Below are positions 1-64,000 of a stretch of DNA of 64,000 nt, piece after piece. Where the stretch lies: assembly GCF_009901585.1 (NCBI RefSeq), contig NZ_WXYO01000001.1:248001-312000 (forward strand). Direction: 5' to 3'. This stretch comes from Poritiphilus flavus (GTDB lineage Bacteria > Bacteroidota > Bacteroidia > Flavobacteriales > Flavobacteriaceae). The notes under the pieces are model-generated. The model made no database searches and was not told the origin of the DNA. It saw nothing but the letters and a program-made list of their open reading frames with translations. A program made the position numbers and the translations under genes. How positions within the stretch are numbered: position 1 is the stretch's first letter; each line of letters begins with the position of its first letter.

Positions 1-99
1 AGATTTAACTATCTTGACCTAACAGTATAGTACAGGATACACATACGCTGTAGTTGCCCTACTTTCGTCTCAATGGTCGCTTAAAATTTCCAATGAATT

Positions 100-2199
100 A
101 TGCAAACAAAGGCATTTAAACATGTTACCTATTTATGGGATGAAGGAAAGGCTTCGACACTCTCCGGGGATGAGGTGGCTCTCTTTCTCTACCGCTCAAA
201 TATTCTGGGTGCAGACCTGAGAATCACAAACTATGGCGGAGGGAATACCAGTTGCAAAACCATCGAAACAGATCCTTTGACCGGTGAGAAGGTCGAAGTG
301 ATGTGGATCAAGGGTTCCGGAGGGGATATCGGTACCCTCACCAAAAAAGGTATCGCAGGCTTGTATACCGAAAGATTGCGTAACCTGAAAAAAGTCTATC
401 AGGGCTTGCACGACGAAGACCGAATGGTGGGTCTTTTTGAACATTGTATATACGATTTGGATAGTAAAGCTCCTTCTATTGACACTCCACTGCACGGATT
501 ACTACCCTTTAAGCACATTGACCACTTGCATCCTGATGCGTTGATTGCAGTGGCCGCGGCCAAAGACAGTAAAAGTATCACCCAGGAAATCTGGGGAGAT
601 GCCATGGGGTGGGTGCCTTGGCAACGACCGGGGTTTGACCTAGGGCTGCAACTGGAAAAATGTTTGGAAGAAAACCCGGGCATACGGGGCATCGTTTTGG
701 AGAGTCACGGGCTGTTCACATGGGGCGACACTTCGTACGATTGTTATATAAACAGTCTTGAGGTCATTGAAATGGCTTCGGAATATATTGCCAATAAAAT
801 TAAGGAAAACGCAAGTGTTTTTGGTGGAGATAAGATAACAGCTGAGCCACCTAACGTCCGCATGGAAAAGGCGGCACAGTTGATGCCCCTGCTCCGTGGA
901 CTTTGCTCTTCCAACAAGCGAATGATTGGACATTTTTCCGATAGTGAAACGGTGATGGAGTATATAAACAGTAATGATTTGGAACGTTTGGCGCCAATGG
1001 GGACTTCATGTCCCGATCACTTTCTCAGGACCAAGATCCAGCCCTTGGTACTGAATCTGGATACGAAAGAAGATCTATCTGATCCAAAAGAAATATTAAA
1101 AAAGCTGCAACCTGCTTTTGACAACTATCGCAAGGAATACGAGGAGTACTACGAGAAATGCAAGCGGGACAGCAGTCCGCCCATGCGTGACCCAAACCCG
1201 GTCATCATCATATATCCGGGCATTGGCATGTTCAGCTTTGCCAGGAATAAACAAACAGCACGGGTCGCGAGTGAGTTCTATGTAAATGCTATCAATGTTA
1301 TGCGGGGGGCGGAGGCCATTTCTGAATATACATCATTGCCAAGACAGGAGGCTTTTGACATAGAATACTGGTTGCTGGAAGAGGCCAAACTACAGCGTAT
1401 GCCCAAAGAGAAACCTTTATCACGAAAAGTGGCCCTGATTACAGGTGCCGGGGGTGGCATTGGCAAGGCCATTGCCGATAAGCTGGCCGATGAAGGTGCT
1501 AACGTTGTGCTGACCGATATCGATGAAGATAGGCTCAAAGAAGCTGAGGCAACTTTTGGTAAAGATGTGGCGAGTTACGGCGTTTGCGATGTCACCGATG
1601 CGAAATCCATCGCCGAGGCCTATAGAAAAGCCTGTTTGGAGTTTGGTGGAGTCGATATCGTAGTACATTCTGCAGGCCTGGCCATTTCAAAACCTTTGGA
1701 AGCGACCAGCGAAAAGGATTGGGAGCTCTTACAAAATGTATTGGTCAAAGGTCAGTTTGAATTAGCCAAACAAGCTGTGACTATTATGAAAAAGCAAGGA
1801 TTGGATGGTGATTTCATCAGTATCGCCAGTAAAAATGGACTGGTCGCTGGCCCCAACAATGTCGGTTATGGTACCGCCAAGGCCGCCCAGCAGCACATGG
1901 CCCGCCTATTGGCCGCTGAGCTTGGACCGAACAGAATACGGGTAAATGTTGTCAATCCCGATGGGGTCATTGTGGGCAGTAAAATCTGGGAGGGTGAATG
2001 GGCCGAGGGGCGTGCGAAAGCCTATGGCATTTCAGTGGAGGAACTGCCAGCCCACTATGCCAAACGCAATCTGTTGAATGAAATTATCTATCCCGAAGAT
2101 ATCGCGAATGGGGTATTCGCATTGGTGGCCGTCCTCGACAAATCTACCGGGAACATCATCAATGTCGATGGAGGGATGGCCAATGCCTTCGTCCGATAA
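100..2199 (+). CDS. Bifunctional rhamnulose-1-phosphate aldolase / short-chain dehydrogenase
   Basis: Two enzymes in one chain of 699 residues. Residues 1-430 form a class II aldolase/adducin-type domain with the metal-binding run HIDHLHPD (139-146). Residues 442-699 are a short-chain dehydrogenase: the Rossmann motif TGAGGGIG is at 448-455 and the catalytic Y590-xxx-K594 pair is present. In characterised fusions (RhaE/RhaD-SDR type) the first half splits L-rhamnulose 1-phosphate into dihydroxyacetone phosphate and L-lactaldehyde, and the second half oxidises lactaldehyde to lactate with NAD+. It is the first gene of a tight rightward operon with isomerase, kinase, lactate oxidoreductase and permease, which supports the assignment. 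The 99 bases upstream show no convincing -33/-7 promoter pair, so transcription may begin before the window. Confidence 0.93.
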   Translation: MQTKAFKHVTYLWDEGKASTLSGDEVALFLYRSNILGADLRITNYGGGNTSCKTIETDPLTGEKVEVMWIKGSGGDIGTLTKKGIAGLYTERLRNLKKVYQGLHDEDRMVGLFEHCIYDLDSKAPSIDTPLHGLLPFKHIDHLHPDALIAVAAAKDSKSITQEIWGDAMGWVPWQRPGFDLGLQLEKCLEENPGIRGIVLESHGLFTWGDTSYDCYINSLEVIEMASEYIANKIKENASVFGGDKITAEPPNVRMEKAAQLMPLLRGLCSSNKRMIGHFSDSETVMEYINSNDLERLAPMGTSCPDHFLRTKIQPLVLNLDTKEDLSDPKEILKKLQPAFDNYRKEYEEYYEKCKRDSSPPMRDPNPVIIIYPGIGMFSFARNKQTARVASEFYVNAINVMRGAEAISEYTSLPRQEAFDIEYWLLEEAKLQRMPKEKPLSRKVALITGAGGGIGKAIADKLADEGANVVLTDIDEDRLKEAEATFGKDVASYGVCDVTDAKSIAEAYRKACLEFGGVDIVVHSAGLAISKPLEATSEKDWELLQNVLVKGQFELAKQAVTIMKKQGLDGDFISIASKNGLVAGPNNVGYGTAKAAQQHMARLLAAELGPNRIRVNVVNPDGVIVGSKIWEGEWAEGRAKAYGISVEELPAHYAKRNLLNEIIYPEDIANGVFALVAVLDKSTGNIINVDGGMANAFVR

Positions 2200-2207
2200 T
2201 AAGAATA

Positions 2208-2222
2208 AGACCTGTCAGGTCT
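2208..2222. repeat. Short perfect inverted repeat between the first two rhamnose genes
   Basis: AGACCTG-T-CAGGTCT is a 7-bp perfect dyad with a one-base centre in the 43-bp gap between the aldolase and isomerase genes. No T-tract follows on either strand, so it is not a standard terminator. It may be a processing or partial-attenuation hairpin or a protein site; the sequence alone does not decide. Confidence 0.45.
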
Positions 2223-2242
2223 AAACTCTAGTCTAGAATAGA

Positions 2243-3523
2243 ATGAAAATTGATACCGACCAAATTAAATCGTTGAACCAAAAGCTGATGGCTGACCATC
2301 AAGCGGATTTTGACTTCTTGGCTAATCGGTTGAATCAGCAGGGTAACGATGTCGGCAGCATTGTTGAAAAATTGGCTGGTTTTCAAGTGGCCATCCCAAG
2401 TTGGGCACTGGGTGCCGGGGGTACCAGATTTGGGCGGTTTTCATTTCAGGGCGAACCTGGAAACTTGGCGCAGAAGATTGATGATGTCGGACTTTTGCAA
2501 GCTCTGACCCAAACGGCGGGAGCCATCTCACTACACATTCCATGGGACATTCCAAAGGATTATGACGGCATCAAGGAAAAAGCCGCCTCGCTCGGATTGG
2601 TATTTGATGCCATGAACTCCAACACCTTTCAGGACCAAAGAGGGGCCAAACACAGTTACCGTCATGGTTCATTATCAAGCACGGATAAAGCGGTACGTGA
2701 AAAGGCCATTCAGCACAATGTAGAGGTCATTGAAATTGGGAAAAAGCTTGGTTCCAAAAGCTTAACCGTATGGCTGGCTGACGGTTCCAATTTTCCTGGG
2801 CAGCATAATTTTCAGTTGGCGCTTCTGAATACCCAAGACTGTTTGCAACAGATATATGCGCGACTTCCCGATGACTGGAAGCTTTTTATCGAATACAAAC
2901 CCTACGAACCAAATTTTTACAGTACCGTAATTCAAGATTGGGGCACTTCTTTTATGTTGGCCAATGCCTGTGGTGACAAAGCCTATACACTGGTCGATTT
3001 GGGACACCACTTACCCAACACCAATATCGAGCAAATTGTTTCGACCTTGATGCTCAAGGGCAAGCTCGGCGGATTCCATTTTAATGATAGCAAATATGGT
3101 GACGACGACCTCACAGTGGGTAGCATCAAGCCTTATGCCTTGTTCCTTATTTTTAATGCACTCGTATACGGAATGGAAAACAATCCGCAGAACCCTGATC
3201 TGTCGTGGATGATCGATGCCAGCCATAACATCAAAGACCCCTTAGAAGACCTGATACAATCCCTTGAAGCCATTCAAGAAGCCTATGCCAAGGCTCTTTT
3301 GGTTGACCAAAAAAAGTTGCAGCAGGCCCAAACAGCACATGATGTGGTACTTTGCCAGGAACTGCTTCAAAATGCCTATCGTACTGACGTACGGCCGCTG
3401 CTGCAAAAAGCGCGTATAAATCAAGGTGGGGCCATCGATCCCATCGGGGCATACCGAAACCTCAATGTTCGTGAACAACTCATCAAAGCACGGGGAAAAA
3501 ATACGATTGCTTCAGGTCTGTAA
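2243..3523 (+). CDS. L-rhamnose isomerase-type sugar isomerase (TIM barrel)
   Basis: A 426-residue cytoplasmic protein of the xylose-isomerase-like TIM-barrel superfamily, resembling the Pseudomonas/rhizobial type of L-rhamnose isomerase rather than E. coli RhaA. Metal and substrate ligands typical of the fold can be read in order: the IEYKPYEPN run near residue 216, the LVDLGHH run near 250, GGFHFNDSKYGDDD near 277, and MIDASHNIKDP near 322. It would interconvert L-rhamnose and L-rhamnulose, the first step of the pathway completed by the neighbouring kinase and aldolase. The start at 2243 lies 43 bp after the aldolase gene and the kinase follows 12 bp after the stop, so the three are probably one transcript. 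Confidence 0.9.
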   Translation: MKIDTDQIKSLNQKLMADHQADFDFLANRLNQQGNDVGSIVEKLAGFQVAIPSWALGAGGTRFGRFSFQGEPGNLAQKIDDVGLLQALTQTAGAISLHIPWDIPKDYDGIKEKAASLGLVFDAMNSNTFQDQRGAKHSYRHGSLSSTDKAVREKAIQHNVEVIEIGKKLGSKSLTVWLADGSNFPGQHNFQLALLNTQDCLQQIYARLPDDWKLFIEYKPYEPNFYSTVIQDWGTSFMLANACGDKAYTLVDLGHHLPNTNIEQIVSTLMLKGKLGGFHFNDSKYGDDDLTVGSIKPYALFLIFNALVYGMENNPQNPDLSWMIDASHNIKDPLEDLIQSLEAIQEAYAKALLVDQKKLQQAQTAHDVVLCQELLQNAYRTDVRPLLQKARINQGGAIDPIGAYRNLNVREQLIKARGKNTIASGL

Positions 3524-3535
3524 CAGACAAGGATT

Positions 3536-4909
3536 ATGGGAAAAGAAGTGACCGCAGTATTCGATATCGGAAAGACAAACAAGAAATTTTTTCTTTTCGA
3601 TAAAGACTTTCAAGAAGTACACCGAGAATACAAGAAGTTCAAAGAAATAGAGGATGACGATGGATATCCCGCTGAAAATCTACCGGCCCTTCAGAAATGG
3701 CTGAAGTCACTTTTTGGCGCTATTTTGAAATCAGAAAAATACAACATTACCGCCATCAACTTCTCATCTTATGGCGCCAGTTTCGTGCATCTTGACGAGC
3801 AGGGCGAACCAGTGACGCCACTGTACAACTATACCAAACCTCTGGAACAGGAACTCATCGATGATTTTTATAGCAAGTATGGGCCAGAACAGATATTTTC
3901 AAGAACAACGGGATCTCCTGATTCCGGCATGCTCAATTCTGGTATGCAACTGTATTGGCTGAAATACGAAAAGCCAGAGGTTTTCAAAAAAATCAAATAT
4001 TCATTGCACCTGCCGCAGTACCTCAGCTATGTCTTCACGGGCATTCCGTTGAGCGAATACACGAGCATCGGCTGCCATACTGCATTATGGGACTATGAAA
4101 AAAAAGACTACCATGACTGGGTATATCGTGAAGGGATGGATAAGATTTTACCGCCCATTGTTTCTGCCGAGACCAGTATCAATATGAACTACAACGGCAA
4201 ACATATCAAGATTGGCGTGGGCATTCACGACAGCTCTGCTGCCTTACTGCCCTATGTGCGTAGTATTAAAAAACCTTTTTTGTTACTTTCCACAGGCACC
4301 TGGAGCATTGCCTTGAATCCGTTTGCGGAAGGGGCATTGCCCAATGATGCTGCGGCAACGGGCTGTATCAATTATATGCGTATTAACGGCAAGCCGATAA
4401 AAGCTTCCCGCTTTTTTTTGGGGAAAGAGTACAACCATCAGGTGATGGAACTCTCAAAACGGTACAAGGTGCCTTCAGAAACCCATAGAACCATTGATTT
4501 TGATATTGAAATCTATTCAGAAATCATCAAGGATTTTGAGCCCACTTTCTCATGGAAATTTTTAGAAGGGGAAAGTTGTCCGGTAAAGACCACTTATCCG
4601 CATAAATCGTTTGAAGTCGCCTACCACCAGTTGATGATTGAACTCGTGAAATCACAGCTGCGGTATATTTTGAACTCTAAGGGGAATACCAAAATTACAA
4701 GGTTATATGTGGACGGCGGATTTACCGACAACCCCATTTTTTTAGAGCTGTTGTCACATCATCTGCCCGCAATGAAATTGAGAACGACCGATAATTCCTT
4801 AGGCTCTGCATTGGGTGCCGCCATAGCGATATCGGACACTGAACTAGACGCGAAATTCCTGAAAAGAAACTATTCCGTAAAAAAACATGTGCCCCTAATC
4901 GTTACCTAG
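3536..4909 (+). CDS. FGGY-family carbohydrate kinase, probable rhamnulokinase
   Basis: A 457-residue FGGY kinase. The N-terminal ATPase-fold phosphate loop reads TAVFDIGKTNKK (residues 6-17). The second domain carries the adenosine-binding LLLSTGTWSIALNP run (about 249-262) and the VDGGFTDNP run near 395. By context it phosphorylates L-rhamnulose to the 1-phosphate used by the aldolase two genes upstream. FGGY kinases vary in substrate (rhamnulose, fuculose, xylulose), so the sugar is inferred from the operon. The stop codon is followed after a single base by the ATG of the lactate oxidoreductase gene, indicating translational coupling. Confidence 0.88.
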   Translation: MGKEVTAVFDIGKTNKKFFLFDKDFQEVHREYKKFKEIEDDDGYPAENLPALQKWLKSLFGAILKSEKYNITAINFSSYGASFVHLDEQGEPVTPLYNYTKPLEQELIDDFYSKYGPEQIFSRTTGSPDSGMLNSGMQLYWLKYEKPEVFKKIKYSLHLPQYLSYVFTGIPLSEYTSIGCHTALWDYEKKDYHDWVYREGMDKILPPIVSAETSINMNYNGKHIKIGVGIHDSSAALLPYVRSIKKPFLLLSTGTWSIALNPFAEGALPNDAAATGCINYMRINGKPIKASRFFLGKEYNHQVMELSKRYKVPSETHRTIDFDIEIYSEIIKDFEPTFSWKFLEGESCPVKTTYPHKSFEVAYHQLMIELVKSQLRYILNSKGNTKITRLYVDGGFTDNPIFLELLSHHLPAMKLRTTDNSLGSALGAAIAISDTELDAKFLKRNYSVKKHVPLIVT

Positions 4910-4910
4910 C

Positions 4911-6056
4911 ATGGCAAGCACCTTTGACAGCAACTATCCATCCATAGAAATTCTTCGTGAAAAGGCGAGAAGACGCATCCCCAGATTCGCTTTTGAATAC
5001 TTGGATGGCGGCTGCAATGAAGACATCAATTTACATCGCAATACGACAGAATTGCGAGAGGTACAGCTCAAACCACGGTACATCAGGGATTATAAAGGAG
5101 TCGACATGGCAACACCTCTGTTCGGTATCGACTATGCTGCCCCTTTCGGTATCGCCCCGGTGGGTTTGCAGGGTCTGATGTGGCCCAACTCACCAGAAAT
5201 TTTGGCCAAAGCAGCATTTGAGCATAACATTCCCTTTATACTCAGTACGGTCACGACCATGAGCATAGAGCGTGCCAGTGAACTGACCGAGGGTAATTTC
5301 TGGTTTCAACTGTACAATCCCGTTGAGGACGAATTGAGAAACGACCTGCTCAATAGGGCCAGGGCTGCACAATGTCCTGTTTTGGTATTGCTTTGCGATG
5401 TGCCCACATTTGGATTTCGACCGCGCGATATTCGAAACGGCCTTGCGCTGCCCCCGAAAATATCTCTCAGCAATATCCTGCAAATTATGGGTAAGCCCCT
5501 TTGGGCTTTCAATACCCTAAAATACGGGCAACCCACCTTTGAAACATTGCGCCCTTACACCCCCGAAGGGCTCAACTTAAAACAGTTGGGCAAGTTTATG
5601 GACAAGACCTTCTCCGGGCGCTTGAACGAAGACCGTATCAAGCCCATCCGCGATAAATGGAAAGGGAAGTTGGTCTTGAAAGGAGTCGCTTCCGAGGAAG
5701 ATACCGAAGAGGCCATCAGGTTGGGGTTTGATGGTATCATCGTCTCAAACCATGGGGGCCGTCAATTGGATGCAGGGGAATCTGCAATCGCCCCACTTAG
5801 CCGTATCGCCAAAAAGTATGGTGACAAAATCACAGTAATGATGGACAGTGGTCTACGTTCGGGGCCCGACGTGGCAAGGGCCATGGCTTCGGGTGCACAA
5901 TTTACCTTCATGGGCCGTTCGTTTATGTATGGCGTGGCAGCTTTGGGCCAAAGGGGCGGTGACCATACCATTAACATGCTGAAAATCCAATTACGGCAAG
6001 TTATGGAACAACTGTGCTGCGAAAAAGTGGAAGATTTGCCGCAGCATTTGATTTAA
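4911..6056 (+). CDS. lldD: FMN-dependent alpha-hydroxy-acid oxidoreductase, probable L-lactate dehydrogenase
   Basis: A 381-residue TIM-barrel flavoprotein of the glycolate oxidase/LldD family. The family signature SNHGGRQLD contains the catalytic histidine H281 and substrate-binding R284. FMN contacts are visible in GIAPVGLQGL (80-89), near WFQLY (131-135), and in the C-terminal DSGLRSGPDV and MGRSFMYG runs. The aldolase/dehydrogenase at 100-2199 makes L-lactate, so this enzyme would oxidise it to pyruvate and feed electrons to the respiratory chain. That makes the operon self-sufficient from rhamnose to DHAP and pyruvate. Glycolate or other 2-hydroxy acids remain possible substrates. Confidence 0.88.
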   Translation: MASTFDSNYPSIEILREKARRRIPRFAFEYLDGGCNEDINLHRNTTELREVQLKPRYIRDYKGVDMATPLFGIDYAAPFGIAPVGLQGLMWPNSPEILAKAAFEHNIPFILSTVTTMSIERASELTEGNFWFQLYNPVEDELRNDLLNRARAAQCPVLVLLCDVPTFGFRPRDIRNGLALPPKISLSNILQIMGKPLWAFNTLKYGQPTFETLRPYTPEGLNLKQLGKFMDKTFSGRLNEDRIKPIRDKWKGKLVLKGVASEEDTEEAIRLGFDGIIVSNHGGRQLDAGESAIAPLSRIAKKYGDKITVMMDSGLRSGPDVARAMASGAQFTFMGRSFMYGVAALGQRGGDHTINMLKIQLRQVMEQLCCEKVEDLPQHLI

Positions 6057-6068
6057 TCATACGCAAAC

Positions 6069-7478
6069 ATGACACAATACGATATTGAGGAAGATATAAT
6101 AGAAGCTGCCGGAGGGGAATTTGAGAGACGCCCCGTGCCAAAATCCCACTGGAAGAGCTGGAAAAGTTTTTTGGGGATGTATGCCGGTGAACATGCGGCC
6201 GGCACCGAATTTATGATCGGCCCTCTATTTTTGACCACAGGGGTAAGTGCCTTTGACTTGATTTTAGGTCTGTTAGCAGGAAACTTACTGGCCGTGCTAA
6301 GTTGGCGTTTTTTGACCGCCGAGATAGCGGTAAAGCATCGGCTTACACTATACTATCAACTTGAAAAAATCTGCGGGAAAAACCTGGTCGTCGGTTACAA
6401 CCTTGCCAACGGCGTTCTTTTCTGTTTTCTGGCAGGGGCCATGATCACCGTGTCTGCCACGGCCGTAGGGGTACCTTTCAATATGGAAATGCCCAAATTG
6501 ACCGACACCCTTCCGAACGGCATGACATGGGTCTTGATTGTATTGATCATTGGTGCGGTCATTACGCTCATTGCGGCAAAGGGTTATGATACCGTTTCAA
6601 AAGCCGCCAACTGGATGTCGCCTTTTATCGTACTTGCATTTTTGGCCTGTGGCGTGGTCGCCCTGAACCAATTGGGCATCAACAGTTTTTCGGAGTTTTG
6701 GGATATTTGGGGCGAAGGTTCAGAGCCCTTCCCCGGACAAGTCAAATACGGCTTTTGGCATGTGGTACTCTGGTCCTGGTTTGCCAATGCGGCCATGCAT
6801 GTGGGCATGTCAGACCTTTCTGTTTTCAGATTTGCCAAAAATGCAAATTCAGGTTGGACCACCGCTGCGGGAATGTATATCGGCCACTACATGGCGTGGA
6901 TCGCTGCCGCCCTTTTGTATGCGGTATATTTGAAATCTCCTGAGGCACAACTGATGCTATCGAACGGTGAGGCACCCCCGGTAGCGCCAGGACCTTTGGC
7001 ACATAATGCTATCGGTCTATTCGGAATCGTTGCGGTGGTTCTGGCAGGATGGACAACTGCAAATCCAACAATTTACAGGGCAGGACTCGCCTTTCAGGCC
7101 ATATTACCCAAATTTTCTACGGTTAAAGTCACCATCATCGCCGGGTCAGTCGCCACCATAGCGGGACTCTTTCCGGCCTTTGCTATGAAGTTATTGGGCT
7201 TTGTGGCTCTTTATGGCTTCATTCTTGCGCCATTCGGGGCCATTATTGTTTTTGAGCACTTTTTAAGTAGAAAAGCAGGGGTTATTGAAAATTATGCGGA
7301 AAGAACTAAAACCAAATTCAACAATGCCGTGTTATGGGCATGGCTCATTAGTTTTGCCCTCTTTTATTTTATTTCCATCCAATTTGATGTGTTCCTTTCC
7401 TTTGTAACCTTACCGGCCTGGATTTGTTGTGGGGCGCTGTTTTTGGTACTTAGTAAGTTCTATCAGAGGAACCGGTAA
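6069..7478 (+). CDS. NCS1-like (purine/cytosine permease family) membrane transporter
   Basis: A 469-residue polytopic inner-membrane protein with roughly a dozen hydrophobic segments, starting after a soluble N-terminal region of about 45 residues. The opening segment (FLGMYAGEHAAGTEFMIGP, then LILGLLAGNLLAVLSWR) and later GYNLANGVLF and LAGWTTANPTIYRAGLAF runs resemble nucleobase:cation symporter-1 permeases. It starts 12 bp after the lactate oxidoreductase and ends the operon. Since every upstream gene handles rhamnose carbon, the simplest inference is that it imports L-rhamnose or a related hydroxylated substrate, which would be unusual for NCS1. The family is fairly clear; the substrate is not. 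Confidence 0.75.
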   Translation: MTQYDIEEDIIEAAGGEFERRPVPKSHWKSWKSFLGMYAGEHAAGTEFMIGPLFLTTGVSAFDLILGLLAGNLLAVLSWRFLTAEIAVKHRLTLYYQLEKICGKNLVVGYNLANGVLFCFLAGAMITVSATAVGVPFNMEMPKLTDTLPNGMTWVLIVLIIGAVITLIAAKGYDTVSKAANWMSPFIVLAFLACGVVALNQLGINSFSEFWDIWGEGSEPFPGQVKYGFWHVVLWSWFANAAMHVGMSDLSVFRFAKNANSGWTTAAGMYIGHYMAWIAAALLYAVYLKSPEAQLMLSNGEAPPVAPGPLAHNAIGLFGIVAVVLAGWTTANPTIYRAGLAFQAILPKFSTVKVTIIAGSVATIAGLFPAFAMKLLGFVALYGFILAPFGAIIVFEHFLSRKAGVIENYAERTKTKFNNAVLWAWLISFALFYFISIQFDVFLSFVTLPAWICCGALFLVLSKFYQRNR

Positions 7479-7578
7479 ATGATATTGAACTACCGATTTC
7501 AAATGCTGCTAAGCTCATACCCCGCTATCCCGAAGTTAGTGGACCGCTGATTCTGTTTTTTGTCTATTTGTGATCACG

Positions 7579-7595
7579 ACGAGATATAATCTCGT
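7579..7595. terminator. Perfect dyad between convergent genes, possible bidirectional stop
   Basis: ACGAGAT-ATA-ATCTCGT is a perfect 7-bp stem with a 3-nt loop in the 177-bp gap between the convergent permease and rubredoxin-protein genes. Its position suits a shared terminator, but neither side has a clean run of Ts, so function is uncertain. Confidence 0.4.
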
Positions 7596-7655
7596 GGCAG
7601 CGCAAGGTTATTTTGTTTTATCCTGTTCATTACTTATCGTACATTTTAATCCAGG

Positions 7656-9104
7656 CTAGGCACCGCTTTTATGATTTATCAAAGGAATTGAGATCTTCTC
7701 GAACTGCGACTTCACTGATTCACAGACCGGGCAGTTGTAGTGATCCGGAAGTTTGTCAAATGGGGTTCCCGCCTTGATATCATTTTTACTATCTCCAACC
7801 GACATATCGTAGATCGTAAGACAAGATTGGCATTGGTACACCGTAACCGCTACGTCTTCTTTTTCAAGAGCCTTTTTGCTCTTTTCGCGAACGGTTCCAA
7901 GTTGTTTAAAGTACTTTTTACTCAATTCCATAAGCAGTCCCGGAAGCTCGATCTTGTCAACATCCAGGGCGTAAGAAAAATAGTTGCGCGTATTCGGATC
8001 AAAATTCTCAGAATGTAAAACATTGTAGGTAGGCCGGACCTCAAAATCACGGACAATTGTCGGTGCCTGGTTTTTTTCAATGATCACAGAGGCGAAATGC
8101 GATCGTTTACCAACATCATTACTAATACCAAAAGTGAGGCCATAGGTGCTGATATCGTTCTGATCAAAGCTCCGGACCAGGAACTTCTTCAACTCCAGCG
8201 CTTCTTTATCGTCTACAGGCAAATGCCAATTCATTTCAAGTTGAGAATGCCGTACATTGATCCCTCTCTGACCCAAAAAGCTTTCCAACTCAGGCCTGCT
8301 GTTTTGTTTGATCCCTTTTATAATAAAGGACTTCCAGGGTGTAATACAGATTTTTCCAATACTGTTATCCAAACAAAAACCGCAAAGGTTTTTCAGGAAC
8401 TCCAGGTCGTACCTGTTGTTTCTCCAATACAATCCCAACCAATACCGGTCAATGCCCATCCGGTTCATCCCTTCGTAATACGGAAATGTCAGGTAGGGAA
8501 TTTCCAGTTTCTTATCAAGGGTCTTATTATTGGTATCCAGGGTCTTGCTAATAAGTGAAAATAGGGATTCAATATCGGTAATCTCTGTGTATACCTCCTC
8601 AATTACCCTGGAGATCGCCACTATATCCCAGCTATAAATAAGCACGGGATAAAAACCGGTTTCTCCCCAGCCAGGAAGGTCTAAATGCAAGTACCAATAG
8701 TCTTCCTGGTCCGATGCCACAAAATTCAGATTCCCACTAAATATAGGAACTAACCGCTGTTTGGGATCAGTAATATTGATCTTCAATATTGGCAAATAAT
8801 CAAAACGCTCCAATATATAGAGGTAGGTGGAACCCTTTAGCCAATAGGTCATTTCGAATATATCCGCAGATACATATGAAGAAACAATATTTTGATAGCT
8901 TCTGTCTTCAATGAGATTGTTCTCGAATTCCGAACTTCCAATCTGGGAAGGATCCGTATTTTCTAAAGGAAATAGCAAATCCTGTCGTGAACCGAAATAG
9001 ACTTCAGTGAGCCCAGCCGACTGGAGCAGGGTAATATTATCTTTCAATTCCCCCGGGGAAGTAACTCCGCCTTTGATCAATATGCGATGTAAATCGTCAT
9101 TCAT
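7656..9104 (-). CDS. Rubredoxin protein with a siroheme-reductase-like N-terminal region lacking cofactor cysteines
   Basis: 482 residues. The C-terminus is a rubredoxin: iron ligands C425-xx-C428 and C458-xx-C461, with the typical GTPFDKLPDHYNCP approach. Residues 1-400 look like the repeated ferredoxin-like halves of nitrite/sulfite reductases: GGVTSPGEL with FGSRQDLLF (12-45) matches the first half, and IGKICITPWKSFIIKG (249-264) the second. The C-x5-C / C-x3-C cluster for siroheme and 4Fe-4S is absent, so catalysis like that of NirB is unlikely. The gene begins 10 bp after the nitrate reductase stop and ends the leftward arm. I infer an electron carrier or assembly partner for the reductase. 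The rubredoxin call is firm, the fold call moderate, and the role is inference. Confidence 0.8.
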   Translation of the reverse strand: MNDDLHRILIKGGVTSPGELKDNITLLQSAGLTEVYFGSRQDLLFPLENTDPSQIGSSEFENNLIEDRSYQNIVSSYVSADIFEMTYWLKGSTYLYILERFDYLPILKINITDPKQRLVPIFSGNLNFVASDQEDYWYLHLDLPGWGETGFYPVLIYSWDIVAISRVIEEVYTEITDIESLFSLISKTLDTNNKTLDKKLEIPYLTFPYYEGMNRMGIDRYWLGLYWRNNRYDLEFLKNLCGFCLDNSIGKICITPWKSFIIKGIKQNSRPELESFLGQRGINVRHSQLEMNWHLPVDDKEALELKKFLVRSFDQNDISTYGLTFGISNDVGKRSHFASVIIEKNQAPTIVRDFEVRPTYNVLHSENFDPNTRNYFSYALDVDKIELPGLLMELSKKYFKQLGTVREKSKKALEKEDVAVTVYQCQSCLTIYDMSVGDSKNDIKAGTPFDKLPDHYNCPVCESVKSQFEKISIPLINHKSGA

Positions 9105-9114
9105 ACCTGCACCG

Positions 9115-12100
9115 CTAAACCGTTAACAATTTTGAGGACTCTTCCAGAATAGCTTTCACTTCCGGTTTACAACTACCGCAACCTAAACCAGCACCGGTTT
9201 CGGAACAGAGTTTTGAAAAATCTCTACATCCGTTCTCTATGGAATCCTTAATATTTCCTTCCCCGACCTGGCTACAGGAACATACTAGTTTTCCTTTTAA
9301 AGGTTGCGTTTTGGGAGCTCCCCTAAGCAACTCATCGCGTTTTTCGGAGAGTTCAATCTCCTCTTCGATAAGTCTTTTAAACTCTGCGAACTCGCTTTTA
9401 TCACCCATCAAAATTGCCCCTTTAAGGGTATCATTCCTAACAATACACTTTTTGTAAAATCGCTTTCGGACATCCATCAGGATGATCTCCTCATAGCTAT
9501 CATCATTGGAGGGTACATTTACCATCCCTATACTGCAGAGATCAAGATTTTCGAACTTCAAAATATTCATCAGCACCGACCCACTATAGATACTTCCTAA
9601 ATCACCCAAAATAAAATTCGCGGCAATATCTGCCTGCTGTTCGGCTGCCGAAGTAATGCCGTAAAGGGAATTTTCAAATTCCGCTATTTCTCCCAGGGCA
9701 AAAACATCCTGATCGCTGGTCTGAAGATGGGAGTTTACCAAAACTCCTTTTCCTGTATGAAGGTTAGCCTGTTTTGCCAGTTCAATATTTGGCCGGGTTC
9801 CTATGGCGTACACAATGGCATTACAGCTAATAATCCGACCAGTTTTAAGATTGACCAACAAGGAATATTTTCGCTCTGCCTCTTCAAACACCGTACTAAC
9901 CTCATTGTCAAAATAAAGCTGTATACCCCTTTCGGTCACGTCCTCTGCCAGTAATTTGCTCGCCACAGCGTCTAGCTGCCTTTCCATTAGTCGTGGTGCA
10001 CGTTGTATTATGCTGATATTTACGTCAATTTTCTTTAGGGAAGCAGCCAGTTCCAGGCCCAGGAGTCCGCCCCCGACTATCACAACATGCTGTTCATGTG
10101 AGGGTAATCCTGTGGCTCGAAGATATTGCCTCAACCTGTCCGCATCCGTTCGTTCGCGCATTGTAAACCGGCCGGGAAGATCCATGCGAACGTCGTTTGG
10201 CACAAAAGCCCTGCTTCCTGTAGCCATGACCAGCAAATCGTAGGTATGCTTTTTGCCCTGATCGTCAAGCACGAATTTTTCTTCGGAATTGATCCCACTA
10301 ATTCCATTATTCGGGTACAGCCGTATATCAAGTTTCTCCAATTCTCCTTGCTTGAGTTTTAGAAGGGCCTCCCAGGGTAATTCCTCGTTTACGTATTCCG
10401 GCAATAAAACGCGGTTGTAAAACGGATAGGCTTCCCTGGAAAAAACGTGGAGCTCATCGTTTTCATTTTTTTCTCTATAGGCCTGGATAAACCTGTAGGA
10501 AGCGGCCCCTGCCCCGATGACAACAACCTTTTGCCTCGGTTTTTGGTACTTCTCTACCCTTACCGCACAATACTTGAAATCCGGTTCTTTGGAAATTGGG
10601 TCGATCAATTCACTGGTCAAATTATTAGCCCGACTAAAATCTTTGTTCAAGAGCTTTCCCCAATGCATAGGAAGAAAAACTACATTTTCCCGGATATCAA
10701 AGCTGATCTTTACTTTCACTCTCACACTACCCCTTCTGCTCGTAACATTGGCAAGATCTCCCTCTTTCAATCCATACAGCAAGGCATCCACCTTATTCAT
10801 TTCCAGAAAAGGCTCGGGAATATGGGTTGAAAGCCGTTTAACTTTACCGGTTTTAGTGCGGGTATGCCATTGGTCCCTTACCCTTCCGGTATTCAGTATA
10901 AGCGGATATTCCTCACTGGTGCGTTCACTCTGGTTTTCCAGTTTAGCTGGCGCGTTAAAATGTGCCTTGTTATCTACGGTATAGTATTGCTTATCCTGAA
11001 ACAACCTGGGTGTACCCGGGTGGGTCTTGTGTGGAACAGGCCATTGAAAACTCCCCTCCTTCTTTAGTCGTTCGTAGGAGAGTCCGGAGATATCTATATT
11101 GGTTCCTTTGGTCATCAGGCAGTATTCGTCATAAACCTCGCCTGCATTGTTGTAATCAAATCCGGGATAACCCATTTCCCGGGCAAAACGCCATAGGATC
11201 TCTACATCCGGAACGGCCTCCCCGGGAGGATCCAAAACCTTGGGCAGATAACTTATCCTTCGTTCGGAATTGGTCATGGTACCCTCTTTCTCAAGCCAGG
11301 CGGCCGCAGGCAACAACAAGTCTGCAAAATCTGTGGTTTCTGACTTATGAGATATATCCTGGACTACCACGAAGTTTGCTTTTCTCAGGGCTGCTTCGAT
11401 CTTATTGGAATTAGGCATACTTACCACCGGATTGGTACAAATGATCCAAACGGCCTTTAGGCTGCCATTTTCAAGTGCATCGAACATTTCTGTGGCTGTA
11501 AGACCCGCTTCTTTTTTGATCGGTTTACCTCCCCAAAACTCCTGTACCTCTTTCCTGTGCCGGTCGTTGCCAAGATCCCGGTGAGTTGCAAGCAAACTGG
11601 CCATACCTCCTACCTCTCTGCCACCCATGGCATTGGGTTGGCCTGTAAGTGAAAAAGGCCCGGAACCGGGTTTGCCGATTTGGCCGGTAAGCAGGGAAAG
11701 GTTGAGTAGTGATACATTTTTATCTACCCCAATGACACTTTGATTGAGGCCCATGGTCCACATACTGATGAATCCTTTGGCATTGCCAATGACTCCGGCG
11801 GCCGCTTTGATCTCGTCTACGGAAATGCCGCACTTTTTTGCAGCCTCGTTGAGAGACAATTCAAAAGCGCGCTTTTTGCAGGCTTCAAAATTCGAGGTAT
11901 ATCTTTTGATGAAAGCAAAGTCTATTTTCTTTCGCTCAATAAGCCTGCGAGCTATGGCATTGAACAATATAACGTCTGTTCCCGGTAGGATTTGTAAATG
12001 AATATCGGCCAGGGCACAGGTTTGTGTCTTTCGCGGATCCACGACGATGATCTTGACATCGGGGTTTTGCTCTTTGTGTTTTTCGATCCTGCGAAACAAA

Positions 12101-12648
12101 ATCGGGTGGCACCATGCCGGGTTGGCCCCGGCGATCAAAAAGCAGTCTGCAAGCTCAATGTCAGCATAAGCAATGGGTACCGCATCTTCGCCCAGGGTCT
12201 TTTTATAGCCTACCACTGCTGAACTCATACACAAGCGGGAATTGGTATCTATATTATTCGTCCCAATAAAGCCTTTCGTCAGTTTATTTGCCAGATAGTA
12301 CTCTTCCGTCAGGCACTGCCCGGACACATAAAATCCGACACTATCCGGGCCATGGTTTTCAATGATGCTTCTAAAAACGGCTGCGGCTCGCTTCAGTGCT
12401 GTATCCCAACCTACCTTTTGCAAGGGGTGATTCCTGCTCCACCGCATTTGCGGGAACAGTATACGATCACTGGTATCCTGAGCTACATAATTCAGGTTTT
12501 TACCCTTTGAACACAGCATCCCCCGGTTAACAGGATAGGTTTTATCACCCTCAACGGACAGAACACCTTTGGAATCCTTGTTAACGGTTATGCCGCAACC
12601 GACACCGCAATAAGAACATATGGTATTATGAGACTCTTTTCGCTGCAT
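9115..12648 (-). CDS. nasA: Assimilatory nitrate reductase fused to FAD/NAD(P) oxidoreductase and BFD-type [2Fe-2S] domains
   Basis: A 1177-residue cytoplasmic fusion. Residues 1-700 are a molybdopterin oxidoreductase of the NasA/NarB type, with N-terminal 4Fe-4S ligands C11, C14, C18 and C46 (CSYCGVGCG and MLCSKGK). From about residue 705 (KVVVIGAGAASYRF) to about 1110 there is a pyridine-nucleotide-disulphide-type FAD domain like that of NirB/NasB, with a second dinucleotide motif VIVGGGLLGLELA. The last 57 residues are a BFD-like domain with CSC and CGSC cysteine pairs. It reduces nitrate to nitrite, and the fused tail could take electrons from NAD(P)H without a separate NasB subunit. A TACGTA-box operator lies 49-64 bp upstream of the start codon, suggesting its own promoter inside the leftward arm. 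Confidence 0.93.
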   Translation of the reverse strand: MQRKESHNTICSYCGVGCGITVNKDSKGVLSVEGDKTYPVNRGMLCSKGKNLNYVAQDTSDRILFPQMRWSRNHPLQKVGWDTALKRAAAVFRSIIENHGPDSVGFYVSGQCLTEEYYLANKLTKGFIGTNNIDTNSRLCMSSAVVGYKKTLGEDAVPIAYADIELADCFLIAGANPAWCHPILFRRIEKHKEQNPDVKIIVVDPRKTQTCALADIHLQILPGTDVILFNAIARRLIERKKIDFAFIKRYTSNFEACKKRAFELSLNEAAKKCGISVDEIKAAAGVIGNAKGFISMWTMGLNQSVIGVDKNVSLLNLSLLTGQIGKPGSGPFSLTGQPNAMGGREVGGMASLLATHRDLGNDRHRKEVQEFWGGKPIKKEAGLTATEMFDALENGSLKAVWIICTNPVVSMPNSNKIEAALRKANFVVVQDISHKSETTDFADLLLPAAAWLEKEGTMTNSERRISYLPKVLDPPGEAVPDVEILWRFAREMGYPGFDYNNAGEVYDEYCLMTKGTNIDISGLSYERLKKEGSFQWPVPHKTHPGTPRLFQDKQYYTVDNKAHFNAPAKLENQSERTSEEYPLILNTGRVRDQWHTRTKTGKVKRLSTHIPEPFLEMNKVDALLYGLKEGDLANVTSRRGSVRVKVKISFDIRENVVFLPMHWGKLLNKDFSRANNLTSELIDPISKEPDFKYCAVRVEKYQKPRQKVVVIGAGAASYRFIQAYREKNENDELHVFSREAYPFYNRVLLPEYVNEELPWEALLKLKQGELEKLDIRLYPNNGISGINSEEKFVLDDQGKKHTYDLLVMATGSRAFVPNDVRMDLPGRFTMRERTDADRLRQYLRATGLPSHEQHVVIVGGGLLGLELAASLKKIDVNISIIQRAPRLMERQLDAVASKLLAEDVTERGIQLYFDNEVSTVFEEAERKYSLLVNLKTGRIISCNAIVYAIGTRPNIELAKQANLHTGKGVLVNSHLQTSDQDVFALGEIAEFENSLYGITSAAEQQADIAANFILGDLGSIYSGSVLMNILKFENLDLCSIGMVNVPSNDDSYEEIILMDVRKRFYKKCIVRNDTLKGAILMGDKSEFAEFKRLIEEEIELSEKRDELLRGAPKTQPLKGKLVCSCSQVGEGNIKDSIENGCRDFSKLCSETGAGLGCGSCKPEVKAILEESSKLLTV

Positions 12649-12696
12649 AAACTATGGGGTTAGCTCCAGGATATTCATGCAGGAAAATTAGATAAT

Positions 12697-12712
12697 TACG
12701 TATTAATACGTA
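12697..12712 (-). promoter_or_regulatory. Putative NarL-type operator upstream of nasA
   Basis: TACGTATTAATACGTA is a perfect 16-bp palindrome, two TACGTA boxes 4 bp apart, equivalent to heptamers in 7-2-7 arrangement. On the minus strand it is followed after 6 bp by TAATTTTC, a 7-of-8 match to the Bacteroidota -7 consensus TAnnTTTG. Near-identical arrays precede nrtA and nirB. Confidence 0.7.
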
Positions 12713-12782
12713 GTAAGAATATAGCAAAAGTGAAGCCTTAAATCGAAGGATTCACAATTATTTCCAGTAAAAATTACAAGGT

Positions 12783-13475
12783 TTAAATCTGTACCAGCTT
12801 GTATTCCCGCGCTTTATTGGAAAGGTCCATCAGGTTTTTAACACCCATTTTTTTCATAAGGTTGAAACGATGCGTCTCTATGGTACGCTTGCTATTTTGC
12901 ATCTTTTCCGATATCTCCTTGTTGGTATACCCGGCCAATACCAACTCCAGAACCTGCAGTTCCTTATTGGTCAGTCCGAAAGGAATATCCTTTGACTTCT
13001 TTAGGGGCTGATCCTTTGCCGGCGTATTTGGATTGAGCAGGTTGCTTACCAATACATCTGAGATATCCCCACTAAAATATTTACCACCATCATTTACGGT
13101 ATGAATAGCCTTGATAAATTCATTTTTATCGGTATCTTTTAAAAGGTAACCCCCGGCTCCTGCCTGAACCGATTTTAAAATGTATTCCTCGGAATCATGC
13201 ATTGAGAGTATAATGCACTTGGTGTTTTCATCCATTTCGGCATTCAGGCGTTCTACAGTTTCGATCCCTCCAAGTTCCGGCATACGAATATCAATAATGA
13301 GAATATCCGGGGACTTCTGCTCCACCATTTCCAGGGCCTCCAATCCGTTGGATGCCTCGCCAATAACCTCCAGATCGGATTCTTCTTCCAGCAAAGCCCT
13401 GATCCCATCCCGTACCAAAGAATGATCGTCTGCCAGGACTATGGAAATTGTATCGTGAAGTTCGGTTTCTTGCAT
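12783..13475 (-). CDS. NarL/LuxR-family response regulator of the nitrate island
   Basis: 230 residues: a receiver domain (about 10-130) with acidic pocket D16/D17, phospho-acceptor D62 in IIDIRMP, S91 and K113, then a LuxR-type helix-turn-helix (about 165-225; LTNKELQVLELVLAGYTNKEIS). All receiver residues needed for phosphorylation are present. It sits between the porin and nasA genes in the leftward arm. The only candidate partner kinase in the island is the NarX-like protein at 23828-25678, in the opposite arm. NarL-family regulators bind paired heptamers, which fits the TACGTA-N4-TACGTA arrays found at three promoters here. Direct binding is inference. Confidence 0.88.
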   Translation of the reverse strand: MQETELHDTISIVLADDHSLVRDGIRALLEEESDLEVIGEASNGLEALEMVEQKSPDILIIDIRMPELGGIETVERLNAEMDENTKCIILSMHDSEEYILKSVQAGAGGYLLKDTDKNEFIKAIHTVNDGGKYFSGDISDVLVSNLLNPNTPAKDQPLKKSKDIPFGLTNKELQVLELVLAGYTNKEISEKMQNSKRTIETHRFNLMKKMGVKNLMDLSNKAREYKLVQI

Positions 13476-13591
13476 AACACAAATGTAACCTAATTATCCA
13501 AATGCTTTATTTCCGGAATTCCAATAACCGATAAGGGCTGCTCCAACAATATCAGAACAACCCTATCGAAGCAAAGACCTTTTTTAAAAAA

Positions 13592-14890
13592 TTAGTCTGG
13601 TTTTGCTGTTGTAAAGAATTTAGGTTTGATGATAAGCATGGCCCATGCCCAATTTTGATTATCAGCCGCATCTGCCTCTGCCACTCCTTTTAGCTCATAC
13701 ATACCATCCGAAGGGAAAAGGTGTGAATATCCAATTTTCAAGGAATACCCTTTGAACTTCTGTGTAAATACCAAATCCACCTCAGTTCCCAGTGCGTTCT
13801 CACCACTGGGTAGATCCTGTTCTCCGCTAAAATTCAAAACCTTTGCGAATAAGGAAGATCTCTCACCGAGCTTAAAGTTGGCACTGGCGTGGATGTCAAA
13901 CAAACCAATGGAATTCACGTGATTACCTACGTAGAAGTAATCCATGAAACCGTTGAATTTGTGGTTGGTGCCGAAAGTTGGCAGGAAGGCTTCCGTTTTA
14001 TCCGCGGTATCCGCATCGTCACCACTGATCAGTTCAACCCCTATGCCCAGATTAACTGCAGCTGACGCCTTATAACTTAGATCAAGCCCCAAAAGGTAGG
14101 CGCCGTCCACATCCAATCCGGTAAAGAAGGACCCGGTTTGATAAAATGCATTGGCTGCTGCCCCAAAACTCCCTTTTTTGAAGTTAAGGTGGGTTCCCAG
14201 GGTGAAGGTACTGTTTACTCCATCTGCCTCACCTGCATCGTCAAAGTTCTGATATCCGTTGTTCACGGCTAAGAAGCTGGCGGAAAAGCCGGACCACTTT
14301 TGATTCAGATACAGGTATTGCATTGTTTTGTACTGAAAAGGATTACCCGCGGGATAGGCCGTACTCTGATTTTGAAAACCGAACAGCGGCCCCCCGTTTT
14401 CATCAAGATCCTGATTAAAGGCCAGGCCAAAGTCCATTATGAATTGTGCTCCCTTGTACTTTATCATCAGCAGATCATGATTGCGACCCTGTTGAGCCCA
14501 ATCCAGTCCGCCAAAAAACCTTTGATCATCGTAAGAGAGCACCTGTCTCCCCAGTTTTGTAGACCAGTTACCACCCAGTTTTAGTGAGGCCCATGCTTCA
14601 AAAACAGAAAAGGAATTATTGGCATCTATGGGTACGATCTGAGGGTTTTCTCCCCAAACCATGAGGTCCTGCAGACTTAGATAGACCTTAAAGGATTCTG
14701 TCTCAAAACCGGCATTCAGTCGTGCTCTGGTATTGATGGCAAAACCGGCATCGGCAGCGTCCGGAATCAATGTTTGAAATCCGTTACGATATTCTGTGCG
14801 GGGCCTGAACTGCCCGTCCAGGGTAAATTGCGCATTGGTAAATTGAATCGATAGGACAACTAGGATAAATAATTTGTAACCTTTCTTCAT
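13592..14890 (-). CDS. Outer-membrane beta-barrel porin, alginate-export-like family
   Basis: 432 residues with an N-terminal signal peptide (MKKGYKLFILVVLSIQFTNA, cleavage before QFTLDG). The rest alternates short amphipathic strands and loops with aromatic residues near strand ends, ending in MLIIKPKFFT-type strands, as expected for a barrel. The start (QFRPRTEYRNGF, then NTRARLNAGF) resembles the alginate_exp family, whose members also serve as channels for other anions. It lies 32 bp downstream of the second nitrate ABC ATPase gene and 117 bp upstream of the regulator on the same strand, so an outer-membrane route for nitrate is the likeliest role. The family is moderately certain; the substrate is inferred. 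Confidence 0.75.
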   Translation of the reverse strand: MKKGYKLFILVVLSIQFTNAQFTLDGQFRPRTEYRNGFQTLIPDAADAGFAINTRARLNAGFETESFKVYLSLQDLMVWGENPQIVPIDANNSFSVFEAWASLKLGGNWSTKLGRQVLSYDDQRFFGGLDWAQQGRNHDLLMIKYKGAQFIMDFGLAFNQDLDENGGPLFGFQNQSTAYPAGNPFQYKTMQYLYLNQKWSGFSASFLAVNNGYQNFDDAGEADGVNSTFTLGTHLNFKKGSFGAAANAFYQTGSFFTGLDVDGAYLLGLDLSYKASAAVNLGIGVELISGDDADTADKTEAFLPTFGTNHKFNGFMDYFYVGNHVNSIGLFDIHASANFKLGERSSLFAKVLNFSGEQDLPSGENALGTEVDLVFTQKFKGYSLKIGYSHLFPSDGMYELKGVAEADAADNQNWAWAMLIIKPKFFTTAKPD

Positions 14891-14922
14891 AATACAAAGT
14901 TTTTGCTGATTCTTCGTTATTG

Positions 14923-15750
14923 TTAGTGTTCTAAAAAGTCGATAAGGTGTTTGCGGTATTTGTAGTAATCTTCGTGTTCTAAAACGGATTTCCGCGTTCT
15001 TGGACGCTTAAAATCAATGGGTAAAACATCGCCAATCTTAGCCCGTGGTCCACTGGTCATCATAACCACCCGGTCTGCCAGAAAAATGGCTTCATCCACA
15101 TCGTGGGTGATCATTACAGCGGTGATCTTTTCCTTATTCCAAATCTCGATCAGAATGTCCTGCAACTCTCCACGGGTAAGCGAATCGAGCATCCCAAAAG
15201 GTTCATCCAGTAATAAGACCTTGGGTTTGATCGCAAAGGCCCTTGCAATGCCCACTCTTTGTTGCATCCCCTGCGATAATTCCGTTGCCTTTTTGTGAAA
15301 AGCCCCTTCGAGGCCAACCTTCTGCAGATAGTATTTCGCTATATCCTTACGTTGGGATTTACTGGCATGGGGGAAAACCCGGTTTACACCTAAAAGCACA
15401 TTTTGTAATGCTGTCATCCAGGGCATCAGGCTGGGCGACTGAAAAATGACCCCTCTGTCCGGGCCCGGACCTTTTATCGGATTCCCTAATACGGCTATTT
15501 TACCGGCAGATATGGGGTTGAGTCCGGCTATCATGGACAACATGGTCGTTTTTCCGCAGCCTGAGTGACCGATAATCGTCACAAACTCTTCCTTCAAGAT
15601 CTGAAGATTCAAATGTTCCAACACCACGTAGTCTCCTTTTGGCGTGGGATACACCTTTTTCAGATCTCGTAGATCCAGCATCACTTTGTCCGAAGGATAG
15701 ACTATTCCGTTGTGATGTGCTTCTTTTGTTTTGATTTGATCTATTACCAT
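14923..15750 (-). CDS. nrtD: Nitrate ABC transporter ATP-binding protein (NrtD-like)
   Basis: 275-residue ABC ATPase. Walker A is GHSGCGKTT (about 58-66), the signature [14 protein letters not shown], Walker [13 protein letters not shown], and the switch histidine is in MITHDVDEA. It groups by sequence with NrtD/TauB/SsuB importer ATPases and lacks the solute-binding extension found on cyanobacterial NrtC. A second, related ATPase gene lies 20 bp upstream, so the importer probably uses a heterodimer of ATPases. It energises uptake of nitrate (possibly nitrite) through the NrtB permease. Confidence 0.85.
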
Positions 15751-15770
15751 AAGGCTTGTTTTTAATAGGC

Positions 15771-16610
15771 TTATGCCACAAAACTTTTAGGCGAGAGCTC
15801 CGGTAGCGCATATACTTTTCCGGATACTGTTTTGCGCTCTTCTCCTATACTCATCAGATATTCAATAATGGCATTCCTGGTCTTCTTGTAGAAGGGATTG
15901 TCATTTAGTTCGGTCTTGTCCCTGGGACGTTCTATGTCTATTTTGAATTCAGGACCCAAAGTAGCCCTGGGGCCGGGCCTTAGCGGGATTATCCGATCTG
16001 CCATATACAAACCTTCATCCACGTCATTGGTAATAAGCAGGGCAGTACGCCTGTCCTTGCTCCAGATCTTCAGGATCTCGTCCTGCAGATTTCCACGGGT
16101 CAGTGCATCCAGTGCTCCCAGAGGTTCATCCATAATGATCATCTCCGGATTCATAGAAAGCGCTCTCGCCACAGCGACCCTTTGTCGCATCCCACCGGAC
16201 AGTTCCTTAGGTCTTTTGCTTATGGCAGGTGTAAGTCCAACCATTTCCACGTATTGGGCGACCCTTTCCTTAACTGCTTTTCTCTTTTCATTCGGAAAGG
16301 CCTCCCTTACCGCCATACTTACATTCTGCCCGACGGTAAGCCAGGGCAGTAAGGAATAGTTTTGAAAGATCACCCCTCTCTCATGACTGGTCCCTGATAC
16401 TGCTTTACCTTTAAAAAGTATCTCCCCGCCTGTAGGTTTGAGTAAGCCATTGATAAGGTTAACGAGCGTTGTTTTACCGCTTCCGGTAAAGCCAACGATA
16501 GCCACGAATTCCCCTTCCTCTATGGACAGGTTGATATCGCTTAGCACCTCAGTGGCGTGCACTCCCTCGCCATAGGTTTTACACACGTTATTTAATTCTA
16601 AATAGGCCAT
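15771..16610 (-). CDS. Nitrate ABC transporter ATP-binding protein (NrtC/NrtD-like)
   Basis: 279-residue ABC ATPase with Walker [10 protein letters not shown], signature [14 protein letters not shown], Walker [13 protein letters not shown] and a D-loop. The usual switch histidine region reads [15 protein letters not shown], so the H-loop histidine is replaced by asparagine; the partner ATPase downstream keeps HDVDEA. In heterodimeric ABC ATPases one degenerate site is common, so this may be the non-hydrolysing partner. No NrtA-like C-terminal extension is present. It follows the permease gene by 12 bp and precedes the second ATPase by 20 bp. Confidence 0.85.
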
Positions 16611-16622
16611 GATTTTGCGGTT

Positions 16623-17729
16623 TTAGGTGGCTGCATTTTTATTAAAGGACACCATATTCTGAATGGTAAGCATGATGCGATCCAATAAGAACCCTATGAT
16701 GCCTATCACAAACATGGCTACTATGATCTTTGAGTTGGAATCGTTAGCTCCATTTTGGAATTCTTCCCACACAAAGGAGCCAAGGCCGGGGCTCTGAGCC
16801 AACAGCTCAATGGCGATCAAAACCATCCAGGCTACCGAAAGCGTAATTCGCAAACCGGTGAAAATCAAAGGCAGCGATGAGGGCAGTATCACTTTGAATA
16901 CCTTCTGAAGCGGCTTTAGTTTTAATACCTTGGCAACATTGATGTAATCCTTATCTACCGATGATACCCCCATGGCAGTGTTCACGAGAGTTGCCCACAT
17001 GGCACATAATCCGACACTGATAAAGGAGATGATAAACGCGCTGTCCTGATTGGAATCCTTGGTCATGGTCTTAACGATCATGAACACCAGTAACAGCCAG
17101 ACTACCGGAGAAACCGGCTTAAATACCTGGATAAGCCAGTTAAAGGAGTTGCGCAAAGTTTGGCTCAATCCAATTACGATCCCAATAGGTACTGCTATCA
17201 TGAAAGCGAGCAGAAAACCCGCAAAGACCGTTTTCAGACTTGTAAAGATCTGATCCACAAAGGAAGGCCGGCCCGTATAGGTTATAGGATCCTTGCCCTC
17301 TGCTATGCGCTTTTCATTCAAGGCTGCGGTCTTATCCTTAAAAGCCAGCTTATCCGCACTGATCACCTGGTGATCCGCGATAAGGGTGTTGAAAGAATCC
17401 CATACCTGAGCCGGCGAAGGCAGGGTATTGGGCTGGCAGCTAATATCTCCCGAAGCTATACAGGCAGCCATACTGTCTGCCGCAGCCTGTCCCTGATCAG
17501 CCAGGGCCTTTTCTATTTTAAAATCAGCTTCAATATTGTAAAGCGACCTGGCTCCAACATGCCACAATCCAATAAAAAGCAGTATGGACAAAATGGGCAC
17601 GACCACTTTCTTAAATATGGTGTTTGGATTGAATTTCGGTGCTTTGATGTTTAACCTGGACACTAATATTTTTAGTGCACTACTGACTTTCAGATCTGCT
17701 GTTTTACTAACGGTCACGCTTTGCTTCAT
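16623..17729 (-). CDS. nrtB: Nitrate ABC transporter permease with an enlarged first periplasmic loop
   Basis: 368 residues, about 90 longer than usual NrtB proteins. The first membrane segment (about 46-60, VVVPILSILLFIGLW) is followed by a hydrophilic region of roughly 90 residues (about 67-157) with two cysteines (CIASGDISC) and the recognisable LPSPAQVW run. The core from about 158 has the remaining membrane helices and the EAA-type loop that contacts the ATPases (DKDYINVAKVLKLKPLQKVF). It forms the inner-membrane channel with NrtA and the two ATPases. The extra loop would face the periplasm and could contact NrtA. Confidence 0.87.
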   Translation of the reverse strand: MKQSVTVSKTADLKVSSALKILVSRLNIKAPKFNPNTIFKKVVVPILSILLFIGLWHVGARSLYNIEADFKIEKALADQGQAAADSMAACIASGDISCQPNTLPSPAQVWDSFNTLIADHQVISADKLAFKDKTAALNEKRIAEGKDPITYTGRPSFVDQIFTSLKTVFAGFLLAFMIAVPIGIVIGLSQTLRNSFNWLIQVFKPVSPVVWLLLVFMIVKTMTKDSNQDSAFIISFISVGLCAMWATLVNTAMGVSSVDKDYINVAKVLKLKPLQKVFKVILPSSLPLIFTGLRITLSVAWMVLIAIELLAQSPGLGSFVWEEFQNGANDSNSKIIVAMFVIGIIGFLLDRIMLTIQNMVSFNKNAAT

Positions 17730-17749
17730 GATATCAAATCTTTAAGGTT

Positions 17750-19138
17750 CTAGAGCTCGGTCTGGTCTTTATTGCCAATCTCAAAACTGTTGATATAACC
17801 AATAGGGTCCTTGGCATCAAAAGTGTTGCCATCTATAAAGTCCGAAGTAGCAGGCTTGTATCCATCAGTATCAGGTATATCGGATGCAGGGATATGCCCC
17901 TCGGTCACGAGCAGGTCTGCCGCTTTTTTCCAGATATCAGGCCGGTAAATATCCTTGATGGTTTCCTCGTACCAGCCCGCTGCTTTAGGCTCCGGGATCT
18001 GCCCCCATCTGCGCATTTGGGTAAGGAACCAAATACCATCTGAATAGAAGGGATAGGTGGCGTGATACTTGTAAAACACATTGAAATCAGGCATGGACCG
18101 CTTGTCTCCCTTTTCGAACTCAAAAGTTCCAGTCATGGAATTGGCCAGCACCACTTCATCGGCTCCTACATATTGAGGCATAGAAAGTATTTTTACCGCC
18201 TCGGCACGGTTTGATGGTTCATCCAACCATTTCCCGGCCCGTATCAATGCCTTGGTTACGGCTACAGCTGTATTGGGGTTTTCATCCACAAACTTTTTGG
18301 TCATTACGAATACTTTCTCCGGATTGTTCTTCCATATATCGTAATTGGTTGTAACCGGTACACCAATTCCTTTGAAGACCGCCTGCTGGTTCCAGGGTTC
18401 TCCCACACAGTAACCATAAATGGTTCCGGCTTCCAGGGTTGCAGGCATTTGAGGAGGTGGGGTTACTGAGAGCAATACCTCGGCATCTATTTGTCCCTGT
18501 ACATTATCCGAGGTGTACATTCCCGGATGTATTCCGGAAGCGGCCAGCCAGTAGCGGATCTCATAGTTATGGGTTGAAACAGGAAATACCATACCCATTT
18601 TAAAAGGTTTTCCGCTGTTCTTGTACTCGGATATAACCGGCTTCAGGGCATCAGCCTTGATAGGGTGAAGAGGTTTGCCATCTGCTCCCTTGGGTACGTT
18701 GGGTTTCATCTTAGACCATACATCATTGGAAACAGTAATGCCATTGCCGTTAAGGTCCATCGAAAACGGGGTAACGAGTTCTGCCTGTCTTCCAAAACCA
18801 GCTCCTGCCGCAATAGGCTGACCGGCCAACATATGTGAACCGTCCAGTTGTCCGTCAATTACCCGATCCAATACATTTTTCCAGTTGGATTGGGCTTCTA
18901 CGGAGACAAAAAGTCCCTCATCCTCAAAAAAGCCTTTTTCCTTGGCTATGGCTAAAGGAGCCATATCAGTAAGTTTGATAAAGCCAAAGGTCAATTGGGG
19001 TTTTTCAATTTCCAATGAAGTGCCGGGAATTTTTGCCTCTGCGGTTTCCGCTGATTTTTTTGCCTCCTTTCCACCACAGGCAGATAGGAAAACCATCACT
19101 AGAAGAAAACCGATTGATTTTTTAATTGTTGATTTCAT
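17750..19138 (-). CDS. nrtA: Nitrate ABC transporter substrate-binding lipoprotein
   Basis: 462 residues. The N-terminus is a lipoprotein signal ([21 protein letters not shown], lipobox LSAC with the modified cysteine at 21) followed by a charged linker. The rest matches NrtA/CmpA-type solute-binding proteins: [28 protein letters not shown] near residue 50, then the [19 protein letters not shown] run and [20 protein letters not shown]. It captures nitrate in the periplasm for NrtB and its ATPases. It is the first gene of the leftward arm; its upstream region carries a five-box TACGTA-type array. Confidence 0.9.
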
Positions 19139-19194
19139 AATGAGATATGTTTTATAGTGAATTCCGAATTACGGGGTAAACATACATCATTTTT

Positions 19195-19251
19195 TAAGTA
19201 TTACTACGTAGTTTTACTTAGTTTTTATTCACTAATACGTATTTTTAAGTA
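19195..19251 (-). promoter_or_regulatory. Phased array of TACGTA-type boxes upstream of nrtA
   Basis: Five six-base boxes sit on one helical face: TAAGTA (19195), TACGTA (19205), TACTTA (19215), a gap, then TACGTA (19236) and TAAGTA (19246). Each neighbouring pair is separated by 4 bp. The 16-mer 19195-19210 matches the nasA palindrome at 14 of 16 positions and 19236-19251 at 13 of 16. Downstream, on the minus strand, TATGTTTA is a 7-of-8 match to the Bacteroidota -7 box. The rest of the 257-bp gap to the siroheme gene holds nothing else I recognise. Confidence 0.65.
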
Positions 19252-19395
19252 GATGAGAATTTGGATAAGAAAAAAATCCGAAGTCGTAAAAAAAAGAGCA
19301 GCTATATTGTAGATTCTGAAATGAAATTGGATTTAAGATGTACCGTATGCTTATAAGAAATGCCTGGCGGTTGTCTTTGTAAAGCTATACTTAGG

Positions 19396-20172
19396 TTAGA
19401 TAGCGGAATGTAAAACGCGCCATACCTCTTCTTCAAAGAAGGAAGGATGCTCGCAAACTACATCTCCAACAACTATAACTCCGGGCTTGGAAGTATCTAC
19501 TGAAGTAAAAAGAGAATGAACATCATTTAAAGTACCAACAATGCAGCTTTCATTGCTCATGGCACCATTCTGTATTAGCGCTATTGGTGTTAAACCCCCT
19601 CGATAATGACCTATTTTACGGGCAATCTCGGTTATCCGACGAACGCCCATCAATATGACCAAAGTTGCCAAGGACTTCGCGGCCAGCTCCAGATCTTCTG
19701 AAAAAGAACCATCTCTTTTTGTGGCCGTCATCACCCAAAAACTGGACGCGACTCCCCTTTTGGTCATTGGAATGCCCTGTCCTGATGGTACTGCAATGGC
19801 ACTGCTTACTCCAGGTATGACCTTTACCGGGATACCCATAGATTCCAAATGCGCGATTTCTTCTGAGGAGCGTCCGAACACAAAAGGGTCTCCCCCTTTC
19901 AATCTTACCACATGACCATGCGAAAAGGCATAGGCTACCAATAATGAATTGATCTCTTCCTGTGTGAGCGAGTGTTCACCACAGCGTTTGCCTACGTATA
20001 TCTTTGGAATTGAATCAGAAACCTCCTCAAGCAACCGAAGATCGACCAAGGCGTCATAAAGAACAGCGTCCGCGTTTCGCAATGCCCTTAAACCTCCTAT
20101 AGTTATTAGGTCTTTGCTACCTGGCCCTGCGCCAACCAGAGTAACCTGTGCTGTTTTTTCAGATGGCTTCAT
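19396..20172 (-). CDS. cobA: Uroporphyrinogen-III C-methyltransferase (siroheme pathway)
   Basis: 258 residues from the chosen start. The tetrapyrrole methylase motifs are clear: VTLVGAGPGSKDLITIGG at the N-terminus, the ADAVLYDALVD and YVGKRCG runs, and LKGGDPFVFGRSSEE for S-adenosylmethionine binding. It makes precorrin-2 from uroporphyrinogen III; the dehydrogenase/ferrochelatase at 25665-26258 would finish siroheme for NirB. An in-frame ATG at 20232 would add 20 residues, but that stretch overlaps the TACGTA box at 20216-20221 and has no family similarity, so I chose the ATG at 20172. It is divergent from nirB and probably shares its operator region. Confidence 0.9.
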   Translation of the reverse strand: MKPSEKTAQVTLVGAGPGSKDLITIGGLRALRNADAVLYDALVDLRLLEEVSDSIPKIYVGKRCGEHSLTQEEINSLLVAYAFSHGHVVRLKGGDPFVFGRSSEEIAHLESMGIPVKVIPGVSSAIAVPSGQGIPMTKRGVASSFWVMTATKRDGSFSEDLELAAKSLATLVILMGVRRITEIARKIGHYRGGLTPIALIQNGAMSNESCIVGTLNDVHSLFTSVDTSKPGVIVVGDVVCEHPSFFEEEVWRVLHSAI

Positions 20173-20215
20173 AGTAAAATTTCTTGGAACTGTTTTATCA
20201 ATTTCGCAACAAGAA

Positions 20216-20264
20216 TACGTAATTATTTTCATATAATTATCAAATTTATACGTAATTATACGTA
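20216..20264. promoter_or_regulatory. TACGTA-box operator between cobA and nirB
   Basis: TACGTA at 20216-20221, and a pair TACGTAATTATACGTA at 20249-20264 (boxes 4 bp apart), 32-47 bp before the nirB start codon. TAATATTG (20263-20270), a 7-of-8 match to the -7 consensus, overlaps the end of the pair. The divergent layout could serve both genes. Confidence 0.68.
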
Positions 20265-20295
20265 ATATTGCTTTTCAGTATTAAACCAAAAGCTC

Positions 20296-22800
20296 ATGAA
20301 AACTGTTGTGGTGATCGGCAATGGAATGGTAGGTTATAAGTTCTGCGAGAAATTCGTTGCCAAAAACGAAAACAAAGCCTTCAACCTGTTGGTATTCGGA
20401 GAAGAACCAAGAGTAGCTTATGACAGGGTGCATCTGAGTGAGTATTTTGAAAACGGCGACGCGGAGAAACTTTGCCTGGCCCCTCGTTCCTGGTACGATG
20501 AACGGGGAATTCAATTATATACGAATCAACGTATCACTGAGATCAACAGAACAGAACAAAGCGTTACTACCAATAAGGGAGAGGTATACAATTATGATTA
20601 TCTGGTTATTGCCACAGGTTCTTCTCCCTTCGTCCCAGCCATTAAAGGTGTGGACAAGAAGGGTGTGTTCGTTTATCGCACTATAGAAGACCTTGAAGAA
20701 ACCATGCAATACGCGTCAGATATCAAGGGAGGAAAAGCGGCAGTTCTGGGCGGTGGCCTCCTTGGCCTGGAAGCTGCCAAGGCTGTTAAAGATATGGGAC
20801 TGGAACCCCATGTAGTGGAATTTGCGCCCCGACTGATGCCCAGGCAACTGGATCACGATGGCAGCACAGCACTGGAACAAAAAATGCGTGAGCTTGGGAT
20901 CCATGTGCACCTCAATAAGGCTACTCAACAAATTTTAGGTAACGGGCGAATTGAAGGAATGGAGTTTAGTGAGGGAGACTCCTTACAGGTTCAAATGCTC
21001 ATTATATCTGCCGGGATCCGTCCCAGGGATGAGCTGGCCAAAAGCTGCGATCTGAAAACTGGCGACAGGGGCGGAATTGTAGTTGACAAGCGCATGCGCA
21101 CGTCGGACCCCAGGATTTTCGCGATAGGTGAGGTGGCATTGTATAAGGATATGATCTACGGGCTCGTGGCCCCGGGATACGAAATGGCCCAGGTAGCCGT
21201 GGATCAGATATTGGGACGGGAGACCTTGATGTCTGAAACCATAGATATGTCGACCAAATTAAAACTCATAGGAGTTGATGTGGCCAGTTTTGGAAATCCG
21301 TTTACTTCCGAAGAGGAAGCACATTCCATAATATTTGAAAACAAATTACAGGGGCTTTATAAACGTATCAATATTTCTAAGGACGGTAAAACCTTATTGG
21401 GAGGTATTCTTGTAGGGGACGCTTCTGATTACAACATGTTGCTACAACTTCAACAGAATAAAATGGCATTGCCAGAAAACCCCGAAGATCTGATATTGGG
21501 AGCAAGAGGTGGTGAAGGCGCCGCTCTGGGCAACGTTATGGATCTGCCAGATGAAGCAGTAGTCTGCTCCTGCGAATCCGTATCCAAAGGAGTGATATGT
21601 TCAGCCGTCACGGAAGACGGTCACGAAAGCCTGAAGAGTGTGTGCAAATCCACTAAGGCAGCCACAGGTTGTGGAGGTTGCAAACCCATGGTGGTGGATT
21701 TGGTGAACGAAAGTTTGAAAAGCCTGGGTAAAACCGTGAAGGAAAGTATTTGCGAACATTTTAATTACTCTCGTCGCGAGCTGTACGACATCGTAAAACT
21801 CCGCGGCATTGAAACCTATGATGAACTGCTGGACCTGGTGGGTACAGGCGATGGCTGTGAAGTCTGCAAACCTGCTGTTGCAGCCATATTTGCAAGCGTC
21901 TACAATGAAACGGCCAACCGCCAGGAAACTATTCAGGACTCCAATGACCGTTATCTGGCAAACATACAGCGTAACGGTACCTATTCCGTGGTGCCTCGAG
22001 TTGCCGGTGGGGAAATCAGCCCAAAACAGTTAATAGCACTTGGGCGGATAGGAATGAAATACGATCTCTATACAAAAATTACAGGGGGGCAAAGAATTGA
22101 CATGTTTGGAGCCCAACTACACGAACTCCCGTTGATCTGGGAAGAGTTGATCCAGGAGGGCTTTGAAAGCGGACATGCCTACGGAAAGGCCCTGAGAACT
22201 GTCAAAAGCTGTGTAGGCTCCACCTGGTGCCGCTATGGAATGGATGAGAGTGTAAGTTTTGCCATAGAAATTGAGAATCGATACAAAGGGATCCGATCCC
22301 CGCATAAAATGAAAGGCGGGGTTTCCGGTTGTATCAGAGAATGTGCCGAGGCAAGGTGCAAGGATTTTGGTTTTATCGCGGTTGAAGGCGGATGGAATGT
22401 TTATGTCTGTGGAAACGGGGGAGCGAATCCAAAACACGCGGAACTACTGGCTGAAAAAGTAGACAAGGAAACCGCAGTCAAATATGTAGACCGTTTCCTG
22501 ATGTACTACATAAAGACTGCGGCTCCGCTAACGCGAACAGCGGCCTGGCTGGAAAAATTGGAAGGAGGCATAACTTATCTGAAAAACGTTGTGATCCATG
22601 ACTCACTGGGTATTGCCAAGGAGCTGGATGAAGAGATGCAACGCTATGCGGATACCTATAAGTGCGAATGGAAAGAAGCGGTAGAAACGCCGGAGATCAG
22701 AGCTCGTTACACACATTTTGTAAACTCAGATGAGCCTGATAGTAACATAGAATTTGTGCCTATGCGCGGTCAGAAAATGCCAAAGGCCTGGACCCAATAA
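20296..22800 (+). CDS. nirB: Assimilatory nitrite reductase, large subunit
   Basis: 834 residues. An N-terminal FAD/NAD(P)H domain (VVVIGNGMVGYKF at 4-16; second motif AAVLGGGLLGLEAAK) is followed by two BFD-like [2Fe-2S] regions near 415-470 (CSCES, CGGCKP) and 485-540 (CEVCKPA). The siroheme/4Fe-4S reductase module follows, with ligands in the CVGSTWC run (C-x5-C, about 639-645) and GCIRECAEARC (C-x3-C, about 679-683). It reduces nitrite to ammonium with six electrons from NAD(P)H. nirD follows 9 bp after the stop. Its flavin and BFD parts resemble those fused onto the nitrate reductase at 9115-12648. Confidence 0.95.
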   Translation: MKTVVVIGNGMVGYKFCEKFVAKNENKAFNLLVFGEEPRVAYDRVHLSEYFENGDAEKLCLAPRSWYDERGIQLYTNQRITEINRTEQSVTTNKGEVYNYDYLVIATGSSPFVPAIKGVDKKGVFVYRTIEDLEETMQYASDIKGGKAAVLGGGLLGLEAAKAVKDMGLEPHVVEFAPRLMPRQLDHDGSTALEQKMRELGIHVHLNKATQQILGNGRIEGMEFSEGDSLQVQMLIISAGIRPRDELAKSCDLKTGDRGGIVVDKRMRTSDPRIFAIGEVALYKDMIYGLVAPGYEMAQVAVDQILGRETLMSETIDMSTKLKLIGVDVASFGNPFTSEEEAHSIIFENKLQGLYKRINISKDGKTLLGGILVGDASDYNMLLQLQQNKMALPENPEDLILGARGGEGAALGNVMDLPDEAVVCSCESVSKGVICSAVTEDGHESLKSVCKSTKAATGCGGCKPMVVDLVNESLKSLGKTVKESICEHFNYSRRELYDIVKLRGIETYDELLDLVGTGDGCEVCKPAVAAIFASVYNETANRQETIQDSNDRYLANIQRNGTYSVVPRVAGGEISPKQLIALGRIGMKYDLYTKITGGQRIDMFGAQLHELPLIWEELIQEGFESGHAYGKALRTVKSCVGSTWCRYGMDESVSFAIEIENRYKGIRSPHKMKGGVSGCIRECAEARCKDFGFIAVEGGWNVYVCGNGGANPKHAELLAEKVDKETAVKYVDRFLMYYIKTAAPLTRTAAWLEKLEGGITYLKNVVIHDSLGIAKELDEEMQRYADTYKCEWKEAVETPEIRARYTHFVNSDEPDSNIEFVPMRGQKMPKAWTQ

Positions 22801-22809
22801 TAATTAGGA

Positions 22810-23190
22810 ATGGATATTAAAGAACTCAATACCCAAGCTGCAGTGTCTTTTGATAATGTTAAGATCTGGTATAAAGCTGCAGCCGTAGACAAATTCCCGA
22901 TAAACGGAGGGGCATGCGTACTGTATAAAGGAAAGCAAATCGCTGTTTTCAATTTTACGAGACAGGGTAGCTGGTACGCCTGCCAGAACCTATGTCCACA
23001 CAAAATGGAAATGGTACTTTCCAGAGGGATGATCGGGCAGGATGGGGAGCATCCTAAAGTTGCCTGCCCGTTGCATAAAAGCACCTTTTCACTGAAAACC
23101 GGTGAAAACCTGAATGGCGATTTGAATGCTATAACCACTTATCCGGTTAAAATAGAGGACAACTTTGTGTATATTGGCTTTTTAGAATAA
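22810..23190 (+). CDS. nirD: Nitrite reductase small subunit (Rieske-type)
   Basis: 126 residues with a Rieske-like fold. The two cluster-binding loops read CPHKMEM (about residues 61-67) and CPLHKSTF (about 87-94), so C-x-H and C-x2-H type ligand positions are present although the first is CPH as in iron-sulphur-bearing NirD forms. The closing strand FVYIGFLE is typical. It partners NirB and lies 9 bp downstream of it. Confidence 0.9.
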   Translation: MDIKELNTQAAVSFDNVKIWYKAAAVDKFPINGGACVLYKGKQIAVFNFTRQGSWYACQNLCPHKMEMVLSRGMIGQDGEHPKVACPLHKSTFSLKTGENLNGDLNAITTYPVKIEDNFVYIGFLE

Positions 23191-23206
23191 TTATTAAAAA
23201 GCGGGC

Positions 23207-23797
23207 ATGGATAATGCTGAAAAAATGGCAAGGGCCTTCCGATTATTCGATGAGGCCAATAGCAAGGATCCAAATAAGGATGAATTCGAGGGCAGCAAAC
23301 ACCCAAAAGAACTGCTCTACGCCAAACGGATGACCGAGACCCTAACTGCGTTTGCCCCTGAGGCTTCGGAAGCAGTTCAATTGAGTGCCAGATGCCAGCA
23401 TCTCAGACGCTGGGAGATCCCCAGAGACCGATACGAGATGAACCGGGTGGGATATCTGAAGTGGCGGCAGGAACTAAAGAAATTCCATGCCGAAAAAGCG
23501 ACAGAGATACTGGAATTTGTAGGGTACGATGCTGAAACCATAGCCCAGGTTCAATTCCTGCTTCTTAAAAAACAACTCAAGAAAAGTCCGGAAACCCAAA
23601 TGCTTGAGGATGTAATTTGCCTGGTTTTTATGACCTACTACTTGGAAGAATTTGCTCAAAAGCACCCTAAGGACAAGTTGATCGATATTCTGCAAAAGAC
23701 CTGGCGCAAAATGTCTGAAAAAGGACAGGCAGCCGCCCTGGAATTACCATTCTCAGATCATGTCGCGCTTCTGGTAAGGGAAGCTATCTCAGGCTGA
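23207..23797 (+). CDS. DUF4202-type protein of the nitrate operon
   Basis: 196 residues, soluble and mostly helical, no signal peptide or membrane segment. It resembles DUF4202: opening with ARAFRLFDEANSKDPN, then LLYAKRMTETL, LSARCQHLRRWEIPRDRYEM and an H/D-rich helical core (SARCQHLRRW). The conserved histidines and acidic residues suggest a metal-binding HD-like helical protein, but no activity is known to me. It sits 16 bp after nirD and 30 bp before the sensor kinase gene, so a role in nitrite reduction or siroheme handling is inference from position. Confidence 0.75.
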   Translation: MDNAEKMARAFRLFDEANSKDPNKDEFEGSKHPKELLYAKRMTETLTAFAPEASEAVQLSARCQHLRRWEIPRDRYEMNRVGYLKWRQELKKFHAEKATEILEFVGYDAETIAQVQFLLLKKQLKKSPETQMLEDVICLVFMTYYLEEFAQKHPKDKLIDILQKTWRKMSEKGQAAALELPFSDHVALLVREAISG

Positions 23798-23827
23798 TGA
23801 TTAATTTTTGAATCGGAATACACGGAC

Positions 23828-25678
23828 ATGCAAGATCTGAAGCAACAACAGGCCCTGGATACCGCCACCTTCTTAAGGGTAAGAAAGTGGTACCTCCTTG
23901 CATTTGCGACCATAGCCTTAACCATTATCGTTGCTCAAATCCTGATACAACAGCATTTGAATTCTCAGCTGAACGATTCCCGGGTGATCAATGTGGCAGG
24001 AAGACAACGCGCCTTCAGTCAGAAGTTGGTAAAAGAAGTCCTAATGCTTCGTTCCGGACAGTCAGACGGGCCCTCCTCTCCCCAGTTGCTTGAGGACCTC
24101 AGACATACCCTTTACGTTTGGAGGACTTCACACAACGGTTTGCAGCAAGGCAATGACAGCATAGGATTGCCAAAGGAAGAGAATGTAGTGATCCTGGAAC
24201 TGTTTGCGGATTTAAATCCCCATCATGAGGCCATGGTAGATGCAGCAGAAAGTATTCTGAGGGGTACAGAAGGCGAACAAGATCTGCCTGAGTCCTATAA
24301 CGAAGATCTTCAAACACTACTAGAAAATGAAGCCATCTTTCTAACTAAGATGGATGCCATAGTGAACGAATACGACGCGCTGAGCAAGGAGAAACTACAA
24401 GAACTCAAGCTGAAAGAGTATTTGCTGCTGGGCATTTCTCTTGCAATCCTGTTCCTGGAAGTAATGTTTATTTTCCGTCCGCTATCTATCCAAATACGAG
24501 AAACCATTTCCAAACTGATCCGGAGTCAGAAGGAATCAGATGCCACAGCTAACGAAATACAGCGGTTGTTTCTAGAGAAAGAAAAATCACTACAACAACT
24601 GCAGGAACTTAACTTTGTTATAGATAATGCTGCCTTGTTTGCCAGTACAAGACGGGATGGGACTGTAGTTTTTATAAGCAAGAAGTTCCTTGCACTGCTG
24701 GAGCGACCCGAATCCAACATGAATGTTCCGCTTTCCGAAATTCTCACCGCGGATCAGGGCCAACAGCAATACCTAAGAGAGGTACTTACCAGCAAGCGCA
24801 AAAACATCAGAAGTGAAGAAATAGAGATCAGCACACAAACCGGAAAACATCTCTGGCTGGACATGTCTATCATTCCCATGCACCAATCAGGACTGGAACA
24901 AAGTGTCTTGATCTTGTGTTCGGACATCACTGAACGAAAAAAAAACCAACTCAAGGTAGAAGAACTTACCAAGCAGAACTACGAGGAAAACATGCGGCAA
25001 AAGCAATTGCAGGCCAGCAAGATCGTAGAGGGTCAGGAAGAGGAGCGCAAACGTATCGCCAAAGACATACACGACGGTATTGGCCAGATGCTTACAGCTC
25101 TTAAATTCAATATTGAGTCCATAAACACAGATCAAAAGGAAAAAACGAAGGAGAAAGTCGCATATCTGAAAGAACTGACCACGGACCTCATCAAAGGTGT
25201 ACGTACAGCTACCTTTAACCTTACCCCTCCGGAGTTGGAAGATCACGGAATCTTTCCGGCCTTGCAGAAAATGACCGTAGAATTAAGTAAGCTCACCGGA
25301 AGGAACATCCTTTTTGAAAATAAGGCGAAAAGGAGTATTCGCTTCCATTCCCTTGCTGAGACCAATATTTACAGGGTTACCCAGGAGGCTGTCAACAATG
25401 CGATAAAGTATGCAGAAGCCAACTACATCCTTGTTACTATAAATTACCACGATGGTCTTCTCAGCGTCGTAATCGATGATGACGGCAAGGGATTCGATAC
25501 CTCTATTCTTAAGAAAGGTGCAAAGCACGAAAGTGAAGGGGGAATGGGAGTAGTTTTTATGAAAGAGCGTATGAGTTATATTAACGGACGCCTGTTTATC
25601 AATTCGATCCCGGGCGAAGGTACACGTGTAACCATCAATTACAATGTAAAAGAAACCGTATTGGATGGAACGGAATGA
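23828..25678 (+). CDS. NarX-like membrane sensor histidine kinase
   Basis: 616 residues. TM1 is about 21-40 and TM2 about 198-218, enclosing a helical periplasmic sensor of about 155 residues. That sensor begins with VINVAGRQRAFSQK (53-66), the signature of PilJ/NarX-type domains that bind nitrate or nitrite. A coiled linker and a PAS-like domain (about 258-370) follow, then a HisKA_3 dimerisation helix with phospho-acceptor H415 (RIAKDIHDGIGQ) and a HATPase domain (VTQEAVNNAIKYA, DDDGKGFD). HisKA_3 kinases pair with NarL/LuxR regulators, and the only one in the island is at 12783-13475. The last 14 bases overlap the siroheme synthase gene. Confidence 0.88.
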   Translation: MQDLKQQQALDTATFLRVRKWYLLAFATIALTIIVAQILIQQHLNSQLNDSRVINVAGRQRAFSQKLVKEVLMLRSGQSDGPSSPQLLEDLRHTLYVWRTSHNGLQQGNDSIGLPKEENVVILELFADLNPHHEAMVDAAESILRGTEGEQDLPESYNEDLQTLLENEAIFLTKMDAIVNEYDALSKEKLQELKLKEYLLLGISLAILFLEVMFIFRPLSIQIRETISKLIRSQKESDATANEIQRLFLEKEKSLQQLQELNFVIDNAALFASTRRDGTVVFISKKFLALLERPESNMNVPLSEILTADQGQQQYLREVLTSKRKNIRSEEIEISTQTGKHLWLDMSIIPMHQSGLEQSVLILCSDITERKKNQLKVEELTKQNYEENMRQKQLQASKIVEGQEEERKRIAKDIHDGIGQMLTALKFNIESINTDQKEKTKEKVAYLKELTTDLIKGVRTATFNLTPPELEDHGIFPALQKMTVELSKLTGRNILFENKAKRSIRFHSLAETNIYRVTQEAVNNAIKYAEANYILVTINYHDGLLSVVIDDDGKGFDTSILKKGAKHESEGGMGVVFMKERMSYINGRLFINSIPGEGTRVTINYNVKETVLDGTE

Positions 25679-26258
25679 GCTATATCCGGTATTCTTAAAA
25701 GTCAACAATCTAAATATACTTATTGTAGGAGGTGGCTATGTGGCTGAAGAAAAACTGAGTTTTTTGCTAAAATCAAGTCCGAATGCCACTGTAGAGATGA
25801 TTGCACCCCTTTATAGAGAAGGAACTGTCGCCCTTGCTCAAAAACATGGGATTACTATGATGAAGGGGAAGTATAAAAGAAAATACCTGAAGAAGCGACA
25901 TATTGTAATAGCAACGACCGATGTCCCGGAAATTAACGAAAAGGTCTTTAGCGATTGCAGAAAACGGGCTATCTTAGTGAATGTCGCGGACAATCCTCCC
26001 CTATGTGACTTCTATATGGGTGGAATTGTTACCAAAGGGAACCTAAAACTAGCCATCTCTACCAACGGCAAATCCCCGACTACAGCTAAGAGGTTGCGGC
26101 AGTTCTTTGAGGAGATCATCCCGGATAACATTGATGATCTGGTTAAAAATCTCAATTCATTCAGAAAAACACTGAAAGGAGATTTTCAAGAGAAGGTAGA
26201 GACCATGAATGAAGTCACCAAAGGATTAATAAGTAAAAGGAGTAGCCATGAAAATTAG
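25665..26258 (+). CDS. Precorrin-2 dehydrogenase / sirohydrochlorin ferrochelatase (Met8/CysG-N type)
   Basis: 197 residues. The NAD-binding Rossmann start LNILIVGGGYVAEEKLSFLL (about 15-34), the VIATTDVPEINEKV run and VNVADNPPLCDFYMGGIV followed by LAISTNGKSPT are hallmarks of the N-terminal module of siroheme synthase. It oxidises precorrin-2 to sirohydrochlorin and inserts iron. With the methyltransferase at 19396-20172 it completes the siroheme route that E. coli carries in one CysG protein. Its start codon lies inside the kinase gene (14-bp overlap), so the two are translationally coupled; the next gene overlaps its end by 11 bp. Confidence 0.9.
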   Translation: MERNELYPVFLKVNNLNILIVGGGYVAEEKLSFLLKSSPNATVEMIAPLYREGTVALAQKHGITMMKGKYKRKYLKKRHIVIATTDVPEINEKVFSDCRKRAILVNVADNPPLCDFYMGGIVTKGNLKLAISTNGKSPTTAKRLRQFFEEIIPDNIDDLVKNLNSFRKTLKGDFQEKVETMNEVTKGLISKRSSHEN

Positions 26259-26625
26259 GATAAAAGGCAATGCGGTCCGCTATCGGTTGACAAAATCTGA
26301 GGTTGAAACATTTTGCCAAACCGGACGATACGAGGAAAAAACAGCATTTCAAAGCAACACGCTTACCTACGTTCTGGAAACCAAAGCCGGAATTAGTGAA
26401 TTGGAGGCGGATTTTAAGGAGGATAGTATTGTGTTATATCTTCCGGAAGAAGTCCGGGCTAATTGGGCTACCAGCGATCGTGTAGGCTACAGTAATTCTG
26501 TGGACTGGAACGATGAAAGCAAGCTATCGCTATTGGTTGAAAAAGACTTTACCTGCCTGGACAACACCATTGAGGACCAGTCTGACAACTATCCGAATCC
26601 CAGGCTGGCTCAAGACGAAAATTAG
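26248..26625 (+). CDS. Small conserved protein of unknown function, end of nitrite arm
   Basis: 125 residues, acidic, no signal peptide or membrane segment. It opens with MKIRIKGNAVRYRLTKSEV and is predicted mainly beta (YVLETKAGISELEADF, SIVLYLPEEV), ending in a flexible acidic tail with two cysteine-less turns and a YPNPRLAQDEN end. It resembles short proteins (DUF7009-like, from memory) near nitrate and molybdenum genes in Bacteroidota; I cannot confirm the family. It overlaps the siroheme gene by 11 bp and ends the rightward arm, so it is probably made with NirBD. Confidence 0.65.
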   Translation: MKIRIKGNAVRYRLTKSEVETFCQTGRYEEKTAFQSNTLTYVLETKAGISELEADFKEDSIVLYLPEEVRANWATSDRVGYSNSVDWNDESKLSLLVEKDFTCLDNTIEDQSDNYPNPRLAQDEN

Positions 26626-26664
26626 ACACACAAAGCCAAAACCCAACAAAAGTTCAAGTAAGTT

Positions 26665-28422
26665 TTATTTTTGTAGAAGATTCATTATTTGCTCTAGATC
26701 CTTTGGAATAAACTGTTGCCGGATCATGGCATTACTGAGTTTATTGTAATCGACCCCCTTCTTATATTTATATTTAAATTTTGCATATAAATCGTGCCCT
26801 CTTCTTGAAATAAACCATTTAGGATAATATAATTTCCGTCTGTTAATAAAACTAATAGGAATATCGGCCCTTTCTGCTTTGCCTAAATTCGGTAAAAGCG
26901 GCTCAATTTCCCGAAAAATATAATTGGCTATTAATTGAAGTTTAGATGAAGGTAGTTTTGAGACTCTATGTTCATCTTTATGTTTTAAATTTATTCCAGG
27001 AACATTTATGATTTCATTCTCATGCAAAAGTGAAGAATATACCAATATTGGATCAATCAGATAATTTTCAATACTGTACCTACTTACAACTTTGAGATTT
27101 GGGGTCTCGAGTGCTCCTTCTTTAATATTCGTCCCATTATCGTAATCCATTAAGCCCTGAAATATATCATCCGCACCTTCAATTACAAACTTCTGCACCC
27201 AATTCCGAACAACTGTGCATCCTCCTGAAGTATTTGCAGATTTATTGGATGCTGGTATGAAGATGATAGGAATAGCAGCATTTACCTTGCCAAGATCCTT
27301 TAAGACTGAAAATACTGCCTTATAAAATTGTACGTCATCTTTGTCCTCAACCAATACATATTTAGAATTAGATTTAACCACTAACAGGCCTTCTGTTAGA
27401 ATTCCGATACCATCATCCTTTTTTCTAATTTTCTTAATTAAAGTAGGACTTGATGTAATTTCAAACAGAGCATATTCCGGGGCTAAGGCTACCGTAGTCG
27501 GAGAGTGGGTTGTCATGATTACTCGAACGTCATACTGATTTACAAGCACTTTTTCAACTACATCAATAAACTGCTTGATTGCAGAAGGGTGTAAGTGCGC
27601 ATCGGGTTCGTCCAAAAGCAATATTTTTGGTAATCGCTTTTTCCTACTAGTATTAAAAATCCAGATTCCCAATGAGATCAAAACTTTCTCACCAGCAGAG
27701 AGATCTTCAAAATTTATTTTGATGCTTGAATCTTTGACACCAATAAGTCTAAAATGGTAGTCCGCGATGTAAGATTTTGGTTTGATAACTTTATATGGGA
27801 AATTGGCCTTATCAAGTAGATCGTTGATTATTTCCCAAGGGGCATCTCCAATTTCTTGCCTTATTTCGTTGTCCGAATTGCCTTCATCTCGCAGTTCGGC
27901 ATATTTCCCGTGATAAATTTTAAATGTCTCACTAAGCCCTTCGTAGATTTGAATTTTATGGATGTAATCATAATAATCAATTGGTAAATTATTATGAATG
28001 TCCGAGACAGTAATTTCTTGTTTGGGTTTGCTGATCAAAGAAATTAATTGAGCAGCAATTTCAGAATATTCCTGATCTCTAGGGCTAATTATATTTGAAT
28101 GTATTCGATTAATAACTTGATTGAGGTTTTGAATATTTGATGATCCAATGTTGCCAAAATTCCAATGAGAGGGTAGAAAAACTACCTCCTTAGACTCGAT
28201 TACACCATAATCAGATTTGGTTTGGACTTGGTAAAAAGGCCTGCCTGGACTTGATTCACTAGTTCTTTTTCGTGCATCCATGCCAAAATGATAATTCAGT
28301 AGTTCCAATAACTGGGTTTTCCCACTTCCATTTTTACCAGTAACTACTACAAAATCCGGTATATTGCTCCAACTAAATGGTTTTAATGACTTGTAACTTC
28401 CGTTGACCAATTCGAATTTCAT
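26665..28422 (-). CDS. ABC-type ATPase with C-terminal TOPRIM/DUF4435-like domain, possible fused PARIS-type defence protein
   Basis: 585 residues. The N-terminal ATPase has Walker A GKNGSGKT (29-36), ABC signature LSAGE (241-245), Walker B ILLLDEPDAHLHP (267-279) and switch H306 (MTTHSPT). From about 345 a TOPRIM-like domain follows: E359 in VLVEDKDDVQFY, D426 and D428 in MDYDNG, and the RYSIENYL run (448-455) typical of DUF4435. AriA (ATPase) and AriB (DUF4435) of the PARIS phage-defence system occur separately or merged; this could be a merged form. OLD-family nucleases are the main alternative. The gene is visibly more AT-rich than its neighbours and stands alone on its strand, suggesting acquisition. 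Confidence 0.75.
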   Translation of the reverse strand: MKFELVNGSYKSLKPFSWSNIPDFVVVTGKNGSGKTQLLELLNYHFGMDARKRTSESSPGRPFYQVQTKSDYGVIESKEVVFLPSHWNFGNIGSSNIQNLNQVINRIHSNIISPRDQEYSEIAAQLISLISKPKQEITVSDIHNNLPIDYYDYIHKIQIYEGLSETFKIYHGKYAELRDEGNSDNEIRQEIGDAPWEIINDLLDKANFPYKVIKPKSYIADYHFRLIGVKDSSIKINFEDLSAGEKVLISLGIWIFNTSRKKRLPKILLLDEPDAHLHPSAIKQFIDVVEKVLVNQYDVRVIMTTHSPTTVALAPEYALFEITSSPTLIKKIRKKDDGIGILTEGLLVVKSNSKYVLVEDKDDVQFYKAVFSVLKDLGKVNAAIPIIFIPASNKSANTSGGCTVVRNWVQKFVIEGADDIFQGLMDYDNGTNIKEGALETPNLKVVSRYSIENYLIDPILVYSSLLHENEIINVPGINLKHKDEHRVSKLPSSKLQLIANYIFREIEPLLPNLGKAERADIPISFINRRKLYYPKWFISRRGHDLYAKFKYKYKKGVDYNKLSNAMIRQQFIPKDLEQIMNLLQK

Positions 28423-28838
28423 AAAATCTTATAATGTAAATTGCAGAACATAATCTAGTTGCGGTTATCTAAGGCATAAATGTAATAATATTTGTAAGTA
28501 ATTACTTATTATTATACAGCCCTTTCCTCTCCCCACAATGCAATTGAGAATTCGAAAGCCCCGTTACGGATCTCAACTTATAGTTCATTGAAAAAAGTAT
28601 TTTCTTACTACTATTAATTTTGTGCATTTACCAAAAGAAAATTGAAACTTACTTTGATATAAAAATGAGGCATACGCTGTACCGAGGCTAGTTCAGAACT
28701 TAAACAATTTGGAGTAGACAGAACATTGAAGTTCAAAAGTATATCCAAAAATCCAATCAATTAAAACTAAAAATATTATGGGATCTGAAGCAAATAAGGA
28801 AAGTCAAGTTGATAAATAATTGTTTTGTCAGGTCATTT
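28423..28838. other. Intergenic region with a promoter-like box and a 13-codon remnant
   Basis: 416 bp between two leftward genes, AT-rich like the ATPase gene. TAATTTTG at 28615-28622 is a full match to the Bacteroidota -7 consensus, pointing right. Downstream an ATG at 28778 opens only 13 codons (MGSEANKESQVDK, stop at 28817-28819). This looks like the start of a gene cut short, or chance. Nothing else is recognisable. Confidence 0.35.
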
Positions 28839-29579
28839 TTACTCGTCTGCCAAATAATCTGCATAACGGAACCCGGCCTGTTCCGAAATACCCCGGGTCT
28901 TTTGGTGGAGTACTTCACAGGCGGCATCCCCATAGAAGAAATTAAAAATAAGATTGTGATCCGTACTATCCGCATGTTGCTCATAGAACACTTCCGTATC
29001 AGCCAGAAAATCGTCATCCAATTGCCTTACCCTTCCTTTTCGTGTATTGGAATAAACAAATACTTCCTGATCCATATGATCTCTGAGGCTTTGCGGTTTG
29101 CCATGCTCAAGCCAGTACAGTGTGCGGAAGAGATATTCCTTTGTACGCGGTCCGATCATTTCAGCGCTAAGGGTCTCACTGGTCCAAAAACTGGGTAAAC
29201 AGAAATTCCTTTTGTGTAGAGACCCAAAATCAAATTTGCTTGAATAATCCGTTGTAAAGCGTTCAGACCATGCCCCGCCAATATCGTCCAAAAGATTTAG
29301 CCCTACGGAGATCGTTCTCTTATCAGAAGAGCCAATTGAAGCATTAACTTCAGAGATCACCTCCTGCATCAGCTCCTCAGCCCGCATATTTATAAGCTGT
29401 TTTAATTTCTCCATAACCAGTTCTTTTCCCAGCGGATTGAACGCGGCAATAGGAAGCACTACATCCTCCCGGCTTTCCCCTAAAAGCATGTCCAGGTAGG
29501 TGCTGAAGCGTTGGCTGTTTCTGGGAAGCTGATAAAATTGCTGCATTCGCTCCAGAAGTGGTATGAGTTCAAAACGCAT
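28839..29579 (-). CDS. Conserved hypothetical protein
   Basis: 246 residues, soluble, no signal peptide. I do not recognise a characterised family. The N-terminal part is helical (MRFELIPLLERMQQFYQLPRNSQRF), followed by VLPIAAFNPLGKELVMEKLKQLI, a strand-rich region with VGLNLLDDIGGAWSERFTTDY, and an acidic C-terminus (LDDDFLADTEVFYEQHADSTDHN, then FFYGDAACEVLHQKT). The regular GDAACEVL end and the NPLGKE run look conserved rather than random, and GC content matches the core genome. It stands alone between the AT-rich ATPase region and the secretion-related pair. Confidence 0.7.
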   Translation of the reverse strand: MRFELIPLLERMQQFYQLPRNSQRFSTYLDMLLGESREDVVLPIAAFNPLGKELVMEKLKQLINMRAEELMQEVISEVNASIGSSDKRTISVGLNLLDDIGGAWSERFTTDYSSKFDFGSLHKRNFCLPSFWTSETLSAEMIGPRTKEYLFRTLYWLEHGKPQSLRDHMDQEVFVYSNTRKGRVRQLDDDFLADTEVFYEQHADSTDHNLIFNFFYGDAACEVLHQKTRGISEQAGFRYADYLADE

Positions 29580-29882
29580 TATTGAAACATTAAAGGACTT
29601 AAGTGGTTTTCAGCAAAATTAAAGGATGTCCTAAAACCGGGAGCTGCTAAAATGCAGAATTCCAGATGAGAGCTATCACACTTGGTCAATTAGCCTACTC
29701 AGAGCACCTTTTTCACAGCATAAACTGCAATAAAAGTGTCATTCAGCCTCTGAAAAAGGCGGTTAATCGTCAATTTTAACATAAAATCCACCTAAAAAAC
29801 CTAAAACCTATGAATTTTTCATAATAACCATTCATCGACAATTCCGCACCTTTGATCTATTAACAATCCAAAATCTTATCCT
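29580..29882. other. Intergenic region between divergent genes
   Basis: 303 bp separating the leftward hypothetical gene from the rightward TPR/PD40 gene. It must hold both promoters, but the best -7-like match on the plus strand (CACCTTTG near 29849) is only 7 of 8 and I see no clear operator or small gene. Confidence 0.4.
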
Positions 29883-31172
29883 ATGAACCAGATTAATTCT
29901 TATAAAACGGCCTTTGGATTATTACTGACCATCTTCTTTTGCTGTACGCTCAGCGCCCAGCAAACGACGACCTCAACATCTCAATATTCTGAGGTCCGTG
30001 AAGCGAATAAGAGAATCGACGATTATCTGAAACTTCTCAAAATGGGATATTCAGAAAGAGAGATCTTTGAGGACCTGGGAAATGTAAATTTCCTGACTCA
30101 AAACTATGAAACTGCCGCTTTTTGGTATCAAAAACTCATGGATATCAGTGAGGACGATATGGTTAGCGCCAGTTATCACGAACGTTATCAGTATGCCCTT
30201 AAAAAAGCAGGAACTCCTGGAGATGCTGACGTGGCTGATGATAAAGATTGGGTTTCTGTGATCAAAGCAGATTACCAAATGAAAAAAGACCGTGCCACAG
30301 CGCATTCCTATGCTTCAAACAGAAGCAATTTCAGGGAGTTGGATTTTCACACTCCGGATCGTTCGAGGGCATTGGATGAACTGGTAAAACAGGAACTTTC
30401 AGACCAAAACAACCTGGAATACAACGAAGCCCGACGCGCGGTGTATCAGAACAGTTATAATCCGCCTATCGCGATGACAGCTGATGGTAGCATAGCCTAT
30501 TTCAGTAAGCCGGTTACCATGAAACCTTTAACCGGGCTATTCTCAAAGAAACAGGTTGTACACAAGATCTACAAGGCTGAAAGAATTGATGGCCAGTGGA
30601 AGAACGTGTCCGAAGTACCGGTAGCTCCAAAATACGCCTCGGCTGTTCATCCCAGCATATCTGAAGACGGTAGCAGACTATTCTTTGCTTCCAATATGCC
30701 AGGGACTTTCGGGAAGTACGACATTTACGTTTCCGAAGTAAAGCAGGACGGTTCCTATGGTGTGGCAAAAAACCTGGGTACTAAAGTGAACACGAAGCAA
30801 AACGATCTGTTCCCCAGTATTGTAGGTGGTTCTTCCCTCTTCTTTGCCTCAGACGGACACCAGGGTTACGGCGGACTTGATCTGTACGCTGCACAGGTAT
30901 CCAGCAGAAAAGTGAGCAAGTCCATGAATCTTGGTAATGCGATCAACAGCGGAAGTGATGATTTTGCCATCGTCCTGGATCCCGGACAGGGAATGGGCTA
31001 CGTAGTATCTAACAGAGGACGAACAGATGCGGAAACCGTAAGACAGCTAGTCTTCTCTTATGATATGCCAGCGAAAAATACCTTGCCTGAAAAGCGAGAT
31101 TACAATCTCTTTAAGGCACTGAATAGTGATTCGCAAACAGACCTTACGTCTTCAGTTTTTGAAGATCAGTAG
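29883..31172 (+). CDS. Secreted TPR / PD40 beta-propeller protein, partner of PorP/SprF protein
   Basis: 429 residues with a signal peptide (MNQINSYKTAFGLLLTIFFCCTLSAQ). Residues about 35-110 form TPR-like helices (ANKRIDDYLKLLKMGYSEREIFEDLGNVNFLTQNYETAAFWYQKLM). From about 195 there are PD40/WD40-like propeller blades: DGSIAYFSKPV, HPSISEDGSRLFFASNMPGTFGKYDIYVSEV, DLFPSIVGGSSLFFASDGHQGYGGLDLYAAQV. The order TPR-PD40 is that of PorE/OmpA-type proteins encoded beside PorP/SprF genes, but the C-terminal OmpA peptidoglycan-binding domain is absent. The gene for a PorP/SprF protein with a SPOR end follows 174 bp later. Role in envelope assembly or secretion is inferred. Confidence 0.75.
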   Translation: MNQINSYKTAFGLLLTIFFCCTLSAQQTTTSTSQYSEVREANKRIDDYLKLLKMGYSEREIFEDLGNVNFLTQNYETAAFWYQKLMDISEDDMVSASYHERYQYALKKAGTPGDADVADDKDWVSVIKADYQMKKDRATAHSYASNRSNFRELDFHTPDRSRALDELVKQELSDQNNLEYNEARRAVYQNSYNPPIAMTADGSIAYFSKPVTMKPLTGLFSKKQVVHKIYKAERIDGQWKNVSEVPVAPKYASAVHPSISEDGSRLFFASNMPGTFGKYDIYVSEVKQDGSYGVAKNLGTKVNTKQNDLFPSIVGGSSLFFASDGHQGYGGLDLYAAQVSSRKVSKSMNLGNAINSGSDDFAIVLDPGQGMGYVVSNRGRTDAETVRQLVFSYDMPAKNTLPEKRDYNLFKALNSDSQTDLTSSVFEDQ

Positions 31173-31346
31173 AACCCCGACGGAATAGCAGAAAAGTAGA
31201 CATTATTTTGCTATTAACTATGATTATTTCATAGCATTTTTACCCCGATATTAACATAACTTAGATCTGCAAGAACCTTATAAGAATACCTTATTAGAAA
31301 CTAATTATCAAGGTTTTAGCAATCCGAGCAACCCAAATTTAGAGCG

Positions 31347-33200
31347 ATGAACTGTAACGTAAACATAAGGATGAAGATCTGCCTGGCGATGCTAGTGGGC
31401 CTTGTGCTGAGTGCGCATGTTACTTACGGTCAGGAGACGAACGACAACGTCAGCTTGAAAACCCCGTTTCACAACCAGTTATTTTTTAACCGGTTTCTGA
31501 TCAACCCTACCTTTTCACTGGTAAGGGAAAACAAATCTTATCTGAACATTTTGCACCGAAACCAGTACGCCACTTTTGATGACAATATCCAGAACTATTA
31601 TCTGGGTTTCAGCAACAAGATGAATGAGCGTACAGCACTTGGGATCGGAGTGTACGGACAATGGGAAGGCGTGATGCAGGAATTTGGCTTCAATGCCAAC
31701 TACGCCACTTCCGTACAATTAGGAGCCAAAAGCAGGCTTACCTTTGGTACCAATGTTACCTATCTCAGCGAAGGGATCAACAGAAACAGCGTAGTAGTTG
31801 CTGAGAACGACCCTTCTTTGGCAGAGGCCAGAAGAGAAAACAAAATTGCGGTTCAACCTGGTATTGCCTTATCGCTTGGTAATTTCGATATAGGCCTGTA
31901 TGCCACAGACCTGTTGAGATACAATCAGACCGCAAATGAATTAACCACCAATTTTAACGACAGGAGCGTAAAAGCTTCGCTGCAGTATACTCATTACTTT
32001 GGGGCCACAAGAGGGCTGTTTGGGGATGCGAGGCTTATGCCCATGATACAGTTAGGGAAAAACGCGGATTCCAGTCTGTCCTATGTTGGTTCCCTATTGT
32101 TAGACCTCCCGAATTACGGTTGGCTGCAGACCACCTATGACGACATTTACGGAATGTCCCTGGGTGTAGGTTTCAATGTTAGCGAGCAGCTTTCGCTGGG
32201 TTACCTTTTAGAAAAAAATCTTACTGAACTGGGAGCTAATCTCGGATGGAACCACGAATTGTCCCTGGCCTATACCTTTAAGGATGAACTAACCAACTCA
32301 AGCATTTATATCAGTGATTCAGACGATAGGCGAATAGACCAGATTGTTCGGAATTACGAAGAGCAGATCCTGCAGCTGAAGGCAGAGAACATCAAGGCTA
32401 TGGCTGCGCGGGACGAAGATTCACGCAAAAAAGCTGAATCATCTACAACTAAAAACGCTGTGGCAACGAGAGATAATAGAGATAATACCGCTATAGCAAG
32501 CCGCGGAGCGGACAAATCCACCAACTCTCGTAAAAACAGAAATAAGGAAAAGCAGTATGAACCTTCTTTGGTTAGCCAGTCTGATGCTGATCAGTCAGAC
32601 CTCGCCTACGAAAACCGTTTGATCCTGGATCAACTTATCCTGAGACAGGATTCGGTAGAAAGGGCGCGTAATGAGCAATTGGAAAAGAAGTTTGAAACTA
32701 TAGTAAGGCTTATCCGCAGTGAAGTTAAAAAGAACGACACACCTGAGGACCACGAAAAGTACAATCCGGTCCCAAGGTATGGAACAGGAATTGCGCAGGT
32801 AGATAAGCGTGAAATCCTGAAGAAAGTAAATGTAATGCAAGAAAAAGCTATGACCCTGGATGCTTTTAAGCGACAGGACTATATAGAACTCCCCATAAGA
32901 TCTAAAAATCGGTCGGATATCGTCGGGGTAGAATCTGGTTATTATTTAATCGCCAATGTCTACAAAAATGAAAGGTATTTAAACGCTTTCATAAACAGCT
33001 TAAACGAAAAAGGTTTAAATGCCAAGCGATTTTATAATAAAGAAAATGGGTTGTATTATGTATATCTGGCCGATTTTAAATTTAAAGAGGATGCGAGAAC
33101 CGCGATCGTCTCCAACCTGGACGGTAAATACTGGGATGAAAAGTGGATCATGGAGGTCTACAATCCCACGGCGACCGCGCAGATCGTATTCGAAGATTAA
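31347..33200 (+). CDS. PorP/SprF-family type IX secretion membrane protein with C-terminal SPOR-like domain
   Basis: 617 residues. After a signal peptide ending ...SAHVTYGQ, residues about 35-320 match the PorP/SprF barrel (NQLFFNRFLINPTF, LGIGVYGQWEGVMQEFGFNANYA, LSLGYLLEKNLTELGANLGWNHELSLAY). A charged low-complexity linker (about 340-420) is followed by a coiled segment and a C-terminal SPOR-like fold (GYYLIANVYKNERYLNAFI, then NGLYYVYLADF). SPOR domains bind denuded peptidoglycan, so the protein can link an outer-membrane barrel to the cell wall. That may replace the OmpA domain missing from its neighbour. An in-frame ATG at 31371 is an equally good start. Confidence 0.82.
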   Translation: MNCNVNIRMKICLAMLVGLVLSAHVTYGQETNDNVSLKTPFHNQLFFNRFLINPTFSLVRENKSYLNILHRNQYATFDDNIQNYYLGFSNKMNERTALGIGVYGQWEGVMQEFGFNANYATSVQLGAKSRLTFGTNVTYLSEGINRNSVVVAENDPSLAEARRENKIAVQPGIALSLGNFDIGLYATDLLRYNQTANELTTNFNDRSVKASLQYTHYFGATRGLFGDARLMPMIQLGKNADSSLSYVGSLLLDLPNYGWLQTTYDDIYGMSLGVGFNVSEQLSLGYLLEKNLTELGANLGWNHELSLAYTFKDELTNSSIYISDSDDRRIDQIVRNYEEQILQLKAENIKAMAARDEDSRKKAESSTTKNAVATRDNRDNTAIASRGADKSTNSRKNRNKEKQYEPSLVSQSDADQSDLAYENRLILDQLILRQDSVERARNEQLEKKFETIVRLIRSEVKKNDTPEDHEKYNPVPRYGTGIAQVDKREILKKVNVMQEKAMTLDAFKRQDYIELPIRSKNRSDIVGVESGYYLIANVYKNERYLNAFINSLNEKGLNAKRFYNKENGLYYVYLADFKFKEDARTAIVSNLDGKYWDEKWIMEVYNPTATAQIVFED

Positions 33201-33329
33201 CCCGCATCTCACATCGCCATCCAGGATGAGAAATGCAGCTTTACAACTCCCGGCTTACCCCAGAAGTCAACCCGAAAGCCGGAACTCGTAAAGATACTGA
33301 CTCCACACTGACCAGCACATGGTGAAAAG

Positions 33330-33413
33330 GAGGCTGTCTAAAAAAGGTATAATGTCCGGTTCGAGCGTCGCGCTCGATGTGACAAGGGAAATACCAACTA
33401 TTTAGACAGCCTC
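33330..33413 (+). terminator. Nested palindromic element, likely terminator or REP-like unit
   Basis: Outer arms GAGGCTGTCTAAA (33330-33342) and TTTAGACAGCCTC (33401-33413) are a perfect 13-bp inverted repeat. Inside lies a second perfect dyad, TCGAGCG-TCG-CGCTCGA (33361-33377). Five Ts follow the outer stem on the plus strand, so it can terminate the PorP gene 130 bp upstream. The two-level palindrome also resembles REP/MITE-like repeats; no transposase is near. Confidence 0.6.
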
Positions 33414-33917
33414 TTTTTATAGTATTAGACCAGGGTAAAAAATACAGGAACTACCACCAAACCCCCATATCTACTGGGCTTAGCCTTCAGATTCTCACAA
33501 AACCATCGATGAACGGTTAAACGGGGCAAAAAATCAGATAAAAGGGTGCAGTTGAACGAAAATACGCACGAATTTTAGGTCTGGACCTTGGATTTTCGTA
33601 AATTTAATATAGTTAATCATACGACTAACTTTTACAAAACTCTCAAATCCCCGACAAATGAAAACGTACTTTTACCCCGAAGTCAGCTTACAAATCAACT
33701 CATTTATTAACCAAAAGGCGAGGACCAACCCGCTTCTTTCAATTCGGAAAGGTTCTGTTCTCCAACCCTTTTCAAAAAACTTTCTCGAAACCTAGTTTAC
33801 GTCATTTAGAAGTATTCAGATCTTATTGAGACAGCAAGGCACCTTAGCATTGTGCTTCTAAAACTTTAAGGGAGTAGACCCCCGGGTTTTTCACATCTAT
33901 TTTATTTTGCTCAAGCA
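33414..33917. other. Intergenic stretch with one doubtful 45-codon ORF
   Basis: About 500 bp with no clear gene. The only reading frame with a sensible start runs from ATG 33658 to a stop at 33793-33795 (45 residues, beginning MKTYFYPEV and ending KNFLET). It has no recognisable motif, and no promoter-like box is apparent. It may be noncoding. Confidence 0.3.
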
Positions 33918-34004
33918 ATTGATGATTAGCATCAATGCCAAGGTTTCTTCTGCCTCAACTTATGGTCAAGGAGGTTGCTCTAAAAGCGACTGACAGCCAT
34001 AAGT
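33918..34004 (+). promoter_or_regulatory. Structured 5' leader upstream of the response-regulator gene
   Basis: Two successive stem-loops end 77 bp before the regulator start. The first is ATTGATG-ATTAG-CATCAAT (33918-33936). The second has outer arms ACTTATGG (33958-33965) and CCATAAGT (33997-34004) enclosing an inner stem GTTGCT/AGCGAC (33974-33979 with 33985-33990) with one G-U pair. No T-tract follows. It could be a cis-acting RNA leader. Confidence 0.4.
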
Positions 34005-34080
34005 ATGCCCCGACATTAAAACTCAGGAGCTCCTGTTAAGGGAGGTCCACAAGAAAAATACAACCCAAATTCTTTTTGAT

Positions 34081-34719
34081 ATGAAAACAAATCATGTTAA
34101 AATTATCGTTATCGATAATGACCCCCGATTTCATGAAGCGTACCAAAACTATTTTGAAACCTACCTTGATTATTCTCTTGAAGGTATCTATGGCTCTGTA
34201 GCGGAAGCCCTGGCCGAAATAGAACAGGTACAGCCAGACATTATTGTTACCGAAGTAGAACTTCCGGAGCAATCAGGTATTACCGGAATAAGCCTTTTCA
34301 GGCAGAAATCTCCGGAGATCAAGATTGTGATGATCAATGAAGAAAGTGATTTTGAAGTGATCAAGAAAGCTTTCAAGGAAGGAGCTAACGGATTTCTTAC
34401 CAAACCACTGGATAAAAAACGCCTTTTACGCGCTTTGAATTCCGTTAGACATGAAGGTGCAGCGATGAGCAACGATATTGCCAGAAAGGTCATTTCCATG
34501 TTCCGCAGAAAATCCTATAATTCATTTTCCGAAAGAGAGAATGAGATCATTGATTACCTCAGCCAGGGTGCAACCTATAAGACCATTGCTGATAAACTAT
34601 TTGTAACCCCAAGTACCATTAATTTTCATATACAGAATATATACTTAAAACTCAATGTTAACTCAAAATCAGAGGCGCTAAGCAAGCTGAGGGAGTTGGA
34701 TAATGCCATAGCGATATGA
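34081..34719 (+). CDS. LuxR-family regulator with a non-canonical receiver domain
   Basis: 212 residues: a receiver-like domain (about 5-122) and a LuxR helix-turn-helix (about 148-208; FSERENEIIDYLSQGATYKTIADKLFVTPSTINFHIQNIYLKL). The receiver keeps D12/D14 and K108, but the phospho-acceptor position carries glutamate (E58 in TEVELPEQSG) and the conserved Ser/Thr is N86. A glutamate there often mimics the phosphorylated state, so this regulator may be constitutively active or controlled otherwise. No kinase gene is adjacent. The long upstream gap contains stem-loops that may control its expression. Targets are unknown; the neighbouring secretion-related pair is one possibility. Confidence 0.85.
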   Translation: MKTNHVKIIVIDNDPRFHEAYQNYFETYLDYSLEGIYGSVAEALAEIEQVQPDIIVTEVELPEQSGITGISLFRQKSPEIKIVMINEESDFEVIKKAFKEGANGFLTKPLDKKRLLRALNSVRHEGAAMSNDIARKVISMFRRKSYNSFSERENEIIDYLSQGATYKTIADKLFVTPSTINFHIQNIYLKLNVNSKSEALSKLRELDNAIAI

Positions 34720-34995
34720 CGTAAAACTACTCCTTCAGACAGGTCCCATTCCGGCTTAGACGCTATAGCTTAACCGACTTATTGCTAGGCCAGAATAACC
34801 ATCGGAAAGTTGTGAAATACCGGAAATCAAATCTCAGCATATGCTGAAGGTCGTGGCCATAGCGCCGGCAACAACGGCTGATTTGAACGGAAGGCTGCTC
34901 AGGATTTTCAGTGCCATCGATGGTTTAAAATGGGATTGTCGGGCTGCCTGCAAGTAGGGTTACGTCAGAACTTGTAGGGCATCCAGACTGTAGCG

Positions 34996-35019
34996 AACCC
35001 CGACAGAATCGTCGGGGTT
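34996..35019 (+). terminator. Rho-independent terminator
   Basis: AACCCCGAC-AGAATC-GTCGGGGTT is a perfect 9-bp stem with a 6-nt loop, followed by Ts on the plus strand. It lies 277 bp after the regulator stop and 17 bp beyond the convergent GH1 gene end. The intervening 276 bp (34720-34995) shows no gene. Confidence 0.8.
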
Positions 35020-35035
35020 TTTTTATTTTAATATT

Positions 35036-36406
35036 TTAGTCCTCATCAGCTAAAAATTCCGAGTACCATTGGGCCGAGGCCTTTACAATACGATCCTGGG
35101 TCTTAAAGTCCGTATACACCAGCCCAAAACGGGGATAGTATCCTTCTGCCCACTCAAAGTTATCCGTAAAGGTCCACACAAAATATCCTTCTGCCTTCAT
35201 TCCCTCAGATCTGGCCTTGTGTACCTGAGCAATATGATCTTTCAGGTAATTTAGGCGGTCTGTATCTCTTACCCTGCCATTCTTTAACTCGTCCTCAAAA
35301 GCAGCTCCGTTCTCAGTGATGATCAGCTTTTTGATACCCTCGTAAGTATTGAATTGTCGGATCATATGGTAAATGCTGGGAGGATATACTTCCCAATCCA
35401 TCAGGGTGGTCTTTACATCGCGGTCTGTCGCTTTGATCACCTTTGACCTTAAATAGGGAACAAAACAGCTGTATTTGATCACTTCCCTGGTATAATTCTG
35501 TATGCCGATAAAATCAAAATCAAAAGTACTTTGGGCCAGGTCCCCGGCCAAGGTGTATTCTTCCATTTTGCGGAGTACCGGTAAATCTTTTACCGGGTAT
35601 CCCAACCCAAGGCTGGGTTCTACAAACAATCGGTTCAATAGCGCATCAGCCCTTACAGCAGCTTTCAGATCTGCAGAGGATTCCGAGAAAGGGGTGATCT
35701 GCGAACAGGAAAATGTGGTACCAATATTACTTTGGGGCACTGACTCCCGCAGAACATTCCCTCCTTTGGCCTGGCACAGTACAGCATGATGCGCCGCAGG
35801 CAAAAAGCTTTTTAGTCCTTTGCGGCCAGGAGCATGTACTCCCAAAAAGTAGCCCGCTCCCGTAAACACCATGGGCTCGTTCAGCACCATCCAATTTTCT
35901 ACCCTATCGCCAAAACTTTTCGCACAGCAATAGGCGTATTCTTCGAACCAGGCCAGTATGTCCCTGTTTGTCCAACCTCCCTGTTTTTCAAGATCTTCCG
36001 GAAGGTCCCAATGGTATAACGTTACCCAGGGAGTTACCGCCTGCTCCAGGCAGTAATCGATCAGACGATTATAAAAATCCAGACCCCTACTGTTTATATT
36101 TCCGGTACCTTGAGGAAAAATTCGGGCCCAGGAAAGGGAAAACCGGAAATTGGGGATATTCAACCCTTTCATCAGATCAATATCCTCTTTATAGCGATGG
36201 TAGAAATCACAGGCTACTCTGCCGTGCTCCCCATTGTAAACCATGCCTTCCTCGGCGGTAAAGGTATCCCAGATAGAAGCTCCCTTCCCGTCCTGGTTAA
36301 AAGCACCTTCTATCTGGTAAGCAGCGGTAGACACTCCCCATTTGAACCCTTCGCCAAAATCTTTTCTTTTCAGTTCAAACGGTTTGGAAAAGGCCGGCTC
36401 CTTCAT
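35036..36406 (-). CDS. Glycoside hydrolase family 1 (beta-glucosidase-type)
   Basis: 456 residues, the normal GH1 length, no signal peptide, so cytoplasmic. The start FKWGVSTAAYQIEGAFNQDGKG is the GH1 N-terminal signature. The acid/base is E177 in LNEPMV and the nucleophile E365 in ITENGAAF. Sugar-binding residues in YHWDLP and the C-terminal FTDNFEWAEGY (WSLxDNFEW type) are kept. It hydrolyses beta-glucosides or beta-galactosides. Its ATG overlaps the stop of the glycosyltransferase gene upstream by 4 bp, so the two are translationally coupled. Confidence 0.92.
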   Translation of the reverse strand: MKEPAFSKPFELKRKDFGEGFKWGVSTAAYQIEGAFNQDGKGASIWDTFTAEEGMVYNGEHGRVACDFYHRYKEDIDLMKGLNIPNFRFSLSWARIFPQGTGNINSRGLDFYNRLIDYCLEQAVTPWVTLYHWDLPEDLEKQGGWTNRDILAWFEEYAYCCAKSFGDRVENWMVLNEPMVFTGAGYFLGVHAPGRKGLKSFLPAAHHAVLCQAKGGNVLRESVPQSNIGTTFSCSQITPFSESSADLKAAVRADALLNRLFVEPSLGLGYPVKDLPVLRKMEEYTLAGDLAQSTFDFDFIGIQNYTREVIKYSCFVPYLRSKVIKATDRDVKTTLMDWEVYPPSIYHMIRQFNTYEGIKKLIITENGAAFEDELKNGRVRDTDRLNYLKDHIAQVHKARSEGMKAEGYFVWTFTDNFEWAEGYYPRFGLVYTDFKTQDRIVKASAQWYSEFLADED

Positions 36407-37419
36407 ACAGAAACTGCCGGTTTTTGGTAGTTCGGAGCTTCACTTAGAACAAGTTCTATGACCTGCTCAGTGATATCCGGGTAGTTCACTTCTACGATGC
36501 GATCATCCTCCAGCCATTTCCGGATCTTGTCCTGGTGCTTGGCTTTAAAGGTCTTGATCACTGGTACTCCCATTTTTTTTAACGCGGCCATATTGCATTG
36601 CTGCTCATACTGGCCTTTCATTGGGATTACCAATAACTTTTTCTTCATGAAGAGCGCCTCGGCCGGAGTTTCAAAACCAGCACCGCATAGCACTCCCCTG
36701 GAGGAGGCCATACTTTTAATAAAGGCTTCATTGGTAATAGGTTGCAGGCTGACATTCTTCCGGACAAAAGGATCCCTGCTGTGTTTTGAAAACACCTGCC
36801 AGGAAACTTTCTTAAATTTTGATAGCATCTTGATGATCTTCTCATCGCTATATGACGGTAGGTATACGGTATAATGATCTCCATTACTAAGGCTTGCGTT
36901 GCGAATATCCTGCCTGATCACAGGGGTAAAGATATTTGGAGCATATGCCTGAAAGTGAAAGCCAAATCGTTTGGTAACCGGGGCGTATTTCCTTAGTATC
37001 AGTCTGCCCAAAGGATCGCTCTTTTTGGGTAATGGAGCTTCCGGTGCCAGAACCGCGGCCTGGTGACTCAGACTTATACATTCCTTACCGGCCAACTTGC
37101 AGGCCCAGGCGGAAACCGGTTCAAAATCGTTGATGATCAGATCGTATTCCTGCACAGGCAGGCTTTTCACCTCCGCCTGTAGACGCCGGGTATTGGCCTT
37201 TAGATAGGTACGCCACATATTCACTCCACCCCGTTTCCCAAAAATGAAACTAAGGCCTTGAAAACGGTACTTTATGGGGTATGGGATCTGCACATCTGCC
37301 TGGGTACCACTTAAAAGTATATCCAGGTCTATTGATTTCTTGTGTAGCAAAGGGATAATATCCCTGGCCCTGCTCAGGTGACCGTTCCCGGTACCCTGAA
37401 TAGCGTAAAGAACTTTCAT
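36403..37419 (-). CDS. Glycosyltransferase-like protein (GT28/MJ1255-type)
   Basis: 338 residues with a GT-B-like layout. The N-terminal loop VLYAIQGTGNGHLSRARDIIPLL is the nucleotide-sugar transferase P-loop-like motif (GxGxGH) of MurG/GT28-type enzymes. The C-terminal donor-site run reads GVLCGAGFETPAEALFMKKKLLVIPMKGQYEQQCN, as in MGT/MurG-type proteins. No membrane segment is obvious. The acceptor is unknown; linkage to GH1 on one side and an LpxH-like phosphoesterase gene 19 bp upstream suggests an envelope glycolipid. Confidence 0.8.
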   Translation of the reverse strand: MKVLYAIQGTGNGHLSRARDIIPLLHKKSIDLDILLSGTQADVQIPYPIKYRFQGLSFIFGKRGGVNMWRTYLKANTRRLQAEVKSLPVQEYDLIINDFEPVSAWACKLAGKECISLSHQAAVLAPEAPLPKKSDPLGRLILRKYAPVTKRFGFHFQAYAPNIFTPVIRQDIRNASLSNGDHYTVYLPSYSDEKIIKMLSKFKKVSWQVFSKHSRDPFVRKNVSLQPITNEAFIKSMASSRGVLCGAGFETPAEALFMKKKLLVIPMKGQYEQQCNMAALKKMGVPVIKTFKAKHQDKIRKWLEDDRIVEVNYPDITEQVIELVLSEAPNYQKPAVSV

Positions 37420-37438
37420 GTATTCGCCTTAAAGTGCA

Positions 37439-38299
37439 CTATTTTCCTCTCTTTAAATGCCCTAAATGGAATTCCTGGACCAGGTTCTGGAACAACTCAC
37501 TGTTTTCTAGCACCTCCTCTCTTACCGAAGATACTTCCGCCTGATTTTTTACGCGCACATCTTCTTCGTAGTGGTACAGACTCCAACTGCCTTTGTGGTA
37601 TTCAAGAGCCGTAAGATTTTCTATCCAGTCTCCTGAATTTAAGTAGGTTACGCTGCCATTCTCCGTGGCTATTTCTTTGATCTCCGGCTGGTGAATATGT
37701 CCGCAAACAACATAATCATATCCGTTTTCTATGGCGATATCAGCCGCGATCTTTTCAAAATTGTTGATGAATTTAACTGCGGATTTGACACTGTTCTTGA
37801 TCTTCTTGGACATGGATAACTTGCCATACCCTAGTTTCATGCTGAAAAAGTTCACGGCGCGATTCAGCAGTATCAGCATGTCGTAACCCACGGCTCCCAA
37901 CTTCGCGATCCATTTGGAATGCTGCATGGTTACGTCAAAAACATCTCCGTGGAATATCCAGGCCTTTTTGCCGTTTACAGGCAATAATACCTTATTTACA
38001 ATTTTGAAAGAGCCCAGTTTGAATCCGACAAACTTGCGAAGCATTTCATCGTGGTTGCCTGTAATATAATAGACCTTCACTCCTTTCGCTATCCAATCCA
38101 TCAAAAGCTTTACCACTTTCATATGTGATTTAGGCCAATACCGCTTGCTGAACTGCCAAACATCCACAATATCCCCGTTAAGGATGACCTTTCTGGGCTT
38201 TATGGACTTCAAATAACGCAAAAGCTCCTTGGCGTGACAACCGTAAGTGCCCAGGTGCACATCGGAGATCACTACAATGTCTACGTTTCTTTTTTTCAT
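37439..38299 (-). CDS. Metallophosphoesterase, UDP-2,3-diacylglucosamine hydrolase (LpxH)-like
   Basis: 286 residues of the calcineurin-like phosphoesterase fold. All metal motifs are in order: SDVHLGTYGCHA (D-x-H), NGDIVDVWQF, TGNHDE, the single HGDVFD, and GHIHQPE. The middle insert is basic and amphipathic, as in LpxH-type enzymes that work at the membrane surface. It would cleave UDP-2,3-diacylglucosamine to lipid X in lipid A synthesis, or a related nucleotide-lipid. It is the first gene of the leftward three-gene set with the glycosyltransferase and GH1. Confidence 0.85.
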   Translation of the reverse strand: MKKRNVDIVVISDVHLGTYGCHAKELLRYLKSIKPRKVILNGDIVDVWQFSKRYWPKSHMKVVKLLMDWIAKGVKVYYITGNHDEMLRKFVGFKLGSFKIVNKVLLPVNGKKAWIFHGDVFDVTMQHSKWIAKLGAVGYDMLILLNRAVNFFSMKLGYGKLSMSKKIKNSVKSAVKFINNFEKIAADIAIENGYDYVVCGHIHQPEIKEIATENGSVTYLNSGDWIENLTALEYHKGSWSLYHYEEDVRVKNQAEVSSVREEVLENSELFQNLVQEFHLGHLKRGK

Positions 38300-38668
38300 G
38301 AAATAGGAACAGGTGTTTTCTTTCTGATTTTCTTAAATTTCAGGGGAGAACTGTATGTCCTCAAGAGAGAAATGCGATAACGCTTGAGTAATGAAAACAA
38401 CGAAAATGAAGTAATTTTCATTGAATTGGAAATTGTGGTTTTCAAAGATTAAAATTTCAAGATTACTCAATCGTAAGCATTGCATTAAATGATAGTTATC
38501 AGATTGTTACCTGATTTATCATATCGTCCCAAACCTCCTATAGGAGCTAGCAGGCAGTAGAATGAGCAAAACTCTGACCGAACCTGGTATAGCTGCTATT
38601 CTCATTTTCATTTAACGTTTAGATAAAGAACAGGCTGACGGGAATCGTATTTTTATAAAAAATTCGAG
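38300..38668. other. Divergent promoter region
   Basis: 369 bp between the leftward LpxH-like gene and the rightward polyphosphate kinase gene. A short dyad AATGAA/TTCATT lies near 38407-38424, but I see no strong operator, small gene or RNA structure. Confidence 0.4.
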
Positions 38669-40720
38669 ATGGAAATTCAATCCCCTGAAAAAAAGCGCTA
38701 TAGAAATCGGGATATAGACTGGCTGGCATTTAATTCCAGGGTCTTACAGGAAGCAGCAAATGAAGAAACACCATTATACGAGCGACTAAAGTTCCTGGCA
38801 ATTTTCTCATCGAACCTGGATGAATTCTTTAAAGTACGTGTTTCAAGACTGCGGCAAATAAAAAAAATAGACAAAGCGTTACGACGGAGACTGGCTTTCA
38901 GGCCCAACAAAACCCTGCGCAAGATCCTAAAGATCGTCAATGACCAACAAGCGCTTTTTGGGAAAGTCTTTAGGAAGAGCGTACTGCCAGAACTGGCTAA
39001 GTACGGAATTTTTCTGACACCATCCATCAAATTCAGCAGAGATCAGCGGGAGTTCTCAAAAGCGTTTTACGAGCAAAACCTGCGGCCGGATCTTTCAATA
39101 ACATCCAGTGAAAACCTCAATCCACTTTTCTTTGAAGACGGCCGGCTTTACCTGGTTGTAAGCTTTAAAGAGGTTGATGTACTGGAGTTCATAAAGGTCC
39201 CGGTTTCCAAACACCCGAGGTTCATTGAGATCCCATCGCCCGAAAATGAATTCCATCACACCTTCCTGGAAGATATCCTGAAGGATAACCTAAGCCGCAT
39301 ATTCTCCGAAGGGCGGAAGCTAAAAGCCTGTTACCAGATAAAGGTCTCCAGGGACGCGGAACTTTACCTGGACGATAGCCTGGAACCGGAGTTGGTAATT
39401 CAAATCCGGAATTCCTTAAAGCAAAGAAAGGCAGGACAGCCTACGCGCCTATTGTACGATAGCAAAATGCCAAAAGCACTGCAGAAGGAATTACGGCAGT
39501 TACTGCAGCTGGGAAAGGTGGATATGATACCTGGAGGAAGCTTTCACAATTTCAGCGATTTCTTTGGTTTTCCGCGACCCTTAGCTGATCCGGCCTTGTT
39601 TTACGAAGATCAACCGGCACTTCCCCACCCCAAACTAAAAAAGGGGGAAGACTTTTTTAGTCTGATACATGCAAACGATCAGATTGCCCATTACCCTTAT
39701 CAATCTTTTGAAACGTTGTTGGAATGGGTCAGACAGGCAACTGAAGACCCGGAAGTTACGGCAATCAATATCTCCCTATACCGGGTTGCCAGAGAATCCG
39801 CATTGGGTAAACTACTGTTAAAGGCCTTGAGCCGGGGTATTCGGCTAACCATCTTTGTTGAAGCCAAAGCCAGGTTTGACGAAGGAAACAATATTGAGTG
39901 GGGCAGGGAGTTCCAGGCCCATGGAGCCAAAGTGCTCTACAGTTTCAAGGAAATCAAAGTACATTCCAAGATATTGCTAATTCAGCGAAAGGAGCAGGGA
40001 AAATCTGTGAATTACGCCTACATTGGTACGGGGAATTTCAACGAAAAAACAGCTAAAATTTACTGTGATCACGGACTGTTTACAGCCGATGAGGAAATTA
40101 CTTCCGACCTTGCTAAGGTCTTCCGGTTTTTCGAATATCCAAAGGAAGATGTGCTGTTTAATAAACTCATAGTTTCTCCTTTTAACAGCAGGACCCGCTT
40201 TGAGGAACTGATAGACCAGGAGATCCAAAATGCCAAATTAGGACTTCCGGCAAAGATCACGGCAAAAATGAACAGCCTGGAGGACCGGAAAATGATAGAT
40301 AAGTTATACCAGGCCAGCATGGCAGGAGTAAAGATCCGACTCCTGGTCCGCGGGATCTGTTGCCTGATTCCAGGCGTAGAGGGGATGAGCGAGAATATTC
40401 GGGTAAGCAGTATTGTAGACAGGTACCTGGAGCACGGAAGGATCTATCTGTTCCACAATAAGGGGGAAGAGATCATGTTCATGGGTAGCGCGGACTGGAT
40501 GCTGAGGAATATTGAAAAGCGCATTGAGGTTTTAACCCCTCTATTGGACAGGCGTATTTTTACCGAATTAAAGGATATCCTGATGCTGCAGATGGAAGAT
40601 AATGTCAAAGCGAGAACTATTGGCGATGATCGCCTGACCCAAATTGAAGAAACCGATAGTAACCATAAGATTACCCTACGTTCACAATATGAAATATATG
40701 ATTATCTGACAGGCGTTTAA
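38669..40720 (+). CDS. ppk1: Polyphosphate kinase 1
   Basis: 683 residues, the usual PPK1 size. The N-terminal helical domain opens with YRNRDIDWLAFNSRVLQEA. The middle shows SLIHANDQIAHYPYQSFE. The two phospholipase-D-like catalytic modules include VEAKARFDEGNNIEWGREF, the active-site KVHSKILLIQ (autophosphorylated histidine), YIGTGNFNEKTAKIYCDHGLFT and RLLVRGICCLIPG. It makes inorganic polyphosphate from ATP and can run in reverse. It is apparently monocistronic, with an alkaline-phosphatase-superfamily gene 207 bp downstream on the same strand. Confidence 0.95.
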   Translation: MEIQSPEKKRYRNRDIDWLAFNSRVLQEAANEETPLYERLKFLAIFSSNLDEFFKVRVSRLRQIKKIDKALRRRLAFRPNKTLRKILKIVNDQQALFGKVFRKSVLPELAKYGIFLTPSIKFSRDQREFSKAFYEQNLRPDLSITSSENLNPLFFEDGRLYLVVSFKEVDVLEFIKVPVSKHPRFIEIPSPENEFHHTFLEDILKDNLSRIFSEGRKLKACYQIKVSRDAELYLDDSLEPELVIQIRNSLKQRKAGQPTRLLYDSKMPKALQKELRQLLQLGKVDMIPGGSFHNFSDFFGFPRPLADPALFYEDQPALPHPKLKKGEDFFSLIHANDQIAHYPYQSFETLLEWVRQATEDPEVTAINISLYRVARESALGKLLLKALSRGIRLTIFVEAKARFDEGNNIEWGREFQAHGAKVLYSFKEIKVHSKILLIQRKEQGKSVNYAYIGTGNFNEKTAKIYCDHGLFTADEEITSDLAKVFRFFEYPKEDVLFNKLIVSPFNSRTRFEELIDQEIQNAKLGLPAKITAKMNSLEDRKMIDKLYQASMAGVKIRLLVRGICCLIPGVEGMSENIRVSSIVDRYLEHGRIYLFHNKGEEIMFMGSADWMLRNIEKRIEVLTPLLDRRIFTELKDILMLQMEDNVKARTIGDDRLTQIEETDSNHKITLRSQYEIYDYLTGV

Positions 40721-40927
40721 GGCATGCGAATAGCATTAATAAGCCTATACTTTATTAGTCTGACAACAATCTTATAACTTTAAAGAAACAAATCTTGCCT
40801 GTGAGGTCTTGGTATAATACTTGCCAGTAGAGTGCCCTTTAATTACCATATCTTTTGTTATTCGGAGGATGAACCTAATAAGGCGTCAGTGCCTGAAAGA
40901 AGCATTCTTAAAAATAAACGCCATAGC

Positions 40928-42022
40928 ATGATGAAAAAAAACATTCTACTCCTCGGAATTTTATTGTTTATGATGGCCAGTGGGATCTCTCAAACCAATG
41001 AATCCGACAAGGTCGTACTGATCACCCTAGACGGCCTGAGATGGCAGGAGCTTTTTAGCGGAGCAGACCCCAAACTTATGGCTAACAGCGAGTACGTCCA
41101 TGACACCTTAAAACTAAAAAAGCGTTTCTGGAGGGATTCCCCGGAAGAAAGAAGAAAAGCATTGATGCCCTTCTTTTGGAGTGAAGTAACCCGTATTGGC
41201 CGTTTACATGGTAACAGGGAACTGGGAAGCAAAGTAGACCTTACCAACAGCATGTGGTTCTCATATCCCGGATATAATGAGATTCTGACAGGAACGGCCG
41301 ACGACAAAAGGATTAACAGCAACGACAAGATCAATAACCCGAATACCACCATTCTGGAAATTGCAAATAAGGACAGTAATTATGCGGGTAAAGTCGCGGC
41401 CTTCGCGAGTTGGGATGTATTTCCCTACATCGTAAACGAATCGCGATCCGGGGTTCCAGTAAATGCCGGGTTTGAAACAGCCCAGGGGCCGAAGCTAACC
41501 GAACGCGAAAAATTCCTCAACGTGTTGCAGCCGCAGATCCCCAGCCCCTGGGGCAGCGTTCGCCTGGACGCCTTTACACACCACTACGCCATGGAATATA
41601 TGAAGAAAAGTCACCCCAAATTTGTGTATATCGCATATGGGGAAACGGATGATTTTGCTCATGATGGCAATTACGAAGCCTATCTGAATTCTGCCAACAA
41701 TACCGACAAGTTCATAGAAAAACTGTGGAACTTTGTTCAGGCCGATCCATTTTATAAAGACCGGACAACATTTATTATTACAACTGATCACGGCCGGGGC
41801 ACCGAGCCCCTTGAAACCTGGAGACATCACGGTGCTAAGATTAAGGATGCCGGGGAGGTCTGGATAATAGCTTTCGGCAAACAAATCCAGCCGGTAGGCG
41901 AATCCCAAAAGGAGGAACAACTTTATAGCGATCAAATAGCTCCTACTGTGTTAAAACTCCTGGGTTTAAGCCCTGAAAATTCTGATAAATCCGCCAAGCT
42001 CCTCCCAATATTTCGGTCCTAA
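40928..42022 (+). CDS. Secreted alkaline-phosphatase-superfamily phosphoesterase
   Basis: 364 residues from the chosen start (MMKKNILLLGILLFMMASGISQ is a signal peptide). A longer frame opens at 40832, but its extra 32 residues are hydrophilic and would mask the signal. Metal ligands follow the superfamily order: LITLDGLRWQELFSG (first Asp; a Thr is usual where the chain reads SYPGYNE), then GETDDFAHDGNYEAY, TTDHGRG and WRHHG. It resembles periplasmic phosphodiesterases/phosphonoacetate-hydrolase-like members. The substrate is unknown. The link to polyphosphate kinase upstream may reflect phosphate metabolism. Confidence 0.85.
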   Translation: MMKKNILLLGILLFMMASGISQTNESDKVVLITLDGLRWQELFSGADPKLMANSEYVHDTLKLKKRFWRDSPEERRKALMPFFWSEVTRIGRLHGNRELGSKVDLTNSMWFSYPGYNEILTGTADDKRINSNDKINNPNTTILEIANKDSNYAGKVAAFASWDVFPYIVNESRSGVPVNAGFETAQGPKLTEREKFLNVLQPQIPSPWGSVRLDAFTHHYAMEYMKKSHPKFVYIAYGETDDFAHDGNYEAYLNSANNTDKFIEKLWNFVQADPFYKDRTTFIITTDHGRGTEPLETWRHHGAKIKDAGEVWIIAFGKQIQPVGESQKEEQLYSDQIAPTVLKLLGLSPENSDKSAKLLPIFRS

Positions 42023-42135
42023 CCTAAGCTTTTGATTTAGATAATACTATGTTAACCCGGGACGAAAAAAAAGAAGCGACTTTTGCCCCAGGACTTCAAT
42101 CTCATAAGTCTTAGTTTGAGTTAGTTTAGTTTGGT

Positions 42136-42167
42136 AAAACCGGTGTGCCCCATTTCATACCGGTTTT
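42136..42167 (+). terminator. Rho-independent terminator after the phosphoesterase gene
   Basis: AAAACCGGT and ACCGGTTTT form a perfect 9-bp stem around a 14-nt loop, followed by Ts. The preceding 30 bp is a TTAG/TTTAG-rich run (TTAGTTTGAGTTAGTTTAG) also seen before the terminator near 43751. The rest of the 367-bp gap (42023-42389) shows nothing else. Confidence 0.75.
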
Positions 42168-42389
42168 TTATTGGCGTAAAAATCTTGTTACCGCAATGCG
42201 TTGAAACAGAATTTTTTGAGTAAGGAGAACAGCAATACTGCCAAAAAATAAGAGTGCAATTCAGCTTGGCCACCGGCCTGAATAAGGAATCTTTTATATC
42301 TTTATGCAGCCCTACTTATAGCACATCGATCTCCCCCGGAAACGAGGACCAGCTTCATAATCCTAAGTAAAGTCTAAAGAGTTTTATTT

Positions 42390-43403
42390 ATGTCTTTAAT
42401 TGATAAGATCCTTAAGCTCAAGGAATATCATAACCTTCTGAAACACGAACAACTGGTTCAGGGTGTGATGGCGGCTATTGACGATGGACTTTTGCAACGT
42501 GGGGATCAACTACCCTCCATTAACAATATGGTCGATGAACTGGGGTACGCCAGAAAAACCATAGTCAAGGCCTATGAGGAGCTTAAAGACAGGGGGCTGG
42601 TAGAATCCAAAAAACTCAAGGGTTATTTCATCATTAGCGAAGAAACCAGGGTTACCCTCAGGATTGCCTTACTACTGTTCGCGTTCCACCGTTTTCAGGA
42701 AGAGTTCTACAATACCTTCCGAACCGAACTGGGAAAACGCTTTCAGATAGATGTGTTTTTTCATCACAACAATCCGGAGGTATTCGAGACCATTTTTTCC
42801 AACATTCAGGGTAAATATGGCAAATATGTCGTCGCACCCATTCCAGGGGAAAGATCTGTTCAATTGCTTAGCGATCTGCCCCCTGAGAAACTACTGATCG
42901 TAGACCGCTACATCCCGATGCCGGAAAGCTATTCCTATATTTCCCAGGAGTTTGAGGAGAGCACCTACGCCAGACTGGTAGAATTGCTTCCAGACATCCG
43001 AAACTACAGCAAGTTCATCCTGATTTTTGGAGGTTCAAGCGATGAACCGGAAGGTATGCTACATGCTTTTAACCGCTTTGTATCGGACTATGATATAGAC
43101 GGAGAAGTTTTAGAGAAATATGAGCTGGGTAGCATTCAAAAGGGAAACCTCTACTTTTTTGTAAGCGACGCCTATATCTGGGATGCACTCAAGGATTGCC
43201 AGAATAAGGAGTACCAGGTAGGTAGAGATATTGGCATATTATCTCACGATGATCACCTTGTCAAAGAAATCGTATTCGGAGGCATTACAACCATCTCTAC
43301 CAATTTTAAACATATGGCCAAAATGGCCGCAGACCATATTAAAGGAGAGCAGAAAACACAGATCATCATGCCTATGGAACTGATCAATAGACATTCTCTA
43401 TAA
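42390..43403 (+). CDS. GntR-family regulator with a LacI-type ligand-binding domain
   Basis: 337 residues. Residues about 10-75 are a GntR winged helix (LVQGVMAAIDDGLLQRGDQLPSINNMVDELGYARKTIVKAYEELKDRGLVESKKLKGYFI). The rest is a periplasmic-binding-protein-like effector domain as in LacI/GalR proteins (IALLLFAFHRFQEEFYNTF, VAPIPGE, RYIPMPESYSYIS, GRDIGILSHDD, GGITTISTNFKHMAKMAADHI). It probably senses a sugar. The closest targets are the alpha-galactosidase and galactokinase genes downstream, which makes galactosides candidate effectors. Confidence 0.88.
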   Translation: MSLIDKILKLKEYHNLLKHEQLVQGVMAAIDDGLLQRGDQLPSINNMVDELGYARKTIVKAYEELKDRGLVESKKLKGYFIISEETRVTLRIALLLFAFHRFQEEFYNTFRTELGKRFQIDVFFHHNNPEVFETIFSNIQGKYGKYVVAPIPGERSVQLLSDLPPEKLLIVDRYIPMPESYSYISQEFEESTYARLVELLPDIRNYSKFILIFGGSSDEPEGMLHAFNRFVSDYDIDGEVLEKYELGSIQKGNLYFFVSDAYIWDALKDCQNKEYQVGRDIGILSHDDHLVKEIVFGGITTISTNFKHMAKMAADHIKGEQKTQIIMPMELINRHSL

Positions 43404-43509
43404 TTTTTTCCTCTCATTTCAATTTATCAAATCTCTAAAGTTTTTCAATTTATTTTTAATTATTTATAAATTTTTTAAAAATATACTTTTAATTTAACAG
43501 GTTTTGATC

Positions 43510-43750
43510 TACTTTTGTAAAGTAGCATAGTGTATCATAGTATGCATGAGCAGGAAAATATTGAAATGATCAAAAGCCTTGGAAACCAGGATAATCTTTC
43601 AACCATTAACTGTCTCCTTGCTACCCAAGCTTATCTTTTCGACTAAACAAATTGCACAGGATGCGAATCGGTTTAAATTTTACTGAGGATGCATCGCGCT
43701 TTCGGTTTGTTTTGAAGTTTAGTTAGGTTTGAGTTTTTCAGGTTAGTTGT
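43510..43750 (+). ncRNA. Candidate short transcript with a possible 34-codon ORF
   Basis: In the 467-bp gap after the GntR gene, TACTTTTG at 43510-43517 fully matches the -7 consensus TAnnTTTG (no good -33 box). A strong terminator at 43751-43787 would give an RNA of about 260 nt. It contains one small frame, ATG 43542 to TAA 43644-43646 (34 residues, MHEQENIEMIKSLGNQ...), acidic and of unknown nature. Either a small RNA, a leaderless small gene, or just a long 3' UTR. Confidence 0.35.
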
Positions 43751-43787
43751 ATAAAAGCCAAGTAAGAGTCGTTTGCTTGGCTTTTAT
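43751..43787 (+). terminator. Strong stem-loop terminator before the alpha-galactosidase gene
   Basis: ATAAAAGCCAAG (43751-43762) and CTTGGCTTTTAT (43776-43787) form a perfect 12-bp stem with a 13-nt loop. The descending arm supplies the T-rich end. It closes the GntR transcript or the candidate short transcript upstream. Confidence 0.75.
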
Positions 43788-43870
43788 TAAGAGGTGACCC
43801 AGGTTAACATAAACGTCTACTTAGAATAGCGATCTTCGTAATGTAGTAGCCAATCCAAAGGCCCTTAAAA

Positions 43871-45634
43871 ATGAGCGTTGATTCCGTACAAATAGCTAAA
43901 ATTGCCGTTTTGAATCCTCGGAAGGATATCAGAACGTCCCTTAGTACGGTTAGCGAGAGGGACGGTCTGGCGATATACGAATTTGAAGTAAACTCAGACA
44001 AAGCGGTGATCCCCGATCCGATTAGCTTACAATGGAAGATCCCTGCTGTAAATGTCAAAGGGGTCTGGAAGCCCACCACCGATTTTGCTAAGCGGATTCA
44101 GGCTGATTGGGAGTTAGAAAATATGGAGTCCCGAATTTCCATTGATGCTCCGGTTATTAACCTGTATGGTCATGACGATTCCAATGTGCTCACTTTCGCA
44201 TGTTCCAACGCGATCAACAAACTGGAAATGAATGCCCGACTAAGGGAAGAGGACAATTGTTTCTATTGCCACATTAGCTTTTTCTCCGAATGTGCCAAAC
44301 CACTAAGGAATTTTAAAGCCCGGATCTATCTGGACTATCGAAGGCTACATTTTTCCACGGCCTTAAAGGAGGTTTCCGAATGGTGGAAATCCCTCGAAAA
44401 CCTTAAGCCCGCTTATGTCCCGGAAATCGCGAAAAAACCGCTCTATTCTACCTGGTATCAGTTTCACCAGGATCTGGATCAGGAAGTACTGCTGGAGGAA
44501 TGCAAACTTGCCCGTAATCTGGGGTACGAGGTGGTTATTATTGACGATGGCTGGCAAACCAGTGATTCTAACAGGGGATATGATTACACCGGGGATTGGC
44601 GGCCAGAACGCATACCGGACATGGCAGATTACGTGGCAAAGCTGCAAGCCGTTGGGATGAAGGTGGCCCTCTGGTATTCCGTGCCCTTCTGCGGTAAAAA
44701 ATCCATCGCTTATCAAAAATTCAAAGGTAAATTCCTGACTGAAAACCACCGCTGGGCCCCGGTATTTGACCCCAGGTTTCCGGAGGTCAGGGAATACCTG
44801 ATTGACATCTATGCCGAAGCGCTCAGCCAATGGAAACTGGATGGGTTCAAGCTCGATTTTATAGACGATTTTAAGCGGTATGCGGACACCCCGCTGAACA
44901 AGGAAAATGGCAGGGATTACGCCTCAATAAACGAGGCAGTAGACCGGCTGCTAACCGATGTAATGAACACCTTAAAGCGCATAAACCCGGAGGTATTCAT
45001 CGAATTTCGTCAGAAATATACCGGCCCGGCCATGCGCAAATACGGCAATATGTTCCGCGCTTTTGATTGCCCTGGAGACCCGACAATGAACCGGGTCCGG
45101 ATTGCGGATATTAAAATGCTCTGTGGCTCAACAGCCGTTCATTCCGATATGGTGACCTGGCATGAAGAAGAGCCCCTTGAGGTGGCCGCTCTGCATATGA
45201 TGAATACGTTTTTCGGGGTGCCTCAGCTATCTGTAATGCTTCAGAATACCCCGGCGTCTCACATGCGTATGATCGCTTTTTTTACCGGCTACTGGAATAC
45301 GTATTCCAAGGTGCTGCTGGAAGGTGCCTTTACCCCTACGGCACCATTGGCAAATTATCCCGTACTGCAATGCAGAAAGGATGGGTATACCATAATCGGG
45401 ATTTACGAGCCACATCTGGTCAAAATAAGCGACCCCGATCCAAACATCCACCTGCTGAACGCCCAGCTTTCCGATTCCATTGTGATCCATTGCGCGGAAA
45501 GTTATGGCAGGTATTCCCGCCTGATCTACGACTGTACCGGAAATGTTTGGGCGGAAGATGAGATACTATTGAACCAGGGGGTCATTTCCATGCCAGTTCC
45601 TCCCTGTGGCATTGTACAACTCGAACAATTGTAA
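43871..45634 (+). CDS. Alpha-galactosidase-type glycoside hydrolase (GH36-like)
   Basis: 587 residues without a signal peptide, so intracellular. An N-terminal beta-sandwich region (1-185) is followed by a TIM barrel with PLYSTWYQFHQDL (190-202) and VVIIDDGWQ (221-229). The nucleophile is D329 in FKLDFIDDF, the acid/base D426 in HSDMVTW. This is the GH36/GH27 clan arrangement. It releases galactose from alpha-galactosides such as melibiose or raffinose. The galactokinase gene 77 bp downstream supports that substrate. Raffinose-synthase-like or alpha-N-acetylgalactosaminidase activity is less likely. Confidence 0.85.
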   Translation: MSVDSVQIAKIAVLNPRKDIRTSLSTVSERDGLAIYEFEVNSDKAVIPDPISLQWKIPAVNVKGVWKPTTDFAKRIQADWELENMESRISIDAPVINLYGHDDSNVLTFACSNAINKLEMNARLREEDNCFYCHISFFSECAKPLRNFKARIYLDYRRLHFSTALKEVSEWWKSLENLKPAYVPEIAKKPLYSTWYQFHQDLDQEVLLEECKLARNLGYEVVIIDDGWQTSDSNRGYDYTGDWRPERIPDMADYVAKLQAVGMKVALWYSVPFCGKKSIAYQKFKGKFLTENHRWAPVFDPRFPEVREYLIDIYAEALSQWKLDGFKLDFIDDFKRYADTPLNKENGRDYASINEAVDRLLTDVMNTLKRINPEVFIEFRQKYTGPAMRKYGNMFRAFDCPGDPTMNRVRIADIKMLCGSTAVHSDMVTWHEEEPLEVAALHMMNTFFGVPQLSVMLQNTPASHMRMIAFFTGYWNTYSKVLLEGAFTPTAPLANYPVLQCRKDGYTIIGIYEPHLVKISDPDPNIHLLNAQLSDSIVIHCAESYGRYSRLIYDCTGNVWAEDEILLNQGVISMPVPPCGIVQLEQL

Positions 45635-45711
45635 GCCTGATATTTTGGTAAGCAAGTTGTAGTTCCTAATTTAGACTTCTCAGGATCCCAAACCATTTAA
45701 TTGCAGGTAAA

Positions 45712-46830
45712 ATGAAGCCTTTTACTCCAGAACTTACCGTGGCGTCCCCGGGCCGTATCAATCTCATAGGGGAACATACGGATTACAATCTGGGATTTGT
45801 TTTGCCAACGGCTATAGACAAGAAGATCACCTTCCAATTCAGGCGCAACGGCACAGACCACGACTGCAAGGTCCGCAGTCTTACCTACGATACCTCATTC
45901 CAAATTGACCTCAAGCTCATTGAACCCAGTGAGAACGAATGGGAAAATTACATTCTCGGCGTTCTTTATGAGATCTCTAAAAGAACGAACAAAGTACGTG
46001 GCTTTGATTGTGAGATATCCAGCACTCTACCAGTAGGTTCCGGAGTTAGTTCCTCAGCAGCCCTGGAATGCGGGATGGCTTTCGGGCTTAATGAGTTGTT
46101 TGATCTGGGCCTTTCCAGTATGGATATTATTACGCTCTCCCGGGATGCCGAGCATCTGTACGTAGGCACACAATGTGGTATAATGGATCAGTTCGCTTCT
46201 GTAATGAGCAAGGCAGATCATGTGATCCTACTGGATTGCAAAAGCCTGAAACACACTTATATCCCTGCGGTACTATCACCTTATAAGTTGGTACTTCTCA
46301 ACAGCAATGTAACGCATAATCTGGCCAGTAGTGAATACAATACACGGCGGAAAGAATGCGAAGAAGGGGTTGCCATACTCCAAAAAAAAGAGCCGTCTGT
46401 TAACTCCCTCCGGGATGCCAACAGCGAACTCCTGCAGGCTTGTAAGGGGGAGATGAGCGATACGGTTTACCGGCGATGTAAATTTATTATAGAAGAAAAC
46501 CAAAGGGTTCTCGGTGCTGCTGATGCGCTTAAGAACAACGAACCGGAGCTGTTGGGAACGCTACTTTACCAAGGGCATCACGGCCTGAGTAAATTGTACG
46601 AGATCGGTTGTGAGGAAACGGATTATCTGGTGGATTTTGCGAAGGATTACGACGGAGTCCTGGGTGCAAGGCAAATGGGTGGAGGATTTGGAGGATGCAC
46701 CATAAACCTGGTGCGAGAGGATGTTGCTGACGCTTATGTCGAATCGATTTCAGAGGCCTATTTTAAACAATTCGGTATCAGGCTAAGCAGCTTCGATGGA
46801 ATCCTGGCAGACGGGACCTCTGCAGTATAA
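45712..46830 (+). CDS. galK: Galactokinase
   Basis: 372 residues of the GHMP kinase family. The galactokinase signature PGRINLIGEHTDYNLGFVLP lies near residues 13-32, the ATP-binding LPVGSGVSSSAALE near 105-118, and the C-terminal ARQMGGGFGGCTINLV run near 325-340. It phosphorylates galactose at C1 for the Leloir pathway. It shares the strand with the alpha-galactosidase gene, and the GntR/LacI-like regulator may control both. The gene converges on the DnaE2-like gene only 16 bp away, with no obvious terminator between. Confidence 0.93.
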   Translation: MKPFTPELTVASPGRINLIGEHTDYNLGFVLPTAIDKKITFQFRRNGTDHDCKVRSLTYDTSFQIDLKLIEPSENEWENYILGVLYEISKRTNKVRGFDCEISSTLPVGSGVSSSAALECGMAFGLNELFDLGLSSMDIITLSRDAEHLYVGTQCGIMDQFASVMSKADHVILLDCKSLKHTYIPAVLSPYKLVLLNSNVTHNLASSEYNTRRKECEEGVAILQKKEPSVNSLRDANSELLQACKGEMSDTVYRRCKFIIEENQRVLGAADALKNNEPELLGTLLYQGHHGLSKLYEIGCEETDYLVDFAKDYDGVLGARQMGGGFGGCTINLVREDVADAYVESISEAYFKQFGIRLSSFDGILADGTSAV

Positions 46831-46846
46831 AAACCCGGAATTATCC

Positions 46847-49800
46847 TTAGGCTGGGCCCGCTTCAGCATTGGATTTTTTTATATTCCTCCCTCTTTCCGG
46901 TAACCTTCTGGTGGCGGTTTTCATTTCCGCATACCGCGGATCCGGGATATAATCTTGCTTCTGCATTTTTAAGACCTCTATGCTCAAAAAGCCAAACTCA
47001 CTGACAACTTTCCCGTAAAAGCGGTAGATACCCCTGCCCCTGAAATGGTATTTGGCTGCCACGGGAGGAAAAAGCACTGTATCGAAAACCTCTCCGAACT
47101 GGTCTACCAGGGTGGCAAAATGCATTCGTTTCCCGCTATGGGTATTGGTGTTCTTAACAGTGACCAGATAACCGTAAATATCGATATACCTGTCCAGGTA
47201 TTCCGGCAGACTGTGGCAGCCATTCTTATTTACAGGTGGGGTGGCCAGAAGATCAAAAGGGCTGCGCAAACAGAAGCCCAATAACTCCAGTTGGGTAAAA
47301 GCGGTTTCAAGGTCCGTAGTATATAATTTCGGGATCTTGAAATTGTTTCTTTCCGGAGGAAACAGTTTTGGGTGATCAGGCAATAAATCCTTGGAGATCA
47401 ATAAATGGGCCTGCCACAACAGTCGGTGTTTGTTGATCCCGGTAAAGCGAAAAGCATCGATACGGATGAGGATGCTCAGCTGCTCCGCGGAAACGGATAC
47501 CCGGTCTAAAAAATCTTCCAGGGAGCTAAAAGGCCCCTCTTTCTGCCTTGCGGAAAGAATGCGCTCCATTACCCTGGACTCTAATTCCTTCAGGTACATA
47601 AATCCCAGGTAAATATCTGTTCCGTAAATGCAGTTAGCTGCCTCGCTTTTGTTGATGCAGGGGGCGTGTATGCCAGCTCCCAACATGCGGGCTTCGTGCA
47701 CATAAAATTCCGAACGGTAAAAACCGCCGCCATTATTGAGCACTGCCACCATATACTCCAGCGGATAATAAGCCCGTAAAAACAAGCTTTGGTAACTCTC
47801 TACGGCATAAGAGGCAGAGTGCCCTTTGGCAAAGGCATAACCTGCAAAACTGGCTACCTGGTTCCAGATCTCAAAAATGAGTTTGTCTTCATACCCTTTT
47901 TTCCGACAGTTTGAAATAAACTTGTCTTTCACTTTTTGAAATTCTTCCCGTGACCGGAACTTTCCGCTCATTCCCCTCCGTAAGACATCTGCTTCGCCCA
48001 GGGTAAGATCCGCAAAGTAGTGTGCTACTTTGATGACGTCTTCCTGGTAAACCATTACTCCATAGGTATCGGGCATAATATCCAGCATTACCGGATGGGC
48101 TTCCTTCTCTGCCCTACCCTCATTCCGGTGACGAAGGATATATTCCCGCATCATCCCGCTCTTAGCCACCCCCGGCCGAATGATAGAACTCGCGGCAACC
48201 AGGCCCAGGTAATTGTCTACCTGCAATTTTTTTAAAAGCATACGCATAGCCGGCGATTCTACATAAAAGCAGCCCATACACTGTGCTGTTTTTATGAGGT
48301 TATTGATATTCGGATCCTTTTTAAATGTCCGGATGTCGTGGATGTCTACTTTTGCAAATTCCACAGGCTTGTTATAAGACAGTATATGCAGGGTTTCCTT
48401 GATCTTTGCCAGTCCGCGCTGTCCCAGAATATCAAACTTATACAGGCCCACATCTTCCGCGATCACCATATCAAATTGGGTGGTAGGAAAGCCTTTGGGT
48501 GGCAGGTGGGTGGAAGAAAAATAATGAAGTGGCCTCTCGCTGATCAAAATCCCACCGGCATGAATGCTCAGGTAGTTAGGCATATTTCTGATAAGTCTGC
48601 CGTATTTCAATACCAGGGAGGATACTTCATCCAGATCCGAGGCACTGTAATGGCCTTCGCATAAAAAGTCGATCTCCGATTTCGGGAGGCCGAACACCTT
48701 CCCCAATTCCCTGATAATGCCCCGTTCTTTAAACGTAACATAAGTACCCAAAAGCGCTACGTGTTCAAAACGCTCAAATATATATTGGGTGATAGCATCC
48801 CGGTCGCGCCAGGAAAAATCTATATCAAAATCGGGTGGGTTTGCCCTGAAAAGATTGATAAAACGCTCAAAGTACAGGTCTAATTCAATGGGGTCCACAT
48901 CAGTGATCCTGAGTAGATACGCTACAATACTGTTCGCACCACTTCCTCTTCCTACATAATAAAATCCGCGCCTCCTGGCCTCCCGGGCAATGTCCCAGTT
49001 GATCAGGAAATACGATACAAAGCCTTTCTCTTTAATGAGTTCCAGTTCCTTTTTCAAGCGATCGTGAATGGTCTGGTCCGGGTTTTTATAACGATAGGGC
49101 ATTCCCTGGTAGCACAAGCGTTCTATCATTTGTTCATCTTCTTCCGTAGTGCTGTTGTACGATTTTAGATTCTGAGGTTTTCGCTGCTTTGAAAAATCAA
49201 AATGAATGCTACAGGACTGCATCAGTTGTTCTGTATTTTCAAGGATAAAGGGGTATTGGGAATAGGCTGCAGCCAGATTTGCCACTGGGAACATTTTCTC
49301 TTCTTCATTGCCTACTTCCTCTTGGGGAAGCTTGCTTAAAAGCACATTATTATCAATAGCCCTAAGTAAGCGGTGGGCGTTAAAATCACGCCTATTCCGG
49401 AAAGTAACCGGCTGCCGAACTACCAAACGGTCTTTATAAGCGATCAGCCTGGAGAAGGGAAGCCGTCTTAAATCAGCAATTGAAACCCCTATGAATTCGT
49501 GCTCGGAGAACTCAGACTGCTCTGTCAGCATTACTGTTTCAAAAGGGTAGATCACATAGGCCTTCCGGAAACGGGGAGCCCGGTCCGGGATAGGCTTTTC
49601 CTCGTGCAGGTGTTCAGACAGATAAGCGTTCAACTCCTGGTATCCCTCGTTGTCTTTCGCAATCCCTATGAAACAAGGGTTCACCCCATTCCTGAAATCG
49701 ATCCCCAGTATGGGTTTGATATTGTATTCCCTCGCTTTCCGGACAAAATTCAGTCCGGCCGAAGTATTGTTAATATCGGTAAGCGCCAGTTGGGTCACCT

Positions 49801-49885
49801 GATTTTGTTGGGCTAATTCCAACAGTTCTATTTCGGAAAAGGCGCCGTAGCGAAGGCTGTAATATGTGTGGCAATTCAGGTACAC
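46847..49885 (-). CDS. dnaE2: Error-prone DNA polymerase III alpha subunit (DnaE2/ImuC-type)
   Basis: 1012 residues, shorter than replicative DnaE. It starts with a PHP domain (YLNCHTYYSLRYGAFSEIELLELA). The catalytic aspartates lie in PPDFDIDFSWRDRD, with the DnaE motifs FYYVGRGSGANSIVAYLL, GVMVYQEDVIKVAHYFADLTLGEADVLRRGMSGK and FAKGHSASYAVESYQSLFLRAYYPLEYM. A C-terminal OB-like region follows. DnaE2/ImuC polymerases do damage-induced translesion synthesis. The start codon appears to be GTG (49883-49885), as no in-frame ATG lies nearby. dinB lies upstream on the same strand, separated by a low-complexity repeat tract; no imuA/imuB or lexA gene is present here. Confidence 0.88.
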   Translation of the reverse strand: MYLNCHTYYSLRYGAFSEIELLELAQQNQVTQLALTDINNTSAGLNFVRKAREYNIKPILGIDFRNGVNPCFIGIAKDNEGYQELNAYLSEHLHEEKPIPDRAPRFRKAYVIYPFETVMLTEQSEFSEHEFIGVSIADLRRLPFSRLIAYKDRLVVRQPVTFRNRRDFNAHRLLRAIDNNVLLSKLPQEEVGNEEEKMFPVANLAAAYSQYPFILENTEQLMQSCSIHFDFSKQRKPQNLKSYNSTTEEDEQMIERLCYQGMPYRYKNPDQTIHDRLKKELELIKEKGFVSYFLINWDIAREARRRGFYYVGRGSGANSIVAYLLRITDVDPIELDLYFERFINLFRANPPDFDIDFSWRDRDAITQYIFERFEHVALLGTYVTFKERGIIRELGKVFGLPKSEIDFLCEGHYSASDLDEVSSLVLKYGRLIRNMPNYLSIHAGGILISERPLHYFSSTHLPPKGFPTTQFDMVIAEDVGLYKFDILGQRGLAKIKETLHILSYNKPVEFAKVDIHDIRTFKKDPNINNLIKTAQCMGCFYVESPAMRMLLKKLQVDNYLGLVAASSIIRPGVAKSGMMREYILRHRNEGRAEKEAHPVMLDIMPDTYGVMVYQEDVIKVAHYFADLTLGEADVLRRGMSGKFRSREEFQKVKDKFISNCRKKGYEDKLIFEIWNQVASFAGYAFAKGHSASYAVESYQSLFLRAYYPLEYMVAVLNNGGGFYRSEFYVHEARMLGAGIHAPCINKSEAANCIYGTDIYLGFMYLKELESRVMERILSARQKEGPFSSLEDFLDRVSVSAEQLSILIRIDAFRFTGINKHRLLWQAHLLISKDLLPDHPKLFPPERNNFKIPKLYTTDLETAFTQLELLGFCLRSPFDLLATPPVNKNGCHSLPEYLDRYIDIYGYLVTVKNTNTHSGKRMHFATLVDQFGEVFDTVLFPPVAAKYHFRGRGIYRFYGKVVSEFGFLSIEVLKMQKQDYIPDPRYAEMKTATRRLPERGRNIKKSNAEAGPA

Positions 49886-49902
49886 GATGATTGGTGGAGG
49901 TA

Positions 49903-50150
49903 TAAGTTTAAGTCTAAGTTTAAGATCAAGTTTAAGGTTTTAAGTGTTAGGTGTTAAGTGTTAAAACAAGCACTGTTCACTGATTACTGTTTACTGTTTA
50001 CTGTTCACTGATTACTGTTTACTGCCAACCGCCCACTGCCTACTGCCCACTGAATTCATCCTCCGTAGCTTTAGCGAAGGAGGACTGTTCACTGTTTACT
50101 GTTTACTGTTTACTGCCAACTGCCAACTGCAAACCGCCCACTGATCACTG
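49903..50150. repeat. Degenerate hexamer/heptamer repeat tract between dinB and dnaE2
   Basis: About 49903-49970 is made of AAGTTT-like hexamers. From 49971 to 50150 the sequence is a run of heptamers of the form ACTGTTT, ACTGTTC, ACTGATT, ACTGCCA, ACTGCCC, reaching into the last two codons of dinB. The tract is interrupted by one hairpin, TCCTCCGTAGC-TTTA-GCGAAGGAGGA (50059-50084), with two mismatches. It occupies almost the whole spacer between the two polymerase genes. Confidence 0.85.
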
Positions 50151-51359
50151 CTTCCTGTGCGCCAACACAATAGGCGGTTGCCCGTTAAAGGGGTTGTGCA
50201 TCCTGCCGATGGTTTTTGCGCCCATACTGGAAGCCCGTATCACACTTTTGTCTCCAAAGCGTTCCCGTATACGATCCATGGCCATATAAAGGTTCAGGGC
50301 TTCTTCTGTATCCTCAAAGAGGTTGATCTGGTAATTTCCGGACACCAGATGACTAAATCGCACCCCTATCAGCCGCACCAATAACCTCTTATTGTAAAGA
50401 AGCCGGAAAAGATCCAGGACCTTGGGAATAAGAATATGGTCTGCGCTGGTGTAGGGAATCCGCATTTGCTTGGAATAGGTATTGAAATCCGAATATCGGA
50501 TCTTCACTGTAACACAAGCAGTCAGCTTTTGCCCCCTGCGCAACTGAAAGGCCAGATTCTCGGTCATTGCAATGAGTATGCCTTTGAGTTTTACCACATC
50601 TATGGTATCCCGTTCAAAAGTGCGTTCGTTGGAAATAGACTTCCGGTCGCAGAATGGGATTACAGGGGTGTTATCCACCCCATTGGAGCGTTTCCAGATC
50701 ACAATACCGTTCTTTCCCAAAACCCTCTGCATAAGGTCTATCGGCATTTCCTGTATGGTCTTTATCTTTCGGAGTCCAAGGTTTCGAAGCGTTTGGTAGG
50801 TTTTATCGCCTACCATAGGGATCTTTTTAATGGATAAGGGGGCAAGAAAGGCTTTTTCGTACCCAAAATCCACTTTTAACTGGTTGTTGGGTTTGGCTTC
50901 ATTCGTGGCTACTTTAGAGACCACTTTGTTTACAGACATCCCAAAAGAAATAGGCAATCCCGTTTCTCTGATAATCCTCTGGCGGAGTTCCATGGCATAC
51001 TTATAACAACCAAAAAAACGATCCATCCCGGAGAGGTCCGCATAGAATTCGTCAATGCTCGACTTTTCAAATAGCGGCACCTGTTCTTTGATGATTTCCG
51101 TTACCTCATCCGAATGTTTGCTGTAGGTTCCCGCATTACCTTTGATAACAACAGCCTCGGGGCAGAGCTCCCGTGCCATTTTCATGGGCATGCCGGAATG
51201 GATACCATATCCCCGGGTTTCATAGCTACAGGCTGCGACTACACCCCTGTCTGTCAAACCTCCCACAAGGATGGGTTTGTGGTTCAAACGGCTGTCCAGC
51301 CGGCGTTCTACGGACACAAAAAATGTATCCAGGTCCATATGGAGAATAGTTTTTTGCAT
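50145..51359 (-). CDS. dinB: DNA polymerase IV (Y-family)
   Basis: 404 residues with all Y-family motifs: HMDLDTFFVSVERR (metal-binding D8/D10-type), VAACSYETRGYGIHSGMPM, SSIDEFYADLSGM (catalytic D-E pair), FGMSVNKVVSKVATNEAKPNNQL and the helix-hairpin-helix region KIPMVGDKTYQTLRNLG. The C-terminal little-finger domain is complete, but I do not see a convincing beta-clamp peptide at the end (it finishes ...PPIVLAHRKQ). It is upstream of the DnaE2-like gene on the same strand. A perfect palindrome 42-62 bp before its start codon may be a damage-response operator. Confidence 0.93.
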   Translation of the reverse strand: MQKTILHMDLDTFFVSVERRLDSRLNHKPILVGGLTDRGVVAACSYETRGYGIHSGMPMKMARELCPEAVVIKGNAGTYSKHSDEVTEIIKEQVPLFEKSSIDEFYADLSGMDRFFGCYKYAMELRQRIIRETGLPISFGMSVNKVVSKVATNEAKPNNQLKVDFGYEKAFLAPLSIKKIPMVGDKTYQTLRNLGLRKIKTIQEMPIDLMQRVLGKNGIVIWKRSNGVDNTPVIPFCDRKSISNERTFERDTIDVVKLKGILIAMTENLAFQLRRGQKLTACVTVKIRYSDFNTYSKQMRIPYTSADHILIPKVLDLFRLLYNKRLLVRLIGVRFSHLVSGNYQINLFEDTEEALNLYMAMDRIRERFGDKSVIRASSMGAKTIGRMHNPFNGQPPIVLAHRKQ

Positions 51360-51387
51360 GGCATTCTAATAGGAAGGACAATATATG

Positions 51388-51421
51388 GAATATTTCCTAA
51401 AATATGGAAATTTTCCATATT
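51388..51421 (-). promoter_or_regulatory. Palindromic operator candidate upstream of dinB
   Basis: AATATGGAAA-T-TTTCCATATT (51401-51421) is a perfect 10-bp dyad with a one-base centre. A shorter related dyad GGAA-TAT-TTCC lies at 51388-51398. Both sit 29-62 bp before the dinB start codon, where an SOS-type repressor would act. Confidence 0.6.
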
Positions 51422-51428
51422 TAATATC

Positions 51429-51457
51429 AAAAAAACACCCTGCATAAGCAAGGTGTT
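51429..51457 (-). terminator. Terminator of the 40-residue membrane-protein gene
   Basis: AACACC-C-TGC-ATAA-GCA-A-GGTGTT (51434-51457) forms a 9-bp stem with a single mismatch. On the minus strand it is followed by a run of Ts (complement of A29-A33). It lies 49 bp beyond the stop of the small gene at 51506 and just before the dinB operator. Confidence 0.75.
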
Positions 51458-51505
51458 GTATTCATTGTCATATTTTAACGCGGTGGTCGTAAAAGAGTGG
51501 TTTCT

Positions 51506-51628
51506 TTAGTTTAAATAGACGTAAAGGAATACTATAGACATAATCACATAACAAATCACGCCAATTCGCACATAATCAAACACCAGTCCTTCACTAAATC
51601 GTTTAAAATTTTCCAAGATTGAATTCAT
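51506..51628 (-). CDS. 40-residue single-span membrane protein
   Basis: A very short gene: ATG at 51628, TAA at 51506-51508. The product begins MNSILENFKRFSEGLVFDYV and has one hydrophobic helix (about residues 22-38, IGVICYVIMSIVFLYVY) with a basic N-terminal side. It follows the 56-residue gene by 83 bp and is followed by a clear terminator, which supports a real transcript. No family is recognised. A similar but not clearly homologous 33-residue protein occupies the same place after the second copy of the 56-residue gene. Confidence 0.55.
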   Translation of the reverse strand: MNSILENFKRFSEGLVFDYVRIGVICYVIMSIVFLYVYLN

Positions 51629-51711
51629 AACGTTTCGTTTTTATTCATTCGTTATAAAGCAGGTTCCGGGAAAAATCCGAGTTCAGCAGATAAGGGGAAG
51701 GATCCGCGGTT

Positions 51712-51882
51712 CTAATCGAAAGCAAAACCGGTATATACCCTGAAAATAAACGCGTAAAGCGCAATAAAGAACAAGGCAAAACTGAACCAGGCAAATACCT
51801 TCATATAGTTTTTAATAAGGTAGTGACCCAAGTTCCTGAATCCGTCCAAATAGATCTCTTTAAAAAGTAATAATGTATTCAT
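51712..51882 (-). CDS. 56-residue membrane protein, copy A of a duplicated gene
   Basis: ATG at 51880-51882, stop TAG at 51712-51714. A short amphipathic N-terminus (MNTLLLFKEIYLDGFRNLGH) precedes a basic hinge (YLIKNYMK) and one membrane helix rich in Phe and Ala (about 30-50), ending RVYTGFAFD. It shares 41 of 56 residues (73%) with copy B at 52277-52447, and most changes are conservative (I/V, L/V, R/K), a sign of selection on the protein. It resembles short flavobacterial DUF families that I cannot name with certainty. The 154-nt leader before it is also shared with copy B. Confidence 0.75.
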   Translation of the reverse strand: MNTLLLFKEIYLDGFRNLGHYLIKNYMKVFAWFSFALFFIALYAFIFRVYTGFAFD

Positions 51883-52036
51883 AATCCCAAATCTTTAAAT
51901 CCATAAGTTAGATTACAAAATTCGGGCTACGTTTAATTTTTTGCCCGGATTTTAGTCCAATGCAGGAAAAATTCTGGTGAACTGCACCCTTTGTATCACA
52001 GGCCCCAATAAATGGTATTTCGTAGAAATTATTTGA
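51883..52036 (-). promoter_or_regulatory. Conserved leader of copy A with stable hairpin
   Basis: Read on the minus strand, arms AAAATCCGGGC (complement of 51943-51953) and GCCCGAATTTT (complement of 51917-51927) pair at 10 of 11 positions around a 15-nt loop, followed by a short T-run. The hairpin ends 34 bp before the start codon. It is kept intact in copy B. It may be an attenuator, a regulatory RNA element or a protein operator. Confidence 0.6.
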
Positions 52037-52084
52037 TTTCTTAGTAAAAAAAGAAGGTCTAAATCCCTTCAAAAACCTATAAAC

Positions 52085-52115
52085 AAAAAGATCCGCCATA
52101 AGCCTATGACGGATC
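52085..52115 (-). terminator. Terminator of the 33-residue membrane-protein gene
   Basis: GATCCG-C-CATA-AGCC-TATG-A-CGGATC (52090-52115) is a 10-bp stem with one mismatch. The minus-strand transcript continues into five Us (complement of A85-A89). It lies 27 bp past the stop of the gene at 52142. Confidence 0.78.
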
Positions 52116-52141
52116 CCATATCCCTGCTCTGAGGGTATTTT

Positions 52142-52243
52142 CTAAGAAATCTCTACTGCAGTGACTATCAGGAATACGATAAATGATACAAACAGGCATC
52201 CCAATACCACAAAAACATCGATAAAATCAGGTTTTCTTTTCAT
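52142..52243 (-). CDS. 33-residue single-span membrane protein
   Basis: ATG at 52241-52243, TAG at 52142-52144. The product begins MKRKPDFIDVFVVLGCLF and is almost entirely one hydrophobic helix (about 10-30) with a strongly basic N-terminus, ending TAVEIS. It follows copy B of the 56-residue gene by 33 bp and is closed by its own terminator, so the pair forms a compact two-gene transcript. No family is recognised. Confidence 0.55.
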   Translation of the reverse strand: MKRKPDFIDVFVVLGCLFVSFIVFLIVTAVEIS

Positions 52244-52276
52244 CAGTCCAAATTTAGCTTCAGGGCATATCGCGGC

Positions 52277-52447
52277 CTAATCAAAGGCGAAACCGGTAAA
52301 AACCCTGAATACAAAAGCGTACAACACCACAAAAAACATCATAAAACTAAACCAGGCAAAAGCCTTGAAGTAGTTCTTTACCAGGTAACTCCCCAGGTTC
52401 TTAAATCCATCCAAATAAATCTCTTTTAAAAGTACTATTGTCTTCAT
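52277..52447 (-). CDS. 56-residue membrane protein, copy B of a duplicated gene
   Basis: ATG at 52445-52447, TAG at 52277-52279. Same layout as copy A: amphipathic start MKTIVLLKEIYLDGFKNLGS, hinge YLVKNYFK, one membrane helix, and the identical end TGFAFD. Shared invariant runs are KEIYLDGF, FAWFSF and TGFAFD. The full leader of copy A, including its hairpin (52482-52518), is present upstream. It is the first gene of its leftward pair, and its leader abuts the divergent EEP-nuclease gene at 52710. Confidence 0.75.
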   Translation of the reverse strand: MKTIVLLKEIYLDGFKNLGSYLVKNYFKAFAWFSFMMFFVVLYAFVFRVFTGFAFD

Positions 52448-52601
52448 AATCCCAAATCTTTGATTCCATAAGTTAGATTACAAAATTCGGGCTAGGTTTA
52501 CTTTTTTGCCCGGATTTTAGTCCAACGCAGGAAAAATCCTGATGAACTACAATAACCTTATCACAGGTCTTAATAATCGGTATTTCGTAGAGATTATTTG
52601 A
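52448..52601 (-). promoter_or_regulatory. Conserved leader of copy B with the same hairpin
   Basis: Same length as leader A and about 86% identical. The hairpin arms are 52508-52518 and 52482-52492 with a 15-nt loop; the stem is unchanged while the loop differs at two positions. That pattern suggests the stem matters more than the loop. Confidence 0.6.
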
Positions 52602-52709
52602 GGGACGCTACTCAAAATCAATTAATTCTTATCATTATGTTAAGTCGCTCATTTACTGAGATATAGTTATTATCTTGAAGTCAATTTCTCATCAAATGCC
52701 CTGATTTCA

Positions 52710-53684
52710 ATGATAAAACATCATATCTACTGGTGGAATCTCGAGAATCTTTTTGATATCGAGAACTCCCCCAGGCGTAGTGAATTCCTCAATAATACCC
52801 TAAAAGGAGAATTAGAAGGTTGGACCGTGGAAGTCCTCGACCAAAAAATTGCCAGGCTGCTTTCAATTATTACCCAATTCAATAAAGGAAAGGGGCCGGA
52901 TATATTTGGCGTCTGCGAGGTGGAAAACGCCTTTGTTGTAGAATTGCTGGTAGAACGAATGACGCAGGAGCTTTCAAGGGAATACGCTTTTGTGATCTCA
53001 GATAGCGCGGATAAACGCGGGATAGACAGCGCATTGATCTATGACCGCGCCATGTACGATCCGGATCCCGGAACCTTCAGCCTGAGGATCATCAAAAGAA
53101 ACCCTACCCGAGACCTTTTCCAGGCGCACCTCAATACTACTGCCGGGAAAAAACTGCTTCTCGTATTAAATCACTGGCCTTCCCGTTCCGGTGGGGTTTT
53201 ACGCACGGAACCTTATCGGATCATGGTAGCGGAAAACCTCGCTTACTGGATCGAACGCATGTATGAGGAGCAGGGAGAAGAAGCGTCTATTGTACTTATG
53301 GGCGACTTTAACGACAATCCCACAGACCGCTCCATTACGGATTACCTGCTCGCAAATAATAACCGGGCGCTTGTAAAGAGTGATCGAACCACCAAAAAAT
53401 ACATGTATAACCTTATGCACCGTTTCCAGGATGCTCAATTGGGTACTACCGTTTTCAGCTCGCAATACAATCTACTGGACCAATTTATCATCTCTAAGCA
53501 CATCCTTTCAGAAGTGGCCGGAATGGACTTCAACCTGAGTACGGTTAAAATTCTCAATTACCCGGAACTCACCAGCGGTTCCTATCAGAAACCCATTCGA
53601 TTTTCCAGGCCAAGCCGGGACGATTTCGATCCTGATGGTTATAGCGACCACCTGCCGATTGAATTGGTGTTAAACGAAAAGTAA
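52710..53684 (+). CDS. Endonuclease/exonuclease/phosphatase-family protein
   Basis: 324 residues, no signal peptide. EEP-fold motifs are in order: YWWNLENLFD (metal-binding Asn), DIFGVCEVEN (catalytic Glu), the RGIDSALIYD run, LNHWPSRSGG (His), VLMGDFNDNP (D-x-N) and the closing GYSDHLPIELVL (SDH). All catalytic residues are present. It may cleave DNA, RNA or phosphate esters; the substrate is not evident. It diverges from the small-membrane-protein cassette, with 108 bp between its start and the conserved leader. Confidence 0.88.
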   Translation: MIKHHIYWWNLENLFDIENSPRRSEFLNNTLKGELEGWTVEVLDQKIARLLSIITQFNKGKGPDIFGVCEVENAFVVELLVERMTQELSREYAFVISDSADKRGIDSALIYDRAMYDPDPGTFSLRIIKRNPTRDLFQAHLNTTAGKKLLLVLNHWPSRSGGVLRTEPYRIMVAENLAYWIERMYEEQGEEASIVLMGDFNDNPTDRSITDYLLANNNRALVKSDRTTKKYMYNLMHRFQDAQLGTTVFSSQYNLLDQFIISKHILSEVAGMDFNLSTVKILNYPELTSGSYQKPIRFSRPSRDDFDPDGYSDHLPIELVLNEK

Positions 53685-53701
53685 GTGTTCTTTTAAGTGC
53701 C

Positions 53702-55021
53702 CTATCGCTGCTGAGCCGCCATCCATTCCATGATGGTCACCGGTCTGTTGTCCAGCACTACGGGAGAACCGTCAAAATCCAATCTCGCGGTATTGGCATG
53801 CGAATAGATCCAGGACCAGTGACCGCTATACCGGTAATTGTCACCCCCGTATAACCCGGTGATGTCCGTTACATGCTCGTAATACGAAAAATGCACCTTC
53901 TTGGCCCCAGCCTGAATGAGCCTTTGATAAAGTGGAACTACGGTCTCATTGGCTTTTGTTACGGGGTCGTCCTTAGAATGAACAAACCAGATGGGAATAT
54001 CCTTAATACTTTGGATCTGTTCATCTGTAATATAGCTAGACTGATAGGCCAATGCACTGATATAGGCAGCGGCAAAATAATCCGGGTAAAGTAGTAAGAG
54101 TTTTAAGGACATATAGCCGCCATTGGAGCATCCGCCAATATAAATGCGATCCTGATCGATATCCGGATGATCTTTTACGAATTGCTTTATCAATCCTATT
54201 AAAGCCTCATTGTATATGTCATTCCTATCCCCACGGGTGTAATTTCCGTCTGCGCTTTGCATCCAGAAAGTGGGTGTTTGAGGTACCAATACAAAGGCGC
54301 CTCCCATAATTTGCTGTATTTCTTCAGAGGCGTAATTGGTGGCCTTGTTTGCCGTAAGCGGTATGCTTGTATCTGTGCCTCCTTCTCCCCCGCCGTGTAA
54401 CCAGATGATCAATGGGGAGTTCTTTTTGGCCTGCTTCGGGCTAAAAAAGGCATAGGTCAAGGTCTGATTTTTATAGGTATACGATCCTTTGAGGTTAAAA
54501 TCATCAATAATAGGCAGGATTCGATTGGTTTCCTTATCCCAGATCCTGTTCGTGGAATTATCTTTTATGATAAGTTGGTAGTCGATCCACTCGTTGGCTC
54601 CACGACCTTCTTTAAATATATATTTGATGGGTGATCCTAACACATGGTCCGGGCTAACGAAAAGTACCAGTGTTACATAACTTCCCTCAGACACCCTGTT
54701 CCCATTTTTATCCGAAACGTAGGAGTAGATCACGGGTCGTTCCCCGCCTGCTTCCTGCTCCCCCATCTCCACTCCGGCAGCACTTCTTTTTACGGTTACC
54801 GCATAGTTGCCGCTAGTGGTTTCATTTACCGTTTCCCCCATGGATAAAATTACCCTATTCGCCGCGGGACCCCAATCAAAACCTTCGACAACCAGGGTGT
54901 AGCTGCCGTTTTCCATCTGTTGTTCCTGAATTATGGTATCCACAGAAGGCTGGATTGCAAAAAATTGAAGCGGAAGGATTAAAAATGCCAGGGTGAGGGA
55001 CCAAAAGGTATTGTTCTTCAT
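53702..55021 (-). CDS. Secreted alpha/beta-hydrolase, prolyl-oligopeptidase/esterase type
   Basis: 439 residues from the chosen start (signal peptide MKNNTFWSLTLAFLILPLQFFA). An upstream ATG at 55066 adds 15 residues ahead of the signal and seems less likely. Residues about 25-170 are an Ig-like N-terminal domain, then the hydrolase core: oxyanion region LIIWLHGGGEGG, nucleophile motif GGCSNGGYMS (G-x-S-x-G), and a later Asp and His (VHSKDDPV, then YEHVTD). PHB-depolymerase- or feruloyl-esterase-like enzymes share this plan. It lies 138 bp downstream of the TonB-receptor gene on the same strand, suggesting uptake-linked hydrolysis. Confidence 0.85.
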   Translation of the reverse strand: MKNNTFWSLTLAFLILPLQFFAIQPSVDTIIQEQQMENGSYTLVVEGFDWGPAANRVILSMGETVNETTSGNYAVTVKRSAAGVEMGEQEAGGERPVIYSYVSDKNGNRVSEGSYVTLVLFVSPDHVLGSPIKYIFKEGRGANEWIDYQLIIKDNSTNRIWDKETNRILPIIDDFNLKGSYTYKNQTLTYAFFSPKQAKKNSPLIIWLHGGGEGGTDTSIPLTANKATNYASEEIQQIMGGAFVLVPQTPTFWMQSADGNYTRGDRNDIYNEALIGLIKQFVKDHPDIDQDRIYIGGCSNGGYMSLKLLLLYPDYFAAAYISALAYQSSYITDEQIQSIKDIPIWFVHSKDDPVTKANETVVPLYQRLIQAGAKKVHFSYYEHVTDITGLYGGDNYRYSGHWSWIYSHANTARLDFDGSPVVLDNRPVTIMEWMAAQQR

Positions 55022-55159
55022 CTTTTCGGTTTTAGTGGTTTGAGTTGCCAGGGTTATTATCCGCAATTCCCTCGGTTCAGTAGTCCTTATCGCAACACTA
55101 TGATCTCAACAAGGAAATTGCCGCATAAAAGATAGTCATAATAAGGATACGCAATCTCC

Positions 55160-57547
55160 TCAGAATCTCCTGCGTTGACCGGTAAATTCCATGGCCTCTC
55201 CCTTTCCAAAGCCATAACTAAATCCAAAAGCAACAAAAGTACCTCTCAAACGACGGCTATAGATACTAAACTCCTCCTGCAAGATCTCATTTTCATTGAT
55301 CCTGGAGGCAAAGGCATCCCGTACACTAAGATTTAAAACCGCCCTTCCCTTGAATAATTTTTTTCTCATCCCCAGATCCAGGAAGGCCAATTCACTGATT
55401 TCCCCCTGTACGGTCTGGTATCGGGAGCGGTAATTCCCTGTAGCTTCAAAATCTATATCAGCCGGCAGTTTGAGTTTTGCCATGAGCTTGGCGGTCCAGC
55501 GATCTGCTTCAAAATCAAAGCTGGTATCTTCAAACAGACCGTTCCGGGTAAACCGGCTATAATTAAAATCTCCGTTAAAGGTCAGCCATTTAGCCGGGCT
55601 GTACTTGGTATTGAATTCTATACCGGTAGACCTGTTGGTCCCTATATTTATTGGCCTTACGGTATTTACGTTGTTTTCGAAGAAGGACACCCTTTCTATA
55701 ACATCCGTGGTGTAGCGATGATAAACGCCCAGGTTCATAGAGGTCTTACCGATAAGGAAAATGCTGGTAACTTCATATGAATCCGTAAACTCGGGCATCA
55801 ATTCCGGATTCCCCTGACGAATATTGAAGTTGTTGCGAATGTTGAAGAAGGGGTTCAGGTCCCACAATCTTGGGCGGTAGATCCTGCGGGAATATCCCGC
55901 CTGCAGTGAGATGCGTTCCGAAAATTTATAGGAGGTGTGCGCACTCGGGAAGAGGTTGGTATAGTTCTGGTCATTGGACTCATCTGTGGTCGCCAACAGG
56001 GTATTCAGATCTGTCTGTTCCAGGCGTAACCCTCCTTTTATACCCCATTTTTTCCCTTCATAGGCTCCTGTACCATAGAAGCCCAATACCTTCTGATCGA
56101 ACTCAAAAATATTTGTCAGGCCGGGATCGTTGACAAAGACACCGTCAACCAGGTCATTTACCTCAAAATCGTTGCTAACATCGTTCATTACGTATTGTGT
56201 GCCAGTCTCCAGATTCCACTTTTCGGAAATGGGGAGGGTGTAATCCAGCTTGAAGGTAAAGACAGCTTCTTTGAAATCTGTCCTCGTACGTTGGGTAGCA
56301 TCGTTGTCTTGCCCGGATATGGTAGTATCTAAAAATTCGGAGGACTGGTCTTTTCCGAAGAAATTCCCCAGTGCACTAAAGAGTAAGGAGTGGTCCTCAT
56401 CCCCGTCAAAATCCTTTTTGTATTGCAACTCATATTGAAATTTTGGATTTGTGGCTTCGGTGGCCTCACTTCTAACCCATTGGGAACTGATGTCCTGGTT
56501 TTCGTCCAGGGCAGTGAAATTGGTTGTAGAGGGTTGGTCTTCCAACTCCAGGGCAAAATTCCCTGAAAGGGTGATCACATCATCAGGACTCAGGTAATAA
56601 TCCGCCCCCAAAACAAAGTTGTAGTAGTTCTCGTTCCGGAATTGCTCTCCAATGGTCAGAATGGTAGTATTATTTATCAGGTCCTGGTTCCTGGTTTCAA
56701 TATCGTTGGGAAGGTCACGAAAACCCACGCCGATCTGGCTAAAGAGATTTAACTTCTCCGTCCGCCGGTTAATACTAATCCCCACACTATTGTTCTCCGG
56801 GGCACCGGTATTTACGGATACCGAACCGTTAAGTCCTTCGCGCTCTTCTTTTTTTATGACGATATTGATGATGCCGGCCGTACCTTCCGCATCGTATTTG
56901 GCCGAAGGATTGGTGATCACTTCAACCCGGTCTATCATATCAGCAGTAATGGTTCCCAGGGTGTTTCCTTCTTCGCTGGCAATAATGGAAGGCTTTCCAT
57001 TGATCAGCACCTGTACTCCCTGGCTGCCTCTAAGGCTAATTTGTCCTTCAATATTCACATTCACAGAGGGAACATTGTTCAGTACGTCCAGTGCACTGGC
57101 GCCTGTACTACTAAGATCCTTCCCTACGTTAAACACTCGCTTGTCCAGTTTGAATTCTGTCTGTGAGCGTTCCCCCTCTACCACGACCTCTTCCAGTTGG
57201 GCCGCATCTTCCTCCAGCACCACAACTCCCAGGTCTATGGTACCATTAACCGCTTCAGGTTGCTCATAGGTTTTGGTCTTAAAACCGATGAAACTGATGG
57301 AAATAAAGAAATTGGTGGACTTGGTCTCTACGCTAAAGCTGCCATCGTCCAGGCTAGTGGTGCCGCTTATAGGTTTTTCCGTAGACCTATCTCCGATCAT
57401 CACCGTGGCAAATGCAATGGGCTGTCCATTGGTCTTCTCCACTATGGTTCCCTTGATAAGCGTACTGCTATCCTGGGCCAGGGCCCGGTAAGTAGTAAAA
57501 AACAATACCACCGGAATAAGGAGAAATAATTTGAATTTGGAACTCAT
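55160..57547 (-). CDS. TonB-dependent receptor-like outer-membrane protein with CarboxypepD_reg domain
   Basis: 795 residues from the chosen ATG, with signal peptide MSSKFKLFLLIPVVLFFTTYRALAQ; an ATG at 57574 is possible. Residues about 30-110 form a carboxypeptidase-regulatory-like beta-sandwich (IKGTIVEKTNGQPIAFATVMI). A plug domain follows (GASALDVLNNVPSVNV, ISLRGSQGVQVLINGKPS, VEVITNPSAKYDAEGTAGIINI), then a long beta-barrel. No SusD partner is adjacent, so it is not a standard polysaccharide-utilisation pair. It diverges from a LytTR two-component system whose intergenic region carries ACGAC dyads. Confidence 0.88.
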   Translation of the reverse strand: MSSKFKLFLLIPVVLFFTTYRALAQDSSTLIKGTIVEKTNGQPIAFATVMIGDRSTEKPISGTTSLDDGSFSVETKSTNFFISISFIGFKTKTYEQPEAVNGTIDLGVVVLEEDAAQLEEVVVEGERSQTEFKLDKRVFNVGKDLSSTGASALDVLNNVPSVNVNIEGQISLRGSQGVQVLINGKPSIIASEEGNTLGTITADMIDRVEVITNPSAKYDAEGTAGIINIVIKKEEREGLNGSVSVNTGAPENNSVGISINRRTEKLNLFSQIGVGFRDLPNDIETRNQDLINNTTILTIGEQFRNENYYNFVLGADYYLSPDDVITLSGNFALELEDQPSTTNFTALDENQDISSQWVRSEATEATNPKFQYELQYKKDFDGDEDHSLLFSALGNFFGKDQSSEFLDTTISGQDNDATQRTRTDFKEAVFTFKLDYTLPISEKWNLETGTQYVMNDVSNDFEVNDLVDGVFVNDPGLTNIFEFDQKVLGFYGTGAYEGKKWGIKGGLRLEQTDLNTLLATTDESNDQNYTNLFPSAHTSYKFSERISLQAGYSRRIYRPRLWDLNPFFNIRNNFNIRQGNPELMPEFTDSYEVTSIFLIGKTSMNLGVYHRYTTDVIERVSFFENNVNTVRPINIGTNRSTGIEFNTKYSPAKWLTFNGDFNYSRFTRNGLFEDTSFDFEADRWTAKLMAKLKLPADIDFEATGNYRSRYQTVQGEISELAFLDLGMRKKLFKGRAVLNLSVRDAFASRINENEILQEEFSIYSRRLRGTFVAFGFSYGFGKGEAMEFTGQRRRF

Positions 57548-57616
57548 AGCGATTATTCGAAATTTATAATTCAAAGATGCATTATTTGCCGCCTCTGAGG
57601 GAATAATTTTCCGCGA

Positions 57617-57668
57617 ACGACAGAACTTCCGTCGTAAACGACAAGCGTCACTGTCCTTTGTCGTTTAC
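57617..57668. promoter_or_regulatory. ACGAC/GTCGT dyad array between TonB receptor and LytTR system
   Basis: Four alternating half-sites: ACGAC at 57617 and 57638, GTCGT at 57631 and 57660. GTAAACGACAA (57634-57644) and TTGTCGTTTAC (57658-57668) make a perfect 11-bp inverted repeat. The array lies in the 186-bp divergent promoter region. Confidence 0.6.
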
Positions 57669-57733
57669 CCCCTCAATACTGTCGGTCAGGGTTTTTGATA
57701 CTGCCAATAGGATAAAAAGGGTAATTTTGATTT

Positions 57734-58762
57734 ATGATCTCCAGAATTAAAGGAATGGATTCAAGCTGGAAAGAGGTTTTTTTCCAGGTGTTGTTGCACG
57801 TTGTGCTCTTCATTTTTTATTCTTTTGACAAGGAGGAACCCGGGATAGAAGAATACCAGATCGCATTGTTCCTGAATTACGCCATAGGGGCGCTAATCAT
57901 CAATTATCTGTTCATTCCCCGTCTTTATTACAAGAAAAAATACCTGCTTTTTGTACTTGCCTCAGCCTTGGTTGTAGGAACCATCATAATAACCGAGGAG
58001 TTCGTCCTGGAACAAATCTATTTCCCGGATACACGCGGAACCCAATTCCAGGGGGTTATCTATGGTCTTTTGGATGTGATGCCGGTGATCATCATCCTGT
58101 CCGGCTTTAAATTTGCATGGGACGCGTCTAAAAAACAGACGGAACTCGAGGCCCTTCGGGTGTCTGCCCACGAAAGTGAATTGCAGTTCCTGAAGTCGCA
58201 GATCAACCCGCATTTCCTGTTCAACAACCTGAACAATTTGTATTCCTATGCCATTGAGAATTCGCCCAAAACCCCTTCAATCATTTTGGAACTATCTTCG
58301 GTACTACGGTATATGCTGTACGATTGCAAGGAGCGATATGTTCCCCTGTCCAAAGAAATAGAACACCTGCAAAACTTTACCAAGTTACACCAGCTTCAAA
58401 TTGAGAACAGGGGGCAAGTTGAGTTCAAAACGGACAACAATTCTTCCGGATACGCCATTGCCCCCTTAATACTCTCTGTTTTCCTGGAGAATGCCTTTAA
58501 GCATAGTACCGCCAGCCAGTCCAAGGGAATTTGTATTAAGGTAGCCCTATTGATAGACCAAAAAGGTCTGCTTGCATTCCAATGCAGGAATACCTTTGAA
58601 ACCCAGACCAATACGGAGGATGTTCCTCACGGGATTGGACTGCTCAACGTTAAAAAACGGCTGAATCTGTTGTACCCGGAACAGCACAAACTCCATATAG
58701 AATCTCAAAAAGATCTTTACTCAGTGGATCTGAGCATGCAACTAAAAAGGCTCAAAGCATGA
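57734..58762 (+). CDS. LytS-type sensor histidine kinase
   Basis: 342 residues. Four hydrophobic segments in the first 130 residues form the sensor, without a large extracellular domain. The His_kinase domain has phospho-acceptor H160 in LKSQINPHFLFNNLNNLYSYA. The ATPase part shows PLILSVFLENAFKHS and GIGLLNVKKRLNLLYP. Such kinases phosphorylate LytTR regulators; one is encoded next, its start overlapping this stop by 4 bp. The TonB-receptor gene diverges from this operon. Confidence 0.9.
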   Translation: MISRIKGMDSSWKEVFFQVLLHVVLFIFYSFDKEEPGIEEYQIALFLNYAIGALIINYLFIPRLYYKKKYLLFVLASALVVGTIIITEEFVLEQIYFPDTRGTQFQGVIYGLLDVMPVIIILSGFKFAWDASKKQTELEALRVSAHESELQFLKSQINPHFLFNNLNNLYSYAIENSPKTPSIILELSSVLRYMLYDCKERYVPLSKEIEHLQNFTKLHQLQIENRGQVEFKTDNNSSGYAIAPLILSVFLENAFKHSTASQSKGICIKVALLIDQKGLLAFQCRNTFETQTNTEDVPHGIGLLNVKKRLNLLYPEQHKLHIESQKDLYSVDLSMQLKRLKA

Positions 58763-59463
58763 TACGCTGTGTTATCATAGAGGATCAACCCCCGGCCCAG
58801 CGAATACTGCAAAAGTATATCGCGGATATGGGGAACCTGGATCTACAGGGTGTCTTTTCCGATGGGATCCAGGCGATGGATTTCTTAGAATCCAATGCGA
58901 TAGATCTGATCTTCCTCGACATTCACCTGCCAAAACTATCGGGAATAGACTTTATGAAAGTCATGGAAAACCGCCCGGACATTATCCTGACCACGGCTTT
59001 CCCGGATTACGCCCTGGAGAGCTACGAATACCATGTGGTGGATTATTTGCTCAAACCCTTTTCTTTTGAACGCTTCGTAAAGGCCGTGTCCAAAGTAAGT
59101 TCTAAAAATAAGGAGGTACTCAATGCAGAATCCCCGGAGACCGAGGCCGGGAGAAAAGAGATCTTTATCAAATCTGGTTACGAGCATATCAAGATCCTGA
59201 TCGAAGATATACTGTATATCCGTTCCGATGCGGATTATACGGAGATTATCACTCCCCTGAAAAAGCATTTGTCTTCGGAGCCCTTGCGCTACTGGCTGGA
59301 AAACCTTCCGGGCAGACATTTTGTGAGATCCCACAAGTCTTTTATTGTGAATAGTTCCAAGATAGAAAAAGTAACGGGGAACCTGATTTTGCTACCAGGA
59401 GATATTAAAGTCCCAATTGGCAGGGCCTATAAGGAGGAATTTATGAAAAGAATATTGAACTAA
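58759..59463 (+). CDS. LytTR-family response regulator
   Basis: 234 residues. The receiver has E8/D9 and phospho-acceptor D54 in [13 protein letters not shown], the [10 protein letters not shown] run and K in [11 protein letters not shown] LytTR DNA-binding domain follows (about 130-232; [48 protein letters not shown]). It overlaps the kinase gene by 4 bp. LytTR proteins bind pairs of short direct or inverted repeats, so the ACGAC array upstream of the operon is a candidate target, as is the 21-bp repeat at 61117. Confidence 0.92.
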
Positions 59464-59474
59464 TATTTAATGTC

Positions 59475-60359
59475 ATGAAGAAGCTTAAAAAAGAGGAAAT
59501 AAAACAGGAAGTATTTGACCTTTACGACGATTATGCCCACAACAAGATCCAAAGACGTGAATTTGTAGAGAAATTGTCACTCTATGCGGTAGGCGGAATT
59601 ACAGTGGCCTCCCTGATGAGCTTTTTAATGCCAAATTACGAGGACACCCTAATAGTACCACAAAACGACCCCAGGTTGGAATCTGATTATATATTTTATG
59701 ATTCTCCAAAGGGAGGAGGCCGCATAAAAGGGTTGCTTTCCAAACCAAAAGATGCCAAAGGTAAACTGGGTGGCATTGTGGTTGTTCATGAAAACCGGGG
59801 CCTTAACCCATACATTGAAGATACCGCGAGACAAGCCGCCCTGGAAGGATTCATAACCCTTGCTCCTGATGCCTTAACCCCTCTCGGTGGCTATCCCGGC
59901 AATGATGATGAGGGAAGGGCGATGCAAAGAAAGCGGGATCGGTTAAAGATGCTTGAAGATTTTATAGCAGCTTATAACTATCTGGAGTCGCTTGATGAGT
60001 GTAGTGGAAAAATTGGGGTAGTCGGATTCTGTTTTGGCGGTTGGATTTCCAATATGATGGCGGTAAAAGTACCCACACTCTCCGCTGCCGTTCCATTTTA
60101 TGGTGGTCAACCCAAGGAAGACATCGATAAGATCAATGCCTCATTACTGCTTCAATTCGCAGGTTTAGACAAGAGGGTAAATGAAGGTTGGCCGGCATAT
60201 GAGGAGGCTCTCAAGGCCAACGATAAGGACTATACCGCTTATATGTATCCGGAGGTGAACCATGGATTTCACAATACTACTACTCCGAGATATGACAAAG
60301 AGGCGGCTGAACTTGCGTGGAAGCGTACCATCGATTTCTTTAAAGAAAAGTTGCGATAG
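59475..60359 (+). CDS. Dienelactone hydrolase-family protein
   Basis: 294 residues. After about 25 charged residues comes [26 protein letters not shown], which resembles a twin-arginine or anchor signal. The alpha/beta-hydrolase core has [24 protein letters not shown], nucleophile motif GFCFGGW (cysteine as in dienelactone hydrolase), [19 protein letters not shown] (Asp region) and the catalytic histidine in NHGFHN. It starts 11 bp after the LytTR regulator, so it belongs to that operon. The substrate is unknown. Confidence 0.88.
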
Positions 60360-60408
60360 TAAGCTGTAGCATACGCTCTTCACCGAATAAAAACAATGCC
60401 ATAAAATA

Positions 60409-60432
60409 ATCCACCCCTTTACCGGGGTGGAT
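60409..60432 (-). terminator. Terminator of the beta-barrel gene
   Basis: ATCCACCCC-TTTACC-GGGGTGGAT is a perfect 9-bp stem with a 6-nt loop. On the minus strand it runs into a T-rich stretch (ATTATTTTATGG), 25 bp past the stop of the gene at 60458. It may also slow readthrough from the convergent hydrolase gene. Confidence 0.75.
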
Positions 60433-60457
60433 CGCAGCTATTTCTTGCACCGGCCTG

Positions 60458-61027
60458 TTAGTTAAAGAAGTAGCCAACAGAGATTTGGAAGACCCTGTTC
60501 TTAAATTCATCGGTATCTTCGTCTATATCATTGACGTCTCCACCCAACAAATAGCGGAGTCCAAAATTCAATCCATTATCCATTTTGTAACCCAGACCAA
60601 GTGTGAGACCTAAATCGGTTGATTTCGTTACATCTTTTATGTCTTCTGTTTCACCATTATCTTCTCGTTCCGCAGAAAGCAGAATTCCCAATTGTGGTCC
60701 CGCTTCAACGCTGAAGCCATCTGTAATATAATACTTGGCCAGTACGGGTACGGACAAATAATTTAATCTGTAATACTCATTGTCATCTCTGTCATCCTGG
60801 TCCTTTGCACCCTGGCCGGAGTACAATAGTTCCGGTTGAACAGAAAACTGCTCGGATATTGAAATCTCTGCTACTCCGCCTAAATGGAAGGAGGTTCGAC
60901 TGGCCGTCAGTTCTGGTTGCAAGGTAGACAGATTAAGTCCGGCCTTGGCGCCAAATGTAAAGTCCTGCGCTTCAATCGTGTTAAGGCTTACCACCGCTAC
61001 AATAATGCTTACAATTAATTTCTTCAT
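60458..61027 (-). CDS. Small outer-membrane beta-barrel protein
   Basis: 189 residues with a signal peptide (MKKLIVSIIVAVVSLNTIEAQ). The body is strand-rich with aromatic-capped turns (FTFGAKAGLNLSTLQP, SFHLGGVAEISISEQFSVQPELLYSGQG, LNFGLRYLLGG) and ends in VFQISVGYFFN, a typical barrel-closing strand with terminal aromatics. It matches the OMP_b-brl_2 type common in Bacteroidota. A tandem 21-bp repeat lies 90-131 bp upstream. Confidence 0.85.
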   Translation of the reverse strand: MKKLIVSIIVAVVSLNTIEAQDFTFGAKAGLNLSTLQPELTASRTSFHLGGVAEISISEQFSVQPELLYSGQGAKDQDDRDDNEYYRLNYLSVPVLAKYYITDGFSVEAGPQLGILLSAEREDNGETEDIKDVTKSTDLGLTLGLGYKMDNGLNFGLRYLLGGDVNDIDEDTDEFKNRVFQISVGYFFN

Positions 61028-61116
61028 GATTTTAAGTTTTTAGCTATTGTGTTATCGCGGGGAACATTTTGTTATCCAAATTCAGTAGTCAAAGCTATTC
61101 GGAAGGAGTTCCGGAA

Positions 61117-61158
61117 ACTAGGAGATTAGTGCCAGATACTAGGAGAATAGTGTCGTAT
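61117..61158. repeat. Tandem 21-bp direct repeat upstream of the beta-barrel gene
   Basis: Two adjoining 21-bp units (61117-61137 and 61138-61158) share ACTAGGAG-A/T-TAGTG and most flanking bases. A 21-bp period equals two helical turns, as expected for paired regulator sites. The rest of the 310-bp gap (61028-61337) holds a weak -7-like TGAATTTG on the minus strand and nothing else recognisable. Confidence 0.65.
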
Positions 61159-61337
61159 ATAACCTTAGATTTGGGATTCTGGATTTCGAATTTCAGATCA
61201 CAAATGGCTACTTAAAAAGGGTAAATGGAAAGGAATTAATTACAGATGGTTCCATTGGAAATCGCACCCGGACCTCTTTGTTGAGCCCTGGCTATGTTTC
61301 AAATAGATTCCAGTTTTATTCGTAAAATGATGACAGG

Positions 61338-64000
61338 TCAATAGGACGATGGCACCACGCCGTAGCGTTCTTTGAAGCATTTAGTGAAGTAAGAAAGGTC
61401 GTTAAAACCTACCTTGTAGGCAATCTGAGTCACCGTATCCGCTTTCTGGGCCAATAGTTGGGCGGCTCTTTTAAGTCTAAAATTGCGCAACAGTTCCCCG
61501 GGAGACTCATCGGTAAGCGCTTTGGTCTTTCGATGCAGCTGCGATTTACTCATCGCCAGAGCTTGCTGCATTTGTGGCACCCCAAATGCACCATCCGCGT
61601 AATGCTCTTCCAACATCTTCAGCAGCTGTTCCAGAAAGCGCTGATCTATGGAAGTAACGGTAATTTCCTTAGGATCTATTGGTTTCTCTTTTCCCGAATA
61701 ACGTTCACGCAACTTTTTCCTTTGAGCGATCAGATTCCGGGTTCTGACCAGAAGCTCTTTAGCGTCGAAAGGTTTGGTCAGGTAATCGTCAGCTCCTGTT
61801 TCCAGGCCTTTTATTTTGTTGGCCTGCCCGGCTTTGGCGGTCAGCATGATTACCGGGATATGACTGGTATGCAGATTGGTTTTTAGTCGCTTACAAAGTT
61901 CTATCCCATCCATTTTTGGCATCATAAGGTCTGTGATAACAAGATCAGGGGCATGCGCTTTGGCAATTTCCAGGCCTTTTTGCCCATCCAAAGCCTCCTG
62001 GATCTTAAAATCTTTGATCAATTGCTCTTTGATAAAATACCTCATATCGGTATTATCCTCTACAAGCAATACGGCAGGGATGTCACGCTCATCCGTGCCT
62101 GTTTGGAAAGCGGAGGATCCTGATATTTCATGCTGATATTCGGAGGGCTTTTCTATGAATGGATCTTCGCCGGATTTTATCTCTTCAACCGGAAGATGTA
62201 TTTTAAAGGTGGTTCCCTTGCCCAGTATACTGGAAACGGTGATGGTGCCGTCCATAAGTTCTACCAGATCTCTGGAAAGTGCCAGTCCTATGCCGGAACC
62301 TTCATTCTCTCTGGTGGAGCTGCCATCCACCTGATAGAAACGATCAAAAACAAAAGGCAGTTTTTCCTGGGGTATTCCCTTTCCGGTATCAGAAACGATC
62401 ATTTCCAGGCCCGGCGGACCATAAGAGGCGGTAAAGGAAACCGTAGCTCCATCTTCGCTAAATTTAAAGGCATTACCCAATAGATTATAGGCTATTTTTT
62501 CCAATTTATCGCGGTCAAAGGCAGCCCAAAGTGTGGTTTGAGGAATTCGGACCCTGTAGTCTATTTTTCGTTGGGCCGCATGAGAATTAAAGGAGGAACA
62601 GGCGGCTCTCAGGCATTTAAACATATCCCCTTCCGTAGGTTCTAATTTTAAGCTACCCTCATCTATTTGTGACAGGTCCAGCAGTTGGTTCACCAGTTTT
62701 AAAACCCTGTTAGAATTACGCCGTATCATTTTTACGGTATCCTGGCTTAATTGTTCTTCAGGATGCTGTTCCAGCTGTTCAATGGGGCCCTGGATCAGCG
62801 TGAGAGGTGTTCTGAACTCATGGGAAATGTTCGCAAAGAAGCTGGATTTTAGGCGGTCTAACTCCTGTAACTTTCTATTTGCTTTTTGTTTTACGCGATA
62901 TTGATTATATAAAAGAGCGGCAAGTAGCAGAATTACAATGGAGAAGGCAATGATTCCATTGCGTTCATTGACCCTTTTGTTGAGCTGTAGGGCTTGCAGT
63001 TTCTTATCGGACTCTAAAAGCGCTATTTCCTGGGTTTTCTGTTCATTTTGATATTTGGCTTCGATGTCGCTTGCCAGTTCCCTTTTTTCTTTGGTATAAA
63101 TACTGTCTTTAAGCTCTGTATAGGCCAGCAGGTTGGTATAGGCCGCATCCGCATTTCCCTCTTCCGCAAAGATCTGTGACAAACTTTGATGGACTTCCAT
63201 GGACAGCACATCCAATGCAATACCATCGGCTACGGCCTTTGCCTTTTGGAGATGTTCTTTTGCTTGCTGGTTTTTATTGAGTTTATGGAAACAGCGAGCT
63301 ATTTCCTGGTGTGTATGCCCAATATTCACGGAATCGTCTACTGAAATGGATATCTCCAATGCCTGTTGATAATAACCCAAAGCTTGCTGAAATTCTTCTT
63401 TTTCCCAATAGATCTTGCCCATGGTATACTGACCAAATGCCACACGCTTTCTGTTTCCCAGGCGCTTGTAAATTGAAATGGCATTCAGATTGGCGGCTAT
63501 GGCCTTATCGAATTCTCCTCTTTTTCTATAAACGATGGATAAATTATAGGAGGAAAAAGCCCTTGCAGCCTGGTCATTGATTGCCTTGGCAAGGCTGTCC
63601 GCTTCCAGCAAATAACGTTCGGCACCGTCCAGATTGTCCATACTGCGATATACAAAGCCAATATTGCCCAGTATGAGGATATACCGTCTGGTAGCCCCAG
63701 CCTCTTTAAATATCCTGGCCGCCTTGGTGTAGTATTCCATGGCTTTGGTATACTCAATGGTCTGGGTATGAATAGCGCCTAATACATTGTAGGCATTCCC
63801 AATCTGGATCTTATCGTCAATCTCGCTTGCCAGTGCGACGCATTTCTCCAGGTACTCTTTTGATTTTTCAAAATTGCCTTTCTCCCAATAGGAACCTCCC
63901 AGGGTGGAGTAGGCCGTTGCCTGCCCTTTATAGAAGTTAATTTCCTTAGCCAATGACAAAGCCAGATTACTGACAACCACCGAGGAATCTACCATAGACT
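61338..64000 (-). CDS. One-piece TPR / histidine kinase / receiver / AraC regulator (5' end beyond window)
   Basis: At least 885 residues; the start lies past position 64000, since the first methionine in the window is inside TPR repeats and no signal peptide or stop is seen. Order: TPR repeats (1 to about 330), a coiled linker, one membrane helix (about 343-362), HisKA with H near 392 (FFANISHEFRTPLTL), HATPase with GSGIGLALSRDLV, a receiver with acceptor Asp near 687 (DLVITDLMMPKMDG), and an AraC helix-turn-helix (VTQIAYKVGFNDLSYFTKCFKERYG). It differs from classic polysaccharide-sensing hybrids, which use beta-propellers, in having TPRs. Targets are unknown; the beta-barrel gene downstream is one candidate. 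Confidence 0.9.
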   Translation of the reverse strand, partial: SMVDSSVVVSNLALSLAKEINFYKGQATAYSTLGGSYWEKGNFEKSKEYLEKCVALASEIDDKIQIGNAYNVLGAIHTQTIEYTKAMEYYTKAARIFKEAGATRRYILILGNIGFVYRSMDNLDGAERYLLEADSLAKAINDQAARAFSSYNLSIVYRKRGEFDKAIAANLNAISIYKRLGNRKRVAFGQYTMGKIYWEKEEFQQALGYYQQALEISISVDDSVNIGHTHQEIARCFHKLNKNQQAKEHLQKAKAVADGIALDVLSMEVHQSLSQIFAEEGNADAAYTNLLAYTELKDSIYTKEKRELASDIEAKYQNEQKTQEIALLESDKKLQALQLNKRVNERNGIIAFSIVILLLAALLYNQYRVKQKANRKLQELDRLKSSFFANISHEFRTPLTLIQGPIEQLEQHPEEQLSQDTVKMIRRNSNRVLKLVNQLLDLSQIDEGSLKLEPTEGDMFKCLRAACSSFNSHAAQRKIDYRVRIPQTTLWAAFDRDKLEKIAYNLLGNAFKFSEDGATVSFTASYGPPGLEMIVSDTGKGIPQEKLPFVFDRFYQVDGSSTRENEGSGIGLALSRDLVELMDGTITVSSILGKGTTFKIHLPVEEIKSGEDPFIEKPSEYQHEISGSSAFQTGTDERDIPAVLLVEDNTDMRYFIKEQLIKDFKIQEALDGQKGLEIAKAHAPDLVITDLMMPKMDGIELCKRLKTNLHTSHIPVIMLTAKAGQANKIKGLETGADDYLTKPFDAKELLVRTRNLIAQRKKLRERYSGKEKPIDPKEITVTSIDQRFLEQLLKMLEEHYADGAFGVPQMQQALAMSKSQLHRKTKALTDESPGELLRNFRLKRAAQLLAQKADTVTQIAYKVGFNDLSYFTKCFKERYGVVPSSY

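Follow-up and report, generated by a model that had tools for sequence, protein, structure and literature searches.

The gene at 7656..9104 of the 64,000-nucleotide stretch of Poritiphilus flavus DNA analyzed here (the window) encodes a C-terminal rubredoxin behind some 400 residues that carry motifs of siroheme reductases, and raises the question of what such a body is and what it might do next to a nitrate reductase. A sequence-only reading of the locus had taken it for an enzyme fold without cofactor ligands, repurposed as a scaffold that serves nitrate reductase in electron transfer or docking. We followed this up by structure prediction, profile comparison and a survey of relatives, and refer to the protein as RubHD and to its N-terminal siroheme-reductase-fold domain as HD.

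The RubHD locus

In the window, RubHD starts 10 bases behind the gene for a fused nitrate reductase (NasA) and on the same strand. The surroundings form a nitrate-assimilation cluster. Besides NirB and the fused NasA, it encodes a siroheme-type methyltransferase, a NirD-like Rieske protein, a LuxR-type regulator and a PilJ-type histidine kinase, and it has ABC transporter genes, these last named by eye from the sequence. The relevant features are:

7656..9104, minus strand: RubHD gene, HD plus rubredoxin, 482 aa (ORF list, ATG start, Pfam and AlphaFold2 model)
7890..9104, minus strand: HD, residues 1–405, a two-half siroheme reductase fold without cluster cysteines (Cys count, fold and profile comparison)
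8970..8996, minus strand: FGSRQDLLF, residues 37–45, with R40 aligned to SiRHP R117 and R in 132/132 relatives
8373..8384, minus strand: C241-G-F-C244, a nearly fixed C-x-x-C in the second half domain (alignment columns)
8319..8348, minus strand: CITPWKSFII, residues 253–262, with K258, which is K in 132/132 relatives and Q in 25/25 true siroheme reductases
7701..7838, minus strand: rubredoxin domain, residues 423–468, ligands C425, C428, C458 and C461 (Pfam PF00301)
9115..12648, minus strand: fused NasA, 1177 aa, a Mo-bisMGD nitrate reductase with a NirB/NorW-like NADH-FAD module and a BFD [2Fe-2S] domain, the constant upstream neighbor

The NasA chain carries FAD and [2Fe-2S] beside its own [4Fe-4S], and its FAD module in the window matches both NirB (E 1.3e-95) and NorW (E 1.1e-47). 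The C-terminus of RubHD, in turn, matches the rubredoxin end of the flavorubredoxin NorV (E 1.4e-8).

Two further observations were made in the window. A DUF4202 protein is encoded behind NirBD (23207–23797); DUF4202 also occurs near rubredoxin and cobA genes on a Hymenobacter plasmid (L250) and in locus L117, and is thus recurrent in nitrate clusters. Farther along, at 46847–49885 and 50145–51359, ORFs that resemble DnaE polymerase and DNA polymerase IV lie close together and by eye perhaps form a mutagenesis cassette.

HD has the fold of siroheme reductases

The AlphaFold2 model of RubHD, made with a 35-sequence alignment, had a mean pLDDT of 85.9 and a pTM of 0.76. When the HD model was compared with the PDB by Foldseek, the best 31 matches were all assimilatory siroheme reductases (E 1.1e-15), and VIA-align placed HD residues 5–406 on residues 81–546 of SiRHP with a Z of 27.0 and an rmsd of 3.4 over 368 aligned residues. 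HHalign comparison of HD with 25 true siroheme reductases gave a global E of 1.7e-10 (probability 97%, 362 columns) and a local E of 4.5e-8. In the predicted structure, HD is a complete two-half siroheme reductase fold that goes beyond a single half domain. The motifs FGSRQDLLF and CITPWKSFII, assigned to siroheme half domains in the sequence-only reading, are found at residues 37–45 and 253–262, in agreement with both fold and profiles, and structure prediction, the check proposed there, returned a siroheme reductase fold rather than an unrelated one.

At the level of single sequences, the signal is much fainter. The Pfam family NIR_SIR_ferr matches residues 227–275 of the window protein at E 2.8e-4 and 21.0 bits, below the curated cut-off of 24, and the HD sequence profile found nothing significant among the sequences of solved structures in the PDB (best E 0.17), so that the kinship of HD is visible only by fold and profile–profile comparison. 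The low Pfam score and the lack of a solved relative found by sequence profile alone would suit chance motifs or a mis-assigned fold. Against this stand the Z of 27.0 over 368 residues, the HHalign E of 1.7e-10, the NIR_SIR_ferr matches in each of the 35 aligned relatives, all at E ≤ 0.1 and the strongest at 7.7e-18, and a separate model of a member that lacks the rubredoxin (pLDDT 86.6, pTM 0.86), which aligned to SiRHP with a Z of 28.7 over 386 residues. Fold, profile comparison and conservation together rule out chance motifs and a frame artefact, and we give next to no weight to an artefact of any of these kinds.

The metal ligands are lost, but part of the pocket is kept

In siroheme reductases, one of the four Cys of the [4Fe-4S] cluster is shared with the siroheme. 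The first 400 residues of the window protein contain only three cysteines (241, 244 and 253), so a four-Cys [4Fe-4S]/siroheme–thiolate site is impossible; this count, which does not depend on an alignment, bears out the earlier statement that a C-x5-C/C-x3-C cluster is missing. The same holds in the family: none of 132 distinct relatives has a Cys at the positions of SiRHP C440, C479 or C483, and C434 falls in a gap. Among 35 aligned relatives, eight contain a C-x5-C string, as CxLCxxC in a half-domain helix outside any cluster loop, and one has a lone C-x3-C; the pair of motifs occurs in none of them.

Residues of the substrate pocket were compared by mapping HD onto SiRHP with HHalign, a mapping that deserves less trust in the last 100 residues than in the first half and the second half domain; the SiRHP letters and numbers were verified against the E. 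coli CysI sequence. The catalytic cations of SiRHP are R83, R153, K215 and K217. Among the 132 relatives, R117 is kept in all, N154 in 131 and K217 (as K) in 127; the R83 position holds R or K in 119, and K215 is kept in part (K or R in 91). The R153 position is never an arginine (0/132), other residues stand in place of Q121 and T115, and the R299–K308 linker stretch of SiRHP is missing from HD. The description of HD as lacking cofactor ligands is therefore correct for the [4Fe-4S] cluster and the siroheme thiolate, and overstated for the pocket, several residues of which are retained.

What remains does not look like decay. Forty-seven of 400 HD columns are at least 97% fixed across the 132 sequences, R40 (132/132) and K108 (127/132) persist as remnants of the anion pocket, and E290 and K306 are fixed in HD and different in the true reductases, as is the case for K258. 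The fixed columns and the pocket remnants make HD unlike a degenerate leftover, and the domain seems, from its conservation, to be maintained by selection for a particular site. The C-x-x-C of the second half domain is nearly fixed (C241 in 127/132, C244 in 130/132, with A or S in a few). A family-wide four-Cys metal site was considered and rejected, since positions 253, 324 and 364 vary and C241 and C244 are replaced by A or S in those few members.

One way to account for the retained pocket is that HD still binds siroheme or another tetrapyrrole through non-Cys ligands and, supplied with electrons by NasA through the rubredoxin, acts as a nitrite or NO reductase, a bacterial counterpart of the NIRFU fusion or of the NasC/Flp/Bjgb unit of NO detoxification. 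In favor of this, the positions equivalent to R83, R117, N154 and K217 are largely kept. A fusion of nitrite reductase, rubredoxin and FNR, named NIRFU, has been published from prasinophyte algae (accessible part of PMC5344333), and NasC yields NO as a by-product and is encoded in an operon with NO detoxification functions (accessible part of PMC4724949). The cluster and thiolate Cys, in contrast, are absent in all 132 relatives, the R153 and Q121 positions are lost and the linker is deleted, and we consider tetrapyrrole-based catalysis by HD improbable. Because the ligand features of siroheme reductases are absent, HD is not classed here as a siroheme reductase in the enzymatic sense.

The rubredoxin domain

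The rubredoxin at residues 423–468 matches PF00301 with an E of 2e-17 and 63.4 bits (cut-off 23), and the four ligands C425, C428, C458 and C461 are all present as originally read. They are intact in 125/125 rubredoxin-bearing sequences, and the domain is absent from seven of the 132 relatives. The rubredoxin varies more than HD, with a median identity to the window protein of 51% versus 74% for HD (124 sequences; HD higher in 94). With this looser conservation, it does not look tightly constrained by docking. Two loci, L127 (genome G190) and L235 (G405), encode a shortened rubredoxin with two CxxC pairs about 15 residues apart, in which the ligands are retained.

Coupling to NasA, and NirB as a possible partner

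Close peptide patterns were used to scan 84,980 species genomes. Of the 243 candidate stretches that came up, 202 were relatives, and the best 80 of these were retained. In all 80 of these best relatives, RubHD is the next gene after fused NasA and has the same orientation, counting two loci (L011 and L025) in which the contig ends and only the 3′ part of NasA is present. At more distant loci with long flanks, NasA was found beside RubHD, on the same strand and within about 1 kb, in 17 of 17 cases; in an eighteenth HD genome of the phylum sample (G126), the locus begins at the edge of its contig. The survey suggested by the sequence-only reading, whether the gene always follows fused nasA, thus has a positive answer for the rubredoxin form at these loci. 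A search of plasmids returned four records with RubHD, all from Bacteroidota genera, and in the HD tree the window protein lies nearest to Flavobacteriaceae, with Zobellia, Maribacter and Arenibacter among them.

In 296 genomes from across the phylum, HD was present in 23, fused NasA in 27 and both in 22. The 23 genomes are those with matches that cover HD; 71 others match elsewhere in the protein, as in the rubredoxin part. Five of the 27 NasA genomes, from other families, have no RubHD (G219, G050, G008, G155 and G179), showing that RubHD is not obligatory for NasA. There, NasA has beside it a NirA-type reductase together with genes of the flavodoxin and FNR types (Pfam on one, L169), and no NirB was found in the five genomes. 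In L167, L168 and L169 (similarly L166 and L170), we also observed that the NirA, the flavodoxin and the FNR-type flavoprotein share an N-terminal stretch with (E/Q)QRxWLNGF- or EQKQYLQGF-like motifs, as if they docked on one partner.

The same sample pointed to NirB as a possible partner. NirB occurs in 22 of the 296 genomes; all 22 have HD, and G126 is the one HD genome not among them. The five HD-less NasA genomes have no NirB either. This pattern would fit a RubHD that fed or shielded the nitrite step and had NirB, not NasA, as its partner. Because NirB and HD coincided in this way, we examined one family (f4; 117 genomes), in which HD is present in 28, fused NasA in 21 and NirB in 25. All 21 NasA genomes of f4 have HD, whereas four of the 25 NirB genomes lack both HD and NasA. 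The rubredoxin-form loci, moreover, adjoin nasA and not nirB in the 80 best and the 17 distant cases. In f4, therefore, the rubredoxin form of RubHD tracks NasA and not NirB. The candidacy of NirB is weakened accordingly, and we hold it to be highly improbable that NirB is the partner in place of NasA, while outside f4 RubHD may have a role at the nitrite step.

At the threshold used, no NasA was matched in seven HD genomes of f4. One of them, G368, has the rubredoxin form near a contig edge. In two genomes (G355 and G448), a second rubredoxin-bearing copy was seen away from NasA (L238 and L240), near adenylosuccinate synthetase- and RelA/SpoT-like ORFs identified by eye; the L240 contig ends about 300 bases upstream.

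A clade that has lost the rubredoxin

In the other six f4 genomes without a NasA match (G126, G364, G383, G385, G403 and G410), and in a second copy in G439, HD ends in a short tail and the rubredoxin is missing. The six genomes gave no match to fused NasA or to NirB. In an HD tree of 62 rows, comprising the window protein, a thinned subset of L001–L080 and the more distant members, the seven HD-only sequences form one clade with a support of 100/100, nested in the rubredoxin-bearing family; this position suggests a probable single loss of the rubredoxin, with HD retained, in six genera. Of the 49 columns that are fixed in rubredoxin-bearing members, 44 are unchanged in all seven. Since HD has been kept without rubredoxin or NasA, it probably has an activity of its own, more than tethering, as judged from sequence conservation. 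The proposed scaffold for nitrate reductase therefore stands as far as the siroheme fold, the lost ligands, the rubredoxin and the coupling to nasA are concerned, and is unlikely to be the whole story for the N-terminal domain, given a clade that has held on to it in six genomes without NasA or NirB.

All seven HD-only sequences (L230–L234, L237 and L128) have Cys at 241, 244, 253, 324 and 364, more than most members, and this pattern makes a new thiol or metal site in the clade possible. The genomes differ in their siroheme genes: G364 (98% complete) has neither a siroheme-type methyltransferase nor a NIR_SIR enzyme, G383 (83% complete) lacks the methyltransferase and has a NIR_SIR enzyme, and the other four rubredoxin-less genomes have both. 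The absence of both from G364 is a further point against a tetrapyrrole-binding HD. No conserved partner was seen among the neighbors of the HD-only genes in the loci that we read.

These observations bear on two other accounts of HD. The domain could have been recast for a new activity, its metal centers gone and its pocket remodeled, with R40, K108 and the family-specific K258 at the core, so as to bind a new anionic ligand or cofactor. The rubredoxin and NasA would then be only one context for it, and one Bacteroidota clade would be free of both, with HD working alone, in at least one genome without sign of siroheme synthesis. We put this forward tentatively, as a possibility that falls well short of being favored. 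Alternatively, HD could be a regulator or assembly factor that senses a small anion (nitrate or nitrite) or aids cofactor loading of NasA, with the rubredoxin as a redox or iron switch, a role that has been proposed for rubredoxin-bearing proteins such as PknG. The fixed cationic positions R40, K108 and K258, the stronger conservation of HD than of the rubredoxin, its persistence without rubredoxin and NasA, and the electron chain that NasA has of its own would all fit. A role in NasA assembly, however, cannot explain HD-only genomes without fused NasA, and the HD-only gene neighbors are not conserved. We consider a regulator or assembly factor unlikely.

Comparison with known systems

RubHD shares with CysI/SiRHP, NirA and plant NiR the two-half fold with both ferredoxin-like half domains, and with CysI/SiRHP the R117 and N154 positions and mostly R83 and K217. 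It differs from CysI/SiRHP in having no [4Fe-4S]/siroheme–thiolate Cys, R153 or Q121, no region before residue ≈80 of SiRHP and a shortened linker, and in its newly fixed K258 (for Q), E290 and K306.

The nearest published architecture is NIRFU, in which, as in RubHD, a siroheme reductase fold is followed by a C-terminal rubredoxin and tied to an NAD(P)H reductase. According to the accessible part of its description, NIRFU is homologous to plant NiR and presumed active (PMC5344333), whereas the reductase part of RubHD has no ligands. There is also no FNR-type domain in the RubHD ORF; its NADH reductase is in the adjoining NasA and is of the NirB/NorW type. The resemblance to NorV/NorW is of another kind: here, too, an enzyme-like body with a C-terminal rubredoxin stands beside a NorW-related FAD module, but the body is a siroheme reductase fold instead of a flavodiiron protein and the FAD module is fused to NasA. 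Like NasB and Flp, the bacterial Nas electron donors, RubHD is encoded with an assimilatory nitrate reductase (for Flp, accessible part of PMC4724949); unlike them, it has no NADH or FAD module.

In the NCBI annotation, the same gene lies between "nitrate reductase" and cobA on a Hymenobacter volaticus plasmid under the name "rubredoxin" (WP_245126150.1), which covers the tail only and leaves the 400-residue body undescribed. No description of this body was found in the literature, mainly non-subscription text and including the accessible parts of PMC7412212, PMC10232911, PMC4724949 and PMC5344333; the earlier remark that there is no described function agrees with this search.

A proposed role for RubHD

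From its gene order, its co-occurrence with NasA, the intact rubredoxin Cys, the NorW- and NorV-like matches and the fold, we infer with moderate confidence that RubHD is an accessory redox subunit, the one-electron partner of the fused NADH–nitrate reductase of Bacteroidota. NorW, the NADH:flavorubredoxin reductase, reduces the rubredoxin of NorV, and the two form a donor–acceptor pair. Since the NasA module is related to NorW, the simplest reading is that the rubredoxin of RubHD is fed by this module. The rubredoxin would accept electrons one at a time from the NADH-FAD-[2Fe-2S] module and pass them on, either to the Mo domain within the complex of NasA or away from it, and HD would position the rubredoxin. 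The dead reductase domain may have been kept because its surface and the old pocket (R7, R40, N72, K108 and K258) hold the partner or an anionic ligand.

Several findings weigh against the redox-subunit proposal. NasA already has FAD, [2Fe-2S] and [4Fe-4S], and on paper no relay is missing; five NasA genomes do without RubHD altogether. A role confined to NasA is also at odds with the HD-only clade, which lacks it. The presence of HD in 22 of 22 NirB genomes of the phylum sample leaves room for a role at the nitrite step outside f4, and the rubredoxin, less conserved than HD, does not have the look of a tightly docked part.

Implications

RubHD is a cofactor-less member of the siroheme reductase fold family, joined to a rubredoxin; to our knowledge, siroheme reductases have not been a source of cofactor-free proteins. 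RubHD-type proteins should not be counted as nitrite or sulfite reductases, and the name "rubredoxin" in Bacteroidota nitrate clusters hides an unassigned 400-residue component of nitrate assimilation. The fold without its metal site is found in three states: with NasA and a rubredoxin, with NasA and a shortened rubredoxin, and free of both. Together, these states make it testable what selects for an enzyme fold once its reaction center is gone.

Follow-up and report, generated by a model that had tools for sequence, protein, structure and literature searches.

Twin DUF6747 units of Poritiphilus flavus share an upstream region with tandem half-sites of a likely LytTR-controlled promoter class

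The window, a stretch of 64,000 nucleotides from Poritiphilus flavus, carries two neighbouring units on the minus strand, copy A (52036..51712) and copy B (52601..52277), which align without gaps over 325 nt. Each unit consists of a 154-nt upstream region (A, 51883..52036; B, 52448..52601), described in an earlier note on this DNA as an untranslated leader, and a gene for a protein of 56 residues (A, 51712..51882; B, 52277..52447). The two upstream regions are identical at 133 of 154 positions (86%), the genes at 130 of 171 (76%) and the proteins at 41 of 56 residues (73%), and all the corresponding figures of the earlier note were thereby reproduced. By codon position, 46, 51 and 33 of 57 first, second and third positions are identical. 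The similarity ends abruptly at either unit boundary, and when leader A was used as a genome-wide query, leader B (E 8e-48) was the sole match to rise above noise. The differences are unevenly spread along the upstream region (P 8e-6), with 1 of 23 positions differing in -154..-132, 14 of 37 in -131..-95 and 6 of 94 in -94..-1. Third codon positions differ at 24 of 56 sites against the 6 of 94 in the core upstream region (P = 2e-7).

Both proteins are full-length members of PF20532 (DUF6747), a Pfam family of 55-56-aa proteins (A, E 7.4e-26 over residues 1-55; B, E 1.1e-26), and their scores of 90.8 and 93.5 bits exceed the gathering score of 27 bits. The Pfam entry gives no function, a literature search found no paper naming DUF6747, and an NCBIfam search returned insignificant matches only. 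The AlphaFold model of the copy A protein is composed of a single helix spanning residues 3-51 (pLDDT 87). The P. flavus genome possesses five DUF6747 copies. Of 300 genomes sampled from the same family, 56 contain DUF6747 (49 of 237 genera), often in several copies, and the named relatives belong to Flavobacteriaceae such as Maribacter, Muriicola, Robiginitalea, Eudoraea and Flagellimonas. DUF6747 was absent from all 14 control genomes, and no relative was found in the viral contigs searched. The proposal that a small membrane protein is under selection here was borne out, the protein being under purifying selection and belonging to DUF6747, which occurs in those 49 of 237 genera.

Each DUF6747 copy of the window opens a separate two-gene operon, in which it is followed by a micro-protein gene and a strong terminator. 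In operon A the second gene (51506..51628, minus strand) encodes a 40-aa membrane protein beginning MNSILENFKRF, and its homologue in Muriicola (locus L030) likewise lies 3' of a DUF6747 copy. In operon B it encodes a 33-aa membrane protein beginning MKRKPDFIDVF (52142..52243, minus strand), and similar ORFs occur 3' of other copies. Both partners are one-helix membrane proteins. They were considered real genes because the A partner and its Muriicola homologue differ by a dN of 0.21 against a dS of 1.51, and a set of similar partner ORFs from Eudoraea shows a dN/dS of about 0.1. The minus-strand terminators are situated at 51434..51457 for operon A and at 52088..52117 for operon B, the latter with a 13-bp stem and a T run. 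As a partner gene and a terminator follow each copy, the repeated unit corresponds to the 5' two thirds of each operon. Across the family, a hydrophobic ORF lies within range 3' of 40 of 128 DUF6747 units, a few of these ORFs being the next DUF6747 copy.

Further downstream, synteny identified a dinB homologue (50145..51359, minus strand) as the conserved neighbour. In all 38 loci having dinB, the two genes share a strand and DUF6747 is the upstream one. The dinB gene has its own paired GGAAAT-type operator, which in the window (51384-51419) is composed of two GGAAATnnTCC-like palindromes about 21 bp apart and is kept in nearly all 38 loci. A 7-nt ACTGTTT-like repeat array was also observed between dinB and dnaE (49955-50157), overlapping the dinB end.

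To describe the conserved part of the upstream region, a motif was derived de novo from 81 non-redundant upstreams by a one-site-per-sequence EM, used in place of a first search with free copy number which was dominated by poly-T. The resulting motif, GCATTTCATC-N15-TTnRnC, places its two half-sites at a distance of 21 bp from each other, around position -105 relative to the ATG. Its log-likelihood was 473 compared with 124-151 in shuffled sets, and 69% of the sites fell in -115..-90 against 22% expected. Autocorrelation, an independent test, counted 21 exact 6-mers at lag 21 where 3.5 were expected (z 7.4). The second half-site was found at exactly +21 in 13 of 59 units and within +20 to +24 in 20 of 59, and inverted half-sites were enriched 39-40 nt upstream of half-site 1. 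A motif score of at least 15 was reached by 76 of 122 units against 11 matches in 1.79 Mb elsewhere, the scoring being in-sample. A stringent half-site pattern was no commoner than its control over the whole genome. An alignment of 18 leaders showed invariant columns chiefly at the half-sites, at a G preceding the box described below, at the TTTG of this box and at the ATG.

Both window copies carry all three half-sites. On the minus strand, half-site 1 is GCAGTTCACC at 51976..51985 in A and GTAGTTCATC at 52541..52550 in B, both located by the de novo motif, while half-site 2, located by the motif and the invariant columns, is TGCATTGGAC at 51955..51964 in A, 21 bp from half-site 1, and TGCGTTGGAC at 52520..52529 in B. 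The inverted third half-site lies on the plus strand at 52015..52024 in A (GTATTTCGTA) and at 52580..52589 in B. Two further motif matches in the window (33546 and 29827) have no gene start 100 nt downstream and appear to be fortuitous. Outside DUF6747, a 40-aa hydrophobic ORF at L103:5594-5818, which adjoins a DUF6747 gene as a separate ORF, has the same operator 102 nt before its start; this match suggests that partner-type genes may share the operator. The MKN/MKH-type subgroup of DUF6747 (L006, L007, L009, L003 and similar loci) shows a different 21-bp direct repeat, TTCACAACA occurring twice, together with a AGTTATATA box, which may represent a second, related operator type.

Closer to the genes, both copies contain a -7-like box, GAATTTTG, at 51916..51923 (A) and 52481..52488 (B) on the minus strand, and its TTTG is invariant in the 18 leaders. 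The flavobacterial promoter consensus is TAnnTTTG at -12 to -5, and the median 5'UTR is 24 nt (PMC9723704). From the box we infer 5'UTRs of 29 nt (A, 51883..51911; B, 52448..52476; minus strand), close to the published median; the predicted start site is uncertain since GAATTTTG lacks the T of TAnnTTTG. With a predicted start about 29 nt before the ATG, most of the 154 nt would lie outside the transcript, and 'untranslated leader' is probably the wrong term for that part.

The nature of the conserved sequence bears on the suggestion that the units resemble RNA-regulated small membrane proteins such as type I toxins, where translation of a toxic peptide would be governed by leader structure or by an antisense RNA. 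A small hydrophobic protein in several tandemly arranged copies does recall such systems, and the whole 148-nt leaders of A and B fold better than shuffles (z -2.5 and -2.4). The structures of A and B differ, however, and RNAalifold detected no conserved pairs in 18 leaders, while the predicted 5'UTR with the gene start folds no better than shuffles (z -0.15 for A and +0.55 for B). No antisense TAnnTTTG box, the promoter type searched, occurs on the plus strand across 51400-52720, and Rfam gave nothing above gathering scores on the window and four sister loci. Unlike type I toxin-antitoxin pairs, the units are bicistronic with a second small protein, and DUF6747 is a conserved multi-copy gene across many genera. 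As neither a conserved fold nor an antisense promoter was found, the toxin-like reading is unsupported and was regarded as very improbable. Selection on noncoding upstream sequence was itself supported, given the half-sites and the -7-like box conserved across genera. Judged from these columns, the conserved 'leader' is mainly promoter DNA with paired predicted regulator-binding sites, and not a regulatory RNA leader.

A tandem repeat of this kind is known from LytTR regulators. YpdB, a LytTR regulator of E. coli, binds a direct repeat of GGCATTTCAT with a 21-nt period, and LytTR sites in general are 9-11-nt repeats 11-13 nt apart (PMC4847170); the AlgR box is CCGTTCGTC (PMC4064291). The window repeat falls within these dimensions with its 10-nt half-sites, 21-bp period and 11-nt spacer, and by sequence it lies just upstream of the promoter, half-site 2 ending 31 nt before the -7-like box. 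Hence it resembles the YpdB/yhjX, AlgR and AgrA promoters in having a 9-10-nt direct repeat of 21-bp period upstream of the promoter, with a word near that of YpdB. It differs from them in that the target is an operon of tiny membrane proteins in Flavobacteriaceae, and in that DUF6747 units sometimes have the third, inverted half-site. The P. flavus genome contains 39 LytTR genes. No LytTR gene was found consistently near the DUF6747 loci and most of the other loci have none nearby, just three proteins in the neighbourhoods of some 80 loci resembling LytTR regulators. One LytTR-domain gene lies in the window (about 59188-59451, plus strand), at a distance of 7 kb from the units, but a genome containing 39 such genes may place one there by chance. 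On balance, these observations make it likely, though unproven, that the DUF6747 promoter belongs to a LytTR-controlled class.

The excess of leader over gene conservation was then compared with relatives. In 1,755 unit pairs with gene identity of 0.70-0.75 and 537 pairs with 0.75-0.80, upstream identity was about 0.5-0.6 per 20-nt bin, near the level of shuffled sequences, and in 35 other within-locus pairs it was at most 0.65. Among 581 pairs with third-position identity of 0.55-0.60, identity over the last 94 nt had a mean of 0.56 and a 99th percentile of 0.78; the window pair, at 0.94, was the maximum. In the sampled genomes the pattern is therefore peculiar to the window pair, for which the claim of the earlier note holds while failing as a family rule. 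Free divergence of the leader in orthologous units, named there as contrary evidence, was found in part, as the upstream sequence outside the half-sites and the box is near the shuffled level. At the synonymous divergence of this pair, constraint alone predicts an identity of only about 0.56-0.63, which makes recent exchange of upstream sequence likely; the uneven differences, with a diverged spacer at -131..-95 between kept flanking blocks, argue that constraint acts too. The extra identity is thus probably the product of both, with local sequence exchange adding to the constraint on the promoter, although a constraint specific to this lineage could give the same picture. In the protein tree A and B are placed in different clades. 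As an AU test did not reject A and B as sisters (p 0.415), an old paralogy is not claimed from the tree, which also permits a recent duplication after which the genes diverged fast. The leader scores did not distinguish A-clade from B-clade donors.

Two other explanations were weighed against this background. By the first, the upstream identity is merely young and arose by recent gene conversion of a region without a special role; in its favour, the pair is an outlier for its divergence class and other tandem pairs are near the shuffled level. Such conversion would not account for the uneven distribution of the differences, nor for half-sites and a box which are also fixed across genera, and as the whole explanation it appears unlikely. 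The invariable position of DUF6747 upstream of dinB might instead hint that the units belong to the SOS system and share a damage-response promoter. Yet the paired GGAAAT-type operator of dinB is missing from the DUF6747 upstreams, terminators stand between the DUF6747 operons and dinB, and other DUF6747 copies are located elsewhere, so that this assignment deserves scarcely any credence.

The joint reading that we hold with reasonable confidence is that of two adjacent bicistronic operons, each encoding two tiny one-helix membrane proteins, DUF6747 and a partner of 33 or 40 aa. Each operon would be driven by a promoter with a tandem operator of two half-sites 21 bp apart, to which a LytTR-family regulator most likely binds, and the bound regulator would activate a weak, activator-dependent sigma-A promoter. 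The 'leader' would be mainly promoter DNA, with transcription covering only its last 29 nt or so. The leaders would exceed the genes in likeness since the promoter blocks are constrained, and since the upstream regions, and not the genes, probably swapped sequence recently in this lineage.

A conserved leader of another kind was found outside the window, in a single-copy DUF6747 paralogue of MGTL type, which P. flavus carries elsewhere in its genome (L005, G000:C17:404251-404415) and which is present in 46 of 300 genomes. MGTL-bearing bacteria do without Shine-Dalgarno sites. In 29 MGTL leaders chosen regardless of it, a 20-nt element, GATTTAACCCTTATAGCTTT, was matched at 16 or more of 20 positions in 24. 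In 27 of the 29 leaders a TAnnTTT[GA] box is present, and the element follows it at a distance of about 36 nt, which probably places the element inside the 5'UTR. Pairwise identity is 0.80 for the element against 0.76, 0.88 and 0.46 for the three codon positions. The element is complementary to the start-codon region (AAACUAUAUGGG), with a mean duplex energy of -10.2 kcal/mol compared with -5.7 for shuffled elements. In a covariation check the start-codon stem varied hardly at all among leaders, and several long leaders from some genera have differing hairpins inserted between element and AUG. The MGTL leader is thus a deeply conserved candidate RNA leader which could pair with the start codon, and the title of the earlier note, a leader better conserved than its gene, suits this paralogue better than the window pair. 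It is conceivable, though doubtful, that DUF6747 and its partners constitute a lineage-specific, hitherto undescribed class of two-protein membrane operons under LytTR control, from which MGTL switched to RNA control with the element hiding the start codon.

These observations carry a caution, as high leader identity between two paralogues of the same genome need not imply a functional RNA leader. Comparison across genomes decides leader function, and the same comparison exposed the MGTL sister gene with its genuinely conserved leader. As for the role of DUF6747 and its partner, our guess is that they may be small inner-membrane accessory or modulator subunits made on a two-component signal. 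With the present results the anonymous DUF6747 family becomes a testable regulatory unit, for which an operator and a class of regulator are predicted, a partner gene is known and dinB is a constant neighbour.
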